This document shows positions 1 through 63,828 of a DNA stretch of 63,828 bases, piece after piece (the stretch's first letter is position 1; every line of letters begins with the position of its first letter). The position numbers and the translations under genes are program-made. This DNA is from Gammaproteobacteria bacterium (GTDB taxonomy: Bacteria > Pseudomonadota > Gammaproteobacteria > Pseudomonadales > Azotimanducaceae). The stretch is from contig JAPOXO010000129.1 in the NCBI GenBank assembly GCA_026707045.1, positions 88,155 to 151,982 on the forward strand, given 5' to 3'. Under the pieces are notes generated by a model. That model was not told the DNA's origin. It made no database searches and was given only the letters and a program-made list of their open reading frames with translations.

Positions 1-254
1 GCCCATCCAGACCGATTTTGATATACGGCATTGTGGCCGCGCACTGTAAGTTCGTTCAGACGATTTACCAATTCATTGCTATAGTTTCGGCTTCGAGCTA
101 CTGCCAAGTCTCGTGCCACGTCTCTATAGAGTCTTATAAATTCGTCTACCCCTAGACTGTTGTTAGATCGCTTGTTTGCTTCAGCAGAATCGAGGACATA
201 CTGAAGCCGATCCCAATCGTCTTCTCTAAGCTGGACAAAATGAGTCTGCTTCAC
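1..254 (-). CDS. SpoIIM/DUF95-family membrane protein, 5' part only
   Basis: Only the N-terminal ~84 residues are inside the window; the gene runs off the left edge. The translation begins MKQTHFVQLREDDWDRLQ and continues with a helical stretch containing LYRDVARDLAVARS and LNELTVRGHNAVY. That pattern (basic N-terminus, W-x-x-L, LYR-x-x-x-DLA-x-A) is typical of the cytoplasmic N-terminus of SpoIIM/DUF95 integral membrane proteins. The GTG start at 254 overlaps the TGA stop of the RDD gene, so the two are translationally coupled. In many bacteria SpoIIM-RDD pairs flank MoxR ATPase/DUF58 clusters; that the missing flank holds such genes is an inference. Function is unknown. Confidence 0.7.
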   Translation of the reverse strand, partial: MKQTHFVQLREDDWDRLQYVLDSAEANKRSNNSLGVDEFIRLYRDVARDLAVARSRNYSNELVNRLNELTVRGHNAVYQNRSGW

Positions 255-1045
255 AAGTTTCCTCGAATGCCGTTAGCGTATTTCAAAACAGCGCGAACAG
301 CGTCGTCACCAGTAGAACCATGAATGGGTTCCAAAATCTCTGCAAGTTCTTGTGAACGTGGACCCGAGAGTGAGCTAACTCTATCTTGAAAATCAGTGAT
401 CGCCGATTGTTCCGAGCGGTTTAATTTGACGGGGAACGCAGCACCAACAGCATCCTTTGGAGCCTTGCGTTTTATTCCAACGTCTGTATAGATCACCACT
501 GTGTCCGCCACGTGGTCGCCAATTCGTTTAAATCCCTTCGACATTGACATGCTTACGAGAGCCGGAACACAGAACAGCATCACATCTAGGAATCGAAGCA
601 AATTGCGAAGTAATGAAGGTGCTAGCCGGATCGGGGTTCCATCGGAATTCACAACTTTGAGATTCGCTACATTCTTTCCGGGTGTTCGACCGTCATTGAA
701 GATTTCGAAGGCAACTCCATAAAACCAATTTAGCGCAAACGCTCCCAACAAACTTAAGAGCATCCCAATATCTGCCGTCGGAATTAGAGCTACAACCAGG
801 GTCAAAATGACTAAAAGTGCAATTTTGATCAACTCATCGATCAAAAACGCTTGAGCGCGAGCACTGATCCCTGCCGGACAGAGGTGAATGATTGCTCCTT
901 CTGGCGTTTCCAATTGCTCACGAGTATCGGTAATCAGATTATCCCGATGATGTGTATAGGATCGTACCGTTCGTTCGGACTCTCCAAATTCCTGCGACCC
1001 ACTTGCCGCACCTTCGATTGGAATATGCGATGGATTAGTCGACAT
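251..1045 (-). CDS. RDD family membrane protein
   Basis: This 264-residue protein has an RDD domain at roughly residues 55-190. It shows the conserved Arg and Asp of the first helix (ARAQAFLIDELIKI), a GRTPGK loop between helices, and a late R-I-G-D-H-x-x-D-T motif. Four hydrophobic segments are visible (about 70-90, 95-115, 145-165 and a weaker one near 50). The last ~75 residues are hydrophilic and probably cytoplasmic. RDD proteins are of largely unknown function; some act in ion or solute transport. The coupled downstream SpoIIM-like gene supports membership of the common RDD/SpoIIM pair. The family call is secure, the role is not known. Confidence 0.8.
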   Translation of the reverse strand: MSTNPSHIPIEGAASGSQEFGESERTVRSYTHHRDNLITDTREQLETPEGAIIHLCPAGISARAQAFLIDELIKIALLVILTLVVALIPTADIGMLLSLLGAFALNWFYGVAFEIFNDGRTPGKNVANLKVVNSDGTPIRLAPSLLRNLLRFLDVMLFCVPALVSMSMSKGFKRIGDHVADTVVIYTDVGIKRKAPKDAVGAAFPVKLNRSEQSAITDFQDRVSSLSGPRSQELAEILEPIHGSTGDDAVRAVLKYANGIRGNL

Positions 1046-1085
1046 GTGAAGAGCTATAAGGAAAGAATATTTTCAAAAAATTGAG

Positions 1086-2327
1086 CTAGATCGTGGTCCG
1101 TTGTCGAAATTTTGTGAGATCAATGTCCCGTCGAAACGGAGAGCGCTGCTCAATGTACTCGATGTCATGTGCAACGAATTGCTTCTCTTCTTCTAAAAAC
1201 CGTGCGACAGCATGTCGAAAGCTGGTGTCAGCTATGTAATGCGCTGAGTAAGTAGATCGGGGAAGATAACCACGGGCGATCTTGTGTCCTCCCTGAGCTC
1301 CGGCTTCGACGTGCTCGAGTTTGTGCGCGATGGCGAAATCGATTGCTTGGTAGTAGCAAGTCTCGAAGTGCAAGAATCTATGATCTTCGCTGCATCCCCA
1401 GTTTCTTCCGAAAATTGTGTCGTCGCCGAGAAAATTGATTGCTCCTGCGATGTACTCACCATCTCGTTTACACAGAATGAGCAGTGTCCGATCCGGCATT
1501 AACTCAGATACCAAGCTGAAAAATTCGCGATTGAGATAGGGATGACCCCATTTGCGATAGCCGGTATCAACATAAAACTTGTAAAACGCATCCCAGTGAT
1601 GCTCTCGAAGGTCGCTTCCCGTGATCCATTCGATTGAAATTCCGTTTTTAACTGCTTCGCGACGCTCACGCCTTATGTTTTTTCGTTTCTTTGATGACAA
1701 TTCAGACAAGAACTCGTCGAATGAAGTGTAGTTTGGGTTGTACCAATGAAACTGAGTATCGATGCGCTGTAGCCATCCAAGTCTTCCCGCTCTGTCCCAT
1801 TGGTCCTTCGTCATGAAAGTGATGTGAGCCGAACTCAATTGAAGCTTTCGGGTAACTTGCGCGATCGTGTGCAGGAGCTGATCCTCCACTGGTCCGTCTA
1901 ATCCATCTGCCGAAGTAAGCAGTCGGGGTCCGGTAGCTGGTGTGAACGGAATGCTCACCTGCAATTTCGGGTAGTACTGTCCTCCCGCACCATACCAAGC
2001 GTTAGCCCAACTTCCATCAAACACGAACTCACCTCTCGAGTGCGATTTGACATACATCGGAACGACACCTAAGGTTTGTTCTTGTGACTTGAGCTCAATA
2101 TGAAATGGTTGCCAGCCGGTTTCAGCTGACACACTACCGCTTTCCTCTAGTGCTCGAAAAAACCGATGATCCACGAATGGATTGTAGGGTCGGCTTGTTG
2201 GATTCGCACACTCATTCCACGTGGAAGCAGCTACATCACAAATTGAATGCCGAATATGACCTTCAAGCTTTACTGAAGCGTTTCCCACGATTTGTCCGTC
2301 AAATTGGTCTGGGTACGAAGTACACAA
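1086..2327 (-). CDS. FemAB/GNAT-like N-acyltransferase (DUF482, COG3146 type)
   Basis: The 413-residue product matches the DUF482 'peptidogalycan biosynthesis/recognition' family by its N-terminal pattern: AASTWNE, then NPFVDHRFFRALEESGSV and GWQPFHIEL, then the central KKRKNIRRERREA and the C-terminal AGAQGGHKIARGYLP. These proteins have a FemAB-like double GNAT fold and are annotated as acyltransferases, but the natural substrate is not established. The gene ends in an intergenic gap before the RDD gene and starts 9 bases after the stop of the PhyH-like gene, so both are probably one transcript. The start is the first ATG after the upstream stop. Confidence 0.8.
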   Translation of the reverse strand: MCTSYPDQFDGQIVGNASVKLEGHIRHSICDVAASTWNECANPTSRPYNPFVDHRFFRALEESGSVSAETGWQPFHIELKSQEQTLGVVPMYVKSHSRGEFVFDGSWANAWYGAGGQYYPKLQVSIPFTPATGPRLLTSADGLDGPVEDQLLHTIAQVTRKLQLSSAHITFMTKDQWDRAGRLGWLQRIDTQFHWYNPNYTSFDEFLSELSSKKRKNIRRERREAVKNGISIEWITGSDLREHHWDAFYKFYVDTGYRKWGHPYLNREFFSLVSELMPDRTLLILCKRDGEYIAGAINFLGDDTIFGRNWGCSEDHRFLHFETCYYQAIDFAIAHKLEHVEAGAQGGHKIARGYLPRSTYSAHYIADTSFRHAVARFLEEEKQFVAHDIEYIEQRSPFRRDIDLTKFRQRTTI

Positions 2328-2336
2328 GCATTTTGC

Positions 2337-3512
2337 TTATGTTCGCAAACTTTCAGTCAGTTCTTGGTCAGGACCAATCGCAAATTCTCCGCCTGGTCCA
2401 GTGAATTCGTGAACCATGAGTTGCTGAATTTCCATTCGTTCGCGTTCATTTGACTGTGCAAACGCTTCACTTTCTCGGTACGCCTTAAAGGCCATGCTCG
2501 TGTCATTCTTTGGGAATACGTACATAGGAGTCATTGCTTGAAGCATTGCAGCGCGTGGATGATCGGTTCGATTGACTCCCGCTCTATGCCAAGTTCGAGA
2601 ATCATAGAGAATGATGCTTCCTCCGGGAGCTTCCACCACATCGGCATCCGGACCCGTATACGGTAGACCGTGTTGAGCGCGGTAACCTCGACGGTAAGTT
2701 TGGGCTTGTCCCCATTCCCTGGGTGGAGGCCGATCTAGTGCGTGAGAACCTAGTTTGAATGCCGTCGCACCCCGTTCCTTGGTGAAGTCCGACACACACA
2801 CGTTGCGTTGTACACCAAGTACTGTTTCACGTGTTGGCGTAGGTACTTGTCCCCTTACACCTGTACCCCAGTGATATGGAAAATCAGAGTGCCACCCCTG
2901 TACGTCTCGTTGGCCATCATCCTTGTACAAAACAGCCATGGCTGGAGCGTGGGAGAGTCGGATGTCGGGTATACCCATGTATTGGCGAATCAACCAAAGA
3001 GACAAGGGCTCAGCCGCGGTTTTCGCAACTGCGACATGCTGTGCAATTGCATGGGCACGTACGCGAGTTCGGCCTTCATAGCGATCTGTACACGCTACGA
3101 GCTCAAGGCCCTCGACTATTTTGGAATCCAAAATGCACGGAAGGCATACCCAACCGTCTTCTTTGAGATGCTTCAAATACACGGAAGGCAATTCGGCTGG
3201 ACCATGTGTCTCTTCGAACTCAACAGACACTAAATCTTCGGAGTTCAGCTCCAATTTCGAAGGAAAAGAAAGTGTGAACTTGGAACTTGTGCTTGACGAG
3301 ACTTTATTGACCACTGTACCCGTTTCGACATGGATCAGTTCGTTTCTACCGTGTCTATCCCATACGGTACTGTCGTCAGCCTCACTCGTACATGCGAGTC
3401 GATTTCCATTGAACGAAGCGAATCTGCCATCTTCTGATTCCAAGAGAAGATAGTTGCGCTCAGGACGATTTACGACGACAGCGCGTTCCTCAAAGATGTC
3501 GCCATCAACCAT
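2337..3512 (-). CDS. Phytanoyl-CoA dioxygenase (PhyH)-like Fe(II)/2-oxoglutarate enzyme
   Basis: The 391-residue protein carries a PhyH-type jelly roll from about residue 115. The metal triad is readable: H208-x-D210 in GWHSDFPYH and H309 in SRTWHRAG, followed by R320, the likely 2-oxoglutarate ligand. The first ~110 residues form an extra beta-rich N-terminal region not typical of PhyH. The family hydroxylates acyl-CoAs, halogenates or modifies natural products, so the substrate cannot be named. The gene lies between the ABC exporter pair and the GNAT-like gene with gaps of 17 and 9 bases, suggesting one operon that may modify and export a lipid-like molecule. That pathway idea is inference. 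Confidence 0.8.
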   Translation of the reverse strand: MVDGDIFEERAVVVNRPERNYLLLESEDGRFASFNGNRLACTSEADDSTVWDRHGRNELIHVETGTVVNKVSSSTSSKFTLSFPSKLELNSEDLVSVEFEETHGPAELPSVYLKHLKEDGWVCLPCILDSKIVEGLELVACTDRYEGRTRVRAHAIAQHVAVAKTAAEPLSLWLIRQYMGIPDIRLSHAPAMAVLYKDDGQRDVQGWHSDFPYHWGTGVRGQVPTPTRETVLGVQRNVCVSDFTKERGATAFKLGSHALDRPPPREWGQAQTYRRGYRAQHGLPYTGPDADVVEAPGGSIILYDSRTWHRAGVNRTDHPRAAMLQAMTPMYVFPKNDTSMAFKAYRESEAFAQSNERERMEIQQLMVHEFTGPGGEFAIGPDQELTESLRT

Positions 3513-3529
3513 GTTTTGATCGATTTGCC

Positions 3530-5584
3530 CTAGCTCGCCGCACCGCCTTCAGCAGCGCCCGTGGTCTGGAGTTCGACGAAACGACGATAGGCTCCACCCG
3601 GTCGATTGAGCAGTTCCTCGTGACTGCCTTGTTCCACGATCGAGCCATTCTCGAGAAATACGATCTTGTCGGATTGCGCAATTGTGGAGAGTCTATGGGC
3701 AATGATGATCACAAGCCTATCTTTTGCCGCTTCGTGCAGAGAATTGACCAAGTGTTCTTCTGTCTCAGGGTCTAGCGCTGAGGTCGGTTCGTCCAATATC
3801 AGGATTCGAGAGTCGCGAATAAGTCCTCTGGCTATGGCTATTCTCTGTTTCTGCCCTACCGAAAGTCTGCTTGCTGTAGTCGCGCCGAGCTTGGTTTGGT
3901 AGCCCTCGGGAAGAGATTCAATGAAGTCGTGAATCCCTGCTATTTTTGCAACGCGCTCCACTTCGGCTTGAGGAGCATCGAGTTTTCCATAGCAAATGTT
4001 GTCACGAATGGTTTCAGAGAACAATTGAGTCTCCTGAAAAACGTATGTAACTTGGCTCCGCAGACTGTCGAGTGTGAGGTGATCCACGTTTTTCTTATCA
4101 ATGAGAACTTCACCTTCAGTCGACATGTGGTAACGAGGAATAAGATAGGCCAAACTCGTTTTACCAGCACCGGTTGGACCTACAAAAGCAACAATTTCAC
4201 CAATATTGGCTTCTAAGTCAATTCGGTTTAGAGCTCGTCTGCCATCGGGATAGACCAGCCCCACACGCTTCATTTCGATTCCCTTGGAGATCTTTCCAAG
4301 TTTGACATTTCCCATGTCTGCTTCAGGTTCCATATCCATAAAGGCGAATACTCGTCGCATAGCCACTACGTTATCCATGAAACGAATCCAAAGCCATCCG
4401 AGCGCAAAAGCAGGTCCTCGAAGGTAGCCCATAATCAATCCAAGGGCGACAACATCTCCCGGGGTCAAGTCTCCGTGAATCACCCTGAATACAAAATAGG
4501 CAGTAGGTGCCAATGATGCTGCCTTGCCCATAATCCCACTACAGAAAAAAATGATGTACCAAAGGAAAGTGACTCTACGATAGCGGAAGAACGACTCTTT
4601 GCTGTCGTTGTCGAATCTGCCTTTTTCTTCTTTGTTGCCGCCTAAACTCTGAACCGCGAGTACATTGTCCATCCCTTCTTCGATTGTTGCAGTAGTGATA
4701 GAACCTGCTGCTCGGGCAGCTTGACCTCGTCGCCTTACAATCCGACCGAACAAGCTTGAGACCAGAACCCATGCGGGAAAGATCAGTACTGTGAGAATTG
4801 CAATCTCTGGTAGGTGGGGATAAGCACTTATCAGCATGAAGTACGCTTGCATGAACAGGATCGTCGACATGATGGGAGTGTGAGTTATCTCGTAGAAAAT
4901 CTCGTTGATCTGAGGGGTGTCGTACATTACCCGATAGATTGAATCTCCAATCCTCTGTTCCTCGAGTTTCGTCATAGAAAGCGAGGTAATCCGTGCAAAC
5001 AAATTCGAGCGCAAAGTGTGATTTAGAGATTGGTTCAATCGCATGTGCAACTTAAACTCTGCCCAACCATATAGCCCACCGGCAGTACTGTGTCCACCAT
5101 GCATGTGGTTTTCGACCTGTGTTGCATAATCGTGCCCTTGGGCAAGTCCAGCATCGACTTCGTCCTCGAACCCTTGAGTATAGGAACCGATGAAAACGAC
5201 GAAAAATAGTCCAATCACTGCAAACCAAATGACGATTTCAATCGGTGACGCAAATTCGAGTGCAGACACGAAAGGCATAGCGTAACTAGGAAATCCCGAA
5301 GCTTCCGAAACCGGAATCCGGAGGACTACGTGATCCGTTAAGACCTTGAGAGGCCATGGGAGTAAAAACAGAGGAATGGAATAAGATCCTAGTTTTAAAA
5401 TGAACTTAGCGAGATATCTTCCCCAAAACAATCCGATATACTTGGTTGCCCTAAATATAATTCCCAAGGCTTCGCCCGCACCGATGTCTGTTCGGGTATC
5501 TAGGCCGCTGGAACGAGCGTCGAGTTCTGCTTCTCGTTCTCGAAGAGTCTTCTTTCTAGACTGAGATTGGATCGGTTCTGCCAT
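3530..5584 (-). CDS. ABC exporter, fused permease and ATPase (subunit 2)
   Basis: The 684-residue half-transporter has a six-helix type-I exporter transmembrane domain (about residues 55-390) and a C-terminal nucleotide-binding domain. Walker A is GPTGAGKT at 469-476, the signature is LSVGQ at 574-578, Walker B is ILILDE at 594-599 and the switch histidine is H630. All catalytic residues are present; the signature departs from LSGGQ at its third position. The ATG overlaps the TAA of the upstream ABC gene by one base (TAATG), so the two half-transporters are coupled and probably form a heterodimer. A substrate cannot be deduced; lipid or lipopeptide export is a reasonable guess from the family. 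Confidence 0.9.
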   Translation of the reverse strand: MAEPIQSQSRKKTLREREAELDARSSGLDTRTDIGAGEALGIIFRATKYIGLFWGRYLAKFILKLGSYSIPLFLLPWPLKVLTDHVVLRIPVSEASGFPSYAMPFVSALEFASPIEIVIWFAVIGLFFVVFIGSYTQGFEDEVDAGLAQGHDYATQVENHMHGGHSTAGGLYGWAEFKLHMRLNQSLNHTLRSNLFARITSLSMTKLEEQRIGDSIYRVMYDTPQINEIFYEITHTPIMSTILFMQAYFMLISAYPHLPEIAILTVLIFPAWVLVSSLFGRIVRRRGQAARAAGSITTATIEEGMDNVLAVQSLGGNKEEKGRFDNDSKESFFRYRRVTFLWYIIFFCSGIMGKAASLAPTAYFVFRVIHGDLTPGDVVALGLIMGYLRGPAFALGWLWIRFMDNVVAMRRVFAFMDMEPEADMGNVKLGKISKGIEMKRVGLVYPDGRRALNRIDLEANIGEIVAFVGPTGAGKTSLAYLIPRYHMSTEGEVLIDKKNVDHLTLDSLRSQVTYVFQETQLFSETIRDNICYGKLDAPQAEVERVAKIAGIHDFIESLPEGYQTKLGATTASRLSVGQKQRIAIARGLIRDSRILILDEPTSALDPETEEHLVNSLHEAAKDRLVIIIAHRLSTIAQSDKIVFLENGSIVEQGSHEELLNRPGGAYRRFVELQTTGAAEGGAAS

Positions 5585-8031
5585 TACGCCGACCTTCCTG
5601 CTACGTTAGTAAGGTTTGATTCTGTCTCAACAAACGTGCGATAGCGTCCACCGGGCAATTGCATGAGGTCGTCGTGGTTTCCGCTCTCGATGATTTTTCC
5701 GTCCTCCAAGTACAAAATATTGTCTGCTTGGCGAATTGTTGAGATTCGGTGCGTAATCAAGAAGATTGCACGCCCTTCCTTGTCTTTATCACGCTTCACC
5801 CATTCAATAAGGTTTTGCATGACTTTGTATTCAGTAGCAGCATCCAACGCCGCCGTGGGTTCGTCAAGTACAAGCAATGGCGCATTTCTGATTATTGCTC
5901 GAGCGATCGATAACCGTTGTCTTTGACCCGTCGAGAGCTTTCCACCACGATCCGACAAAACAGTATCCAACCCGTTCGGCAAATCCTTGACGTACTCGTC
6001 AATAGCAGCGATTCGTAGTGACTCAAGCACCTGGTCGTCGGTTGCATTGGGAGCAACATATCGAATGTTGTCTCGAACCGACATTCCGAAAAGCAGATTC
6101 TCCTGCAACGCAATGGCAATCTTTCCCCTTAAGGTATGTGTCAGATAGTCTCGAATATCCTTCCCATCAACACTGATTGAACCTGTATCCGGATTAAATA
6201 GGCGCAATAGAAGTGCCATGAGAGTACTCTTTCCTGAGCCGGTTGGTCCAATGATTGCCGTGACTGTTCCTCGTTCAGCTCGGAAGGAAATATCGCTTAG
6301 AACCGGTCTATCTTGTTCGTAACGAAAACCCACATTTGAGAATTCAATATCGCTTTTGAATTCGGTTAACGGAACTGCGTCGTGTTTGTCCTTGATGTCC
6401 GGTTCAATATCCAGAATGTCGAACACCCGTCGCAGACCCATTGCCATATCCTGTGCCGTCATCCAATTCCGGAGCAATCCACGAAGATGATTTGCTCCGC
6501 CGCGGAACTGGCCTTTGGTCCAATCAAAACTTGCCAAATTCCAAACTACAAAACTGACACCGACGAGTTGGATTAGGTCTAGTGCCCAGGTTTCAGAGCT
6601 ATTGAATGCCCACATGGCCATCATGGATTCGCCCAAGATCATGAAGCAGGCAGCGACAGTGAACATCACAATGGTAATGAGTGCGATGAGGTTTCTTACT
6701 CGGTAAGCCGCGTTGAAGGCAACGACTGAATCTCGCTCGAATTTCTTCTGTACGCGGTCTGAAGTTCCGAATGCTTTGATCAATTTAATTGCACTAAAGG
6801 TCTCTTGGACATTCGAAGTGACATCCGAAGTGGATGCGCGATAGACAAGCGATCGGACTCGTACTCGAGGCATCGCGATATGGGCCCATGTCAGGGCGGG
6901 AACAACAAGCAATGCAGCAAAGAGCCCAATCCAAGGACTGAGAAAGCTCACGACGGCTACAGCAACGAAATAGTTGATAACCATTTGAGACGCACCTACC
7001 AGTTGTCCTATGACATTCGTAACCATTGCACTGTCTTGATAGATGCGAAAGATTGAGTCTCCAGTCCTGTGATCACTGTGGTAGCTAATTGAGAGTTGAT
7101 GCCACCGCTCAACTAAAGCTACTCGAAGATCTTGATTGATACGTTGCAATATCCACATGTTGTAGTAAGAATTGGCGTAGCCTAAGGGTGTATTTGCTAG
7201 AAATAAAATGATGTCCAGTCGGAGCCAAACCCACAACAGTCCCATTCGTTCCTGTAACGAGAGGGATTCAAGAAGCTCTGAGGACAGTTCCGGTAAACCC
7301 AATATCTTGCTCAATCCCGGAGCGAGGGGCTCTCCCTGTAACAAAGCCTGATTGAATAAATCTGCTAGAATGAGACCAAAGAAAAAGCCAATTGTTGCTT
7401 GTGTGAACACAATTAGATAGTAAAAGCACAAATGCGTGCCAGCTCGGAAACGAAACTTGATAGTTCCGTTCGAAATTCGATATTGAACCATCCACCCAAG
7501 CGCGGCAGCCACGGTGACGGCAACTCCGTAAAAGCCGTCCCACCATCCCTCTATCAACACCATCGCGTTGAAATTCACGAAGAATCCAGCAAGTACAGCC
7601 AGGAGTGCACCCATGGTCTGTGTCCGTCCACTTGAGTAGGTCATGACAAACATCGCAATGCACAATGCAGCAACGGGAATGTATAGCAAGATCATTGGCC
7701 ATCCTAGCGACGGTTCAACCCATCCGGTAAGCGGTCCGATTATGGCGACAATCATCACGAGAAACGGCGCATATCCAAATCGGTAGCCGGCCCCAGCCAC
7801 ATTGTCCGCAACTTCCTCTGCCAAACCCTCTCCAGGAGTAAACCAGCGACCTAGCAATTGCGGCCGTATATAGGGCCAGGATCGGAGAAACAGCTTAAGC
7901 ACATCGATAAAACCGCTTTCGTCATCGCTGACCTTTGCCATCTTTTCTGGCGGAAGTTCGCCAGGACCAAAAATTGGAAGGGCTTTTGAAGCTCTGAGTT
8001 CGGTTTCCTGAAGATCGATGCTGTCTTGCAT
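5584..8031 (-). CDS. ABC exporter, fused permease and ATPase with extra N-terminal membrane domain (subunit 1)
   Basis: This 815-residue protein is about 200 residues longer than a usual half-transporter. The extra N-terminus carries roughly four additional hydrophobic segments (about 90-190) ahead of the six-helix exporter domain that begins near residue 200. The ATPase domain is complete: Walker A GPTGSGKS at 595-602, signature LSTGQ at 699-703, Walker B LLVLDE at 719-724 and switch H761. It is the first gene of the ABC-ABC-PhyH-GNAT run, with a ~195-base upstream gap that should hold the promoter. The partner is the adjacent 684-residue protein. Confidence 0.9.
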   Translation of the reverse strand: MQDSIDLQETELRASKALPIFGPGELPPEKMAKVSDDESGFIDVLKLFLRSWPYIRPQLLGRWFTPGEGLAEEVADNVAGAGYRFGYAPFLVMIVAIIGPLTGWVEPSLGWPMILLYIPVAALCIAMFVMTYSSGRTQTMGALLAVLAGFFVNFNAMVLIEGWWDGFYGVAVTVAAALGWMVQYRISNGTIKFRFRAGTHLCFYYLIVFTQATIGFFFGLILADLFNQALLQGEPLAPGLSKILGLPELSSELLESLSLQERMGLLWVWLRLDIILFLANTPLGYANSYYNMWILQRINQDLRVALVERWHQLSISYHSDHRTGDSIFRIYQDSAMVTNVIGQLVGASQMVINYFVAVAVVSFLSPWIGLFAALLVVPALTWAHIAMPRVRVRSLVYRASTSDVTSNVQETFSAIKLIKAFGTSDRVQKKFERDSVVAFNAAYRVRNLIALITIVMFTVAACFMILGESMMAMWAFNSSETWALDLIQLVGVSFVVWNLASFDWTKGQFRGGANHLRGLLRNWMTAQDMAMGLRRVFDILDIEPDIKDKHDAVPLTEFKSDIEFSNVGFRYEQDRPVLSDISFRAERGTVTAIIGPTGSGKSTLMALLLRLFNPDTGSISVDGKDIRDYLTHTLRGKIAIALQENLLFGMSVRDNIRYVAPNATDDQVLESLRIAAIDEYVKDLPNGLDTVLSDRGGKLSTGQRQRLSIARAIIRNAPLLVLDEPTAALDAATEYKVMQNLIEWVKRDKDKEGRAIFLITHRISTIRQADNILYLEDGKIIESGNHDDLMQLPGGRYRTFVETESNLTNVAGRSA

Positions 8032-8225
8032 ATTGAGAAGCCTAGTTCATGCGAGTTGTCTTGGTTCGAATACGAACTGAAACCGAGCAAGTATGATCAA
8101 TCGGCGTCGCAACAGTGTCTACTGATATCACGATCCCTGCACCCTGTTTCCTCTATCCGGGTCTAGCTTACCATGCGACCGCAAGTAACTTTGACCCCAT
8201 AGAGAATCTTGCTAGCAAAATCCAC

Positions 8226-9923
8226 TTAAGCGCCTTCTTCGGATTCATTCACACACAAGGAACTCACGCGATTGGATGCTGCAATTGCGGGTTGAGTCGG
8301 AAATTGCAGAGCATCATTGAAGTAATAGAAGATTAGTCCATTCGGCATCAGAAAGACCCTTATGCCTGACAAACCACTCATGTTTGGCACCCAGGTTTCA
8401 CAGTCCTCCAAATCTTCAATGAGCTCGTGAGCCGGGATCGCCCACATGCCGTTGTTGTATTTCATTCCGGCTAAGCCAGTGTCTGCACCTCGGTCCGAAT
8501 CGAGTCTTTGGAGAGTGGCATCCAGTAAGGTAGGGTCAAGCAATGGTACGTCGTCAATTGATCCATCGTCGAGCAGCATGAACTTGCCAAGTTTGACAAT
8601 CGAATTGGTGTCCCACCACATACCGAATCCGCCGTACGCTCTTCCCGTATTGACTTGGTCTGCATCGTTGGTCCGTCGTGTTGACAGGACACCTGGAGAA
8701 AGTCCAAGCGGTCGGTAGATGCGGTCCACTACAAAAGCGAACGAGTCTGTGAAGCCATAGTTATTGACATGCAGAAATCTATCCAAAGCAGTCACAAGAA
8801 TGTAGGTGTCAGCAGTTTGGTAAATGAAATGGCTTCCAGCATCTGCTCCGTTCTCCCAAGACATGGCGGCTTCAAGTTTGGCTGCCGCATCAATCAGTCC
8901 ATAAAAGTCTCCAGGGGCAGGGTCCAAAAGAGGTGCGTCAACTTCGAAGTTTCCAGAGGTCATATCGACCAAATGGTTGATTGTTACGTTGTCCCAAACT
9001 CCCGGAGAGTCTTCGGCTTCTGGCAAGTAATTGAAAACGTATTCCTCGGTGACCGGAGTTTCCCTGTTCAAAGACAGATGCATGATTACAAGTGGTGCAT
9101 AAACGGATTTGGCGGTGGAAAACGACGTCAACAACATGTGATCGCAGTACGGATATGGAACGCTACGTGTCCTACAGTCTGTTCTGTAATGAATTCCCTC
9201 ATAAAAGATTCCAGCGACTGAGAGATCGTCATTTTGAGGTAGTCCTGTGAGGAAGTCTTGGGCTTCAATTCCGTACGTAGTTGTGAAGTCTTCAAAGCTA
9301 GCCGTGGGCAATCGACCGTTTTGTTCGACGTGAAATTCACGCCGAATCTCTTCTGCGTCATCTAGGGAATTCAATGCAAACTCGACATGTACTTCACCGT
9401 ACATGTCAAACTTGTGAAAATTGCAGGTCTCCTGATCAATCCGTATGGAAGCTTGATCAACTTGGGACTCGTCGAATCGGAATTTGAGCAATCCGTTATG
9501 AGTGCAGTTCACCCAACGATGTATCAAAGTGAATGGGAGGCTGGCCCAATTTTGGTCGCCATCAGACCACGTCTTGCCAGGGCTCACGATGTAATCGAAG
9601 AGAAAATGCGTCGTGATTTGGAGAGATCGCGGTCGAGGAACAATGCTGCGATCAACTGTAATCACGTCGAATTCCATGACTGGCAATGTCGTTCCCGTAG
9701 AGGGCAGCCACGGGTCCTTATGTACGTCCGAAACTACTAAATCAGTTCCGATAACTTTTATGGTTCCTTCTATCGACTGCGAGGCGGGTTCATCTAGCGG
9801 AACGTAAGGATTGACATCATCAACAAGAACTGCCGTGCCGAGTAAACACAAAGTGAGGAGGGGCAAGGACAATTTAGATAAGGAGAGCTTTTCTAGATTG
9901 GGCGAATTGAATAACTCAACCAT
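8226..9923 (-). CDS. Serine hydrolase of the class C beta-lactamase/penicillin-binding-protein-like family
   Basis: I start the gene at ATG 9923, which gives 565 residues and overlaps the upstream permease stop by only 8 bases; an in-frame ATG at 9968 is possible but overlaps more. A hydrophobic segment at about 15-35 suggests a signal peptide or anchor. The catalytic S-x-x-K is STAK at about residues 269-272. A later FIYQTADTY replaces the usual Y-x-N and NMSGLSG sits where the H/K-x-G motif is expected. The ~265 residues before the catalytic domain are beta-rich and I do not recognise them. Overlap with the ABC-2 genes implies a joint role in the envelope or in processing an exported product. 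Confidence 0.75.
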   Translation of the reverse strand: MVELFNSPNLEKLSLSKLSLPLLTLCLLGTAVLVDDVNPYVPLDEPASQSIEGTIKVIGTDLVVSDVHKDPWLPSTGTTLPVMEFDVITVDRSIVPRPRSLQITTHFLFDYIVSPGKTWSDGDQNWASLPFTLIHRWVNCTHNGLLKFRFDESQVDQASIRIDQETCNFHKFDMYGEVHVEFALNSLDDAEEIRREFHVEQNGRLPTASFEDFTTTYGIEAQDFLTGLPQNDDLSVAGIFYEGIHYRTDCRTRSVPYPYCDHMLLTSFSTAKSVYAPLVIMHLSLNRETPVTEEYVFNYLPEAEDSPGVWDNVTINHLVDMTSGNFEVDAPLLDPAPGDFYGLIDAAAKLEAAMSWENGADAGSHFIYQTADTYILVTALDRFLHVNNYGFTDSFAFVVDRIYRPLGLSPGVLSTRRTNDADQVNTGRAYGGFGMWWDTNSIVKLGKFMLLDDGSIDDVPLLDPTLLDATLQRLDSDRGADTGLAGMKYNNGMWAIPAHELIEDLEDCETWVPNMSGLSGIRVFLMPNGLIFYYFNDALQFPTQPAIAASNRVSSLCVNESEEGA

Positions 9924-10698
9924 ACGTCTTGCCCTCGTCCTTGCGGTAGCAGAATGTGGCAATGGCAATGAAAAGTAGAGAATAAGCTATCAATACCACA
10001 ATGCTCCAGAATCCGCTGTTGACCGTTGAATCGACAACGCTAAATGCGAGTTGAACTGAGTGAAATGAGGGGAGTACAAAGGCAATCGATTGAAGATATT
10101 CAGGTAGAACTTGGTAGGGTACGACGATTCCTCCCAGAAACAGTTGAGGCAGATAAACGACATTAATGACGGCGTGTGCCGAATTCGGGCCAACTAGGTA
10201 GGCAACAGCTAGTCCTAGCGTGCAAAACGGAACGGAAGTCAAGACTAAAACGGCGAAAAGAAGAAACGCCTTCAAGAGACCCAATTGAATCTGGCCAAAT
10301 CCGAGAGCAATGGAGAGAATCACTCCAACCAAAATGCAGCTGAACAGCATCGCCATCACGGTCTTGGCTAGAAAGTACATAAGTGGAGGCATTGGACTTA
10401 CGCGTTTGAGCAAAAGCCATCCTTGTCCCCGTTCCGTCGCCACATAGACTCCAAATCCGAAGAGTCCAACTCCGATGACGCCCATGCAACTGGATGCCAT
10501 AGCCCAATAGAGAATTGGCTGAATGTCGGTGGATCCCCATTTCATTCCAAATCCAAAGAATAGAAACAAACCTAACGGAAATACGAAAAGTGACACCGAG
10601 AATGCCGGTAGTCGAAGGCACTTCAAAAACTCAAGCCAAGATTCATGGCATGCAATACGAAGCAAGTGAGTAGCACTATGTCGAGGATTTTTGTTCAC
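9916..10698 (-). CDS. ABC-2 type transporter permease
   Basis: The 260-residue protein has six hydrophobic segments and the ABC-2 pattern, with an amphipathic N-terminus, a central FLAKTVMAMLFS stretch and a late YLPQLFLGGIVVPYQVLP segment typical of this family before the last helices. It overlaps its ATPase gene by 23 bases at the start and the serine hydrolase gene at its end, so the three are one translationally coupled unit. ABC-2 exporters move drugs, lipids, polysaccharides or peptides; the substrate is not visible from sequence. Confidence 0.88.
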   Translation of the reverse strand: MNKNPRHSATHLLRIACHESWLEFLKCLRLPAFSVSLFVFPLGLFLFFGFGMKWGSTDIQPILYWAMASSCMGVIGVGLFGFGVYVATERGQGWLLLKRVSPMPPLMYFLAKTVMAMLFSCILVGVILSIALGFGQIQLGLLKAFLLFAVLVLTSVPFCTLGLAVAYLVGPNSAHAVINVVYLPQLFLGGIVVPYQVLPEYLQSIAFVLPSFHSVQLAFSVVDSTVNSGFWSIVVLIAYSLLFIAIATFCYRKDEGKTYG

Positions 10699-11596
10699 GA
10701 TCCGCTATGTCGTTTTTGCTCAGTAGCTGAAGATAGGCATCTTCTAACTGCACCGGCTTTACCTCCAATCCTGTTAGGTTGGCATCTAAATTGAGCAAAG
10801 CTCGAACGGTCTCTTCAGTAGTGCTGACGATCAGTTTTGCTCGATTGTTCACCACTTGAACATCGATAACACCTGGCAGCTGTCTCAGACTTTCGAAGTT
10901 AGTCTCGGTGACGGCAGAAACAATCGACTTACCGACCATCGATCGAATGGCTCTTGGAGTTTCATCGACGACAACCTGTCCTGCGTCAATCAATACGACA
11001 CGGTTTGCCAGTACCTCCGCTTCTTCTAGGTTGTGTGTGTTCAATACGACAGTACATTCTTTGCTTGTAAATTCGGAGATTTGATTCCAAAGCGCTATTC
11101 GAGTCTCTACATCCAACGCTGTCGTTGGCTCGTCAAGAAAGAGCAAGTCCGGATTGCCGGCTATAGCCAGCGCAAAGTGCAAACGTTGTTTCTCTCCCCC
11201 GCTCAGCGTTCCGTACTTGCGACGCTCCAGTCCTTTCAAGTGAGCAAGGTCAATCACTTTAAGATATTCCAGCGGCTCTAGGTAATAGCTACGAAAGAGT
11301 TCGATGTGTTCCCGAACGGTCAGTGTTGCGGGTACACCTGTGACTTGAAGCATCGCTCCCGATCGCAACCTCACTCCAACTGATCCGGGAGACTGGCCAA
11401 ACACTGAAATAGCCCCGGAGTCTATTGAGGTGGCACCCAAGATCATCTGAAGAAGTGTCGTTTTTCCAGCTCCATTCGGACCCAGAAATGCGACCGACGA
11501 ACCAGTTGCTATAGAAAGAGAGATTTGGTTGAGAGCAACAAAGGCATCATAAGTCTTTGTTGCCTCTTCGATAGTGATTGCGACTTCAGAGGACAC
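10676..11596 (-). CDS. ABC transporter ATP-binding protein (ABC-2 partner)
   Basis: The 306-residue ATPase has Walker A GPNGAGKT at 39-46, signature LSGGE at 131-135 and Walker B LLFLDEP at 151-157. The ~80-residue extension after the ATPase core resembles the C-terminal domain of drug/lipid ABC-2 ATPases such as CcmA-like proteins. It is the first gene of the ATPase-permease-hydrolase unit. An 84-base gap separates it from the LLM oxidoreductase upstream, so the two may be cotranscribed. Confidence 0.92.
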   Translation of the reverse strand: MSSEVAITIEEATKTYDAFVALNQISLSIATGSSVAFLGPNGAGKTTLLQMILGATSIDSGAISVFGQSPGSVGVRLRSGAMLQVTGVPATLTVREHIELFRSYYLEPLEYLKVIDLAHLKGLERRKYGTLSGGEKQRLHFALAIAGNPDLLFLDEPTTALDVETRIALWNQISEFTSKECTVVLNTHNLEEAEVLANRVVLIDAGQVVVDETPRAIRSMVGKSIVSAVTETNFESLRQLPGVIDVQVVNNRAKLIVSTTEETVRALLNLDANLTGLEVKPVQLEDAYLQLLSKNDIADREQKSST

Positions 11597-11680
11597 TTGG
11601 GCGCCGGTTGCAAAATTGTGAGTCTACATACGGAACTGGCACAGGTAGAAGCTCCCAATTTACATGGGCTCAACCAACCA

Positions 11681-12544
11681 TCAATTCTTCACTTTAGCGA
11701 TTACATCGATGTAGCGATCTAGGATTGGCAGGACTTCGTCGCGGGGCGCAGAGGGAACATTGAAGACGATCTCATCTACCCCTTGCGCGATGCGTCCCTT
11801 GATGTTCTCAACGTCTGGAAATGCACCAAACAGTGCAATGTCCACATCCTCGATGTTGCGATTTTGCTTGGACAATGCTTCCTTGAGACGATCCATGCTC
11901 CCCGACCCCAGTCCACCGATTGGCAACCACCCATCAGCGTAATCGGCAATTCGGTCAAAAACCCATTTGGAGTTTGCTCCAATCCACACTGGAGGACCTC
12001 CGGGACTAGAAGGTTTGGGCCACGACCAAATGGGATCAAAATCTATGTATTCTCCATGGAATTCAGCTTCGTCCGAACTCCAAATCTCACGCATTGCCAG
12101 AACTTTTTCTCGAAGAATCGCCCATCTGTTTTTATAGTCTGCGCCGTGATTTTCCATTTCCTCGCGGTTCCAACCAGCACCAATTCCGAATATGACCCTT
12201 CCTCCAGAGATCATGTCGAGGGATGCAACTTCCTTGGCCGTTGTAATAGGATCGCGTTCGATCAATAAGCAGATGCCGGTTCCAAGCCGCAGACGTTTCG
12301 TAACTGCTGCACAAACCGCAAGTGCCACAAAGGGATCGTGGCTACGCCAATATTGTTGGGGAAGATCGCCGCCCCCTGGAAATGGTGTTTTGCGACTTGT
12401 GGGAATGTGCGTATGTTCTGGAAAAAACACACTGTCAAACCCTCGTTCCTCCAACGCTTGAGCCAAGTCTGCTGGTTGAATTGCATAGTCAGTAGGAAAC
12501 ATCGATACACCAAATTGAGCACCTTCTATTCCTTTAAACGCCAT
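11681..12544 (-). CDS. LLM-class (luciferase-like) oxidoreductase, F420-dependent type
   Basis: The 287-residue protein is a luciferase-like TIM barrel. FDSVFFPEHTHIPTSR near residues 36-51, GTGICLLIERDPI and VIFGIGAGWNREEMENHG are the motifs that mark the TIGR03619-like group annotated as F420-dependent. A C-terminal stretch with VDEIVFNVPSAPRDEVLPIL is also typical. Many bacteria that carry such genes do not make F420, and some members use FMN, so the cofactor is uncertain. The ATG is followed at once by the conserved phase GIEGAQFGVSMFPTD. It lies upstream of the ABC-2 unit on the same strand. Confidence 0.82.
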   Translation of the reverse strand: MAFKGIEGAQFGVSMFPTDYAIQPADLAQALEERGFDSVFFPEHTHIPTSRKTPFPGGGDLPQQYWRSHDPFVALAVCAAVTKRLRLGTGICLLIERDPITTAKEVASLDMISGGRVIFGIGAGWNREEMENHGADYKNRWAILREKVLAMREIWSSDEAEFHGEYIDFDPIWSWPKPSSPGGPPVWIGANSKWVFDRIADYADGWLPIGGLGSGSMDRLKEALSKQNRNIEDVDIALFGAFPDVENIKGRIAQGVDEIVFNVPSAPRDEVLPILDRYIDVIAKVKN

Positions 12545-12658
12545 GGATTTTCTCCTTTGTCAGCGATGGCAAAAGAACCGATCGTCTCGGTCTTGCTTCA
12601 AGCGTGTTGGGTGTTGCCCTTTTGAGTCTCTGAGTGCGAGAATCACGAGGCTCACATG

Positions 12659-13078
12659 CTAATCAGAAAGCCCGACTCGATGAATTCGTCTAACGCCGTT
12701 TCTGAGTTTCTCAGAAATCAAGCCGTTGCTTGATACTTCTCTTCCCTTCATCCAGCAACTGAATTCCGATGTAACCAACATCATCACGAAGCCTCCAAAG
12801 AGAAAAGCAAAATAACGATGTGCATGATCGAGTTCGTACCACTGGTCGGCCTCATGGGCAACTGCTATTCCGTGAAAAAACCAAGCAAACATTGTCAACA
12901 TCGAAATGGCCGCCAATGCGCCTAGTGTGCCAAGCAGCCATTTGGACTTTAGTGGGAAGCAACTAATGAATGACAGGACGCCGCCGACGGCAAAAATGCA
13001 TGCAATCAAAGGTACATTGATGTACAGGCATGCAATCAATACAAGCGCTACACCGAGCGCTCCCATCAAGATGCGCAT
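12659..13078 (-). CDS. Small four-helix integral membrane protein of unknown function
   Basis: The 139-residue product has hydrophobic segments at about 4-21, 27-42, 50-70 and 88-106 and a short basic C-terminal tail. The loop between the third and fourth segments is His-rich (FFHGIAVAHEADQWYELDHAHRYF), which could bind metal or heme, but no family is recognised. It is preceded by a long structured intergenic region and followed by the LLM gene 114 bases downstream. Confidence 0.6.
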   Translation of the reverse strand: MRILMGALGVALVLIACLYINVPLIACIFAVGGVLSFISCFPLKSKWLLGTLGALAAISMLTMFAWFFHGIAVAHEADQWYELDHAHRYFAFLFGGFVMMLVTSEFSCWMKGREVSSNGLISEKLRNGVRRIHRVGLSD

Positions 13079-13332
13079 ACGGCCTGTTGTTGGGGTCTTC
13101 GATTCACAGAACGACTCTCGTATGAATTAGATTAAATCCCACTTGAGAATCTTAACTTATACCACAAGTCAATCTCTATGACTCGAACTCGTACCTAGTC
13201 GAGTTTAACCATCAATCGGTTTAGCGCATCTACTTCCTCAACAAGAGAGGGAACTAATGCAGTTAATTGGTGACAAAGTAGAGGATGGAGTAATAGTTGT
13301 GGAAAAGAGAATCTATTGAAGTGTTAATTCGT

Positions 13333-13467
13333 GTACCTGCTCGCCGACCGATCCTATTTGTATCTCCACGGTTCACAACCTTCGGGTCCTCCCATGTTGC
13401 GAGCAGGTACCTCAGTCCCGGTGACGATTGACGTCCCTCCCTCTGATCCCATCAAAGTCACCGGGAC
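13333..13467 (-). ncRNA. Candidate structured RNA with two perfect stem-loops
   Basis: The 456-base gap 13079-13534 has no convincing gene but contains two perfect inverted repeats. The first is GTACCTGCTCGC at 13333-13344 pairing with 13399-13410 (12 bp). The second is GTCCCGGTGAC at 13415-13425 pairing with 13457-13467 (11 bp). They lie side by side, separated by four bases. On the minus strand the loops contain seven GGA triplets and an eighth lies in a stem, an arrangement seen in RsmY/CsrB-type RNAs that sequester CsrA/RsmA. No T-rich terminator follows on either strand. Transcription is inferred, not shown; it could instead be a 5' leader of the membrane-protein gene or a DNA-level element. 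Confidence 0.3.
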
Positions 13468-13534
13468 ACATTCATTCGCAGCATCCAGTCTATCTCTTCG
13501 TAAAGTACTGTTTGGCTTTTTACGATCCTAACAA

Positions 13535-13954
13535 TTACCACTGACCAGTGTTTTGCATTGAAGCCCAAGGTTCCTCGGGTGCAAGTGGTTTCCCTGATTG
13601 AAGCAATTCGATAGATATACCGTCAGGAGATCTCACAAACGCCATGTAGCCGTCTCGTGGAGGTCGGTTGATCGTAATCCCTGCTTGCATCAAATGATTA
13701 CAGGTCTCGTAAATGTTGGTTACGCGATAGGCAAGATGTCCAAAGTTTCTACCACCGGATAGTTCTTCCGGATCCCAGTTGTACGTAAGTTCAATCTGGG
13801 CTTCTCCATTGCCCGGTGCAGCCAAAAAAACCAAAGTAAACCTGCCAGCTTCGTTTTCAATTCTCCTCAGCTCTTCTAGTCCTAGATACTTGCAGTAAAA
13901 GTCCAAGGACGCATCGAGGTCTGTTACTCGAACCATTGTGTGAAGGTATTTCAT
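13535..13954 (-). CDS. Glyoxalase I (lactoylglutathione lyase)-like protein
   Basis: The open frame extends further upstream without a stop, but the recognisable protein begins at ATG 13954 with [20 protein letters not shown], giving 139 residues. The four vicinal-oxygen-chelate metal ligands are in the expected places: H5, E55 (AQIELTYNW), H73 (NFGHLAYRV) and E116 (GISIELLQ). These match glyoxalase I, which converts the methylglyoxal-glutathione hemithioacetal to S-lactoylglutathione. The C-terminus is close in length to the bacterial GloA family. It is divergent from the SDR gene. Confidence 0.88.
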
Positions 13955-14101
13955 TGATTTTTCGACTCTCGGAATTGTGTTTGCCAATGCTAGCAAATTC
14001 GTACGGCGGCATAGTACTCTACCGCTACTGGTAAAACTTCCGACCAATTCGAATTCGGCCGAATCCGGTTGGAACCAAGACTCGAGATCAGAGGTAAGTA
14101 A

Positions 14102-14893
14102 ATGAACCTCCACGGCAAAGTATGCGTCATCACAGGTGCGGCAAGTGGAATAGGCGCAGCTTGCGCACAGGAGTTTGCGAGGAGGGGGGCAAAAGTCTGC
14201 GTTGCGGACATCAACGATAGTGGTGCACGTGAAGTAGCCTCCGCACTTCCTGATGGACTCGCAGTAACTTGCGACGTGGGATCTGAAGTTGAGATCAATC
14301 AACTAGTTGCTAGATGCACTGCGCAGTTTGGGCCTATCGACGTATTTTTCAGCAACGCTGGAATTGCATCTGGGGGTGATCCGTTAACTTCCTCCATCGA
14401 AGACTGGAATCGCCAATGGAACATAAATGTGATGGCTCACGTATTCGCAGTTCGAGCTGTTCTACCATCGATGCTGGAGCGGGAATCCGGGTACTTGCTG
14501 CATACTGCATCGATGGCAGGAATTTTGACCACTCATGGCAATGCCACATACGCAACAACAAAACATGCAGTCGTGGGACTAGCGGAATGGAACTCGATCA
14601 CCTATCACGACAAAGGAGTTCGAACATCGTTGCTGGCTCCATTAGGAGTCAATACACCGATGCTAGGGAATTCAAGATCCGCATTTGCAACAAATGCGGC
14701 TGGCACAATTCGAGAGCCGGAGGAAGTAGCTGACATGGTGGTCAACGCGATGGATGAAGAAAGATTTCTCATACTGACCGACGATATAGCACAGACTTGG
14801 ATGGATCGGAAAGCCAGTGATCTTGAACGATGGCTGCGGGGCATGCGTCGCCTTCAGCAGAAGATCGAGGATGCTCGATCAAAAGGTCACTAG
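14102..14893 (+). CDS. SDR-family oxidoreductase
   Basis: The 263-residue protein is a classical short-chain dehydrogenase. The cofactor motif TGAASGIG is at residues 11-18, the acidic residue of VADIND at the end of the second strand favours NAD, SNAG follows the fourth strand, and the catalytic set is Ser in HTASMAG and Y-A-T-T-K. A C-terminal extension of about 25 basic residues ([19 protein letters not shown]) is slightly unusual. The substrate is not predictable. It ends just before the convergent tRNA-Pro gene. Confidence 0.9.
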
Positions 14894-14915
14894 TCGGGAG
14901 AGTCGTCGGTATTCC

Positions 14916-14992
14916 TGGTCGGAGTGGCCGGATTCGAACCGGCGGCCTCTGCCTCCCGAAGGCAGCGCTCTGCCAAACTGAGCTACACTCCG
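14916..14992 (-). tRNA. tRNA-Pro (anticodon CGG), CCA encoded
   Basis: On the minus strand the sequence folds as a complete cloverleaf: acceptor CGGAGTG/CACTCCG, D stem GCTC/GAGC, anticodon stem CTGCC/GGCAG with loop TTCGGGA, T stem GCCGG/CCGGC with loop TTCGAAT, discriminator A and a genomically encoded CCA at 14916-14918. The anticodon CGG reads the proline codon CCG and is followed by G37, as expected for proline tRNAs. A TAGAAT hexamer on the same strand at 15002-15007 lies about 10 bases upstream of the 5' end and could be its -10 box, without a good -35. Confidence 0.97.
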
Positions 14993-15171
14993 AGAAGGTT
15001 GATTCTACATCGATAGTCCGGCCTGCCGTTGCTGTTCTTAGACCTAGTTTGCCCTAGACCGGGAACTAAACACCATGGAAGTGAATATGCATTCAGTGAA
15101 AGGCTCTGAGCCCAACTCTTTCGAGCCCGTTTCTCGATTTCACCCCGGTATTGCTGGTTAGAGACTACTAA

Positions 15172-15342
15172 TCAAGCTGGTTGGATTCTGGATCGTTTCT
15201 TTGCCATTTTTTCGGGACAAATTGGACAATTGCAATCTCCAGCACAGAGATTCTTCTCGATTCGTCTTCCCATCCCAAATGCCGAGCATATCGCAACAAC
15301 AAACAGGAGCATCACAACGCAAACTAATACGTTATAGTCCAT
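15172..15342 (-). CDS. Small Cys-rich single-pass membrane protein (56 residues)
   Basis: A 57-codon frame from ATG 15342 to TGA 15172 encodes an N-terminal hydrophobic helix (about residues 4-23) followed by a basic segment and a cysteine cluster C33-x3-C37-x-C39-x2-C42 (CAGDCNCPIC), then a lysine/arginine tail. The layout, one helix then a compact Cys cluster, resembles the FeoB-associated Cys-rich membrane proteins, but no feo genes are nearby. The ribosome-binding site is weak. It lies 160 bases downstream of ispB on the same strand and upstream of tRNA-Pro. The compositional logic makes coding likely; metal or Fe-S binding is inference. Confidence 0.5.
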   Translation of the reverse strand: MDYNVLVCVVMLLFVVAICSAFGMGRRIEKNLCAGDCNCPICPEKMAKKRSRIQPA

Positions 15343-15502
15343 TTGCGCAAAGAATGCTTAAAGTTCAATTGTAGAACACTCACTGGATAACGGGATGAGA
15401 ACTTGTAGCCATGCATTTTCAGACTGGAGATCAACTGCGATACCGGTATAGGATAGATTGCGGTTGCGAATTACGCTCAAGCTGCGCTCTGTATTGGCCT
15501 CT

Positions 15503-16504
15503 CTAACTCATGCGACATAAGGCAATGTTTGCGAGTGCTTCTAATCCTTGTCGGTAGGGGTTTGCGGCGAGGCTCTCCAAACAGTTCAAACACCTGTCAG
15601 TCTGTTGCTGTGCTCGTCCACGAACATAGTCAAGTGCCCCTGAATTTCGTACAGCGGAAACTACTTCCTTGATCCGTATTGGGGATTGAGAATTTATTGC
15701 TTCTCGCGTAGTTTCTGCTTCATTCTTGGTTCCATGGGTCATGGTGTAGATGAGAGGCAATGTTGCTTTACCTTCTGCTAGATCGTCACCAACGTTTTTT
15801 CCCATAGATTCGCTTGTCCCGGCGTAGTCCAACCAGTCGTCAATCAATTGAAAAGCCAGCCCAAAGTGTAGTCCGAAATCTTGCAACAGTTTTATTTCTT
15901 CTGCGCTTCCACCTCCAAGAACAGCACCCGTGTGTGCGGCGGCTTGAAACAACGTAGCAGTCTTTCGTTGAATGATGTCCATGTACTCAATCTCAGAAAG
16001 CGATGTATTACCCACATTCTGAAGTTGAAGCACTTCGCCCTCCGCGATTGAGTTGGTGGCCCTGCTGATAATTTCCATCAATTTCATGGAGTCAATTTCG
16101 ATCATAAGTTGAAATGCACGTGAATAGAGGAAATCTCCTACCAATACACTTGCCGAGTTGCCCCAAATGGCATTTGCGGATTTACGATTGCGTCTACGAG
16201 TAGATCTGTCGACAACATCGTCGTGAAGCAGCGTTGCAGTATGGAGAAACTCGACAAGAGCTGCCAGTTTGATGTGATCGCTTCCGTGGTATCCGCACAT
16301 TCGGGCTGAAAGCAATACGATTAGTGGTCTCAATCGCTTGCCACCGGATTGGACAATGTAGTGAGCTATTTCTCTAACAAGTGGTACATCAGAGCGAAGT
16401 TCACGTTCAATCAATCCGTTCATCAGATCAAAGTCGTCAGAAGTCAGCGCACGCACTTGGTCGAGGCTAGGCACGGTCAGCAACTGAGCTAAATTAGTAC
16501 TCAT
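15503..16504 (-). CDS. ispB: Trans-polyprenyl (octaprenyl) diphosphate synthase
   Basis: The 333-residue enzyme extends farnesyl diphosphate with isopentenyl diphosphate to make the side chain of ubiquinone/menaquinone. The first aspartate-rich motif is in LLHDDVVDRS and the second in LIDDWLDYAG; GGKRLRP near the N-terminus binds the diphosphate. Length and motifs fit IspB rather than the shorter IspA. It is divergent from rplU-rpmA-obgE, the arrangement seen in Escherichia and Pseudomonas, which supports the gene symbol. Product chain length cannot be read with certainty. Confidence 0.93.
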   Translation of the reverse strand: MSTNLAQLLTVPSLDQVRALTSDDFDLMNGLIERELRSDVPLVREIAHYIVQSGGKRLRPLIVLLSARMCGYHGSDHIKLAALVEFLHTATLLHDDVVDRSTRRRNRKSANAIWGNSASVLVGDFLYSRAFQLMIEIDSMKLMEIISRATNSIAEGEVLQLQNVGNTSLSEIEYMDIIQRKTATLFQAAAHTGAVLGGGSAEEIKLLQDFGLHFGLAFQLIDDWLDYAGTSESMGKNVGDDLAEGKATLPLIYTMTHGTKNEAETTREAINSQSPIRIKEVVSAVRNSGALDYVRGRAQQQTDRCLNCLESLAANPYRQGLEALANIALCRMS

Positions 16505-16899
16505 TTGGTGGAAAAAATCGTTGGTTCCTATTGAGTTCTTGTAATAAAGATTGTTGAAGGTCTACTTGCTGTTAAGTCCCACCTTACGGACATGGTACAA
16601 CTTCGAAGAATTCTGAACTTGCGCATGCTTGCACACAAAATGACAAGACGAGTATTTCACGTTGATTTTGGTAAGAGCTTTCATGGCTATATCGAAAGAC
16701 TCGCCCCCAAGAGAGCAATCTGGACATTCGAATCACCAGCTAGCTTGTGCTACGACCGAATGCTCGATATACATGCAAATGTGATTTCAAGCCACCCAAT
16801 TGCTAAAATACTCGATCTATCTATTAGTACATCGGTGGCAGCTTGAAATTTGAGCAAGCTGTTGTACGGTGAGATTCGATATACCCGGAGGACAGCCGA
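16505..16899. other. Divergent intergenic region ispB/rplU
   Basis: This 395-base stretch should hold promoters for ispB (minus) and the rplU operon (plus). On the plus strand TAAAAT at 16804-16809 is a possible -10 box but has no good -35. An 84-codon plus-strand frame at 16592-16846 lacks a ribosome-binding site and resembles no family, so I do not call it a gene. Confidence 0.5.
16839..16861 (+). promoter_or_regulatory. Hairpin in the rplU leader
   Basis: CAGCTTG at 16839-16845 pairs perfectly with CAAGCTG at 16855-16861 around a nine-base loop, and a G-T wobble can extend the stem. It ends 38 bases before the L21 start codon. Ribosomal-protein operons are often controlled by leader structures that bind their own product, so this could be an L21 autoregulatory element. 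That role is inferred from position only. Confidence 0.3.
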
Positions 16900-17211
16900 G
16901 TGTACGCTGTATTTGAGAGTGGTGGAAAACAGCACCGTGCGGCTGAAGGCGACGTATTGTCTCTTGAGCTTCTTGAAGCCGCTCCGGGAGATGAAGTGGC
17001 GTTTGAAAACGTAATGCTCATCTGCAAGGAAGAAGCAGTCAGTGTCGGAACACCCTTCCTTCCCAATGGCAGAGTCCTTGCGACGGTCGTACGACACGAG
17101 CGCCAGAAGAAAATTCGAGTAGTCAAGTTCAAGCGGCGTAAAAACTATCTTCGTCGTGCGGGCCATCGACAACGCGTCACGTTAGTGAAGGTGACGTCGA
17201 TAGAGAATTGA
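16900..17211 (+). CDS. rplU: 50S ribosomal protein L21
   Basis: The 103-residue protein starts [18 protein letters not shown] and ends with [15 protein letters not shown], the diagnostic L21 sequences. It is an early-binding 23S rRNA protein of the large subunit. The start is GTG at 16900, chosen because GGAGG at 16887-16891 lies eight bases upstream. It heads the rplU-rpmA-obgE cluster, 16 bases before rpmA. Confidence 0.98.
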
Positions 17212-17227
17212 GAGGATTGATTTAGTC

Positions 17228-17485
17228 ATGGCACACAAGAAGGCAGGTGGCAAAACCAGAAACGGTCGCGACTCCCAGTCCAAACGGCTGGGCATTAAGA
17301 AGTTTGAAGGTCAATCGGTTCGCGCCGGCAATATCATCGTTCGTCAGCGAGGAACCAAATTTCATCCGGGCGAAAATGTTGGTTGCGGCAACGATCACAC
17401 GCTTTTTGCGAAATCGGATGGTGTCGTGCAGTTCAAGAAGCACGGAAGTCCACAAAGAAACTACGTTAGCGTTTCTCACACATAA
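17228..17485 (+). CDS. rpmA: 50S ribosomal protein L27
   Basis: The 85-residue protein begins [20 protein letters not shown], the conserved L27 N-terminus that reaches the peptidyl-transferase centre, and contains [20 protein letters not shown]. Length and sequence are standard. GAGAGGA upstream is a good ribosome-binding site. It follows rplU and precedes obgE. Confidence 0.98.
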
Positions 17486-17528
17486 CTACCCATTTTCGCG
17501 TTAATTCTGAACGCGGACCCAAAAGCTC

Positions 17529-18695
17529 GTGAAGTTTGTTGACGAAGTCACAGTATCGGCAATTGCTGGTCGGGGTGGCGATGGCTGTATGAGTTTCTTG
17601 CGTCGAGCCAATTACGCAAAAGGTGGTCCAGATGGCGGAAACGGAGGCGCCGGAGGGAGTGTCTTTCTTATCGGCGACTCTTCTCTCAACACTCTCGTCG
17701 ATCTTCGATTCCAACCTCAGCTCAAGGCACAGAACGGAAAGGCAGGATCAGGATCGCTAAAGAAAGGTGCTAACGGCCAATCACTGGATGTTCGTGTTCC
17801 CTGTGGCACTACGGTAATTGATGACGAAACTCTCGTTGTGATTGGAGATGTGATCGGACCGAATCAGCGTTTACGTGTTGCCCAAGGCGGAAGTCCTGGC
17901 CGTGGGAATGCTACATTCAAGTCAAGCACGAACCGATCACCAAGGCAAACAACAAGTGGCAGTGATGGCGAACGAAGGGAACTCCGATTGCAGCTACGAG
18001 TATTGGCGGATGTAGGGCTTCTGGGTTTACCAAATGCGGGAAAGTCGACTTTGTTGAATGTGGTTTCCGCATCTAGACCGAGGATTGCCGACTACCCATT
18101 TACGACTTTGCACCCTTCATTGGGTGTAGTGAAACCAAGAACAGACCACAGTTTTGTGATGGCTGATGTCCCAGGACTAATTCGAGGCGCATCTCAAGGT
18201 CTTGGTTTGGGAATTAGGTTTCTCCGACATCTAACTCGAACGTCCATTCTGTTGCACTTGGTCGAAGTACTGCCAACGGATGAGAGCGATCCAATCCAAA
18301 ATCTGCAGGACGTTGAAACAGAACTTGATTTGTTTAGTGAGGAACTCTCGCGTACTCCGATTTTTACCGCTTTGACGAAGGTTGACTTGGTAACTCAAGA
18401 AAAGGTCGAAGACCTTGTTGAAGCAATTCAGAAAATCAGGCCGGGTCGTCCAGTATTCTCAATTTCAGCAGTTACCAATGCAGGAATTAATGGTTTGATC
18501 AGTTTCTTGGCGGATCAGGTGTCTATCGCCAAACAAGAACTTGGCGACGATGATAGTGTTGCACGGGAGGCAGCGGAACGTCGCGAGGCTTTGGCTCAAG
18601 CTGTTTTGGATCGATCGTTGAAGGAACGCCGTGAACTGGAGGACAACTCGTCGCCTCTGGGAGACAAGGTAGACGTTGTTTATCGGCGAAACTGA
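17529..18695 (+). CDS. obgE: GTPase Obg/CgtA
   Basis: The 388-residue protein has the glycine-rich Obg domain at residues 1-155 (GRGGDGCMSFLRR, GGPDGGNGGAGGSVFL) and the GTPase domain with G1 GLPNAGKS near residue 166, switch DYPFTTLHPSLGVV, G3 DVPGLI and G4 TKVD. It is an essential ribosome-associated GTPase acting in 50S maturation and the stringent response. GTG 17529 gives the standard VKFVDEVTV start. The C-terminus is acidic then basic, like gammaproteobacterial ObgE. It follows rpmA by 43 bases. Confidence 0.97.
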   Translation: MKFVDEVTVSAIAGRGGDGCMSFLRRANYAKGGPDGGNGGAGGSVFLIGDSSLNTLVDLRFQPQLKAQNGKAGSGSLKKGANGQSLDVRVPCGTTVIDDETLVVIGDVIGPNQRLRVAQGGSPGRGNATFKSSTNRSPRQTTSGSDGERRELRLQLRVLADVGLLGLPNAGKSTLLNVVSASRPRIADYPFTTLHPSLGVVKPRTDHSFVMADVPGLIRGASQGLGLGIRFLRHLTRTSILLHLVEVLPTDESDPIQNLQDVETELDLFSEELSRTPIFTALTKVDLVTQEKVEDLVEAIQKIRPGRPVFSISAVTNAGINGLISFLADQVSIAKQELGDDDSVAREAAERREALAQAVLDRSLKERRELEDNSSPLGDKVDVVYRRN

Positions 18696-18789
18696 TCTAC
18701 TAGTGGCGAGTTGTTTCAACATAGAGCTAAGTTGAGGTCGATGCAATCGCGGTCAAACATGATGCTCTATGTAAACGAGGAGTGTTGAC

Positions 18790-19341
18790 TTGCCCAACGG
18801 CGGTTCGGATTGTTGCCGGACCTGTTGGTTTAATGCCACAAACCGTGGCTTTAGGAATTGGAATAACCACAGAGATGGAACGGTTGAGCCGTGGTGCGAA
18901 ATTCGCGACTTCAAAATAGAAGACCCTGCGTACACCTATTGCGCTAATCACCCCCATAGACGGCCGAATCGGGATCGTATTCCTATCGGCCCCGTTTTTC
19001 GTGCACGAACCACAGACGAACGATACGTCTGGATGCAGGGTAAGGACGCGCCCCAAGTCAGAGAACACCTGCTCGACATAGTACGAGACTCGTTTGAAAG
19101 TCGTCCTACAACTGGCAGCGCGTCGACAGGTGGGATTGAATACCTTCTGGGACAATCTACGATGTCGGTCGTGCTTTCTGAGCTAGTTCGACTCAATGAA
19201 ATACGACTGTTGGATGTCTTGAAGGGCTATGCGGAATCAGGTCAAGGTGAGGACGTGAGGAGCGCTGCGAAGCGTCTGCTAGATCAAGTGAAACCCGAGT
19301 TTACCAAGGCTGGACGAGCCAGCGAGCCTAGGCAGAGGTAG
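18790..19341 (+). CDS. Conserved hypothetical protein with N-terminal Cys motif
   Basis: I do not recognise a characterised family for this 183-residue protein. The first ~70 residues hold a possible metal site: C8, C9, C12 (CCRTCWFN), C36 (PWCEIRD) and C51-x2-H54 (YCANHPHR), followed by IPIGPVF. The C-terminal half is helical with VREHLLDIVRDSF and a repeat-like VRSAAKRLLDQV, reminiscent of HEAT motifs. The TTG start at 18790 is supported by GAGGAG at 18777-18782. It lies 94 bases downstream of obgE and convergent with rpsT, so it may ride on the rplU operon. Confidence 0.7.
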   Translation: MPNGGSDCCRTCWFNATNRGFRNWNNHRDGTVEPWCEIRDFKIEDPAYTYCANHPHRRPNRDRIPIGPVFRARTTDERYVWMQGKDAPQVREHLLDIVRDSFESRPTTGSASTGGIEYLLGQSTMSVVLSELVRLNEIRLLDVLKGYAESGQGEDVRSAAKRLLDQVKPEFTKAGRASEPRQR

Positions 19342-19367
19342 CGGCTCCCATTTAGGAAATATTGAGA

Positions 19368-19640
19368 CTAGCTCTCAGGAGCTAGTAGCTTGATTTTGTG
19401 GTTGAGCCTCGACTTGTGTCGTGCTGCCTTGTTCTTGTGTATCAGCTTTCGATTGACCATGGAATCGATAATGGGCTCTGCATCCTTAAATGCTGCAGTA
19501 GCCGCATCGTAGTCTCCTGAGGCAACCTTCGCTTCAACACCTTTCACAAATGTCCGAAACTTCGCACGATGACCCATGTTTCTGCGACGATGGACAATGG
19601 CTTGGCGTGCACGCTTTCTTGCTTGTGAGCTGTTTGCCAC
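19368..19640 (-). CDS. rpsT: 30S ribosomal protein S20
   Basis: The 90-residue basic protein begins MANSSQARKRARQAIVHRRRN and ends with HKNKAARHKSRLNHKIKLL, typical of S20, a primary 16S rRNA-binding protein that forms a three-helix bundle. It is divergent from murJ, as in many gammaproteobacteria. The 267-base gap 19641-19907 should hold both promoters. Confidence 0.97.
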   Translation of the reverse strand: MANSSQARKRARQAIVHRRRNMGHRAKFRTFVKGVEAKVASGDYDAATAAFKDAEPIIDSMVNRKLIHKNKAARHKSRLNHKIKLLAPES

Positions 19641-19907
19641 GTAATTTCCCTTAAGTCACTGTTGCAAAACCGATCCAAGAGTTTTCTTGACTCGTTTTGA
19701 GCGCGTAATTGTACTGACAAGAGGTCCTGTACGGCTTTCCTCGCGATAAGGGTCAAACAAGCGCGACACAAACATGCGTACCTCGACGACCAACGGTCTG
19801 GCTCGAATGGGATTAGTCCAGTGCTAACATTTCGGGAAATATCCGCATTGAAGCGCATGCATTTGCTTGAACGACTGTTGTCGGACATACTGCGAGAGAA
19901 GGTCTAG

Positions 19908-21479
19908 TTGGTCGACGATAGCGGTAGAGAAGTGGAGCTTGGCTCAAAGTCGCTTGGCCAAAAGGGCATAACAGTTGCAGCCCTCACTGGATCCTCGCGC
20001 ATTCTCGGACTTGCTCGAGACGTAGTTCTCTCTTCCTTTTTTGGTGCCGGCTTGATTGCGGATGCCTTTTTCGTAGCGTTTCGGGTCCCAAATTTCTTCC
20101 GTCGATTGCTTGCGGAAGGTGCTTTTGCACAAGCGTTTATACCTGTACTCTCCGACTATCAGGAGAAGCGGTCTCGCGAAGAACTAGAACAGTTTGTTCA
20201 GACGATTGCAGGAAACTTTGGCGTAGTTCTCGTCGCCATTTGCATTTTGGGAGTCATTCTGGCGCCAGTCTTCATTTTGCTCTTTACATTGGGCGCGTGG
20301 CAAGGCGACTCGAGACACGGATTAGCATCAGAGCTCCTGCGGATTATGTTTCCCTATCTGGGATTGATTTCGTTCACAGCATTCTTAGGTGCAATACTCA
20401 ATAGCTTCAATCGATTCGCTGTTCCTGCTTTTACTCCAGTCTTGTTAAACATTGCATTGATTGCGGGCGCACTCGCCGGTGCGCGTGCATTTGAACAACC
20501 AGTCTTCGCGCTTGCCTGGGCTGTGATTCTCGGAGGCGTGTTGCAATTTGCCTTTCATATGCCATCGCTGGCTGGCCTTAAATTGCTGAAGCTGCCGAGG
20601 ATCGAATGGAGGTCGGAAGGAACGAGAAGGGTTTTGAAAATTCTCGGTCCGGCAGTCTATGCTGCGTCGGCAGGACAGGTCAATATATTGGTTGGTACGA
20701 TCCTCGCCTCACAGCTGGTCGTAGGCAGCGTATCCTGGTTGTACTACGCCGATAGATTGATCGAGCTGCCAGTTGGCATGATTGCTATAGCCATCCAAAC
20801 CGTGATTCTTCCAAACCTAGCCAAACTCCATCAACGCGAAGATGAGGAGGGCTATCGGGCAAGTCTAGCGTGGGGAATACATACCGGAATCTACCTTGGT
20901 CTACCTGCTACGGCCGGCCTGTGCTGTATCTCAATCCCGTTGATTTCAACACTCTTTTTTCATGGTGAATTTGATTCCGATGCTGTTTTCAAGGTCTCTT
21001 ACGCACTGCAAGCATTTGGAGTTGGGGTGCTCCCTTTGATGTTGGTTCGAATCCTCGTTCCGGGCTATTACGCTCGGCACGACACTGTTACTCCATTCAA
21101 GTACGCCTCTGTTAGCGTCGGTACTAACATTCTGGTCAGTCTTTGCCTCTTTAAGCTTATCGGCCACGTTGGACTGGCAGTGGCTACGAGCGTAGCGGCA
21201 TTTGTGCAGGCGGTGTTGCTCATTCGAGGATTAGTCTCCCGCGGAGATGTTTCGATAGATAGACAAATTGGTCGAGTTTTGGCGCAGGCAGGCGGGGCTT
21301 GTGCGGCTATGGTGATCGTGTTGCTTTTGTTGGCTCCGAGCGACGAATTTTGGTTGGCTGCTACCGTCTGGGCTCGTGTGGGCTGGCTAGGAGTGCTGAT
21401 GTTTGCAGGAGTGGGAACCTACTTTGTGGTGCTGTTGCTTTCTGGTGTACGAATCCATCACTTGATGGGTCACCGGTAG
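19908..21479 (+). CDS. murJ: Lipid II flippase MurJ
   Basis: The 523-residue MOP-superfamily protein has about 14 hydrophobic helices and the MurJ signatures RDVVLSSFFGAGLIADAFFVAFRVPNFFRRLLAEGAF (read as a continuous region near residues 35-75) and AFVPVLSDY-like AFIPVLSDYQ. It moves lipid-linked peptidoglycan precursor across the inner membrane. The TTG start at 19908 is supported by AGAAGG five bases before it. It precedes ribF by 9 bases, forming the murJ-ribF-lspA run. Confidence 0.95.
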   Translation: MVDDSGREVELGSKSLGQKGITVAALTGSSRILGLARDVVLSSFFGAGLIADAFFVAFRVPNFFRRLLAEGAFAQAFIPVLSDYQEKRSREELEQFVQTIAGNFGVVLVAICILGVILAPVFILLFTLGAWQGDSRHGLASELLRIMFPYLGLISFTAFLGAILNSFNRFAVPAFTPVLLNIALIAGALAGARAFEQPVFALAWAVILGGVLQFAFHMPSLAGLKLLKLPRIEWRSEGTRRVLKILGPAVYAASAGQVNILVGTILASQLVVGSVSWLYYADRLIELPVGMIAIAIQTVILPNLAKLHQREDEEGYRASLAWGIHTGIYLGLPATAGLCCISIPLISTLFFHGEFDSDAVFKVSYALQAFGVGVLPLMLVRILVPGYYARHDTVTPFKYASVSVGTNILVSLCLFKLIGHVGLAVATSVAAFVQAVLLIRGLVSRGDVSIDRQIGRVLAQAGGACAAMVIVLLLLAPSDEFWLAATVWARVGWLGVLMFAGVGTYFVVLLLSGVRIHHLMGHR

Positions 21480-21488
21480 AATTTGTGA

Positions 21489-22439
21489 ATGGAAATCATT
21501 CGAGGTTTGCCCAACATCCGGGAACGACACGAGGGATGCGTTGCCACTATTGGTACTTTTGATGGAGTTCACCTAGGGCACAAGCAGCTCTTGACTTCAA
21601 CCAAGAAGAGAGCGGTTGAATTCAACACTCAGAGTCTTCTCGTAACTTTTGAACCTCAACCACGTGAATACTTTCGCGGGTCTCGTGTACCAGCACGTCT
21701 TACGAGGTTTCGCGAGAAAGTTGCACTATTTGATCAAGAAGGTATAGATCAAGTACTTTGCATTCCATTTAATGAACGCACGAGCTCAATTCACGCTCAA
21801 GCTGTCATTGAACAATTCTTTGTGCGAATGCTCTCAATACGACATTTGGTTGTAGGGGATGACTTTCGATTTGGATCAAACGCCGAAGGGGATTTTGACA
21901 TGCTGAAAACGGCTGGCAAAAGACACGGATTTGGTGTCGATCAAATACCCACCTTGGAATTGGACGGAAAAAGAGTTTCGAGCACTCTCATAAGAGAGGT
22001 ACTTGCAAGGGGAGACCTAAACCTTGCAAGCAAATTGTTAGGCAGACGCTACTTCATGATGGGTACGGTCGTTAAAGGTAGGCAAATCGGAAAGACACTC
22101 GGTGTCCCAACTGCAAACATTCGATTACAACGTTACCGGAGTGCTATCGAAGGAATCTTTGCCGTTACGGTTCAAGGACTAGGACGTGACCTCAGGGGAT
22201 CCGCTTATGTGGGAACGCGACCTACCATTCAAGGTACAGATCCGCTTCTGGAAGTACATCTCTTTGATTTTGATCGTGATCTATATGGATCACGGTTGAA
22301 AATCACATTTTTGAAAAAATTTCGAGACGATCGTGCATTTGGGTCAATCGAGGAACTTCAAGAGCAAATGTTCCAAGATCTTAGCGACATCCGTACATGG
22401 TTCGATTCTCACGACGAAACGAGGACAGTATTGGTTTGA
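21489..22439 (+). CDS. ribF: Bifunctional riboflavin kinase / FAD synthetase
   Basis: The 316-residue enzyme makes FMN from riboflavin and then FAD. The N-terminal FMN adenylyltransferase domain shows ATIGTFDGVHLGH near residue 18 and VVGDDFRFG; the C-terminal kinase domain shows GRQIGKTLGVPTANI near residue 195. The length is normal. Its TGA overlaps the TTG start of lspA. ileS, which usually sits between ribF and lspA, is absent here. Confidence 0.96.
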   Translation: MEIIRGLPNIRERHEGCVATIGTFDGVHLGHKQLLTSTKKRAVEFNTQSLLVTFEPQPREYFRGSRVPARLTRFREKVALFDQEGIDQVLCIPFNERTSSIHAQAVIEQFFVRMLSIRHLVVGDDFRFGSNAEGDFDMLKTAGKRHGFGVDQIPTLELDGKRVSSTLIREVLARGDLNLASKLLGRRYFMMGTVVKGRQIGKTLGVPTANIRLQRYRSAIEGIFAVTVQGLGRDLRGSAYVGTRPTIQGTDPLLEVHLFDFDRDLYGSRLKITFLKKFRDDRAFGSIEELQEQMFQDLSDIRTWFDSHDETRTVLV

Positions 22440-22939
22440 GAATCACGAAGTTCCTTACTTGGATTGTGTTGAGCTTGTTTGTCTTGGCTTTGGATCAAGT
22501 ATCCAAAATGCTAGCCGTAGACATGCTTTCCTTCACGCCGACCCAACTCCTACCGTTCCTCTCGCTGACATTGGCGTGCAACACGGGTGCTGCATTTAGC
22601 ATTTTTGAAGGCCACAGCGAAATTCTGGCGGCCTTGGGAATTTTCTTCGCAATATTTTTCGTTTTCTTGATTATTCGTTTGCCGGAAAATCGGCGACTAG
22701 AGGGTCTTGCGTATTCATTGATACTAGCGGGAGCTGTAGGGAATGTGATTGATCGACTTACTCGTGGATGTGTAGTGGACTTTATTCATGTACATTGGAA
22801 CCAATGGAGTTTTCCAATATTCAATCTTGCAGATTCAGCAATCACTATTGGAGCGGCCCTTTGGATTTTTTCGCTCATGCGAAGCCGAGCAGAGTCGGAC
22901 TCTCACAAAAAAGATAGTGGAACCCCGATCGCAGATTAG
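22436..22939 (+). CDS. lspA: Lipoprotein signal peptidase (signal peptidase II)
   Basis: I start this gene at TTG 22436, overlapping the ribF stop (TTGA), which gives a normal 167 residues; an in-frame ATG at 22397 would put 13 extra residues inside ribF. The catalytic aspartates lie in GNVIDRLTRGCVVDFIH and FNLADSAITIGA, and LDQVSK and NTGAAF are also conserved. Four membrane helices are present. The enzyme cleaves prolipoproteins before the lipid-modified cysteine. Its end overlaps the convergent bamD by four bases. Confidence 0.95.
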   Translation: MRITKFLTWIVLSLFVLALDQVSKMLAVDMLSFTPTQLLPFLSLTLACNTGAAFSIFEGHSEILAALGIFFAIFFVFLIIRLPENRRLEGLAYSLILAGAVGNVIDRLTRGCVVDFIHVHWNQWSFPIFNLADSAITIGAALWIFSLMRSRAESDSHKKDSGTPIAD

Positions 22940-23904
22940 CCTGGTGAATCATCGATACGTGCGGCAACATCAGGTGGGAGAGGGACATCCAGCTCCGGAG
23001 GAGTAAGTTTGACGCTCTGTGCTTTCTTCGGACGATCTAATATGCCGAAGGTCAGAGTGTTTATAAGACTACGGTCTCGATTGCGGACCTTTGGCTTGAG
23101 CACTAAGTTGCCGTCGTCGTCGAATCCTGAGAAGTCTGGAAAATTCACTGCGAGTACTTCCAAAGCGTCGTTGGCTGCATGCGGCAATCCAAGACGGTGG
23201 TTCGCTTCAACTAGGACAGCCAACGCTCGGGGAACTGCTGCTGAGTTGGGAAAGTTCTCCACAACCGTACGCGCTCGATTCACTGCCGACACCCAAGCAT
23301 CACGATGCAGGTAGAAGAGAGCAACGTTAAGCTCTGACTCCGCTAGGACATTTCGCAAGTAAATCATGCGCAACTGGGCATCCTTCGCATACAAACTGTT
23401 CGGATAATTGGAGAGGAAAGTCTCGAAGTCGACAAACGCCTGACGAGCGCTAGAAACGTCGCGTAAAGGTTCCGGAGTACCGAGAAGTCGATCAAAAAAA
23501 CCTCTATCACGCTGATAACTTGATAGTCCTTTCATGTAATACGCGTAGTCGGCATTCCTATGTTGGGGGTGTAGGTTGATAAATCTGTCACAAGCGACGA
23601 TTGCGCTATCAAAGTCGGTACGCATGAAATTGGCATAGATCAGTTCGAGCTGCGCCTGTTCGGCATACCTTCCAAATGGAAAATGAGATTCGAGCAGTCC
23701 AAGCCGATCTATTGCGTCGATGTAGTTCCCAGCGAGCAAACTGGTTTGTGCGTGTTCGTAGAGAATGCGCTCGGAAACATCATCTTCGTCTCCTTGTTCT
23801 TCAACGGAGGCCCTCGAACCGAACGGATTCAGCAAGCAGCCCTGCAAAAGGCCACAGACAAGTACAAGCGTCAGTATGTGTCGCAATCGGAGAAGTTGAT
23901 TCAT
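22936..23904 (-). CDS. bamD: Outer-membrane assembly lipoprotein BamD
   Basis: The 322-residue protein has a signal peptide and lipobox ending LLQGC, with the lipidated cysteine at C23, then tetratricopeptide repeats (LLAGNYIDAIDRLGLLESHFPFGRYAEQAQLELIYA region, then NADYAYYMKGLSSYQRD). BamD is the essential lipoprotein partner of BamA in outer-membrane protein insertion. It is ~75 residues longer than the E. coli protein, the extra part being a charged C-terminal tail. It is divergent from rluD, as in E. coli. Confidence 0.94.
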   Translation of the reverse strand: MNQLLRLRHILTLVLVCGLLQGCLLNPFGSRASVEEQGDEDDVSERILYEHAQTSLLAGNYIDAIDRLGLLESHFPFGRYAEQAQLELIYANFMRTDFDSAIVACDRFINLHPQHRNADYAYYMKGLSSYQRDRGFFDRLLGTPEPLRDVSSARQAFVDFETFLSNYPNSLYAKDAQLRMIYLRNVLAESELNVALFYLHRDAWVSAVNRARTVVENFPNSAAVPRALAVLVEANHRLGLPHAANDALEVLAVNFPDFSGFDDDGNLVLKPKVRNRDRSLINTLTFGILDRPKKAQSVKLTPPELDVPLPPDVAARIDDSPG

Positions 23905-23939
23905 AATTCACTCAGTATTTTATTGGCACGACCGGTCCA

Positions 23940-24911
23940 GTGAGCACGCATACCTATACTGCGGACCTCCATGTGCCTTTGTCAAGCAAAGGACAGAGGC
24001 TCGATCGCGTGTTGGCCGATTTGTTAGGGGACGCATCGCGCTCCGAAATTAAGAACTGGATACTGACTGGTTCTGTCACTGTCGATCAATCCGTTCAAAG
24101 GCCATCGTATCGAGTCAGGGGTAACGAATCTATTGCCGTAAGGGCACATCGTTCCAATGTCATGAATTGGGACAGTCAGCAAGATGTTGAGTTCCAGATT
24201 GTGTTTGAGGACGAGCACGTCTTGGTCATCAATAAGCCGCCCGGAGTCGTTGTCCATCCAGGAGCGGGAAATCCCGATCATACACTGGTAAATGGTCTGA
24301 TAGCTCATCGTCCAATTCTCGCTGAGTTGCCAAGAGCTGGTATTGTCCATCGGCTGGACAAGAACACGTCGGGTCTTCTTGTAGTCGCGGCCAATCGTCG
24401 CTCGTTAGAGATTCTGGTTGACGCGATGTCAAAACGTACCGTCAATCGAACCTATTTATGTGTCGTGGAAGGAGTCATGGATTCAGTGCAACAGGCAGAT
24501 CTCAGGATAGGGCGACACTCAATCCATCGAACCCGACAACAAGTGCGGGAGGACGGACGGGAGGCACTTACGACCTTTGTTCCGTTGGAGCCGTACCGAG
24601 CCCATACCGCTGTTCATGCACGACTCGGCACCGGGCGTACACACCAAATTCGCGTTCATGCCGAAGCGATACGCTACCCCATCGTAGGAGATCGAACGTA
24701 CGGTGCTCGGGGAATATTGCCCAAGACCCCATCTGATCAGCTTGTAGACGTGGTAAGAGCCTTTCCTCGTCAGGCTCTTCATGCCGAAGTCATTGGGTTC
24801 GACCATCCTGCTGCTGGAAAACCTTTCAAATTTCGGTGTGATCCTCCAAGAGACATGCAGTTGCTTCTAAATGTACTGGAGGTCGACCGAGAGAATTTTC
24901 TTGACTCTTAG
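23940..24911 (+). CDS. rluD: 23S rRNA pseudouridine synthase RluD
   Basis: The 323-residue enzyme has an N-terminal S4-like domain (GQRLDRVLADLL near residue 18) and the RluA-family catalytic domain with HRLDKNTSGLLVVA, whose aspartate is the catalytic residue. ARLGTGRTHQIRVH is also conserved. It modifies helix 69 of 23S rRNA. GTG 23940 is the start in the 35-base gap between it and bamD. pgeF, which often follows rluD, is replaced here by ilvB. Confidence 0.95.
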   Translation: MSTHTYTADLHVPLSSKGQRLDRVLADLLGDASRSEIKNWILTGSVTVDQSVQRPSYRVRGNESIAVRAHRSNVMNWDSQQDVEFQIVFEDEHVLVINKPPGVVVHPGAGNPDHTLVNGLIAHRPILAELPRAGIVHRLDKNTSGLLVVAANRRSLEILVDAMSKRTVNRTYLCVVEGVMDSVQQADLRIGRHSIHRTRQQVREDGREALTTFVPLEPYRAHTAVHARLGTGRTHQIRVHAEAIRYPIVGDRTYGARGILPKTPSDQLVDVVRAFPRQALHAEVIGFDHPAAGKPFKFRCDPPRDMQLLLNVLEVDRENFLDS

Positions 24912-24965
24912 TAGCAATTCCTAAACAATAGTGCACTCTTTACCGAAGGGTTGAATTGCTGGCCC

Positions 24966-26711
24966 ATGACAGAGATGCTGTCAGGCGGCGAGATGCTCAT
25001 TCGTGCATTGCACGAGGAAGGTGTCGAGTATATATTCGGCTACCCCGGCGGTGCCGCCCTCCACATTTACGACGCAATCTTCAAGCAGCAGGCGATCGAG
25101 CACATTCTTGTACGCCACGAACAAGCTGCTACACATATGGCGGATGGTTACGCTCGATCAACGGGGCGACCGGGTATTGTGCTCGTAACATCGGGTCCCG
25201 GCGCAACCAATGCCATTACAGGAATCGCCACCGCCTACATGGATTCGATACCAATGGTAGTGATTTCTGGCCAGGTGCCTCACGACGTCATAGGAACGGA
25301 TGCATTCCAAGAAACCGACATGATTGGAGTGTCTCGACCTGTTGTCAAGCATAGTTACCTCGTCGAGGAAGCGGCTCGTATTCCACATATCGTCAAAGAG
25401 GCAATTTATATAGCCACTTCCGGCCGCCCAGGTCCCGTAGTGATCGATATTCCAAAGGACACGACCGATCCAAATGAGCTGTTTGAGTACGACTTACCTG
25501 ACAGCATTGAACTCCGATCCTACAAACCTGCCATAAAAGGACATGTTGGCCAGATAAGAAAGGCGGTGCGAGCCCTGTTGGAGAGCAAGCGTCCTGTTAT
25601 CTATGTTGGTGGTGGTGTAGTACAAGGGAACGCGTCATCAGAGCTTTGCTCGTTGGCACACAAGCTCAACTATCCGGTAACCAACACTTTGATGGGTCTA
25701 GGCACATTCCCAGGTACAGACAGTCAGTTTCTTGGAATGCTTGGGATGCACGGAACCTACGAGGCTAACAACGCAATGCATCACGCTGATCTTATATTGG
25801 CAGTTGGTGCAAGGTTCGATGATAGAGTGACCAACAATCCCTCCAAGTTTTGTCCAGACGCGACAATCGTCCATATTGATGTCGACCCTGCCTCGATATC
25901 AAAAGTCATTGCTGCTGATATCCCGATAGTGGGTCAGTGCAAAGCTGTGCTCGCACAAATGCTGAAGAATTTGGACGAGGAACTTAACGGACGGGAGATA
26001 GACTCAGAACCGATTGATGCATGGTGGGAACAGATTGACTCTTGGCGTGAGAGTTTTGGACTCGACCACGGACTGCACAAAGCGGAGTCAGGATCTGGAA
26101 AGCTGCTTCCCCAACAGGTTATTCAGGTCATATACCGAGCGACAGAGGGGAAAGCTTATGTAACAAGCGATGTTGGACAGCATCAGATGTTTGCCGCCCA
26201 ATACTACAGGTTTGATCAACCTCGCCAGTGGATAAACTCGGGCGGACTCGGAACTATGGGCTTCGGCCTGCCTTCAGCAATGGGAGTTCAGTTTGCACAC
26301 CCACATTCAACGGTGGTTTGCATAACGGGCGAAGGGAGTTTCATGATGAACATGCAGGAGCTGTCGACGTGTTCACAATACTCGCTTCCCATAAAAATCG
26401 TAAACCTGAACAATCAAGCGCTGGGCATGGTAAAGCAGTGGCAAGACATGCAATACGGGGGCAGACACTCACACAGTACCTACGCTGACTCACTTCCAGA
26501 CTTTGTTGATCTCATAAACTCCTTTGGACATGTCGGTTTTCGAGCGGAGACCTTACCGGAATTGGAGGAAGCCGTCGAACTTGCATTCAGCGACAAGCAC
26601 AGGTCAGACCTTGTGTTTATTGATGCCTTGATTGATCCCGACGAGCACATTTATCCAATGTTTGTTCGTGGAGGTGCTGTCAATGAAATGGTCCTTAACA
26701 AGTACGACTAG
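24966..26711 (+). CDS. ilvB: Acetolactate synthase large subunit
   Basis: The enzyme condenses two pyruvates (or pyruvate and 2-oxobutyrate) in valine/leucine/isoleucine synthesis using thiamine diphosphate. I choose ATG 24966 (MTEMLSGGEML, 581 residues) because it matches the usual IlvI start; TTG 24951 would have no room for a ribosome-binding site. The thiamine glutamate is in VRHEQAATHMADGYAR and the Mg-binding motif is GEGSFMMN, with E where D is usual, a variant also seen in Pseudomonas. Its stop is two bases before ilvH. Confidence 0.96.
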   Translation: MTEMLSGGEMLIRALHEEGVEYIFGYPGGAALHIYDAIFKQQAIEHILVRHEQAATHMADGYARSTGRPGIVLVTSGPGATNAITGIATAYMDSIPMVVISGQVPHDVIGTDAFQETDMIGVSRPVVKHSYLVEEAARIPHIVKEAIYIATSGRPGPVVIDIPKDTTDPNELFEYDLPDSIELRSYKPAIKGHVGQIRKAVRALLESKRPVIYVGGGVVQGNASSELCSLAHKLNYPVTNTLMGLGTFPGTDSQFLGMLGMHGTYEANNAMHHADLILAVGARFDDRVTNNPSKFCPDATIVHIDVDPASISKVIAADIPIVGQCKAVLAQMLKNLDEELNGREIDSEPIDAWWEQIDSWRESFGLDHGLHKAESGSGKLLPQQVIQVIYRATEGKAYVTSDVGQHQMFAAQYYRFDQPRQWINSGGLGTMGFGLPSAMGVQFAHPHSTVVCITGEGSFMMNMQELSTCSQYSLPIKIVNLNNQALGMVKQWQDMQYGGRHSHSTYADSLPDFVDLINSFGHVGFRAETLPELEEAVELAFSDKHRSDLVFIDALIDPDEHIYPMFVRGGAVNEMVLNKYD

Positions 26712-26713
26712 AC

Positions 26714-27205
26714 ATGCGACACCTACTATCTGTCTTGCTTGAAAACGAAGCTGGCGCGCTTTCGCGGGTCATAGGTCTTTTTGCACAACGTGACTTCAAC
26801 ATCGAGACCTTGACCGCCGCACCAACAGAAGACGAGACTTTATCTAGACTCACTCTGGTAACTACCGGTGACGATCGGACCATTGAACAAATCACCAAAC
26901 ACCTTAATCGTCTCATTGAGGTAGTAAAGGTGATTGATCTTACGGACAATGAACACATTGAACGAGAACTCATGCTGGTAAAAGTACGAGCGGAAGCAGA
27001 CGCCCGAACAGAAATAAAGCGTACTTGCGACATCTTTCGGGGACAGATTGTTGACGTTACTGTAAATACGTATACGGTTCAGCTTATCGGTCCAACTGAC
27101 AAACTCTTGGCCTTTATCGAAGCAATTGGTACATCGAGAATTCTTGAGGTTGTTCGGTCAGGCGTGTCAGGAATCAGTAGAGGTACGAAAGTACTTAGTG
27201 TTTAA
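26714..27205 (+). CDS. ilvH: Acetolactate synthase small (regulatory) subunit
   Basis: The 163-residue protein has an N-terminal ACT domain (HLLSVLLENEAGALSRVIGL, then RDFNIETLTAAPTEDETLSR) that binds valine and confers feedback inhibition, and a second regulatory domain. Length and sequence fit IlvH. It sits two bases after ilvB and 22 before ilvC, in a standard ilvBHC operon. Confidence 0.96.
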   Translation: MRHLLSVLLENEAGALSRVIGLFAQRDFNIETLTAAPTEDETLSRLTLVTTGDDRTIEQITKHLNRLIEVVKVIDLTDNEHIERELMLVKVRAEADARTEIKRTCDIFRGQIVDVTVNTYTVQLIGPTDKLLAFIEAIGTSRILEVVRSGVSGISRGTKVLSV

Positions 27206-27227
27206 GCCATAAAACGCGGGTAGTTGA

Positions 27228-28247
<1,020 letters not shown>

Positions 28248-28329
28248 GACAACAAGGTATCTAACGCCACTAGTGCGGAAGATAAAGACTTCTGACCGTG
28301 CGAATCCTATTTAAGCATTACACCCGCAC

Positions 28330-28983
28330 TTAGGCGGACATTGCGATAGAGATTTCTATATCCCAAATCGCAGTAGCTACAGTCTGCCCAATGAGGTCAA
28401 GTTTTCGAACCGTGTCTATTCTGTCTGCAACAGCATCCAACTGCTTTCTAGGCAATATCTCATTGAGAATTCCAGAAGCATGAGCTAAACAGAGCAAAAC
28501 GACATCTCGAGGGGAGGGAATTGCTTCAGAGAACAACACTTCAAACAGACGTAGTTTCGTCTCTTTTTCGACGGTGCCGTCAATCACAGGATACTTTCTG
28601 GACCTAAACACCCAAAGTACTCGTTCGTCGACTTGCTCTACTATTCCAAGCCGAATCAATCCTTGAAGCGCTTCTTCACGAATTTCTTCGGCTCGTTCAG
28701 CAGTCCGCTCAACCCAATAGCGTATGTTGTGTTCCTCTTCCGATGAAGCTATTTCAGCTAGGACGGCATCCGCCGTTGGTGAACCAACCGGCTCGTCCTT
28801 AACTACGAACAATTTGTCAAGATCGCTGTCAATCCTTCCACGTTCAGCAAGTTCCATCAGTACTGCACCGCTTAATGAATAGCGTCGCGACCATTCGGGC
28901 AAGCGTACAAATGACCCATCGTGATCATGAAGGAGAAGCAACATAATCTCTTCAGCGATGCTTATTGTGGAGTTGCCAGCCAT
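28330..28983 (-). CDS. GOLPH3/VPS74 (GPP34) family protein
   Basis: The 217-residue protein has the GPP34 fold pattern: SIAEEIMLLLLHDHDGSF near the N-terminus, then YSLSGAVLMELAERGRI, DPVGSPTADAVLAE-like DEPVGSPTADAVLAEIA, and a long helix before VLWVFRSRKYPV. Eukaryotic GOLPH3 binds phosphatidylinositol-4-phosphate at the Golgi; bacterial members are mainly actinobacterial and uncharacterised. Presence in a gammaproteobacterial context is unusual. It is divergent from the hydroxylase/GH3/enolase operon. GGAAGA precedes the ATG. A lipid-membrane role is inferred. Confidence 0.82.
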   Translation of the reverse strand: MAGNSTISIAEEIMLLLLHDHDGSFVRLPEWSRRYSLSGAVLMELAERGRIDSDLDKLFVVKDEPVGSPTADAVLAEIASSEEEHNIRYWVERTAERAEEIREEALQGLIRLGIVEQVDERVLWVFRSRKYPVIDGTVEKETKLRLFEVLFSEAIPSPRDVVLLCLAHASGILNEILPRKQLDAVADRIDTVRKLDLIGQTVATAIWDIEISIAMSA

Positions 28984-29115
28984 GTGTTTTCTTCCGGTTG
29001 GAACATCAGGTGTTCATTGTAATTTCTGAACACGCCTTAGTTACAGAATCAAGACTTTTAGTAAGTGATTGCATTTTGTTATTTTCAGCTAGTGGTGTTG
29101 GTTGGAGGATTTAGA

Positions 29116-29205
29116 ATGAAAACAATTAAGCTAACCTTCTCCCTCCTTCAATTGACCAAAACTAGTGCTGATTGGGCCAACGCGGTCGAAAAATCTCTTT
29201 TGTGA
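29116..29205 (+). CDS. Candidate small ORF or leader peptide (29 codons)
   Basis: An ATG at 29116 follows a strong ribosome-binding site (GGAGG at 29104-29108) and opens a frame encoding MKTIKLTFSLLQLTKTSADW and nine more residues before TGA at 29203-29205. The product has an amphipathic start but no known motif. Inside the frame a CCCTCC run could pair with the GGAGG and hide it, a layout that leader peptides use. It lies 31 bases before the hydroxylase gene. I cannot show that it is translated. Confidence 0.3.
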   Translation: MKTIKLTFSLLQLTKTSADWANAVEKSLL

Positions 29206-29236
29206 CTCGTGTGCATTTAATTGACCCTCCGCCTAT

Positions 29237-30115
29237 ATGGTTGCGTTAGTCAAAAAGGTAACGATCCTATTCTCATATCCATTGGGTATAGGCGCAAGCT
29301 ATGCGCTGTTCGCCTATCTCAACAGCTCCTTCAACAGCGAACTTGCAGCCTATGTTTCCGTGTTGTTTGGAGCCGCGCTCGTCACACTTCACGAATTGAC
29401 AATTCCTAGTCGCCACGAATGGCGTCCAACTTGGACAGACATTTCCAACGACGCAACGTATATGGTTGTTTGTCAGATTCTGTTCGAGAGACTTCTTACA
29501 CTTCTTGGACTGTTTTTGGCTGTCCGGTTGTCCGTTGTTACGTTTTCACAGGTATCGGGATTCTGGCCTCAAAGTTTTCCCGTTTGGGTTCAAGCAGTTG
29601 CGATTTTGGTAATAGGAGACTTTCTGCGCTACTGGATGCATCGAGGTTTTCATCGCTTTCACTGGATGTGGAGATTGCACGCCGTGCATCACTCGCCTAG
29701 TCGCTTGTATTGGCTCAATGTTGGTAGATTTCATCCTTTGGAACAGTCGCTTCAGTTTGTTGCAGATGCACTTCCTTTTATGCTTCTCGGAGTTGGTCCC
29801 GATGTTTTGAGCGTCTACTTTGTGTTCTACGCTGTGAACGGTTTCTATCAGCACTCGAACTGCGATGTGCGTCTAGGATGGTTGAATTGGGTGGTCGCTG
29901 GTCCCGAGTTGCATCGTTGGCATCATTCGTTGAACGGCAAAGAGTCCAATATCAACTACGGAAACAACCTCATTCTTTGGGACATCGTGTTTGGTACAAG
30001 ATTTTTTCCAAAGGACCGTACAGTTTCATCACTCGGGATACCTGCTGAAGACTACCCCTCTGATTTCTTGCGCCAATTGGCTGCACCGTTCGATAACAGG
30101 TTACGACTGGACTAG
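29237..30115 (+). CDS. Sterol desaturase / fatty-acid hydroxylase family protein
   Basis: The 292-residue membrane protein has several hydrophobic helices and three histidine clusters that bind a di-iron centre: HRGFH near residues 135-139, HAVHH near 151-155 and HRWHH near residue 230. Members of this family hydroxylate fatty acids, sterols, ceramides or carotenoids at the cytoplasmic membrane face. The substrate is unknown. It is the first protein-size gene of the tight operon with GH3 (4-base gap) and the enolase homolog. Confidence 0.88.
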   Translation: MVALVKKVTILFSYPLGIGASYALFAYLNSSFNSELAAYVSVLFGAALVTLHELTIPSRHEWRPTWTDISNDATYMVVCQILFERLLTLLGLFLAVRLSVVTFSQVSGFWPQSFPVWVQAVAILVIGDFLRYWMHRGFHRFHWMWRLHAVHHSPSRLYWLNVGRFHPLEQSLQFVADALPFMLLGVGPDVLSVYFVFYAVNGFYQHSNCDVRLGWLNWVVAGPELHRWHHSLNGKESNINYGNNLILWDIVFGTRFFPKDRTVSSLGIPAEDYPSDFLRQLAAPFDNRLRLD

Positions 30116-30119
30116 TTGG

Positions 30120-31757
30120 ATGCTACCGGCTCTCTCATATTTGGTTTTCAAATCGGCACTGAAGTACAAGCAAAAGCCGCACTTTGATGAATTCATTCGA
30201 CTAACTAGAGATCCCAAAGCAACGCAGTGGCAAGCACTCAAGAAAATTCTTCAAGCGAATCAGATGTCAGACTTCGGTCGAGAATTCAGATTCGAAAAGA
30301 TCGACTCCCCGCAATCATTTCAGGAGTCAGTTCCAGTAGGAGACTTTGAAGCTCTACGATCTTACATAGAAAGACAACGAGACGGAGAGGAAAGAGCCTT
30401 AACTTGGGAAATGCCAGTTTACTACAACCGAACAAGTGGGACCATCGGGACACCAAAAGACGTACCAGTAACACAACAAAATGTTGATGAAATTCGATTG
30501 GGTTCCCAGTTGAGCGCGTTTGTACTCTCCCAACAATCGGATGTCTTGAAAGGCAGTGTATTTGCTATAGGAGGATCCGCAATTGAGGCAAAGACCCTTC
30601 GTGGTATTCCCATCGGTTCTGCCTCCGGAATGTTGTACAGGCAACAGTCTAGATTTGTTCGATCACGCTATGTGCTTCCGCCAGAGGTGTTTGACATCGA
30701 AGACGTGGAAACACGATACATAGCAATGGCTGTGTATGGCTTGGCTCGGCGAGATGTGACAACTGTCGCAACCGCCAATCCCTCTACTTTCGTGCGTCTG
30801 ATGGAGATCATAGAGCAACACACCGATGCTGTATTGAGACACATCTCTGAAGGCACAGCGCCCCTTACCGGTACTGGATTGGAGACCATCAAACCAAATC
30901 CAACACGTGCACGGGAACTTAGGTTACTACTAGAACGCAAAAAAACGTTGAGTTACCGTGACTTTTGGCCCGATTTGAAGGGAGTTGTTACCTGGTGCGG
31001 TGGAAGCTGCGGATTTGCACTTTCAAAATTGACTCCATCGTTGCCTTCCGACTGTGCCGTGTATGAATTCGGCTACAACTCGAGCGAGTTTCGAGGCACG
31101 ATTAACGTAGACCTTGAGAACAACCTGTGCCTTCCGATGTTTCAACACTCCTATTTTGAATTTGTTAGTACTCAAGATTGGGAGAACGGACGAAGCAAGT
31201 TTGTAGGGCTGGATGAACTTGAGGACGGTGCGCAGTACTACATCTTTGCAACGACATCTAGTGGACTCTATCGCTATGACATTAACGACATCGTTCGTGT
31301 GTCGGGCCGCATTAATGCCACTCCAACGCTTGATTTCGTTCAGAAAGGACGAGGTGTGACGAACATAACCGGAGAGAAACTCACAGAGCACCAAGTTCTC
31401 GAAGGAATTAATTCATTGCGACAGGAATTTGGAGTCGATCCAGACTTCTTTGTTTTGCTTGCAGACGAAGAGGAATCCAAGTACATGCTTTGCATGGAAT
31501 GCTCGACGAACTATGATCGGAATCAATTGGAGAATTTCCTAGATTCGAGATTGCGAAGTCTCAACATTGAATATCAGGCGAAACGCAAGAGCGGTCGACT
31601 TGGTCGCCTGAGTTTGATTGAACTTCCCACAGGAACAGGTTATCGCTTTCGAAGTGAAAGAGTTGCTGCTGGACAAAGGGACTCTCAGTTCAAGTACCTC
31701 CATCTGCAGTATTTGAGCCAGATTCCGCCGGAACTCTCTCGTCATATACAGTCTTGA
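30120..31757 (+). CDS. GH3-family acyl-acid amido synthetase
   Basis: The start is ATG 30120, four bases after the hydroxylase stop, giving 545 residues; a longer in-frame start would lie inside the hydroxylase gene. Three adenylation motifs of the GH3 family are visible: TSGTIGTPK at about 105-113, YEFGYNSSEFRG near 314 and YRYDINDIV near 385. Plant GH3 enzymes activate carboxylic acids as acyl-AMP and join them to amino acids. Bacterial members are little studied. The last bases (TGA at 31755-31757) overlap the ATG of the enolase homolog. Confidence 0.88.
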   Translation: MLPALSYLVFKSALKYKQKPHFDEFIRLTRDPKATQWQALKKILQANQMSDFGREFRFEKIDSPQSFQESVPVGDFEALRSYIERQRDGEERALTWEMPVYYNRTSGTIGTPKDVPVTQQNVDEIRLGSQLSAFVLSQQSDVLKGSVFAIGGSAIEAKTLRGIPIGSASGMLYRQQSRFVRSRYVLPPEVFDIEDVETRYIAMAVYGLARRDVTTVATANPSTFVRLMEIIEQHTDAVLRHISEGTAPLTGTGLETIKPNPTRARELRLLLERKKTLSYRDFWPDLKGVVTWCGGSCGFALSKLTPSLPSDCAVYEFGYNSSEFRGTINVDLENNLCLPMFQHSYFEFVSTQDWENGRSKFVGLDELEDGAQYYIFATTSSGLYRYDINDIVRVSGRINATPTLDFVQKGRGVTNITGEKLTEHQVLEGINSLRQEFGVDPDFFVLLADEEESKYMLCMECSTNYDRNQLENFLDSRLRSLNIEYQAKRKSGRLGRLSLIELPTGTGYRFRSERVAAGQRDSQFKYLHLQYLSQIPPELSRHIQS

Positions 31758-32872
31758 TGCGGCTAACAGAGTTAAATGGTTTTACATTTCCCGTTCCGTT
31801 TAAGGTTGTGTTCAGGCATGCCGCCGCCTCTAGGAGACAAGCCGAAAATTTTGTGGTATGTGCCACAACTCACACTGGAGTGCAGGGAATTGGTGAGGGT
31901 TGTCCCAGATCTTATGTATCTGGTGAAGACGTAGAGTCCAGCAATCGCTTTCTTAAACAGCATCAAGCGTCGTTGGTGAACTCCATCATGGACCTTGCGA
32001 GCCTTCAGGAATGGATTTTGAATCACAAGAGTGAAATCGATGACAATCCCAGTGCCTTTTGTGCAATTGAAATGGCGATTCTCGATGCACTGGGCAGAGA
32101 GGAAACAACGTGTATTGAGTCGCTACTCGATATCTCCCCAAAGCAAGAAGTGGTTCGCTATTCTGCAGTTCTAGGGGATGCGCCTTTTGCTGCCTACTGG
32201 TGGCTCTTGAGACGATATATCCGCCATGGGTTTACTGACTTCAAAGTAAAACTTTCAGGAAATCGCAAGAGTGATCTAGGAAAACTACAGGAACTGACTA
32301 AGATCGGTTTGGATAGTCGTCACGTTAGATTGGACGCCAATAACTTATGGTCCGCCTCTGATGACTGCATTGAATATTTGTCCTCACTTCCGCAACTCTA
32401 TTGGGGACTTGAAGAGCCGTTGCAACCGCGAGATTTCGCTGGAATGCGAAAAATTGGGACAGCATTGCGGATCAAACAAATTCTTGACGAGAGTTGTACT
32501 AACGTCGAAGATCTCGAAAACCTTTGCGGAAGTCCATGGGTACTCAATCTTAGGGTTTCCAGGGCGGGAGGTATTCTGAGGGCGATCGAGGTGGCTCGAA
32601 TTGCGAGGAAACAGGGCATTGGAATCATTTTGGGTGCACATGTCGGCGAGACCAGCCTTTTAACTCGAGGAACTCTCGCCGTCCTACAGTTTCTAAAGAA
32701 TGAACAGATTGCGTGTGAAGGAGCATTTGGACGACATTTGCTAACCAGTGACTTGAGCAGAGAAGTGATCCAATTTGATCAGAATGCACAGATAGAGCTC
32801 CAACAATTGAGGCTGCTACAGTTGCCTGGCACAGGTCTTACTATTGAGCAAAGCAAACTTAAAGCTCTGTGA
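31757..32872 (+). CDS. Enolase-superfamily protein (dipeptide epimerase / muconate cycloisomerase-like)
   Basis: From ATG 31757, which overlaps the GH3 stop, the product has 371 residues and the muconate-lactonizing subgroup layout. The KxK base motif is K163-V-K165 and the metal ligands are D193, E219 or E220, and D244 (ILDES). The sixth-strand catalytic lysine is replaced: the segment reads LNLRVSRAGG, with R266 where dipeptide epimerases and N-acylamino-acid racemases have lysine in N-I-K-x-x-K-x-G-G. GAHVGETSLLT follows. Reactions in this superfamily begin with proton abstraction next to a carboxylate. The exact reaction is unknown. Confidence 0.8.
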   Translation: MRLTELNGFTFPVPFKVVFRHAAASRRQAENFVVCATTHTGVQGIGEGCPRSYVSGEDVESSNRFLKQHQASLVNSIMDLASLQEWILNHKSEIDDNPSAFCAIEMAILDALGREETTCIESLLDISPKQEVVRYSAVLGDAPFAAYWWLLRRYIRHGFTDFKVKLSGNRKSDLGKLQELTKIGLDSRHVRLDANNLWSASDDCIEYLSSLPQLYWGLEEPLQPRDFAGMRKIGTALRIKQILDESCTNVEDLENLCGSPWVLNLRVSRAGGILRAIEVARIARKQGIGIILGAHVGETSLLTRGTLAVLQFLKNEQIACEGAFGRHLLTSDLSREVIQFDQNAQIELQQLRLLQLPGTGLTIEQSKLKAL

Positions 32873-33092
32873 GACTGAAGTGTGACGAGAAACTGCGTTA
32901 CTTCAATATGCAGTCGAACGGCAACCACGCAAAACGAGGTTAACGGATATACTGTGGAAATGGTCCATTTACCCTGGGCTGGAAGCAACAAGAATGTTCC
33001 TAACCAAGCGGATTCTTCGATGTATTGGGTGAAGGAACGGCTCAACGTGGATCCGATTTTGTGTTTCTGGCAATTCTAGGAGGTTTAGATTG

Positions 33093-34046
33093 GTGTTAAT
33101 TAAGGCAAGTCGAGAAATTCCGTCTTCGGAGATCACACCAGAATCCGTCTACCTTTCCCGTAGGAAGTTCATGGGTCAGAGCGCCTCTGCAGCAGTGCTA
33201 GCCGGCTTGGCGGGGTCCGTTCATGGATTGCCTGAAAACTGGGTGAGCGAGCAAGGCTTTTCTAAAGGGGAACCGATCGGCGAAAAAATCACTCCCGAGG
33301 AGTATGCAATACGCTACAACAATTTCTATGAGTTCGGGACCGGGAAGGAAGATCCGTCCAAGAAGGCGCATGTTCTAACCACCGAACCGTGGTCTTTGGA
33401 GGTTGGCGGTCGTGTTGGTAAACCTGGCAAAGTTGACCTTGAAGACATTTTGAAAGACATCGATCTGGAGGAACGCATCTACCGATTGCGGTGTGTCGAG
33501 GCTTGGTCCATGGTGGTGCCCTGGATCGGGTTTCCAGTGAAGACTTTGCTGGATCGTTTTGAACCTCTGGGAGATGCCAAATACGTCAAGTTCACGACTC
33601 TGTATCGCCCGAAGGAAATGCCCGGAATTCGATCCATTTTTTCGTCGGTAGATTTTCCCTACGTAGAGGGACTGAGAATGGACGAAGCAAGTCATCCGCT
33701 AGCGATTTTCTCTATTGGCATGTATGGAAAAGTACTGCCAAATCAGAATGGTGCTCCTTTTAGGTTAGTTGTTCCCTGGAAATATGGATTCAAGAGCATT
33801 AAATCGATCGTAAAGATTGAACTGACTGAACAACAACCTCGAACGACATGGAACAAGTCTGCACCCCATGAATATGGCTTTTATGCCAATGTCAATCCGA
33901 CTGTCGATCATCCTCGTTGGTCGCAAGCAAGAGAACGGAGACTCCCAACGACATTATTTGGGCGAACTATCGAGACCCGAATGTTCAACGGATATGACGA
34001 GGTCGCCTCGCTATATGAAGGAATGAATCTCAAACGTAGTTACTGA
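33093..34046 (+). CDS. msrP: Protein-methionine-sulfoxide reductase catalytic subunit MsrP
   Basis: The ~317-residue molybdoprotein repairs oxidised methionines in periplasmic proteins. A Tat signal is visible (SRRKFMGQSASAAVLAGLAG), and the molybdenum-ligating cysteine is in YRLRCVEAWSMVVPWIGFPV. AGGAGG at 33078-33083 supports a start at GTG 33093 or TTG 33090; I prefer GTG. The 216-base gap after the enolase gene contains TATACT upstream, a possible -10 box. It is followed by its membrane partner msrQ. Confidence 0.93.
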   Translation: MLIKASREIPSSEITPESVYLSRRKFMGQSASAAVLAGLAGSVHGLPENWVSEQGFSKGEPIGEKITPEEYAIRYNNFYEFGTGKEDPSKKAHVLTTEPWSLEVGGRVGKPGKVDLEDILKDIDLEERIYRLRCVEAWSMVVPWIGFPVKTLLDRFEPLGDAKYVKFTTLYRPKEMPGIRSIFSSVDFPYVEGLRMDEASHPLAIFSIGMYGKVLPNQNGAPFRLVVPWKYGFKSIKSIVKIELTEQQPRTTWNKSAPHEYGFYANVNPTVDHPRWSQARERRLPTTLFGRTIETRMFNGYDEVASLYEGMNLKRSY

Positions 34047-34076
34047 GAGAGTTCGCGACATTGTCATAAAGCAGCC

Positions 34077-34760
34077 ATGAATGCAGAAACTCGGTCTCGG
34101 CCACAGATTAGAGTCGCTTGGCTGAGCACCAAGACTGCAAAGTGGATCGTCGGCATTGTTCTTGCCATACCCTTTGTGCTTTTGCTGAACGATGTACGCA
34201 TTGAGCTAATACAACCAGGGGCTGGACTTGGACCGGATCCGGGTGAAGCACTTGTTGACCGTCTCGGTACCTGGTCTATAAGAATCCTGTACTTGACACT
34301 TCTAGTGTCGTCGGTAGCACGACTTTTAAAAGTACCCGTACTTATTCAGCATCGCAGAACATTTGGGCTGTGGGCGTTTACATATGTTGTGTTACATCTT
34401 GCAGCTTATTTCTCAGCATTGGCCGGTTTCGACCTAAATGTGGTTCTCGGTGATTTTTCCAAGCGTCCGTACATAATTGTGGGGCTTGTCGCGTTGTGTC
34501 TGCTTATTCCGCTTGCTATCACTTCTACTCGAGGATGGCAACGAAGACTCGGCTTAAATTGGCGACGACTACATAGAATTGTCTACGTTGCAGCAATACT
34601 CGCATTGATTCATTTGTGGATGCAGGAAAAAGCTTCGTTCTTTGACACATTTATGTACGGTTCGATACTGTTTCTGCTTTTTATCGAACGGCTGGTCGGT
34701 GCAGTCCAACGACTAAGGAGAAAGTCTGTTGCAACACAAGCGGCAGGGGAATCTACATAA
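34077..34760 (+). CDS. msrQ: Heme-binding membrane subunit MsrQ
   Basis: The 227-residue protein has about six membrane helices and the ferric-reductase-like pattern of MsrQ, with His in VVLHLAAYFS and HRIVYVAAILALIH, and GWQRRLGLNWRRLHR. It passes electrons from the quinone pool to MsrP. It follows msrP by 30 bases, the usual msrPQ operon. Confidence 0.93.
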   Translation: MNAETRSRPQIRVAWLSTKTAKWIVGIVLAIPFVLLLNDVRIELIQPGAGLGPDPGEALVDRLGTWSIRILYLTLLVSSVARLLKVPVLIQHRRTFGLWAFTYVVLHLAAYFSALAGFDLNVVLGDFSKRPYIIVGLVALCLLIPLAITSTRGWQRRLGLNWRRLHRIVYVAAILALIHLWMQEKASFFDTFMYGSILFLLFIERLVGAVQRLRRKSVATQAAGEST

Positions 34761-34772
34761 CCGCACAAGACG

Positions 34773-35159
34773 ATGTGCAATCTTTGTGATGAGGTGGAAA
34801 TAGTGACTGATTTAGTGAACAAAAAGGCGGTGCCAACCAGAGAGGGCGACAAGCCCTTGAGCGATGAGGAAGTTCGCAGGTTGTTAAAGGAAGTGCCGGG
34901 CTGGAAATTGGAATACTCCAACACAAGGGACCTTTGTCTCTTAGCGAGAACATATCCGTTCAAAACCTATGAATTGGTGTTGACATTTCACCAGAACGTA
35001 GGTGGTCTCGCAGAGGAAGAACAACATCATCCGGAAATGATTACTCAATACGGCGATGTGACCATTAGATGGTGGACACACACAGTGGGAGGAGTGCACA
35101 TGAACGACTTTGTTCTTGCCGCAAAGTGCGATAGGTTGTATCAAGAATCTCAAGAGTAG
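34773..35159 (+). CDS. phhB: Pterin-4a-carbinolamine dehydratase
   Basis: The 128-residue protein contains the family core: LSDEEVRRLLKEVPGWKLE, then RTYPFKTYELVLTFHQNVGGLAEEEQHHPEM with the catalytic E-x-x-x-HHP, and VTIRWWTHTVGGVHMNDFVLAAKCD. It recycles the 4a-hydroxy-tetrahydropterin made by aromatic amino-acid hydroxylases. ATG 34773 is used; GTG 34803 has a better ribosome-binding site (GAGGTGG) and would remove the first ten residues. It lies 12 bases after msrQ and converges on the DAHP synthase gene. Confidence 0.93.
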   Translation: MCNLCDEVEIVTDLVNKKAVPTREGDKPLSDEEVRRLLKEVPGWKLEYSNTRDLCLLARTYPFKTYELVLTFHQNVGGLAEEEQHHPEMITQYGDVTIRWWTHTVGGVHMNDFVLAAKCDRLYQESQE

Positions 35160-35233
35160 ATCAAACTAGTGACGCCTTGAATTGCCACTTTACCGCGCAA
35201 TTGATGTAGGAACAGAACTAATCTCGACTTGAA

Positions 35234-36301
35234 CTAGTTGGAAATCAGAGTGTTGCGAACATGTACAGCTTCTGCGAGTTGCTCGAGACACTGTTTGGTT
35301 TGCTCCCATCCGAGACATCCATCTGTAATGCTCTGCCCATAAACAAGGTCTCTACCATTGCCAATTTCCTGTTTCCCTTCTACAAGGTGACTCTCGATCA
35401 TCACTCCCATAATGCTGGATTCTCCACCTTGTAATTGGGTGCACAACGAGTCGCAGACGAGGCGTTGATTTTTGAAGTCGTGCTTGCTATTGGCATGGCT
35501 CATATCCACCATTACACGATGGTTGAGACCTTCTTTTTGCAGCATATCGCTTGCATTTCTGATTGACTCCTCATCGTAGTTAGTTCGACCTCCGCCCCCA
35601 CGGAGCACGACATGGCAGTCTGCATTCCCGGACGTTGCAAAGATCGCGGCATCTCCGGATTTAGTCACAGACAGGAATCTGTGTGGATAGAACGCAGACT
35701 TCACGGCGTGCGCAGCTGGTTTGATGTCTCCCTGGGTAGTATTTTTGAAGCCAACGGGACATGAAAGCCCCGAAGCGAGCTGCCGATGAATCTGACTCTC
35801 GGTTGTTCTCGCCCCAATAGCACTCCATGTCACGAAGTCTCCCAAATATTGAGGAGTGATCGGATCCAAGTATTCGGTTGCGACACCCAAATGGAGATTG
35901 GAGATGTCTGCAAGCAGTTTTCGGGCTACAAGAAGCCCTTCATTAATGTTGAATGAACCGTTGAGCCGAGGATCGTTTAGTAACCCTTTCCAGCCAATGG
36001 ATGTACGTGGCTTTTCAAAGTACACCCGCATGAGAATGCACAAGTCATTCTCAAATTCTTTCGCCGACTGGCTCAGCCTGTGAGCATATTCGAGGGCAGA
36101 GTCAGGATCATGAATTGAACAGGGACCTACAACAATTAGAAGCTTCGATTCTAATCCTGTAACAATATCACTGACTTGTTGGCGTAACGAAAAGACCAAT
36201 TCCGAAGTTTGTTCGGAGATGGGTATTCTGTCCATTGCAATCTTTGGAGGAATAACCTCCTTGGTTCCAATGATGCGAACGTCGTCAGTGTCGTACAACA
36301 T
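35234..36301 (-). CDS. 3-deoxy-7-phosphoheptulonate synthase (DAHP synthase, type I)
   Basis: The enzyme joins phosphoenolpyruvate and erythrose-4-phosphate, the first step of the shikimate pathway. From ATG 36301 the protein has 355 residues and begins MLYDTDDVRIIGTKEV; an upstream ATG at 36367 would overlap the divergent gene. VVGPCSIHDPDSALEYAHRL, RVYFEKPRTSIGWKGL and NYDEESIRNASDMLQK are conserved. I cannot tell from sequence alone which of AroF, AroG or AroH it matches. Confidence 0.94.
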   Translation of the reverse strand: MLYDTDDVRIIGTKEVIPPKIAMDRIPISEQTSELVFSLRQQVSDIVTGLESKLLIVVGPCSIHDPDSALEYAHRLSQSAKEFENDLCILMRVYFEKPRTSIGWKGLLNDPRLNGSFNINEGLLVARKLLADISNLHLGVATEYLDPITPQYLGDFVTWSAIGARTTESQIHRQLASGLSCPVGFKNTTQGDIKPAAHAVKSAFYPHRFLSVTKSGDAAIFATSGNADCHVVLRGGGGRTNYDEESIRNASDMLQKEGLNHRVMVDMSHANSKHDFKNQRLVCDSLCTQLQGGESSIMGVMIESHLVEGKQEIGNGRDLVYGQSITDGCLGWEQTKQCLEQLAEAVHVRNTLISN

Positions 36302-36394
36302 TTTTTTGGAAAATAGTCCACTGGATTCAAGCGGGAATCTGTCCGTTTTGCACCTAGGGTGCGGCAAGCAGCGGAGATTGTAAAGGAATCAGCA

Positions 36395-37069
36395 TTGAAG
36401 GCTACACGGATAGAGTGGTTACACCGACTCGGAATTGACGTCTGGAAGTTTCGTGATACTCCAGTTTCGATCTTAAAGGATGTCGAAGCGGAACCTGGAG
36501 TCGCACCCGCAGAGTCCAACAATACGTTCGACAGTTTGGGAAAGAAGCGTGAATCGAATGAATCCGAGAGCTACACAGGCGCAACTCCAGCGCATGTATT
36601 CACTGAAACGAAAGAAGTAGCTCCTGGAGAAGGCGATTCGTCGGACAATTCACCGCGAGCGCTTCCAACTGTCGAGGAGCCCTCCATTGAGTTGAAGTGT
36701 TCTGCAATTGGGACGTGTTTGGTTGTCTTTGATCCTAATGTACGAAACTCAAACGATATGGCTATGGGAATCGGCTATGCGGCGAGCCGGTACAAGGCGA
36801 GAGCACACGACAGTGTTGGCTTCAGTTGGCCTCCCACGTTGTCAACTACGAAGGATCACGGGGGATGGGAGAGCGCAAGCAGAGCTTTCCGCTCATTGAT
36901 CAATCGTCAAGACTGGACGTTTAACTTCATTGTCAGTGTTGGGTCGGACGCGAACCGAATCACCAAGGCTCTTCCCAGTCCCGACATTGATGTTCTAAAA
37001 CTCGATGAGTTTCCAGCAAACGCACAAACCAAGAAGGAATTATGGCAACGCATAGCAGAAATGTTGTGA
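36395..37069 (+). CDS. HolD-like protein, candidate DNA polymerase III psi subunit
   Basis: The frame opens at GTG 36359, but TTG 36395 has AAAGGA seven bases upstream and gives the psi-like start MKATRIEWLHRLGIDVWKFR (224 residues). The start (short helix, L-G-I-x-x-W) and the end (KKELWQRIAEML) resemble E. coli HolD, and gene order holD-rimI-prfC is that of E. coli. A low-complexity acidic linker of ~70 residues in the middle makes it longer than HolD. Psi links the clamp loader to SSB. The assignment rests on ends and context; sequence similarity is weak. Confidence 0.5.
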   Translation: MKATRIEWLHRLGIDVWKFRDTPVSILKDVEAEPGVAPAESNNTFDSLGKKRESNESESYTGATPAHVFTETKEVAPGEGDSSDNSPRALPTVEEPSIELKCSAIGTCLVVFDPNVRNSNDMAMGIGYAASRYKARAHDSVGFSWPPTLSTTKDHGGWESASRAFRSLINRQDWTFNFIVSVGSDANRITKALPSPDIDVLKLDEFPANAQTKKELWQRIAEML

Positions 37070-37542
37070 TTCGACTCACTGACGGTGTGATGCGGATTAC
37101 ACCTATCTCCGCCGAAGACCTGTCTGTGATATATGAAATTGAAAGTCGATCCATGCCATTTGGTTGGAGCAGTCACATCTTCAAGTCATGTCTCGTTGAA
37201 CCCTACGAGTGTTGGAAAATGGAAAAGCAAAGGCGGACTAAGTGGGATGTGATCGGCTACTACGTCTTGTATCTTCTCAAGTCTCATGCCGAGCTATGCA
37301 ATTTGTGTGTTGATGTGGACGAACAACAGTCCGGCTATGGCACTCAGTTGCTCACCCATGCGATTGAACGCTGTTCAGAGAAAGGCATTGAAACTATTGC
37401 ATTAGATGTTCGACAATCAAATTCAATCGCTCAAAAGCTCTATACGTCATTCGGATTTGAAAAAGTTGGAATTCGCAAGAGTTATTACGCTGCTGCAATA
37501 GGTCGTGAAGACGCGGAAATCATGGAGCTGCGAATTAGTTAG
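37042..37542 (+). CDS. rimI: Ribosomal-protein-alanine N-acetyltransferase RimI
   Basis: The 166-residue GNAT protein contains RITPISAEDL, a catalytic-core LCVDVDEQQSGYGTQLL acetyl-CoA loop and LDVRQSNSIAQKLYTSFGFEKVGIRKSYY, all RimI-like. RimI acetylates the N-terminal alanine of ribosomal protein S18. AGAAGGA four bases before ATG 37042 supports this start, which overlaps the holD-like gene by 28 bases. Confidence 0.9.
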   Translation: MATHSRNVVIRLTDGVMRITPISAEDLSVIYEIESRSMPFGWSSHIFKSCLVEPYECWKMEKQRRTKWDVIGYYVLYLLKSHAELCNLCVDVDEQQSGYGTQLLTHAIERCSEKGIETIALDVRQSNSIAQKLYTSFGFEKVGIRKSYYAAAIGREDAEIMELRIS

Positions 37543-37704
37543 AGAGTCCTGAAGTCAACGTCTTCGTATCTCCTTCTATGTTTGAATGTAGAAGGACTTT
37601 CCATATTGCCCAATTGCAGATTGTTAGTGTCATGAGACCGATAACAGATTGACGCTAAATCTCTAGTTTGAAGATCCGGACGTACAGCTAGCACTGATGA
37701 GACA

Positions 37705-37710
37705 TATAAT
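37705..37710 (+). promoter_or_regulatory. Possible -10 box for prfC
   Basis: A perfect TATAAT lies 24 bases upstream of the prfC start codon. The matching -35 position (GTACAG with a 17-base spacer) is poor. Placement fits a short leader for prfC in the 192-base gap after rimI, but the call rests on the hexamer alone. Confidence 0.35.
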
Positions 37711-37734
37711 CTCGCGTTTTTTGACGTTTTAGTC

Positions 37735-39324
37735 ATGGAAATTCGAGACTCGGTCGACCGTCGCAGAACGTTTGCAATCATCTCGCATCCCGACGCTGGT
37801 AAGACCACCATCACTGAGAAGTTGCTCTTGCTGGGAAACGCCATTCAACTAGCAGGTACTGTCAAAGCTCGAAAGTCTGGTCGCCATGCCAAATCCGATT
37901 GGATGGCGATGGAGAAGGAACGAGGCATATCAGTAACGACTTCAGTTATGCAGTTCAAATATCAGGACTGCATCGTGAACTTGCTTGATACGCCTGGGCA
38001 TGAAGACTTTTCGGAAGATACATACCGGACTCTAACGGCAGTTGACTCAGCGGTCATGGTCATTGATGGAGCTAAAGGAGTCGAGCCGCGAACACGAAAG
38101 CTTCTCGAAATCTGTCGGATGCGGGATACGCCGATTACTACCTTTGTAAACAAACTGGATCGAGAGTCAATGGATCCGTTGGAAATGCTCGAGCACATTG
38201 AAGATGAGCTGCAAATTGAATGTGTTCCGGCGACTTGGCCAATTGGGTCTGGAAGGTCATTAAAGGGGATCTATCGCATGGACTCCGATGATTTCCTTCC
38301 ATACGAAAGGGTTCCCAGAGATTCTGCGAGGAGATTGCAAACGATCAAAGGGCTTCATTCCGACGAGTCGAAGACATGGTTGGATGCAGACTATTCGAAC
38401 ACTGTCGATACTATAGAGCTGGTTCGCGAGGCGGGCCATACTTTTGATTACGAAGAATACCTCGCGGGAAGGCAGTCACTGGTCTACTTCGGTAGCGCGT
38501 TGCAAAACTTCGGAGTAATTGAATTGTTGGATCGGTTCGTAGAAGTTGCTCCGGTACCACAAATGCGGGATACCAACTTGGGCAAAATATCTCCCTATGA
38601 GGACAAATTCAGCGGGTTTGTTTTCAAGATCCAGGCGAACATGATCCCAAAACACCGAGATCGTATCGCCTTTATGCGAATTTGCTCTGGAAAATATACA
38701 AAGGGTATGCGGATACGACATGTGCGTCTGGGACGCGAAGTGAAAATATCCGATGCCGTTACATTTATGGCAGGCGACCGAACCCAGGTTGATGTAGCTT
38801 TCGCGGGCGACATTATTGGGCTGCACAACCACGGAACAATCCGGATCGGAGATACGTTTACGGAAGGACAAGATGTTGCGTTTCGTGGGATTCCAAACTT
38901 TGCTCCGGAGATATTTCGTCGAGTACGCATTCGCGATCCGCTGCACTCAAAACGATTGAAGAATGGCATGAGACAATTGTCGGAAGAGGGTGCTACTCAG
39001 GTATTCGCACCACTCCACAATCAAGACATTGTCGTGGGCGCGGTCGGATCACTTCAGTTCGACCTAGTCGCTTTTCGATTGAGAGAGGAATACGGTGCGG
39101 ATTGCGCTTACGACCCCTGCCCAATTCATACGGTAAGGTGGGTGAGCGCAGACGATCCTTCAGTATTGGAGGAGTTCCGTAATCACCTGCGAGCTCAGCT
39201 GGCTCTGGATGGGGACAATCAGCTTGCGTTGTTGGCCACATCGCGACATAACCTAAGATTGATTGAGGATCGATGGCCCGAAGTGAAATTTTCATCTACC
39301 CGAGAACACGCCTCATTTGCTTGA
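37735..39324 (+). CDS. prfC: Peptide chain release factor 3
   Basis: The 529-residue translational GTPase has G1 [13 protein letters not shown] near residue 20, the switch-region [14 protein letters not shown]3 DTPGHEDF and G4 NKLD, with the RF3 C-terminus [11 protein letters not shown]. It recycles RF1 and RF2 from the ribosome after termination. The length matches RF3. It follows the holD-like/rimI pair, as in E. coli. Confidence 0.97.
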
Positions 39325-39397
39325 AATTAATGTTGTGCACGGACAGTCATTCCGTAGAATCGGTTGAGAATGCGGAGAATCTGCTTACTTGGATGAA

Positions 39398-40186
39398 ATG
39401 GTGGTGGATTTCGATTTCAAGCCGGATTTACCCTTGAGGGATGAACTGCTTCGTTCAGTTGAACCTAACGTTTGTCCAGTAGACGTTGCTATTGCTGTAG
39501 CAGGCATTGCCGGATCCGACAATGTTGCTGCGAGAGTTCGAGAGGACATAGGATTTCTTGCAGATTCTGTTAGAAGCAATAGTATCGAGGAAGTGATTGA
39601 CCGGCTTAAGTCTCTAGGGTTCCCAAGTGACCCCAGTTTCTTGGACGACATAGAAAGGAACCAGATCGATCTTGCTCTCCGGCATAAGTCTGGCAATCCG
39701 ATCACGCTTGCAATGATTCTTGCAGGTATTGCCGAAGAAATTGAACTGGAATATGTTGGCATCAATTTTCCTCAACACTTTTTGGCGAGAATTGATCAAA
39801 GACTAATCGACCCCCTTCAAATGAGAATCGTCACATCTGACGAAATGAGAGCTTGGGCCAAACGAAGGCGATTGAGTTCTCCGTTGTTCTTGCGAGCCTC
39901 CAATCGAGATATAGCACTGCGAATGCTCAACAATGTACGCCTTGCTTTGTGTATTTGTGATAGACCCGTCGATGCTCTAACGGTCCTGGATTACAAGAAC
40001 CTCTTGGCAGGCGATAGACCAGAAATATTGATTGAAAAATCAGAAGTTTGGCTGGATATGGGCGATATTGGTATGGGGAAAGCACTGCTTGAGCAAGCCA
40101 TGGATCTCATCGATTCTTCGTCTTTAAAGGAAGTGATTCGCAGAAGAGTTCAGCTATTGAGCGATGTGGACGAAGAACTCAACTAG
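39398..40186 (+). CDS. SirB1 family protein (transglutaminase-like with TPR)
   Basis: The product has the SirB1 pattern: VDVAIAVAGIAG, then LLADSVRS-like FLADSVRSNSIEEVIDRLKSLGF, RNQIDLALRHKSGNPITLAMILAGIAEEI and the conserved FPQHFLARID, followed by a C-terminal tetratricopeptide-like region. The usual transglutaminase cysteine of the domain is not obvious. ATG 39398 is preferred to TTG 39389. The family is widespread in Proteobacteria with no settled function. Confidence 0.8.
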   Translation: MVVDFDFKPDLPLRDELLRSVEPNVCPVDVAIAVAGIAGSDNVAARVREDIGFLADSVRSNSIEEVIDRLKSLGFPSDPSFLDDIERNQIDLALRHKSGNPITLAMILAGIAEEIELEYVGINFPQHFLARIDQRLIDPLQMRIVTSDEMRAWAKRRRLSSPLFLRASNRDIALRMLNNVRLALCICDRPVDALTVLDYKNLLAGDRPEILIEKSEVWLDMGDIGMGKALLEQAMDLIDSSSLKEVIRRRVQLLSDVDEELN

Positions 40187-40207
40187 CAAGCAGATGAAGC
40201 TAGAGAC

Positions 40208-42076
40208 TCACTCCGTTTTACGAGGTTGCATATCTGGATACGGATCGGGTTGGATTAAATCGATTGCCTTGCCGTAGCCGGGAACGCTGATGGATCTAGA
40301 GTCGTAGCTGAGGTCGCTTCCATCCAAGACTTGTTCCCCAAACCTATAAATTGAAGGAATTCCATCGGATGTCGCGCGACGGTCGTAGTCGCGCAGGGCA
40401 TTTTGTGTCTCTTCGTTGCGTTTTGAATGTGCAACCATTGCTTTCTTCCCGTGTCGGGACTGCAACATGCGGCACGTAACTTTAGGCGAGAGGACTATGC
40501 CGGTGGCGTTGTTGCCTCCAAAGCCCTTGGAATTCACGAGTGCTAGGTCCAAACCATTTTGAGGGTCGATTTGCAAGTGTTGAGGACTAAGATGCAAGTG
40601 GCTATGGTGCACGTCGTCTGCAATGTGATCAATTGTGGCAATGCCGGGTAGCCATCCGTACTTCCACGTACCCAACACAGATGTCATTTGGTCACCTGAA
40701 GCTGCAGCAAGCGTGTGGCCCAAATACGCCTTGATTGCGGCGACAGGCCATTTCTTGATGCCAAACACTTTTGCCATTTCATTAAGAATGTGCGACTCAG
40801 TCACGCGATTTTGTGGCGTACCAGTTCCATGAGCATGTATGCACGATCGATTACGTACAGCAGCGTCTCCAAGCATTGATCTCGCCAACCCCAATGCCTT
40901 CCCTACTGTCAAGTAGTTGCCCACGCCTGGGCCTGGAATCGATTTTTTGAATCCGTCGGCATTTATGAATACGGAAGGTACCGATCCATAGATTTCTGCT
41001 CCAAGTTCAACGGCTAGCTCATCGTCCATTAGCAACAGATAGACTCCGGCTTCAGAGAGTGTGAACCCAGCATTGGAAGAAAACGGCCGGCAAGCACGCC
41101 GATTGTCCGGAAAATCCGTACCGTCCAGAGCCATTAGAGCTTCGTCTTCTGCAACGGCCCCCATGATGCGATAGGCCTCCACGATTTCTGGCGTGATTGG
41201 GGCTTCCGCGCCTCCTACCATCGCAACCCGTTTGCCTCCGTTCCGAATTTCGTCGACACCTTGTTTCACGTTGTACAGAAATGTCGCACACGCTCCAATG
41301 ATTCCCCCAGTTCCTCCTACGGACCCCAACACATATGCATTCACGAAGTCCGCTGGCATTTCCGAGAGTCCAAGCGCAATTTGCTTGGAAGTTGGCCGTT
41401 TTCCTCGATACGGGGCTTGCAGCATCCCCCCGTTTCCGTTTGAATCGAGTTGACCCATTGCACTACCTGCGAATACTGCTATCTCATCTGGACCAACACG
41501 GCTACGTATCTCTTCCCATGAAATGCCCAAGGAATGCAAAGCGTCCGACGAACTGACTATAGTGACCTGCAGCCCTCGGGGATGGTTTCTAGAAGGATAG
41601 GTTGCTGCAGGGTCGAAGCCTGTAGGCAGTTGCCCTGCGGAAGTCACTCGAGCCTTGCGTTGGTCTGGAATGAGTACTGGAGTCTCTTTGGTTACCTCAA
41701 CTTCTATTCGTCCGTTGATATTTGACTTGACCAACCAACCGTCAGGTATGGATTCGGGGAGTTGGCGGACGGGAACAGAAAATCTAATAGACTCGCCATT
41801 GCTAGGTTGGATTGTCGATGCCTTGTGAAAATCACAATCGTCGATATCGAACAACTCGATCTTGCGGACCAGAGTGTGGTTTAGAACATAGTCTCGACTA
41901 GCTTGGTCTTCATTGTTGGGGTGAACACCCATCAAGCCTTGAAGCGACCGGAAAGTCTCGTCAGAGGCTGATGTCGGCAGAGCATCGATCACCGTTCTGC
42001 GATATGCGTGGTGGCAGGAAACGCGTCCTGCTGGATTTACTCCGCCGAATCCGACAATCACAGGTAGTCGACTCAC
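40208..42076 (-). CDS. fabY: Beta-ketoacyl-ACP synthase, FabY type
   Basis: The 622-residue condensing enzyme starts MSRLPVIVGFGGVNPAGR and is much longer than FabF/FabB, as in the Pseudomonas FabY that condenses acetyl-CoA with malonyl-ACP to start fatty-acid synthesis. The catalytic triad is C263 (IIGACATFLYN), H416 (HAHGTGT) and H454 (AIKAYLGHTLAAASG). An extra ~170-residue N-terminal region precedes the thiolase fold. The nearby giant carboxylase could supply malonyl units. The gene is alone on its strand with moaB upstream and a 160-base gap between them. Confidence 0.88.
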   Translation of the reverse strand: MSRLPVIVGFGGVNPAGRVSCHHAYRRTVIDALPTSASDETFRSLQGLMGVHPNNEDQASRDYVLNHTLVRKIELFDIDDCDFHKASTIQPSNGESIRFSVPVRQLPESIPDGWLVKSNINGRIEVEVTKETPVLIPDQRKARVTSAGQLPTGFDPAATYPSRNHPRGLQVTIVSSSDALHSLGISWEEIRSRVGPDEIAVFAGSAMGQLDSNGNGGMLQAPYRGKRPTSKQIALGLSEMPADFVNAYVLGSVGGTGGIIGACATFLYNVKQGVDEIRNGGKRVAMVGGAEAPITPEIVEAYRIMGAVAEDEALMALDGTDFPDNRRACRPFSSNAGFTLSEAGVYLLLMDDELAVELGAEIYGSVPSVFINADGFKKSIPGPGVGNYLTVGKALGLARSMLGDAAVRNRSCIHAHGTGTPQNRVTESHILNEMAKVFGIKKWPVAAIKAYLGHTLAAASGDQMTSVLGTWKYGWLPGIATIDHIADDVHHSHLHLSPQHLQIDPQNGLDLALVNSKGFGGNNATGIVLSPKVTCRMLQSRHGKKAMVAHSKRNEETQNALRDYDRRATSDGIPSIYRFGEQVLDGSDLSYDSRSISVPGYGKAIDLIQPDPYPDMQPRKTE

Positions 42077-42148
42077 AAAATTGCCCTCGTCTTATGCGAT
42101 GTTTCGAATAAAGTCTGTGGCTGCTAGCGTTTTCGGCTGCTTGTGCTA

Positions 42149-42165
42149 GCTGTATAGCATACAGC
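42149..42165 (-). promoter_or_regulatory. Palindromic operator-like site upstream of fabY
   Basis: GCTGTAT and ATACAGC form a 7-bp inverted repeat with a three-base centre, 73 bases upstream of the fabY start. On the minus strand a TATGCT hexamer in the same site could serve as a -10 box, so a bound repressor would block transcription. No regulator gene lies beside it. Confidence 0.35.
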
Positions 42166-42236
42166 GTAGGGATGCACACTCTCATCTGAGTGAGAAGATA
42201 CAGGAGTTTGGCGCAATGCTTTAGTCGATTCGGCGA

Positions 42237-42731
42237 TCACAAATGTCTTAGATTGGGAATGAGCTCTGCAAAATTGCACGGCTTGAAGGAGGCATCGAGT
42301 TGTTGGCTCAAAATGTCATTCCATGCCAGTCGGCATGCACCTGTTGACCCGGGCACGGCGAAAATCGCCGTGGAATTCGCCAATCCACCAATGGCCCTCG
42401 ACTGAATCGTGGATGTTCCAATGTCCTTCAATGACAAATATCTGAATAGCTCTCCGAATCCTTCAACAACCTTATCAAACAGAGGAAGGAGAGCTTCAGG
42501 AGTACTATCTCGGCCGCTGAATCCAGTGCCTCCCGTTGATACAATGACATCAATATTACTATCGGCAATCCAATTCGACACTATTGCACGAATGCGATAA
42601 ATATCGTCCTTGACGATGTCCCGTTTGGCCAATACATGACCGTCCTGCTCGATAGCGTTCGCCAGGAAGTCTCCAGATGTATCGGTGTCAACAGTTCTTG
42701 TGTCCGATACGGTCAAAACCGCAATGCGCAT
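42237..42731 (-). CDS. moaB: Molybdenum cofactor biosynthesis protein MoaB
   Basis: The 164-residue protein has the MogA/MoaB fold with LTVSDTRTVDTDTSGDFLA at residues 5-23, VSTGGTGFSGRDSTPEALLPL and AVPGSTGACRLAWNDIL. It adenylylates molybdopterin or supports that step. MsrP in this window needs the molybdenum cofactor. It is divergent from the giant carboxylase gene with a 132-base gap. Confidence 0.93.
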   Translation of the reverse strand: MRIAVLTVSDTRTVDTDTSGDFLANAIEQDGHVLAKRDIVKDDIYRIRAIVSNWIADSNIDVIVSTGGTGFSGRDSTPEALLPLFDKVVEGFGELFRYLSLKDIGTSTIQSRAIGGLANSTAIFAVPGSTGACRLAWNDILSQQLDASFKPCNFAELIPNLRHL

Positions 42732-42863
42732 TTTTTGTAAGTACCCAACGAATCCCCGACGCAGTTGCCAAAGATTGAAACTCCGAACATAATGATAATT
42801 CCATTGTCGTCAAAGATAAGGTACTGACCAATAGGGATTCTCTTCGACGAGGAACAAAAATCT

Positions 42864-45800
42864 TTGGATACAGAACGACTATTTCTTAGTGCGGAGCGAC
42901 TAGCTCGGGAATTCAATCTATTCCCGACAGCAGATCCAGAGTCTAGTTTCTCCGTGCGCGGCTTGTTGAGCCCAGCTGAAATTCAAGCGCAACTTGCCTC
43001 GCTTGAACGGATGGATATTGATAGTTATATCGAGACGGTTGTTTCGCCAGCGGAACTGCCCAACAGGCCTACGGCATCGGATGCGGTCCAGGCTCTGGGA
43101 AACGTCGAGCAAGCAACCCATAAAGGAGCATATTTCGATGCACTGGTCGAGATGGATTTTGAGAATGATCGCAGAGTAGTCGGGTTTGTAGCTCAGAATC
43201 GGACCTACCGCAATGGCGAGTGGGGCCCTGAAGAGCATTCCATGGCGGCTGAGTTTGTTCAGTCGTGCGCACGCCGCGCAATACCAATTGTCAGTTTGAT
43301 GGACACTCCTGGGGCCGCCGCCGACGAAATGGCCAATCGCGGAAATCAAGCACACAACATATCGCGCCTGATTGCTGTTATGTCCGATGTTGATGTCCCC
43401 AACATTGGTGTCATCTTCGGAATTGGCTATTCAGGAGGAGCTATTCCTCTTGCCGCAAGCAACATGATACTGTCAGTCAGGGACGGCCTGTTTAGCACTA
43501 TTCAACCTCGAGGTCTAGCAAACATTGCGCGTAGACTGAATTTGTCGTGGCAAGAATGTGCAAAACATGTTGGACTTTCTCCGTACGAATTGATGGGCCA
43601 AGGAAATATAGATGGAATTATTGACTATGTACCGGGTGAGTCGGGTGACAAGTTAGAGAATTTCCGCCAGGCAATCATTACCGGCATAAGCTCAGTCGAG
43701 GCGAGCACCAAAGCTTTTGTAGCCCAGGAAAGAATGTTTCTGTCCGAATACGAGCACGTTCTCAATCGCTATCTGTACCCAACGGAACGAATGAAGCAAA
43801 CCGAGAGCGCTTCGCTGTTCGAGTTTGTAGAGAATCCAACCGACTATTTGAATGTCTTCGGCTTGGCCTATCGATTTTCAAGATTTCTTCGGGTCCGAAG
43901 ACGGATCAAGTCCACTGGCAAGGGCCAATATGGACGTTTAGTACAGAGAGATATTCCAGAGGGAGAGCTCTCCGTGCGACAAGATCAGGACAGGAGACGG
44001 ACTTTCCTAAAGTGGCTACAAGATCCTGATCGAATTGTCTACGACGATGGATTGAGACGCACTTGGCGAAACTACCTCTCCACCAAAGCGGCCGCTGGTG
44101 AGACACGAGGAAGATTCGGACGATTCTTCCTTGGCGAACCACGCAAGAACTTCGAAAACGCAAGAAAGACATTGCTGTCGGTTGTGGGGTCCTACTTGGT
44201 GAACCGGTGGAAGACCGATGCGGCAGGAAACTTGCTGTCTCTGATTGACTACCTACAAAACGAATCTGCGTCTCTTGACTTGATCGAATCTACAGATATT
44301 GAGAGTCCCCGCATTCTGCTTCGATCAATCGCAACTGACAGTGAACTGGGACCCGCTCTTCGAGAACGATTTACGCATTACGGTAGGAAATTGCTCGGTC
44401 GCGTCGGTACAGAAGAGATGGCCGACGACCAGCTCTCGGAGCACTTGGCAATCGAACTGAACTTGGTGATATCGGGAGAGCACATCGTGCTACCCAATAC
44501 AGCTGCACATTCAGATGGAACTGCGTTGGTCGTCTCAAAACCGTCCACTTCATACAACAGAAACTTAATAAACGAGAGGTGGGGAGACCACTTCCGAAAT
44601 ACGGATACAGCCGTTGTTGTACACCAAGAATCTGCCGAATCGGCTATCGAGACATTGCTCGACATTATTCGGGAACCGGACCTGCGTGAGTTATTTGTTA
44701 GAGAATTGCAATATTTGCTGGTATTGAACGCTGTTTACGACGAAACGCTGACCAACTTAAAGTCGATAGCAGTAGAGGCCAAGAGTACTCAGTCGCTCGA
44801 CCGCGCAACTGTGAGAAAACTGCTGCGGGAGTCGGTGAGATCATCGGTTCGCGCAAGTCTAGGCAAGGGATTGCCAGAGGAAATGGATTTGGATGAGTTT
44901 CTGGACAATTTCTTCGAATGGTATTTCCGCTTTCAATCCACCGTGGGACTAAGAAAGTTCCTATCGGCTGTTGAAGAATGGAAAAAAGCTAGCTATCCAT
45001 ACATATCGGACACATTGTTCGTCGTAGTTACGTTCTTTTTTGAAAACCTAGTTGTCTCGCTGCTCACCAATGAGTTGGAAGGGAAGCGTTTCAATGGTCG
45101 CATCAAGCCGCGAAACATAGGTCGTAAGAAGGACTTCTGGAACAGACTAAACAATGCCTATCGAGATCTCCAAATTCAAGAAGTACTCACGGAATACAAA
45201 CGCACGCGAAATACGAGCTACGAATCATTTCGTGATATGTTCTTCGAGGATTTCGATGAGATGTTCGCGGACCTCCTAAGTAGCGACCCTTGCGAGTTTC
45301 CCGGATTTCGATTGTCCATAGAAGCTGCTTTAGAACAAGAGAAACCGCCTTGTGGAGTCGTGACCGGTGTTGGCAATTTCAAAGGCATTGAGGGTGGATT
45401 GCGAGTGGGAGCCGTTATCTCGAACTCTTCCTTTCAAGCCGGCGCGTTCGATATGGCGAGTGCGGAGAAGTTTTGCCGACTGCTGCAGACCTGTGCTGAA
45501 GAGCGGTTGCCGCTCATTTGCTTCATTTCGTCGGGAGGAATGCAAACCAAAGAGGGAGCCGGAGCACTATTCTCTATGGCAGCCATCAATGATCGCATCA
45601 CTCATTTTGTTCGCGATTACGATTTGCCAGTTATCGTCTTTGGCTATGGAGACTGTACGGGAGGAGCGCAAGCAAGCTTTGTAACACATCCGTTTGTACA
45701 CACTTACTACTTGTCAGGTACCAGCATGCCTTTTGCTGGTCAGATCGTTGTGCCTAGCTATTTGCCGCTCGACTCGATACTGTCAAATTATCTCGTGGCG

Positions 45801-47759
45801 GTGCCCGGTGCAATGCAAGGACTGGTCAAACATCCGTTTTACGAAAATCTCGATGTAGATCTCAAGGATATTGATTCAGAGATTCCTCTTCCTGAAGTCA
45901 GCATTGCCGAAGTTGTGGCCGGAGTCATGGAAGGTTCGCTCTCCGCTGTTCGAACAGCTCAAATGCCAGCGCTCCGAGATCAATTCAATCCACAAGATCT
46001 CTATCGGTCAGTAAGACGAGTGCTTGTTCATGCTCGGGGATGCGCAGCAGTTAAGGTCGTCCGGACCGCGCAGAGAATCGGCGTAGATGTAGTGTTGGTT
46101 CAGTCCGATCCCGATATGGAATCGTGTGCAGCGGATATGGTTGCAGATCAAAACAAAGTCGTTTGCATTGGTGGAAGCACTCCTGACGAGAGTTACTTGA
46201 ATGCTCGTTCCGTTTTGGCTATAGCCAAGAACGAAGGCGTGGATTCCTTACATCCCGGCATAGGTTTTCTTTCGGAGAACAGTCAGTTTGCAGAGCTGGT
46301 TAGATCGAATGGAATCAACTTCATCGGACCACCTGTTTCCAGCATGGAGACGATGGGGAACAAGTCCAACGCGATCAATACGGCGATCCGACTAGGTGTC
46401 CAGGTTGTTCCCGGTAGTCACGGAATCGTTGCGGACATCGATCTGGCCGAAGAGATAGCTCAGGAGATCGGTTATCCAATTCTGATCAAAGCGGTCCATG
46501 GAGGAGGAGGCAAAGGCATCCAACTTGTCGAGTCTCCAGAGAAGTTTCACGAATCGTTTCAGAGAGTTTCGGTAGAGGCGAGAGCTGCGTTCGGTAGCGG
46601 CGATATGTACTTGGAGCGGTATGTGGAGAAGCTTCGTCATATTGAGGCGCAGATTCTTCGAGATAAGTACGGGAACACTAAGGTCTTAGGCATCCGAGAT
46701 TGCAGCGTGCAACGGAACAAGCAAAAGATCTTCGAGGAATCCGGATCGACTATGTTGCCTGAGAGGTACTTGGAACAGATTCAGAAGGACAGCGAAGCAA
46801 TTGCAAATCAAGTTGAGTATGTCGGTGCTGGCACTCTTGAATTCATCTATGACGTGGAGTCTGACAATCTCTATTTCATGGAGATGAACACTCGTCTGCA
46901 GGTAGAGCATCCGGTAACCGAACTAGTTTCTGGAGTAGACATTGTTGGCCAGCAATTCGCTATTGCAGGTGGCTCGAACATTGAAAAGATGAGGATTGAG
47001 CGCAATGGCTATGCCATCGAAGCACGTGTCAATGCAGAACGCCTGGTGCGGGACGCAGACGGAAATCTTGTATTCCGATCAAGTGCCGGACAGATTTCCA
47101 CGTGCAAATTCCCAAAAGATCCCAACGTGGAGGTTATTTCAATTGCGGCTGAAGGCAAATTTGTTTCGCCTTACTACGACAGCATGATCGCACAAGTAAT
47201 TGCTCGTGGCGCAAATCGCAAGACCACATCCCAACGGTTGATGAAGTATCTATCCAAAGTGCACATCGAAGGAATTGGCACAAATATCGCTCTGTTGAAA
47301 GCTGTTTTGCAAGACCAAGTATTCCTTGATGGAGTCTATACGACCGATTATTTGGAAGATTTCCTAGTGCGCACGGATGCAGATGAACTCATAGCTGAGA
47401 TGGAATCCACAATGGGAGATCAGTCAGCAGGTATTGACGCGAATTCAATCGCAATCGAAGGTAGCGATGAGCTAAAGGTACTGGCGCCCACGACTGGCAT
47501 TTTCTATTTGAAACCGACGCCCACTGAAAACGACTACGTAATTCCCAACGAAAATATAACGACAGATCGCACACTCTGCCAGATTGAGGCTTTCAAAGTT
47601 TTCACTCCCCTACGGCTTCGTGACCTCAATGTGGATTCAAACCCGTTGTATCCAGAAGACCGCGACTACAAGATAACGCGAATAAATGTATCGTCGGGAC
47701 AGCAAGTGAATGCAGGAGATCTGCTCTTTGTTGTTCAACCCAATCAATCTCCCCCTTGA
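42864..47759 (+). CDS. Single-chain biotin-dependent carboxylase (CT-CT-BC-BCCP order)
   Basis: The 1631-residue protein joins all parts of an acyl-CoA carboxylase. Residues ~1-290 are a carboxyltransferase half (LMDTPGAAADEMANRGNQAH, FGIGYSGGAIPLAASN). Residues ~290-820 are helical and unrecognised. About 830-1060 is a second carboxyltransferase half (SSGGMQTKEGAGALFSMAAI, GYGDCTGGAQASF). About 1050-1500 is biotin carboxylase with ATP-grasp GGGGKGI near 1212 and EMNTRLQVEHPVTE near 1340. The C-terminus carries a biotinyl domain with K1578 in EAFKV. Known single-chain enzymes have BC first. The TTG start is the best available. Substrate: acetyl-, propionyl- or longer acyl-CoA, not decided. 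Confidence 0.85.
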   Translation: MDTERLFLSAERLAREFNLFPTADPESSFSVRGLLSPAEIQAQLASLERMDIDSYIETVVSPAELPNRPTASDAVQALGNVEQATHKGAYFDALVEMDFENDRRVVGFVAQNRTYRNGEWGPEEHSMAAEFVQSCARRAIPIVSLMDTPGAAADEMANRGNQAHNISRLIAVMSDVDVPNIGVIFGIGYSGGAIPLAASNMILSVRDGLFSTIQPRGLANIARRLNLSWQECAKHVGLSPYELMGQGNIDGIIDYVPGESGDKLENFRQAIITGISSVEASTKAFVAQERMFLSEYEHVLNRYLYPTERMKQTESASLFEFVENPTDYLNVFGLAYRFSRFLRVRRRIKSTGKGQYGRLVQRDIPEGELSVRQDQDRRRTFLKWLQDPDRIVYDDGLRRTWRNYLSTKAAAGETRGRFGRFFLGEPRKNFENARKTLLSVVGSYLVNRWKTDAAGNLLSLIDYLQNESASLDLIESTDIESPRILLRSIATDSELGPALRERFTHYGRKLLGRVGTEEMADDQLSEHLAIELNLVISGEHIVLPNTAAHSDGTALVVSKPSTSYNRNLINERWGDHFRNTDTAVVVHQESAESAIETLLDIIREPDLRELFVRELQYLLVLNAVYDETLTNLKSIAVEAKSTQSLDRATVRKLLRESVRSSVRASLGKGLPEEMDLDEFLDNFFEWYFRFQSTVGLRKFLSAVEEWKKASYPYISDTLFVVVTFFFENLVVSLLTNELEGKRFNGRIKPRNIGRKKDFWNRLNNAYRDLQIQEVLTEYKRTRNTSYESFRDMFFEDFDEMFADLLSSDPCEFPGFRLSIEAALEQEKPPCGVVTGVGNFKGIEGGLRVGAVISNSSFQAGAFDMASAEKFCRLLQTCAEERLPLICFISSGGMQTKEGAGALFSMAAINDRITHFVRDYDLPVIVFGYGDCTGGAQASFVTHPFVHTYYLSGTSMPFAGQIVVPSYLPLDSILSNYLVAVPGAMQGLVKHPFYENLDVDLKDIDSEIPLPEVSIAEVVAGVMEGSLSAVRTAQMPALRDQFNPQDLYRSVRRVLVHARGCAAVKVVRTAQRIGVDVVLVQSDPDMESCAADMVADQNKVVCIGGSTPDESYLNARSVLAIAKNEGVDSLHPGIGFLSENSQFAELVRSNGINFIGPPVSSMETMGNKSNAINTAIRLGVQVVPGSHGIVADIDLAEEIAQEIGYPILIKAVHGGGGKGIQLVESPEKFHESFQRVSVEARAAFGSGDMYLERYVEKLRHIEAQILRDKYGNTKVLGIRDCSVQRNKQKIFEESGSTMLPERYLEQIQKDSEAIANQVEYVGAGTLEFIYDVESDNLYFMEMNTRLQVEHPVTELVSGVDIVGQQFAIAGGSNIEKMRIERNGYAIEARVNAERLVRDADGNLVFRSSAGQISTCKFPKDPNVEVISIAAEGKFVSPYYDSMIAQVIARGANRKTTSQRLMKYLSKVHIEGIGTNIALLKAVLQDQVFLDGVYTTDYLEDFLVRTDADELIAEMESTMGDQSAGIDANSIAIEGSDELKVLAPTTGIFYLKPTPTENDYVIPNENITTDRTLCQIEAFKVFTPLRLRDLNVDSNPLYPEDRDYKITRINVSSGQQVNAGDLLFVVQPNQSPP

Positions 47760-48499
47760 AGTACTCCCACTACACCTCTTGCAATACATAGCACACCAAC
47801 AACGTCAATGGCCCACGGCACAAAACGCTGAAAGGACTCCTCACGAATGTTGTAGAGAATTTTTGTGCCAATTTTTGTGCCGGCCAATGCCAAGATTACT
47901 GCGAGAATTGTCCAGATTGGATTGAGTTCTATCTGAGGTGAAGATAGATTCAGAGACACGTACCCGTAGTACAGTGTCTTGCACACATGACCAATCGTTT
48001 GGGTAAACGCCTTTGTTGCCACAATCTGGAATCGGTTCAGAGGCGATTTTTGATAGAAGACGTCCAAAAGAGGACCAGACACCCCTTGGATCAATTGAAT
48101 GCCCACAACGGTACAGCCACAGAGGAATGCAGTTCCGGGCTTGCGCATGTCCACGCTCAATACGTCCTTCGGAATAGCGTGAGACACCAAGGGAGTCAAT
48201 CCCAGCAGAATCAGTACAAAGTTTTCGTTGGGAATGACGCTCATGAGGAAAAAAGCACAGATGGCAACGCAGGATCCCAATATGTACCCAGGGAGAATTC
48301 GATAGAGCATGTGTTCCTTGAGGAACCAGAATCTGGCCCCGTTCGAAACTGCTTGGACAACACCATGAAGAACCATGGCGTGCGTTACGGGCATCAACGA
48401 GACTAGTACGGCCATTAGGATGAGGCCGCCTGCCATTCCGATTACGCCAGACAACAGACTGGTGAGAAAGACCGAGACAAGGATTAGCGCTAACGTCAT
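47744..48499 (-). CDS. TauE/SafE family (DUF81) membrane transporter
   Basis: The 251-residue protein has about eight hydrophobic segments and the family pattern LLSGVIGMAGGLILMAVLVSLMPVTHAMVLHGVVQ with a second similar half. These proteins export or import sulfite, sulfoacetate and other organic sulfonates; the substrate here is unknown. It is convergent with the giant carboxylase and their ends overlap by 16 bases. Confidence 0.85.
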   Translation of the reverse strand: MTLALILVSVFLTSLLSGVIGMAGGLILMAVLVSLMPVTHAMVLHGVVQAVSNGARFWFLKEHMLYRILPGYILGSCVAICAFFLMSVIPNENFVLILLGLTPLVSHAIPKDVLSVDMRKPGTAFLCGCTVVGIQLIQGVSGPLLDVFYQKSPLNRFQIVATKAFTQTIGHVCKTLYYGYVSLNLSSPQIELNPIWTILAVILALAGTKIGTKILYNIREESFQRFVPWAIDVVGVLCIARGVVGVLQGGD

Positions 48500-48656
48500 G
48501 GCTAGCTAGAGGCCGATGTTCTGTAGAAGCGAGTTTACCGCTGCTGAATGTAGCGATTAGTACATTCTTAATGCATTGGTCATCGCCTTGCTAGTCCATG
48601 TGACAGCAACATTCAGGGCAGCCGAATCCAGAAGACAGTTGGCAACGCAGTGGAAT

Positions 48657-48705
48657 GTGAGGGAGAGAGTCTTGCTCAATTTTGGGGTTAAGTTCTCTCC
48701 CGCAC
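48657..48705. repeat. Hairpin-forming inverted repeat
   Basis: GTGAGGGAGAGA at 48657-48668 pairs with TCTCTCCCGCAC at 48694-48705 with one mismatch and a 25-base loop. It lies about 40-90 bases downstream of the minus-strand 1405-residue gene and 160-200 bases upstream of the TauE start. No T-run follows on the minus strand, so it is not a typical Rho-independent terminator; a processing or mRNA-stability element is possible. Confidence 0.4.
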
Positions 48706-48746
48706 AATCTATTGTTTGTGGACTAAAGACTGAAATGCTTCATGTG

Positions 48747-51700
48747 CTACGACTCAAGCTGCTTTCTCTTCTTGCGAGATTCTCTAAGTTCCTTTCGCGA
48801 CCGACGTTGCTCGAGATACCGTACCCAAAAATCGAAGGGCGGCCAAAATTCGGGCTGAGAAACGGCGGCCCATGCGGCCCTCGTCCATCGAGGTAAGGCA
48901 AAAGCCAGCCACAAAGACCAAGCCAGCATCGCCACCAAAAAGACCCAGCCAGGCAGGGAAAACACCCAGGCTGTAGGCAACACATCGCCACTTACGTCTG
49001 CAAACCATTTGAAGTGCGCCCAGCTCGAGCCGTTTCCAGCTATGTGCATGTCGGGATCACCTAACAGCGCTGAAGGTACAGACACTACAAGCATTGCAAG
49101 TCCCGCCAAGCTCAAAGCAATGAATGCCACTTGTTTCAGATAGTAGAGAAACTTATAGCTGTCGATTTCTTTCTTGCGCGATCGGACCCAGATTGCCATA
49201 AACCATGCTCCAACAATGAGCAGTGCCCAAAGATTGATTAGCGTAGCACCCAACGAGAAAAGTACGGCATCAGTGGTCGAGATGGGAATATTGGGCAATC
49301 GAGATATTCCAACGGCAATAAACAGAACTACGATGACAATTGCCCAGAACATGACTGCCGCGCCAAGTGTGGGTCCTCCCAAAAAGAGAGTCCAACGATC
49401 GAGCGGGTAATCAATACTAATGTCGATGTTGCGCGCGCCTTGATCCATCTGTACTTTCGGAGTGCTGAACAACAAACCTGTACCTAAGTCGTCCAACCAC
49501 GAGATTTCGTAGTTGTGTAGACCAGATTGAATGGGCAAGACAATTCGAGAAGTTGCGGGGATCGGTTGATTCTGGTTCCCGACGGCAATGGTTTGTACTT
49601 CAGCGCCATCGGGAAGGTCTATCGGGAAGTCCGCTGACTGAGATGCAAAAACGGAGAGCAACAGTCTAGCTTCGTGCGAGCGATTTCCCACTGAGTACTC
49701 AACACTCGCCGCTTCCACTGTCAGAGTATTTCCCGGTACTGGTGAAGGTCTTGTTAAATCCAAGCGCAGAGTTTCATTCGATCGAGGCGAAAACAGTGTC
49801 TCATTGAAATCGGACTGTATTGGAGTAATACCTTCATACTCGAACGACCAGAAGTCGGATCCTCGAACCGACCATTCTTCCTTCCTTTCGTCAAGTGTGG
49901 GAGCTGACAGTTCAATCTTTCCGTCGAAATGTAGCTGACTGAACCAGGTTTGTCTGCGTTCATTCGCACCAAACGAGAGAGTTACGTGGTTGTCTTGTAC
50001 GGTGCCTTTCGTAACTAGAACCGTCTCGTTTTGCAGAAGCGGTATTCGGACTGTAAAAGCCTCCGAGAGCGGAGCGATGCGCGTAACCGTCGTGTTCACA
50101 GTAGGTTCATACGATAGATTTAACCGTCGTTGTACCAGTACATAGGGTTCAATTGGCTGAGATGCGGCTAACACGGAGGACTCATCGCTGACTTCTCCAG
50201 GAGTCCTTCGAGCCATCGTAATCTGTGAAGACTTTAGTTTTCCTTCAACCAGACCCTCCACAGACCAGTCAGGAGCATCAATATGGATACGACTCGGCTT
50301 GATAGGAAACGCTATGTCAAACTGCCCGAGACTCGCTATGTTTGCCTTGATATTGACAACGTGGTTCCCGCGACTCAGCAACACATAAGTCTCACCGTCG
50401 GGGGCGCGACTCAAAGGACTCTCGTCTTCGTCTACCAATATTGATTCCGGAATCCAAGAATTGTTGCCCTGAGGCATTGCAACCCCAACTTCGTCCTCAG
50501 CGTGTATAATGAAACCTAGGTGCAACTGGTCTTCACTTACCGAAACGTAAACGTCCTCAAGGAAGGTACAGTCCGGCAAACATTCAGGAGGATGAATCAA
50601 GCGTTGTTTCAGTTGTTGCAAGACTCTTGAGTCTGGAACAGCAGCAAGCGTATCGTTGGGAACAAGCACCAAGATTGCAAGCAAAGGAAGTACGCCTCGC
50701 AGAATTCTCGGCAGATGGGCAGTAGCTGTCTTCGACCTAATGGCCACTAGAAAAGCAATTGTTACAAGTGAAAACAGGGCCCCTAGAGCTGCAATGATTC
50801 TCGTAGCCCAAGGTGGAAGCAGGACAAGTGAAAAAGACTGGTCTTTCTTGACTGGCCCTGACCAATCAAGGCTAGCGGAACGCCATTTCCACGTAGGAAC
50901 TCCGGGACCAGTTTGAATGGTGACACCTTGAGACCTGGTTCCAATGTCCGTTGCAGTCATGGATGTTCCTCTAGATGCCCGGTCGGTTTCCAATTCCTCC
51001 AGAATCTCTGCAGCAAGATCCGGTCGTGTAGCCGCGATGCTCTCTTCCGGCGGTGTCGGGATGCGACTTCCAGTAACGGATGTGTATTCTTTTGCCAGTA
51101 CATCGGCTTGAGGGGTTCTGACGGTGTATTGCTGGTCAAACTCGGTCTGCCATGCGGCTCCTCTAGCTACGTAGCGGGCCTGTTCGATCATTCTGTCAGT
51201 CGTTTCGAACTGAGGAAAAATGGCGTAGCGTACGGTGAACGCAGCGTGATAGACCGTAGCTATGCCTACGACCACCGCAATTACCCAATAGATCACAGTT
51301 GTGGCCGAACGAAACCATTTAGTCTTTACAAGACTGTGCAGATATACCAAGCCGGCTAGGACAAGCCAGCCCACTGATGGCAGGAAGTTGTCCTGATATG
51401 TTAGTAGTGCTGCAAATCCAACTAGTACAGCCCAGATCGGGCCAGCAAAACGAAACACAAGCGAAACGAGCAGCAAACAGACAAATACGTCCCAAATGGA
51501 CCACATCGACAACCATGAATCGCCAACACTATCTATTCCGAAGCTTCCTATCAGACGCCATCCCGGTGGAAGATGAAGCATTGCTCCCAATGAGAATGCA
51601 TCGATATCCCATCCGGTGGCCACCATGCGGTTGGCTCTTTCCACCTCGCTTACTGCTAAGACGAGAGAATTTCGCTTGTCGAGATTGATTCCAGGTCTGG

Positions 51701-52964
51701 TTTGGTTCGCGGGGTCTTCGTACGTGATGAGACGAAGATCGGAATCGACTAGAACTCTTCCGGGAACGTAGCTTGAAGCTATGCGCATTTCTGTATCCGT
51801 AGTTGCCCGTATTTCGTCTGAAACGACGTATGAACTACCATCAAAACTAAGCCACAAATCTCGAGAAATTTCGAACTTTGCTGGATTTGGGTTCACATTG
51901 CCCCGTTGTTCCTCGACCAGAGTCATCGGAGCATCTTCCGAAAGAATGTAACCGTAAACATCGCTTCCCAGCATCGGGTTCGGAGCCTTTACTTGACTGA
52001 GATTGACTCGGGGCGGTCCCTCTACGCTGACGACGCGAAGAGAACGGTTAGGTTCAAATCCCCAGATTTCTTCCACGGGCCATTCTTCACCAGCTCGTTC
52101 GTAAGTGAAGGAGTCGATCAGTTGTTTCGCACGCGCTCTGACTGAGACCATGTGCTCACCACGGGTTACGAGAACGCTCAACTGTCCTTCAGAATTGATA
52201 CTCGCCGGAATTTGGGACAGAACGCCTATCAGGCTGAATTCTTCCGGTAGGACATTGCCTAAATCCACGACTCGGGGATTTCCGCCAACCGCTAGTTCGA
52301 TGTAGGTCGTAAGATGTTGTGGTAGGCCGTCGACCAATTGCCTAAACACCTTGACACTCAACGTGTCCACGATGGGTTCGGCAGCTTCGGCCCGTTGCGT
52401 TAACCAAAGCCGCCTGTGGCCGCTGTCTAGGAAAGGATGTAACTCTCCCTCTGTATCTACCGTCAGCTTGACAATTGCTGCTGCTGGAATATGGAGGAAC
52501 TGGGGTGCACTGTTCACGTTCCACAAGAGTTCTCCCGTAACCTGGTGCTTCCCCACTGGCAATGTCAATCGCGGTGTTCCATTGCCACCGCCTAATGTTG
52601 CGGTTTCCCCGTTGATGCGCACGTCTTGCGGCCGATGCGCATTGGATACCGGCAAATCGAGGTTAGATTCCGCGAATACGTGAACGCTTATTTGGAATTT
52701 AGCTCCAGCAGGTTCGTTTCGCCGAACATCCATTTGAATTTCCGAGACCCATACACAGGTCTGGATGTCTTCATCTTGCGAATCAAAAGGACAGTTGTAC
52801 TGTTCTTCGCCGTGTAGTACCCAACCAACCCAGGGCTGCAATACATCGGGGATGTACAAATCTTCGGCAAATACCTCAATGGCAGCGCTTGCCAAGAGAA
52901 ACGAAGCACCGATTGACCAATGCCTGAACCTTAGGCGTGAAATGCTTGATCTAGAAATTCGCAT
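48747..52964 (-). CDS. Large internally duplicated envelope membrane protein of unknown function
   Basis: The 1405-residue protein has a signal-like segment (about 18-33), an exported beta-rich domain beginning VLQPWVGWVLHGEEQYNCP with C58 and C70, a cluster of membrane helices at ~488-640 and more near 725 and 761. The second half repeats the pattern: LLAILVLVPNDTLAAVPDS, then an exported domain starting VLQQLKQRLIHPPECLPDC near 783-810, and helices from ~1195 to 1355. The family is present in Proteobacteria as 'hypothetical protein'. The internal duplication is my reading. No function is known. Confidence 0.8.
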   Translation of the reverse strand: MRISRSSISRLRFRHWSIGASFLLASAAIEVFAEDLYIPDVLQPWVGWVLHGEEQYNCPFDSQDEDIQTCVWVSEIQMDVRRNEPAGAKFQISVHVFAESNLDLPVSNAHRPQDVRINGETATLGGGNGTPRLTLPVGKHQVTGELLWNVNSAPQFLHIPAAAIVKLTVDTEGELHPFLDSGHRRLWLTQRAEAAEPIVDTLSVKVFRQLVDGLPQHLTTYIELAVGGNPRVVDLGNVLPEEFSLIGVLSQIPASINSEGQLSVLVTRGEHMVSVRARAKQLIDSFTYERAGEEWPVEEIWGFEPNRSLRVVSVEGPPRVNLSQVKAPNPMLGSDVYGYILSEDAPMTLVEEQRGNVNPNPAKFEISRDLWLSFDGSSYVVSDEIRATTDTEMRIASSYVPGRVLVDSDLRLITYEDPANQTRPGINLDKRNSLVLAVSEVERANRMVATGWDIDAFSLGAMLHLPPGWRLIGSFGIDSVGDSWLSMWSIWDVFVCLLLVSLVFRFAGPIWAVLVGFAALLTYQDNFLPSVGWLVLAGLVYLHSLVKTKWFRSATTVIYWVIAVVVGIATVYHAAFTVRYAIFPQFETTDRMIEQARYVARGAAWQTEFDQQYTVRTPQADVLAKEYTSVTGSRIPTPPEESIAATRPDLAAEILEELETDRASRGTSMTATDIGTRSQGVTIQTGPGVPTWKWRSASLDWSGPVKKDQSFSLVLLPPWATRIIAALGALFSLVTIAFLVAIRSKTATAHLPRILRGVLPLLAILVLVPNDTLAAVPDSRVLQQLKQRLIHPPECLPDCTFLEDVYVSVSEDQLHLGFIIHAEDEVGVAMPQGNNSWIPESILVDEDESPLSRAPDGETYVLLSRGNHVVNIKANIASLGQFDIAFPIKPSRIHIDAPDWSVEGLVEGKLKSSQITMARRTPGEVSDESSVLAASQPIEPYVLVQRRLNLSYEPTVNTTVTRIAPLSEAFTVRIPLLQNETVLVTKGTVQDNHVTLSFGANERRQTWFSQLHFDGKIELSAPTLDERKEEWSVRGSDFWSFEYEGITPIQSDFNETLFSPRSNETLRLDLTRPSPVPGNTLTVEAASVEYSVGNRSHEARLLLSVFASQSADFPIDLPDGAEVQTIAVGNQNQPIPATSRIVLPIQSGLHNYEISWLDDLGTGLLFSTPKVQMDQGARNIDISIDYPLDRWTLFLGGPTLGAAVMFWAIVIVVLFIAVGISRLPNIPISTTDAVLFSLGATLINLWALLIVGAWFMAIWVRSRKKEIDSYKFLYYLKQVAFIALSLAGLAMLVVSVPSALLGDPDMHIAGNGSSWAHFKWFADVSGDVLPTAWVFSLPGWVFLVAMLAWSLWLAFALPRWTRAAWAAVSQPEFWPPFDFWVRYLEQRRSRKELRESRKKRKQLES

Positions 52965-53242
52965 GACGGTTAGTGATTAGCGAGATTGGACTTACTTATA
53001 GCACGATTTCTCCGGTTCCAACATGCTTTGAAATACCAACCATTGCTACGAGAATGATGCTCGCAAACCGCAATAAGACTGCAGTGTGAGGAGTTGTCGC
53101 ATTCAGGAATACATTCGGTTTTTCTGACGGATACCATTGTGTGCTACGAGTTGCAGCTAGTAGTTCAGTTTGACAACGTGTAAAACAGAACAAACGTCGA
53201 CTAACGCTGCCTGTTTCTCTCCATCAAAGAGGGAGCTCTATA

Positions 53243-56131
53243 TCAAAGACTCAGCTCGTATGAAGCGGACAGTCGAACGGCACGTGGCCGCTGAAACGCG
53301 GCAGGAAGACCGAAGGTCGGAGATGCAGTTCGTGTCTGTTGGTCCGCAGTTTCCCTCACCTCAACGATGCCGTCCGTATTGAATATGTTGAATATGTCGA
53401 CTTTGACGCGAATAGTTTGACTACCGATTTTCCTTTTAAATTGAAGTCCGAGATCGACATTGAATATGCCTTCGGTTCTTCCCAATGAACCACGTGGCGT
53501 AAAAGTGCCTTGTTGATAGAAAGAAGCAGCTCCGTAGGCCGCCGCGTATGGATCGGAAGGATGTACACCAAAGGCGTTTTTTGGCCGTCCGTGAATGTAC
53601 GATGCAGACAAACTGGTTTGCCATGACGGGAGGAACTTCACAACTCCATATGCTTTAAATGAGTGACGCCGGTCATTGGGTAAATCACCGTATGCACCTT
53701 CCATCAAGCCTGCAAAATCAAAAAGCGTAGTAATCCCGGCATCGGTTTGACCGTTGTCGGATCTGACTAGCCCTTCGTAATTGCCATAGCTGTGGGACCA
53801 TGTATATGTCATGTCCAGATAGGATTCACTTTCCCATTTCTTTTTCAAGGCGAGCGTCAGACCGTAATACTTGCGAATTGGCTTTGGGTAACCCAGATCT
53901 TCTGCACTCAGATTGAGTAGTTCGGAAGTTCCGTCGCGGTCAACGTCGTATCGAGTTTTCACGCTTGTTCCAGGGTTTGTAAGGATGTAGTGAAACTCTC
54001 CCGGCAAACCAATGGCCTCGTCAATTGTGATGTCTTCAATCGCTCGGCCGAGGTTGCGATGAGTGACAGTAATGCCGCCTCGATAGCTGCCTCTAAATTC
54101 AGTTTCATAGCCAATGATTAATTCATCCTGATACATGGGTTTAATTGTTGTATCTATTACTTCGTCGGCGGGTGTCACTGTGCCATCGCCATAGACGTTA
54201 GTGGAACCAATCTTCATCCCCAGAACTACACTTCCGTCATTGGCAATAGTGCTTGCCAATGTATACCAATCTTCAGTGAAGAGTTCTCTTCCGGCCAGCC
54301 GTACGTTTGTGTTGTTGGCTATGGGCAGGTGGTAGCGTCCAAGGTTGACAAAGAGTCTCGAAGTGCCATAGCCTCTAATATCCCAAGCAATGCCGATTCT
54401 CGGAGCCAGTTGGTTTTTCATTGCAATAAACGTTTCACCATCGGCATTTCTGTTGTCAAAACTCTCGCTCCGCAGTCCTAGACGAGCGCTAACAGTGCTT
54501 GTAACGGTCCAAAGGTCTTCGAAATACCAAGCCTGTGCAGTCGTCTTGAACTCACCTCCTCTACTGTAGAACCGATGTCGCACAAGGGTGGATACGTCGG
54601 GCACAATGCCACCGTTGCTTAAGGTCGATCCAGGTACAACTGTGAAGTAACGAAAGTACTCTCCACCGTTGGGACCAGAGTAACGTCTTAGGTCTTGGGA
54701 AGTATTGATCTCATGGTCAAAGCCAACACGAAATAGGTGGTTGTACCTGAATGCGTACTCAAAATCAGCCCTATAAAGCTCGCGGGTATCCAGACTTGAT
54801 CCCGTCGTAAGGTTCGTCCAACAACCAATGGCTATAGTTTGCCCTCTTCTAGAGTCGTAGGCTGCAGGGCAATTCTTGTCACGATCAGAATAGTCTGTTC
54901 GGCGGTAGCGATTTCGACCCGTTAACACAGAGAGCGTGAAGTTGTTTCCGATGCTGCCTACATAATTGCCGATAAAGTTTTTTCCACCGCGACGAGAGGA
55001 GTTATCGCCCAGGTGGCTACCCTCGAGATTTGTTACGCGATCCCAGTCATATGAGGACCGAATCCCGGTTGCTTCGTCCGAAAAGGCCGTAATTTCTAGT
55101 CGATGGCGATCACCGGCTAACCAGTCGAGTTTACCTCCCCAGAAGGGATCTCTGTTTTTGGAGCGGTAGAGTCGATTGCTATCGGAATAATTGTCCAACC
55201 TGTGGTCACGACCTTGAAAGATCCCATGAAAGTAAAGTCGATTGGAGACTACCGGACCTCCCAAGGACAGAAAATACTGGCTTGAGTAAGACTTGTCGAT
55301 GCTAGTTAACGAGACGAATCGTCCTTCGTTCGTCGGATGCGGGATGTCTGGGCTATAGCTGCGCAGGGCTTCGGGAGTTGTGATGTAGCCAGCCCGTATA
55401 TTCCAGCTGCCCTCTCCTCGTTGGGTAACACCACTTAAAACACCGCCAGTTGAGCGTCCATACTCCGCACTGAATCCACCCGACTTGAACTGAAATTGGT
55501 CGAAGAACTCAAAAGGGATTGTGCTACCTCCCAATCCTCGGCGAAAATCGGTGACATTCATTCCATTGATGTAATACACGTTCTCAGCAACTGAAGAACC
55601 ACTAAAGGACACTAAGTTGCCGAACGCAGTATCACCTGACATCGTGCCGGGAGTTAGCAAGGCAACTGATTCAATATTGCGTACAACTGGGAGCTGTTCT
55701 ATTTCAGAGGAGGTCAATAAGGTTGACTTCTCAACCGAAGAAGCATTCACACCTAGTTCTCGTGAGCCAGTCACAACTATCTCTTCCATTTGGCCCGGTT
55801 CCAAACTGATGTGGACTGAAGTGCCAAGGCCCGCGTAAACCGTTGTGGTTAGGAAAGAGCTAGTGAAACCCTCTGCTCTTACTGTTAGTTCGTATTGACC
55901 GGGAATTAAATGAGAGAAACTGTATGTACCTGTTTCGGATGTGATCGTGGATCGACTTCGATTTGTGCCAAGATGTCGAAGTGCAACTGATGCGCCGTCT
56001 ATACCCGATTCACCCGAGGTAACTTCACCCAAAAGGGATCCCTCCACATTGCTGCTAGCAGTAGCTACAAGCTGGTAAAGCGTTGAACTCACAAGCACAA
56101 GCAACATCAGGAACTTGCGGGAATGATTCAT
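53243..56131 (-). CDS. Oar-like TonB-dependent receptor
   Basis: I start at ATG 56131 (MNHSRKFLMLLVLV, signal peptide), six codons inside the first ATG. The 962-residue protein begins with a carboxypeptidase-regulatory-like beta sandwich (DGASVALRHLGTNRSRSTIT region), then a plug with EIVVTGSR, SSEIEQLPVVRNIESVALLTPG and a large C-terminal barrel ending RAVRLSASYELSL with aromatic-rich strands. It imports or senses a large ligand at the outer membrane, energised by TonB. The ligand is not predictable. A ~280-base gap separates it from the upstream neighbour on the other side. Confidence 0.9.
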   Translation of the reverse strand: MNHSRKFLMLLVLVSSTLYQLVATASSNVEGSLLGEVTSGESGIDGASVALRHLGTNRSRSTITSETGTYSFSHLIPGQYELTVRAEGFTSSFLTTTVYAGLGTSVHISLEPGQMEEIVVTGSRELGVNASSVEKSTLLTSSEIEQLPVVRNIESVALLTPGTMSGDTAFGNLVSFSGSSVAENVYYINGMNVTDFRRGLGGSTIPFEFFDQFQFKSGGFSAEYGRSTGGVLSGVTQRGEGSWNIRAGYITTPEALRSYSPDIPHPTNEGRFVSLTSIDKSYSSQYFLSLGGPVVSNRLYFHGIFQGRDHRLDNYSDSNRLYRSKNRDPFWGGKLDWLAGDRHRLEITAFSDEATGIRSSYDWDRVTNLEGSHLGDNSSRRGGKNFIGNYVGSIGNNFTLSVLTGRNRYRRTDYSDRDKNCPAAYDSRRGQTIAIGCWTNLTTGSSLDTRELYRADFEYAFRYNHLFRVGFDHEINTSQDLRRYSGPNGGEYFRYFTVVPGSTLSNGGIVPDVSTLVRHRFYSRGGEFKTTAQAWYFEDLWTVTSTVSARLGLRSESFDNRNADGETFIAMKNQLAPRIGIAWDIRGYGTSRLFVNLGRYHLPIANNTNVRLAGRELFTEDWYTLASTIANDGSVVLGMKIGSTNVYGDGTVTPADEVIDTTIKPMYQDELIIGYETEFRGSYRGGITVTHRNLGRAIEDITIDEAIGLPGEFHYILTNPGTSVKTRYDVDRDGTSELLNLSAEDLGYPKPIRKYYGLTLALKKKWESESYLDMTYTWSHSYGNYEGLVRSDNGQTDAGITTLFDFAGLMEGAYGDLPNDRRHSFKAYGVVKFLPSWQTSLSASYIHGRPKNAFGVHPSDPYAAAYGAASFYQQGTFTPRGSLGRTEGIFNVDLGLQFKRKIGSQTIRVKVDIFNIFNTDGIVEVRETADQQTRTASPTFGLPAAFQRPRAVRLSASYELSL

Positions 56132-56460
56132 GCCAATTCCATGGAACAAGGCGACTTTTTTGCAATTCCGAAATGGAAATCCAAATACTCTGTCATCTCG
56201 GTTTACTCTTTGCTTACAGTCAAAGAGCTTCTGGAATAGTCCTGTTTTCGGTACTCATAGAACACTAGCGGTTGTTCGTGCGACAGATATTGCCTCCAAT
56301 CTTGCTTTGATGCCACAGCTAGCGCCATTCGATTCGATTGAGTACTGAAATGCTACGGATCTTGAGTGTATCCTTTCAACGTCAAGAACTTGCTATCACA
56401 GTTCTTTCAATCCAACCGTTCCGTCTATGAATGTCTGGTTGTCAGGCTATGATTGAGGAG
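56132..56460. other. Intergenic region before the receptor gene
   Basis: This stretch of ~329 bases contains the promoter region of the receptor gene and the 3' flank of the upstream repeat protein. I see no riboswitch, tRNA or convincing small gene in it. Short plus-strand frames near 56083-56348 overlap the receptor start and lack ribosome-binding sites. Confidence 0.4.
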
Positions 56461-58386
56461 TCACCGTGTAATGACTAAAGGAGACATAGGCAGTCGAATA
56501 ACGGCCTCTGAATTGGAGCCACCTTGGCTTCGATTTGCCTTACGCCAGCTCTCCAAGCGCTGCTGCGCCGCATCCGAGAGAAAACTTTCGGCATTTTTGA
56601 TCTGATCGTCGGAGAGGACTCTTCGCGATAGGTTGTTGTTTATGATCCGAAAAGCTGCTTGCGACTGGATGTTCGCACTCGGCAATTGACTAAGGGAATC
56701 ATAAAGCGTTAACGGAGAGCTACTCGCCCAATATCCCACTACTGTGGCCAAGTACGACGATTTGCTTGATTCGCTCAGATCATTAGCTAACTTCAGCGCT
56801 CGATGCGAGTCTCCGTCCTTAACAAGCGCTATCCCAACATATTCGTATGCCGTGTAACGGGTGAAACCGTCCCTGACTTTCGGGAGCATTGTTTGCGCTT
56901 GAGAGATGTCGTGTTGAGCGACTGTTCTGACGACATTAGCCTCTAACCCCAATTTTCCTTCTTGAATCGGTAGATCAAGTGCCATTTCCAAAGCCTGTTG
57001 CGGATTTTCTCTCGCGAGTATACGTAGTGCTACTCCAAACATTCTGTGCTGCACATCGACCATTTGGGGATTTGAAATGATCCATTCAAGTGCTCTCTTG
57101 GTGTCCTTCTTCGACCATAGAGAAATGATGGTTTGAGCGATTCCGATACGGTTTGATCCAGCTTCAAGTTGAGCGAATAACTGGGCTGCTTCTTCAGGGG
57201 AATCCTGGGCAATAGAGACTATTGCGGCGTTTCGCGCCGTATCTCTGGACTCAATTGGAAAACTATCGAGTCTCTTCAACACATCGTGTGGTCTGTCTGT
57301 TGCCCACCGATACAAAACCCTCTCTCGAAGTGAAGTCTGAAGATAAAAAGGTTCAACAGAATTAACCGCATCATAGGCCCGGTCGGGTTGGTGGGAGGCC
57401 CACTGATCGACGAGAATTGAGACAAGCCTAGAATCCGTATCGGTACTTAGGGATAGTGCGAAATCAAAAGCCTCTTGCGCATCTGATTCTACTAGCTGAT
57501 TCAGTAGTGGTCTAAGCACTTGAATCGTTAACCGCCAATCAGTCAAAGAGCTATTGATTTCCTCTAGCACACTCATTCCGTCGTTCTGAATCCACATTTC
57601 GGCAACTCTAGTGAAGAGAGCTACTTGTTCGTTGTCACTCGAATCATCACTTATTAGTGATTGCCATGCCAATTCAGGGTGACTGATTGCTTTTTGTACC
57701 CTTGACTGAGAAATTAGGTCAATTGCTAGCTTTTCGTTTCCTGCTCTTCGTCCAATTTCTCGAATTGCTTGGTCTGAGAGGTCATCTCGTGCTTGCAGTA
57801 GTCCCGTCAGAGCAGCTTCCCCTTTCGACCCAGGCTGAACTTTTAAGCCCTCGATTGCTCCTTCCAAATCGATGAGTGACCACTCTTCAAAAACTACAGA
57901 CAACATCGGTTCAATATCGAAGCGAGAGAGTTTTTCGATTGCTGAGACTGCATTCTCCGGATTGATCGTTGCAAGTTTTCGGAATACTGTCGATAGAACC
58001 AATCGTCGCATGCTTTGCTGTTCAATTGCGAGAGAGTCATCAATCAGGTTGATCAGTGAAGCTTCGTCTGCCCGCGAAACCAATTTGTGCAGGGAAAGAG
58101 ACCGTTCGAATTGACTATTGAGTCTCTCAAGATCCTTCAAACTTTCTATACTGCCAACTGAATTGGGTTCCATGTTCTGATTTCGGGGCAAATCGATGTC
58201 AACTTTGGGATTTGAAGAGATTCTCGATTTGACATTGTCCGTTGACTCGTTGTCACTGGGGATAGTTGGACTTCCAATCAGGCCGCAACAAAAGTAAACG
58301 ACAGCCACTATTGCAGCGCCACCAAAACCACCTAAGGAAAGAAGAACAAATGGGCGGCCAGAGATCGATTGATTCACATCACACAC
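56461..58386 (-). CDS. Membrane-anchored helical-repeat protein A (unknown)
   Basis: The 641-residue protein has one hydrophobic segment near residues 14-34 and then a long periplasm- or cytoplasm-facing alpha-helical solenoid. Units contain W-x3-D/N-x-x-x-A-L and A-x-x-A-L-x-L motifs, e.g. WASHQPDRAYDAV, WATDRPHDVLKRL, WSKKDTKRALEWI and LAREN-PQQALEMAL. The nearest resemblance is to HEAT/TPR-like repeats. It is clearly paralogous to the next protein (KVRDGFTRYTAYEYVG against KVRDGRTKVSAYGNVG). No function is known. The two genes and the receptor face the same way. Confidence 0.7.
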   Translation of the reverse strand: MCDVNQSISGRPFVLLSLGGFGGAAIVAVVYFCCGLIGSPTIPSDNESTDNVKSRISSNPKVDIDLPRNQNMEPNSVGSIESLKDLERLNSQFERSLSLHKLVSRADEASLINLIDDSLAIEQQSMRRLVLSTVFRKLATINPENAVSAIEKLSRFDIEPMLSVVFEEWSLIDLEGAIEGLKVQPGSKGEAALTGLLQARDDLSDQAIREIGRRAGNEKLAIDLISQSRVQKAISHPELAWQSLISDDSSDNEQVALFTRVAEMWIQNDGMSVLEEINSSLTDWRLTIQVLRPLLNQLVESDAQEAFDFALSLSTDTDSRLVSILVDQWASHQPDRAYDAVNSVEPFYLQTSLRERVLYRWATDRPHDVLKRLDSFPIESRDTARNAAIVSIAQDSPEEAAQLFAQLEAGSNRIGIAQTIISLWSKKDTKRALEWIISNPQMVDVQHRMFGVALRILARENPQQALEMALDLPIQEGKLGLEANVVRTVAQHDISQAQTMLPKVRDGFTRYTAYEYVGIALVKDGDSHRALKLANDLSESSKSSYLATVVGYWASSSPLTLYDSLSQLPSANIQSQAAFRIINNNLSRRVLSDDQIKNAESFLSDAAQQRLESWRKANRSQGGSNSEAVIRLPMSPLVITR

Positions 58387-58552
58387 CAGTTATACGGCTG
58401 ATATGTAAGAGTTTCAGTAGAAGTAAAGGTTCCTTGAGCTGTAAACTGTGTAGGGTCTCGCTAGCAGACCCTTCTACAGTAGGACAGCACAAACTACGTA
58501 CTCCAACTCAATCCCGTGGACTAAAGAAAGAGTTCTAAGGAAATCGAGGGAC

Positions 58553-60463
58553 TCAACGGGTACTTCGTGGTGTCGGCCGAGCGGTCGAAGTCCCCCTGTT
58601 TCGCGGCCAAATGACATTTCCGCGCCGGACCTGTACGCGACCGCGTTCGACCAGACGCGCGTCTTGCTCGCTCAGGAATGCCTTTGCTTGATCAAGCTGT
58701 TCATCAGTCAAGTTGCCGCGCCAACGATTTGAGGCAATCAGCGTCATTGCCGCTCGGGACTGTACTTCGGTGGAGGGAAGACGATTCAGGGAGTCAAGAA
58801 GATTTTCTGGATTGGACCGAGACCACACGTTGACGATTGATTGGTAGTACTGCGTCTGGTTGGGTTCAACAAATTCTTCTGCGAGTTTCAAAGCCTGGTT
58901 GATGTCGCCCTGGCGAACTAATTCGTTGCCAACGTTTCCGTAGGCGGAGACTTTTGTTCTTCCGTCTCGAACTTTGGAGAGCATGTCGATGGCTTGCTGC
59001 AAGTTTGTTCGTGCAAGGTGTGCAATCACAGAGGATTCAAGGCCTTCCCTGTTCTCAGGTATTGGTTGATTGAGAGCGGTGTCAAGCGCAAGCTCGGGAT
59101 CAACGCCTGCGAGTTGGTAGAGCACCTCAGCCAACAATTCTCGCCTCATATTCGCAACTGTAGGATCCGTAAGAACCCAATTCAAAGCTTCATGGACATC
59201 CTCCCTAGACCAAATAGAGGTGAGAGACCACGCAATACTCGACCTGGTTCTGTTATCTTCCACATCGGAGAGAAGCTGTGAAGCCTCCATTGGGTCGCTT
59301 CGTGCAATTGCAACAATTGCTCCTTCGTGGGCCAGTCTCTGTACGTTATCCGGCAATTCGTCGATCCGTTCCAGTACCACGTACGGATCGTCACTAGCCC
59401 AACTTCGAACCACCGTTTCTTGCAATCGATTCTTGAGTTCGCTCGAGTCTAGTGTCGATACAGCTGCAAATGCGCGCTCCGGGTCCGTTCCTACCCAAGC
59501 TTGTGTGACTAGGTGGGCGATAGACCATCGACCCCCTTGGTCATGGAGAACTGCTTGATGGAATGCTTGTTCCAATTCATCCGGAGACATTCGATAGATA
59601 GTGGCACCGAGAACGATTTGACGCGTCGTCCAATCACCTAAAGTCTCCTGCATTGAGAGCAACGCACTAAATCCAGTTTCGTCATACCAAGCCTTCGCTG
59701 TCTCAACGAGAGTGGCGATTTGGGCCATGTTTTGTTGGTCGTCGTTTGTCAAGATTCCCCAAGTCGTGCTCGGGTCACCACCCGATTCAGCAATTCGGGA
59801 CTTTGCCATCAGGTCAAGTGCAAATTGCTCGTTTCCCAGTTCTTTCGCAATTCCCTTTCTCAAATCATCAGAGAGATCGCTTCGAGCCTGCAAGATCCCC
59901 AGTAGAGCAGCGTTTTTTCTGGATTTATTGAGCTTAGAAGCGCGCGCTATTGCGTCATCCAAATGACTTTGCGACCATTCGACAAATATCGCTGTTGTTA
60001 GTGATTGTTGCCGATGTGCTGGAAATTGATCAAGCTGCCCGATGGCCTTGTTTGGACTAATCGATGCGAATCGTTGAAAAATCGCTTGTTGAACGGTGTC
60101 TTGCAAACTGTCGGAAGAAATCTCTTTCGACTGGATTATTAGCTTCATCAAAGTCTGTTCGTTAGCGCCATCTAGGAATCCGTAAAGAGCGACTTTTCGA
60201 TCGAAGTCGCTCCCAATGTCACTTAACTGCTTGAGACTTTGTATGTGCTTAGGATTAGTAACGGTTCTTGATTGTGTTAAGTCCGTATCTCTCACAGATG
60301 ACTGGTGCGTTGCAGAGTCAGCGGAGGGTGCATCGAGCGGATCATTTGACTTTGGCTTGTGCAAGAAAGCCAGCAACCCGCCAACGAAGACAATTAGCCC
60401 CGCAATAGTGCAAGTAAGCACTATCGTTGACCTTCGAGTTTTCTTGTTAGATTGCGTCGTCAT
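58553..60463 (-). CDS. Membrane-anchored helical-repeat protein B (paralog)
   Basis: The 636-residue protein repeats the layout of its neighbour: a basic N-terminus (MTTQSNKKTRRST), a hydrophobic helix near residues 14-33, a short Ser/Asp linker and ~33-residue helical repeats such as WVGTDPERAFAAV, WASDDPYVVLERI and WSREDVHEALNWV. It ends in an Arg/Thr-rich tail. Tandem position and end-to-end similarity indicate a gene duplication. An exported scaffold or protein-binding solenoid is a plausible role, without direct evidence. Confidence 0.7.
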   Translation of the reverse strand: MTTQSNKKTRRSTIVLTCTIAGLIVFVGGLLAFLHKPKSNDPLDAPSADSATHQSSVRDTDLTQSRTVTNPKHIQSLKQLSDIGSDFDRKVALYGFLDGANEQTLMKLIIQSKEISSDSLQDTVQQAIFQRFASISPNKAIGQLDQFPAHRQQSLTTAIFVEWSQSHLDDAIARASKLNKSRKNAALLGILQARSDLSDDLRKGIAKELGNEQFALDLMAKSRIAESGGDPSTTWGILTNDDQQNMAQIATLVETAKAWYDETGFSALLSMQETLGDWTTRQIVLGATIYRMSPDELEQAFHQAVLHDQGGRWSIAHLVTQAWVGTDPERAFAAVSTLDSSELKNRLQETVVRSWASDDPYVVLERIDELPDNVQRLAHEGAIVAIARSDPMEASQLLSDVEDNRTRSSIAWSLTSIWSREDVHEALNWVLTDPTVANMRRELLAEVLYQLAGVDPELALDTALNQPIPENREGLESSVIAHLARTNLQQAIDMLSKVRDGRTKVSAYGNVGNELVRQGDINQALKLAEEFVEPNQTQYYQSIVNVWSRSNPENLLDSLNRLPSTEVQSRAAMTLIASNRWRGNLTDEQLDQAKAFLSEQDARLVERGRVQVRRGNVIWPRNRGTSTARPTPRSTR

Positions 60464-60846
60464 AGGTGTGGTCTCTAGATCTTGCTAGGCGGTAACTCAA
60501 GGCTCAGTGCCCTCTTGAAACCGTTTGCTTGAAGGCGGCAATTATTGCCTACACTCGGCGGCAACTCTCAACAGTTTGATTCTAAACGAGATTTTCTGAA
60601 TCCTACTGAACATCAATCTCGTGTTGTATTGAAGCCTTTGTTGATTCTACGTAGCCAATACGGCATTCCGTCGAAACCACGGCTTGAGTCAAACTTCAAA
60701 ATGTACCTTAGGCGAGTTTTCTCAGATATGTCAGTGGCGTTTTTCAGTAAAGATTGTGAGTACATGACGTATTAAACTATCGTTTGTGATCAAACTAAAG
60801 GCTCGAGCTCCAATAGAAATTGAGTCGAAGGCACAATTAGAACCAC
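60464..60846. other. Divergent intergenic region with a short palindrome
   Basis: This 383-base gap between the repeat protein B gene and the PhyH-like gene holds promoters for both. A perfect 13-base palindrome, GGCAATTATTGCC, lies at 60537-60549, 74 bases upstream of protein B, and the first half-site lies inside a GGCGGCAA repeat found again at 60557-60566. I do not call the 76-codon plus-strand frame at 60545-60775, which has no ribosome-binding site. Confidence 0.4.
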
Positions 60847-61986
60847 ATGCAACAAGATTCAAGCTCAACCGCGTCAGGCACATTGCCCAAAGTAGCTGAT
60901 CAGCACGAGACCATTCGTCTCTTACGTGAGGAGAATGCTCGTCTCAGATCTGACCTAGAGCACGTCGTAGCGAAATCGCGGGCACAAGACTCCGAAGAAA
61001 TCTGGACAGATGCGATGAGACGTGGCATCTCATACTCGGATGGGCAGTCTCAGACTAGCTCGATTGGTGCTGGAAGACTTCTCCGACAACTGTCAGGTAT
61101 TTCAAAGGAACGAATGAAGACCGGCAGAATTCGCAATAGCAACGAGTTCGAATATTTGCCTCGTCCATCTACGAACGAAGCCCAGTTGGAAGCTGATTTC
61201 GTTAGGTGGGGGTATTGTTTGGTACAGGATGCATTAAGTCCAACGCAGATTCAACGTCAGCTGGATCGCCTCCTGGATCAAGCGGAGGCCGAACGTAAGA
61301 TTGATACGGCCATCATGACCAGCCGAAATGAACGCGCACAGCTTGTCAACAATCTGGTTCTCAAAGGCGATGTCTTTCGAGACATCGTGGAGTTTAAGGA
61401 ATCAGCAGCACAACAAGGCCCGTTGGTAGATCGACTGTTGACCAAGATCATGGGACAGGGATTTGGACTTGGTTGTGCTCATGGCTCCATAGTTCATCAA
61501 GGAGGTGGGCTTCAGGAGCTTCATATCGACCAAGGATTGATGCCACTTCCTTACCCCCCGTGGCCATTTGGTTCTCTCATCATTTGGTGTTTCAGCGACT
61601 TCAGTCTTGAAGAGGGCGCGACGTACATCGTTCCCGGGTCCCATCGAACTTCAGACGGAACGACGGTGTTTTCCGTAGGTGTGAATTTGGTGGATTTAGT
61701 TGACTCCGATCCTGGATTAGTGGCTATCTGCGCGCCCGCTGGGACATGTATTCTTACCGATACGCGTGTGCTGCACTGTGGAGGACGTCGCACAGCTCCT
61801 GGAACACGTTACGGCATGAGGTGCCACTACAACAGGCATTTCATTCGAGCATTGCATGAGCAAAGCGGCGCAAACCATCACGTGCCCGACGACATCTACG
61901 AATTACTGTCGGATCGGCTCAAACACATGATGGGTATTACCCAAAGCAACCTGAACCCGATCGGGGAACTAACGAGCGACAGTTGA
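60847..61986 (+). CDS. Phytanoyl-CoA dioxygenase (PhyH)-like protein with N-terminal coiled coil
   Basis: The 379-residue protein has a short N-terminal coiled-coil helix (HETIRLLREENARLRSDLEH, residues 20-39) and a PhyH domain from about residue 105. The iron ligands are H226 and D228 (LQELHIDQG) and H310 (RVLHCGG), with R321 or R325 in GTRYGMRCHYNRH as the 2-oxoglutarate ligand. It is only weakly like the PhyH protein at 2337-3512. Substrate unknown. Its neighbour across a short gap is ferrochelatase on the opposite strand. Confidence 0.8.
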   Translation: MQQDSSSTASGTLPKVADQHETIRLLREENARLRSDLEHVVAKSRAQDSEEIWTDAMRRGISYSDGQSQTSSIGAGRLLRQLSGISKERMKTGRIRNSNEFEYLPRPSTNEAQLEADFVRWGYCLVQDALSPTQIQRQLDRLLDQAEAERKIDTAIMTSRNERAQLVNNLVLKGDVFRDIVEFKESAAQQGPLVDRLLTKIMGQGFGLGCAHGSIVHQGGGLQELHIDQGLMPLPYPPWPFGSLIIWCFSDFSLEEGATYIVPGSHRTSDGTTVFSVGVNLVDLVDSDPGLVAICAPAGTCILTDTRVLHCGGRRTAPGTRYGMRCHYNRHFIRALHEQSGANHHVPDDIYELLSDRLKHMMGITQSNLNPIGELTSDS

Positions 61987-62017
61987 CAAGTCTAGTGCCA
62001 ACAAGATTGAGAGAGTG

Positions 62018-63004
62018 CTATTTCTCTATTTCCTCGCGGATTAGTTTGACTAGAAACCGAATCCAAGCTGAATCCGTATTGAGCGATGAAATCAGTTGCA
62101 GCTCGTGACCACCAAGAGAGAGAAATAGTTTCCGAGCCTGAATTCCGATTTCTTCAAGTGTTTCCAGATTGTCTACCGTAAATGAAGGACAGACAACGGC
62201 AATTCTTCGAATTCCTCGAGCAGCAAGATTCCTAATGGTTTGCACCGTAGAAGGTTCTAACCATTTGAGCCTTCCCAATCGGGATTGAAACGACACGGAA
62301 AACGGAATTCCGAGATTTTCTCCTAAGGAGTGCGCCGTCTGTAGGCACTGATGCCTATAACAGGTGGCATGAGCGACAGAATTCATGACACAGCAATTAC
62401 TGCTCTTTAGGCAGTGAGCACCGGTCGGGTCCGCTTTCGAAATGTGCCTTTCTGGAAGGCTGTGGAAACTGATCACGATATGCTCGATGTCGCTACGAAG
62501 TTCGCTATTCGTGTGTTGCGACAGCGCTTCGAGATACTCAGGTCTGTCGAAGAAAGGTGCAATTACTGAAAGTCTACGATCACCGAGAAATCGTCGAGCG
62601 TGGTCCACCATTGTTGTGATGGTCGAATCTGCATATTGAGGATAGAGCGGGACGAGCACAATGTGATTCGCATACGGTTCTGACTCGAACGCTCTCAGTA
62701 TTGAAGGTTCGCCGTAGCGCATTCCCGCAACGGCGGGAAGGTCTTCGTGTCTCAGCTCCTGAGCAATTGCTTCGGTGAAGTAACGAAGTGGGCCTCCTTC
62801 ATGGGACCAGATTGACTTGTATGCGACAGAGGAACGCTTACTACGAAGGGGAGCCGCGAAGCCCTTAACCAACATTTGGCGGATGGGGCTAGGCAAGTCA
62901 ATCACGTAGGGATCGGTGAGAAATTCTCCGAGGAATTCTCGGACATGGGCTCTGGAGGGCGAAGCCGGGGATCCAAGATTTGCAACTACAACTCGCAGAC
63001 TCAT
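62018..63004 (-). CDS. hemH: Ferrochelatase
   Basis: The enzyme inserts iron into protoporphyrin IX at the membrane. From ATG 63004 the protein has 328 residues and starts MSLRVVVANLGSPASPSRAHVREFLGEFLTDPYVIDLP, the usual HemH N-terminus. SFHSLPERHISKADPTGAHC carries the catalytic His region and FQSRLGRLKWLEPST is conserved. A cysteine-rich loop, CLKSSNCC then CYRHQC, resembles the Fe-S-associated Cys sets reported in some bacterial ferrochelatases. Confidence 0.94.
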   Translation of the reverse strand: MSLRVVVANLGSPASPSRAHVREFLGEFLTDPYVIDLPSPIRQMLVKGFAAPLRSKRSSVAYKSIWSHEGGPLRYFTEAIAQELRHEDLPAVAGMRYGEPSILRAFESEPYANHIVLVPLYPQYADSTITTMVDHARRFLGDRRLSVIAPFFDRPEYLEALSQHTNSELRSDIEHIVISFHSLPERHISKADPTGAHCLKSSNCCVMNSVAHATCYRHQCLQTAHSLGENLGIPFSVSFQSRLGRLKWLEPSTVQTIRNLAARGIRRIAVVCPSFTVDNLETLEEIGIQARKLFLSLGGHELQLISSLNTDSAWIRFLVKLIREEIEK

Positions 63005-63217
63005 TTCAATTGCTAGATTCGGTTTGATACGGTTTTTATGAAACTGAACACGCAATATGTTGGGTGAAAGAATCTTCGATTCAGCCTCTGTACACGGACT
63101 TTCCGGGGCGTTTCCTTCAATTCAACAAATACCTTCGTTTGACACTATTTTCTCCGATGAAACTATCGTTGCCGATAATGCTTGTTGTCAACAGCAGCCT
63201 ACGAGTCTATTCGGTAA

Positions 63218-63828
63218 ATGAAGGCCATTGTGCAACATGAAGATCGCCTAGTGTGGAAGGAAGTACCGGGATTGCAACCAAAACGAGGCGAGGTTCGGAT
63301 TGCGGTTCGAGCGAGCGCTATAAATCGCGCAGACCTGTCTCAAAGAGCGGGCGGGTATCCGCCACCACCGGGAGCAAGTCCAATTCTTGGACTTGAATGT
63401 GCTGGAGTTGTGGACAAAGTCGGTGAAGGAGTAAACAGTATTGACAAGGGTGACCGCGTGTGTGCTCTCTTGTCCGGTGGAGGGTATGCCGAATCCGTAA
63501 CCGTACCGGCTTCGCAAGTCTTGCGGATTCCCGGCGATCTAAGTTTCGAATGTGCGGCTGCGCTTCCGGAAGTGTTTGCGACTGCATACTTGAACCTCTA
63601 TATGGAAGCTCAATTGCGGCCTGGAGAGTCAGTACTCATCCATGCCGGTGGTAGCGGGGTAGGTACATCAGCAGTTCAATTATGTAAGTCGTTTCAAAAT
63701 CCATGCTTTGTAACCGCAGGCTCTACGGAAAAGATTGAAAAGTGCAAAGAACTAGGAGCTACCGCAGGCTGTGTCCGGTCTGACGACGACTTTGAGAGAT
63801 TGGTGTCTGTGTGGACGCGAGAAAGAGG
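63218..63828 (+). CDS. NAD(P)H quinone oxidoreductase (PIG3/QOR type), 5' part
   Basis: The gene starts at ATG 63218 and runs off the right edge, so ~203 residues are visible. They show a GroES-like domain with SAINRADLSQRAGGYPPPPG and ILGLECAGVVDKVG, then the Rossmann fold with VLIHAGGSGVGTSAVQL. These match PIG3-type medium-chain reductases that lack the structural zinc site. It probably reduces quinones or other enones with NADPH. It is divergent from ferrochelatase. Confidence 0.9.
   Translation, partial: MKAIVQHEDRLVWKEVPGLQPKRGEVRIAVRASAINRADLSQRAGGYPPPPGASPILGLECAGVVDKVGEGVNSIDKGDRVCALLSGGGYAESVTVPASQVLRIPGDLSFECAAALPEVFATAYLNLYMEAQLRPGESVLIHAGGSGVGTSAVQLCKSFQNPCFVTAGSTEKIEKCKELGATAGCVRSDDDFERLVSVWTRER

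What the first reader, a model, noticed from the sequence alone, without database searches (positions are those of the whole stretch)
28330..32872. Candidate acyl-amino-acid lipid operon: di-iron hydroxylase, GH3 synthetase, enolase-superfamily protein, with divergent GOLPH3 homolog
The three plus-strand genes are packed end to end: 4-base gap, then a stop/start overlap. GH3 enzymes form amides between carboxylic acids and amino acids. Dipeptide epimerases and N-acylamino-acid racemases of the enolase superfamily act on exactly such N-acyl products. The first gene hydroxylates lipid-like substrates. A GOLPH3-family protein (lipid head-group binding in eukaryotes) is encoded divergently. Together this suggests a pathway making a hydroxylated acyl-amino-acid or related membrane amphiphile. 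I know of no described system of this composition.
Basis: partly seen in the sequence, partly recalled or inferred. Interest (0 to 1): 0.75.

Follow-up and report, generated by a model that had tools for sequence, protein, structure and literature searches.

The report
Three-gene amino-lipid cassette with unusual enolase
Three neighbouring genes, for an oxygen-using hydroxylase, an enzyme that joins acids to amines, and an enolase relative with one catalytic residue swapped, travel together through many bacteria and probably make an undescribed fatty-acid/amino-acid molecule; the nearby Golgi-protein-like gene is an unrelated neighbour.

Summary
The genes are as described. Window 29237-32872 holds FA_hydroxylase (FAH), GH3 and a muconate-lactonizing-type enolase-superfamily protein (ENO) in one tight operon. 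In 4 of 27, FAH and GH3 are fused into one protein. In 150 genomes of the family, all 22 strong ENO hits lie in the triad. The divergent GOLPH3 gene is not part of it: 7 genomes keep ilvC-GOLPH3-msrP without the cassette. GH3-made amino lipids are already known (OlsH, PMC12493201), and FAH's only NCBIfam match is OlsE, so the lipid idea is not new in kind. New here is the ENO subfamily. Its sixth-strand catalytic Lys is Arg, with a conserved H/R/R/Y lid, in 30 of 30 GH3-linked copies covering that site; 60 of 60 other homologues read keep Lys. That argues against an ordinary two-base racemase. My best model is GH3 amide synthesis, hydroxylation, then one-base enolization of the amino-acid carboxylate. 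Substrates and product remain unknown.

The parts
29237..30115 (+). FAH: OlsE-like membrane di-iron hydroxylase, 292 aa (PF04116). Ten His invariant in 24 of 24 aligned copies (H135, H139, H148, H151, H152, H166, H206, H226, H229, H230), including HX3H, HX2HH and HX2HH clusters.
30120..31757 (+). GH3 acyl-acid amido synthetase, 545 aa (PF03321/PF23571/PF23572). ATP motifs TSGT...K113, YNSSE323 and GLYRYDIND are present.
30435..30437 (+). Codon of GH3 Ser106 in the TSGT ATP motif; by motif it corresponds to the Ser115 that is essential in OlsH (PMC12493201)
   Evidence: correspondence by motif, inferred
31757..32872 (+). ENO: enolase-superfamily protein of the muconate-lactonizing subgroup, 371 aa. 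KxK163/165, D193, E219, D244 kept; Arg266 where relatives have the sixth-strand Lys; lid residues H21, R26, R51, Y53
32552..32554 (+). Codon (AGG) of ENO Arg266, the position of Lys268 of chain 1jpm (YkfB)
   Evidence: (printed alignment to 1jpm)
28330..28983 (-). GOLPH3/GPP34 homologue: divergent neighbour, shown NOT to belong to the cassette

Best explanation
A self-contained three-enzyme cassette that builds an amide-linked amino lipid or lipid-like metabolite. GH3 uses ATP to adenylate a free fatty (or polyketide) acid and couples it to the alpha-amine of an amino acid (inferred from GH3 chemistry and the OlsH precedent). The OlsE-like membrane di-iron enzyme hydroxylates the acyl chain or head group, tightly coupled to GH3, sometimes in one polypeptide (coupling shown; hydroxylation site inferred). 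ENO binds Mg2+ and the free carboxylate of the N-acyl amino acid and removes the alpha-proton with Lys165. Because Arg266 replaces the opposite-face Lys, it most likely does one-base chemistry, such as beta-elimination or cyclisation or one-way protonation, rather than reversible two-base racemisation (inferred). GOLPH3 is not part of it.
For: Same ordered triad in 27 genomes (own + 26). 22 of 22 strong ENO hits (359.8 bits or more) among 150 family genomes sit in the triad; the next-best ENO hit has 54 bits. FAH::GH3 fusion in 4 of 27 (G623, G717, G734, G1073), while G765, same genus as G717 and G734, is unfused. Pairwise identities of the three proteins correlate at 0.91-0.96 over 24 triads (G768, G792 and G004 dropped as broken or cut). 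GH3 ATP motifs kept. NCBIfam matches to OlsH 83.8 bits and OlsE 170 bits. ENO's nearest solved relatives handle N-acyl amino acids and dipeptides: N-succinyl Arg/Lys racemase 2p88 (profile E 1.6e-55; Foldseek TM about 0.8), 3jva, 1jpm. R266 with lid H21/R26/R51/Y53 in 29 of 29 aligned plus G1073. In G241 a PKS, a type II thioesterase, GH3, an alpha/beta-hydrolase and an R-type ENO lie in one run, which fits GH3 acting on a released acyl chain. The own genome (95% complete) has no match to PF13444, the acetyltransferase family that I recall as OlsB's.
Against: No substrate or product was shown. GH3 and FAH score far below the OlsH and OlsE equivalog cut-offs (83.8 vs 620; 170 vs 475). No OlsI-like O-acyltransferase lies beside the window cassette. 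The link is one-sided: 12 of 18 distant GH3-search loci read have no ENO match, and one of them (L141) has a weak FAH match near its GH3 without ENO. An Arg can act as a base in some enzymes (recalled), so racemisation is not excluded. GH3 enzymes also conjugate small non-lipid acids. Patchy distribution (22 of 150 genomes in the family; 10 of the 18 genus genomes) fits a specialised metabolite as well as a membrane lipid.
Confidence: 0.5

Rival explanations
1. An ornithine-lipid pathway in the OlsH/OlsE sense: GH3 makes lyso-ornithine lipid, FAH hydroxylates the ornithine, a remote acyltransferase completes it, and ENO is an accessory.
For: The only NCBIfam matches of GH3 and FAH are OlsH and OlsE; OlsH was shown to make N-acyl ornithine (PMC12493201); PF13444 absent from the genome; ENO's closest solved relative by profile is an N-succinyl Arg/Lys racemase.
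Against: Both proteins score far below the equivalog cut-offs; no OlsI or OlsG beside the cassette; does not explain why ENO is always in the triad in the family (22 of 22).
Confidence: 0.17
2. ENO is a true epimerase in which Arg266 serves as (or substitutes for) the second base, so the cassette makes D-amino-acid lipids.
For: Nearest folds are N-acylamino-acid racemases and dipeptide epimerases; KxK and metal ligands intact.
Against: YkfB uses Lys162 and Lys268, and mutating either lowers epimerisation (PMC5808125, passages). The Lys268 position is Arg in 30 of 30 GH3-linked copies covering it, and Lys in 60 of 60 other homologues read.
Confidence: 0.17
3. GH3 conjugates a small or polyketide acid; the product is a diffusible signal or defensive metabolite and not a membrane lipid.
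For: In G241 the GH3-ENO genes adjoin a reducing PKS and a thioesterase; a Streptomyces plasmid GH3 lies in a PKS cluster; patchy distribution; solved GH3 relatives are plant hormone or benzoate amido synthetases.
Against: No PKS was seen among the neighbours that I searched for families around triads (not all neighbours were searched), and the coupled oxygenase is a fatty-acid-hydroxylase-family protein.
Confidence: 0.14
4. GOLPH3 is a functional partner that binds the lipid made by the operon.
For: Adjacent and divergent in the window, G006 and G014.
Against: A GPP34 match at 45-100% identity in 18 of 18 genus genomes, including ones without the cassette; ilvC-GPP34-msrP without the cassette in 7 of 12 loci examined, the cassette being on another contig of those genomes.
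Confidence: 0.02

Closest known systems
OlsH-OlsG-OlsI ornithine-lipid operon of Singulisphaera acidiphila (PMC12493201; parts 1-5 of 9 read)
   Same: GH3-family enzyme in a small operon; ATP-dependent N-acylation of an amino acid; GH3 nucleotide motifs
   Different: Partners there are an N-methyltransferase and an alpha/beta-hydrolase O-acyltransferase, not a hydroxylase and an enolase; the window GH3 scores 83.8 bits vs cut-off 620. The words enolase and fatty acid hydroxylase do not occur in its main text
OlsE ornithine-lipid hydroxylase (NF052566; PMC3972451, passages)
   Same: Only NCBIfam family matched, over residues 29-287 (170 bits); PF04116-type His clusters
   Different: Far below cut-off 475; no operon or fusion of OlsE with GH3 in the passages I saw
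N-succinyl Arg/Lys racemase 2p88, L-Ala-D/L-Glu epimerase 1jpm, dipeptide epimerase 3jva (muconate-lactonizing subgroup)
   Same: Fold (TM about 0.8), KxK motif, metal ligands
   Different: Sixth-strand Lys is Arg; lid residues differ (H21/R26/R51/Y53 in the window subfamily); association with GH3
Plant GH3 amido synthetases (JAR1 4epl/5ech)
   Same: GH3 architecture, ATP motifs, E 1.6e-26
   Different: Distant in sequence, different setting, substrates of the window enzyme unknown

Membership tests
GH3 acyl-acid amido synthetases | PF03321 N domain plus M and C domains over curated cut-offs | tested here: met
   188.2, 71.8, 40.4 bits vs 23.6
GH3 acyl-acid amido synthetases | Three nucleotide-binding motifs | tested here: met
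   RTSGTIGTPK, YNSSE, GLYRYDIND in P0003; kept in most of 34 aligned rows
GH3 acyl-acid amido synthetases | ATP-dependent amide formation | not testable with these tools
   needs assay
OlsH lyso-ornithine lipid synthetase (NF052613) | Score over equivalog cut-off | tested here: not met
   83.8 vs 620 bits
OlsH lyso-ornithine lipid synthetase (NF052613) | Operon with OlsI-like alpha/beta-hydrolase (as in planctomycetes) | tested here: not met
   none in the window operon itself, which holds FAH, GH3 and ENO only; alpha/beta-hydrolases lie between GH3 and ENO in G241, G107, G399 (G318 has a like gene map)
OlsE ornithine-lipid hydroxylase (NF052566) | Score over equivalog cut-off | tested here: not met
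   170 vs 475 bits; the fusion protein of L131 205.6
FA_hydroxylase superfamily (PF04116) | Domain over cut-off and conserved His clusters | tested here: met
   107.1 vs 31 bits; ten His in 24 of 24
Enolase superfamily, muconate-lactonizing subgroup | Capping and barrel domains; KxK; three acidic metal ligands | tested here: met
N-acylamino-acid racemase / dipeptide epimerase | Second catalytic Lys on the sixth barrel strand | tested here: not met
   Arg266; Lys in all 5 printed PDB alignments
N-acylamino-acid racemase / dipeptide epimerase | Score over NCBIfam equivalog cut-offs | tested here: not met
   59.1 vs 400, 58.3 vs 500, 46.3 vs 343 bits
GOLPH3/GPP34 | PF05719 over cut-off | tested here: met
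   146.3 vs 29.1 bits; not part of the cassette

The most novel reading that the evidence does not exclude
An undescribed class of bacterial amide lipid (or acyl-amino-acid metabolite) made by a dedicated cassette, in which a new enolase-superfamily subfamily, marked by Arg266 and the H/R/R/Y lid, performs a reaction not known for the superfamily on a GH3-made, hydroxylase-modified N-acyl amino acid, for example beta-elimination to a dehydroamino-acyl lipid.
Probability: 0.35. Interest if true: 0.82.

Novelty: new variant of a known kind. Interest (0 to 1): 0.62.

Why it matters
GH3-dependent amino-lipid synthesis in bacteria was reported in 2025 (PMC12493201), and that paper leaves the substrates of most bacterial GH3s open. 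This cassette gives a second, genetically cohesive GH3 system with an oxygenase and an enolase-superfamily partner. The Arg-for-Lys swap tracked GH3 linkage without exception in what I read, so it predicts which enolase-superfamily proteins share this function and poses a clean mechanistic question: what does this scaffold do with one base replaced?

Tried and rejected
GOLPH3 as a member: rejected by seven loci with ilvC-GPP34-msrP and no cassette. ENO as a plain NSAR/AEE: weakened by Arg266. PhoB-regulated lipid operon: a Pho-box pattern gave 3 matches in the window against 6.35 expected, none just upstream of FAH. Plasmid collection: 8 records with GH3 hits, all at 23.5-26.6% identity; of the ten ENO rows listed (of 114 records) eight are annotated as muconate or chloromuconate cycloisomerases. 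Named paper for the GH3 of PKS clusters (borrelidin borL, recalled): the eight papers listed were not about it. A paper describing GH3 with enolase or with fatty acid hydroxylase: none relevant in the listings of searches, which cover only an open-access library. Whether the S33 hydrolases of L130, L135 and L139 are OlsI homologues could not be tested (no OlsI sequence at hand). The K-type controls were read only in loci with up to about 1.5 kb either side; nine K-type loci (L200-L208) with wider flanks, cut short on one side in L208, also had no GH3 match.
Full report
OBSERVATION. Searches confirm the genes: a GPP34 homologue at 28330-28983 (-); FAH at 29237-30115 (+); GH3 from ATG 30120 to 31757 (+), 4 bases after the FAH stop; ENO from ATG 31757 to 32872 (+), overlapping the GH3 stop by one base. 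Pfam names are over cut-off. NCBIfam gives OlsE (170 bits, cut-off 475) as the only family for FAH, OlsH (83.8, cut-off 620) as the only one for GH3, and 13 enolase-superfamily families, all below cut-off, for ENO. The window lies in contig C118 of a 3.34 Mb, 143-contig genome with one GH3 match. The flanks are ilvB/ilvH/ilvC upstream and msrP/msrQ-like genes downstream (these names are recalled from the sequences, no family search was run on them).

CONSERVATION. A search of 58 genomes (own plus relatives) found GH3 in 18. Reading the loci showed FAH-GH3-ENO in the own genome and ten others: G006, G014, G002, G013, G007, G008, G004, G011, G010 and G023, which is another genus of the same family. 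An ENO-profile search of 150 family genomes gave 22 strong hits (359.8 bits or more), with the next at 54 bits; all 22 sit in the triad. GH3-profile and ENO-profile searches at class and phylum level added G623, G642 and G1073. The total is 27 triads. Imperfect ones: FAH is cut by a contig end in G004 and G717; about 1.6 kb intervene between GH3 and ENO in G011; FAH lies in two frames in G792; GH3 is broken in G768. FAH and GH3 form one open frame of 855, 858 and 860 aa in G623, G734 and G1073, and also, cut by a contig end, in G717; the automatic 'fused' flag for L175 is a short overlap and is not counted. G765, in the same genus as G717 and G734, is unfused, so fusion probably happened at least twice (inference). 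Identity matrices of the three proteins correlate at 0.91-0.96 over 24 triads; shared ancestry alone could give part of this.

LIMITS OF THE LINK. It is tight from ENO's side, not from GH3's. Of 18 loci of more distant GH3-search hits read, six have an ENO match (L129, L130, L131, L132, L135, L139) and twelve have none; one of the twelve (L141) has a weak FAH match (34% over 137 aa) near its GH3. In the genus, 10 of 18 genomes have the triad, six have only a more distant GH3, and G003 and G012 (87% and 77% complete) have no GH3 match.

GOLPH3 IS NOT A MEMBER. A GPP34 match at 45-100% identity is in 18 of 18 genus genomes. Of 12 further GPP34 loci read, seven (G013, G011, G007, G010, G002, G008, G004) have ilvC-GPP34-msrP adjacent, while the cassette of those genomes lies on another contig; in the six of these whose upstream side is held the cassette follows two short genes that I read, without a family search, as sufT/sufE-like. 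The other five (G017, G005, G003, G015, G009) have GPP34 without these neighbours. In the window, G006 and G014 the cassette sits between GPP34 and msrP.

WHAT ENO IS. The AlphaFold model is good (pLDDT 91, pTM 0.91). Foldseek finds N-acylamino-acid racemase and dipeptide epimerase folds at TM about 0.8; the profile's best PDB relative is 2p88, titled N-succinyl Arg/Lys racemase. KxK (163/165) and ligands D193, E219, D244 are invariant in 29 of 29 aligned copies (26 triads plus G318, G241, G107). Position 266, just after strand 261-265, is Arg in 29 of 29, and also in G1073, but Lys in each of the five printed PDB alignments. In the alignment to 1jpm it falls on Lys268; PMC5808125 (passages) names Lys162 and Lys268 of YkfB as the two Lys flanking the substrate carbon and says that mutating either lowers epimerisation. 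[quoted passage not shown] coli dipeptide epimerase eliminates fluoride from a difluoroalanine substrate, so elimination is within reach of this scaffold. As a falsification test I searched 369 class and 293 order genomes with the ENO profile (the samples overlap with earlier ones) and read position 266 in 74 fetched loci (recounts them). Of 67 distinct homologues, 7 have Arg with lid H21/R26/R51/Y53, and all 7 have a GH3 match in the locus; 60 have Lys, and none has a GH3 match in the locus. The profile was made from the GH3-linked copies, and only the best matches were fetched, so an Arg-type without GH3 could still exist.

WIDER ASSOCIATION. In G241 (L130) a reducing PKS, a type II thioesterase, GH3, an S33-type hydrolase and ENO lie in one run; G318 (L129) has the same gene sizes and order, its other genes not searched for families. 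G107 has GH3, S33 hydrolase, ENO; G399 has GH3, S33 hydrolase and an ENO cut off by the contig end. OlsI, the O-acyltransferase of the OlsH pathway, is also an alpha/beta-hydrolase (PMC12493201); homology to it was not tested. Peptidase_S15-family genes adjoin the cassette in G765 (downstream) and G1073 (upstream); G717 and G734 have a gene of similar size at the same downstream place. In six other genus members a more distant GH3 (32-36% identity; in two pieces in G016) is followed by a gene of one cluster, identified in G015 as a luciferase-like monooxygenase, with no FAH or ENO match beside it.

MECHANISM. Shown: gene cohesion, fusions, intact motifs, Arg266. Inferred: GH3 joins an acyl acid to an amino acid; FAH hydroxylates acid or product; ENO enolizes the carboxylate with Lys165 alone. 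That the same lid residues occur both with FAH and with PKS partners suggests a shared head group and varying acyl chains. Substrates, product and location are unknown.

NOVELTY. GH3-dependent ornithine lipid synthesis in planctomycetes is in print (PMC12493201, parts 1-5 of 9 read; term search). It reports GH3 homologues across phyla with open substrates, and its main text does not mention enolase or fatty acid hydroxylase. Searches listed no paper on this composition; the library is open-access only.

Noticed in passing
L031 7465-10187 and equivalents in G001, G005, G009, G016, G017: Six genus members carry a second GH3 clade (32-36% identity; in two pieces in G016) followed by a gene of one cluster, a luciferase-like monooxygenase (PF00296) in G015, instead of FAH/ENO.
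   Followed up: partly
L130 6-11554 (G241): Reducing type I PKS, type II thioesterase, GH3, S33 hydrolase and Arg-type ENO in one run: a PKS-GH3-enolase cluster that I could not match to a known one. L129 (G318) has a like gene map.
   Followed up: partly
L037 6207-8890; L141 6920-9512: Distant GH3 genes followed by a Rieske oxygenase gene: GH3 with an oxygenase recurs.
   Followed up: no
L209 (NZ_CP027299.1 plasmid): Streptomyces plasmid GH3 in a PKS/P450/aminotransferase cluster with an F420-dependent LLM oxidoreductase and a ThrRS; looks like the borrelidin cluster (recalled, not verified).
   Followed up: no
L211 (NZ_CP134684.1 plasmid): Citrobacter plasmid GH3 followed by four radical SAM genes and an N-acetyltransferase.
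   Followed up: no
G000:C3:47884-48504, G000:C135:44012-44572 and others: Genus genomes carry further, weaker GPP34 matches inside open frames of about 660-770 aa, besides the short GPP34 gene.
   Followed up: no
window 42864-47759: 1631-aa open frame joining acetyl-CoA-carboxylase-type carboxyltransferase and biotin carboxylase domains.
   Followed up: no
window 48747-52964: 1405-aa minus-strand open frame with no Pfam match at E 1e-5.
   Followed up: no
L028 6017-7463: About 1.6 kb between GH3 and ENO in G011, with a 260-aa open frame on the other strand without a Pfam match.
   Followed up: partly
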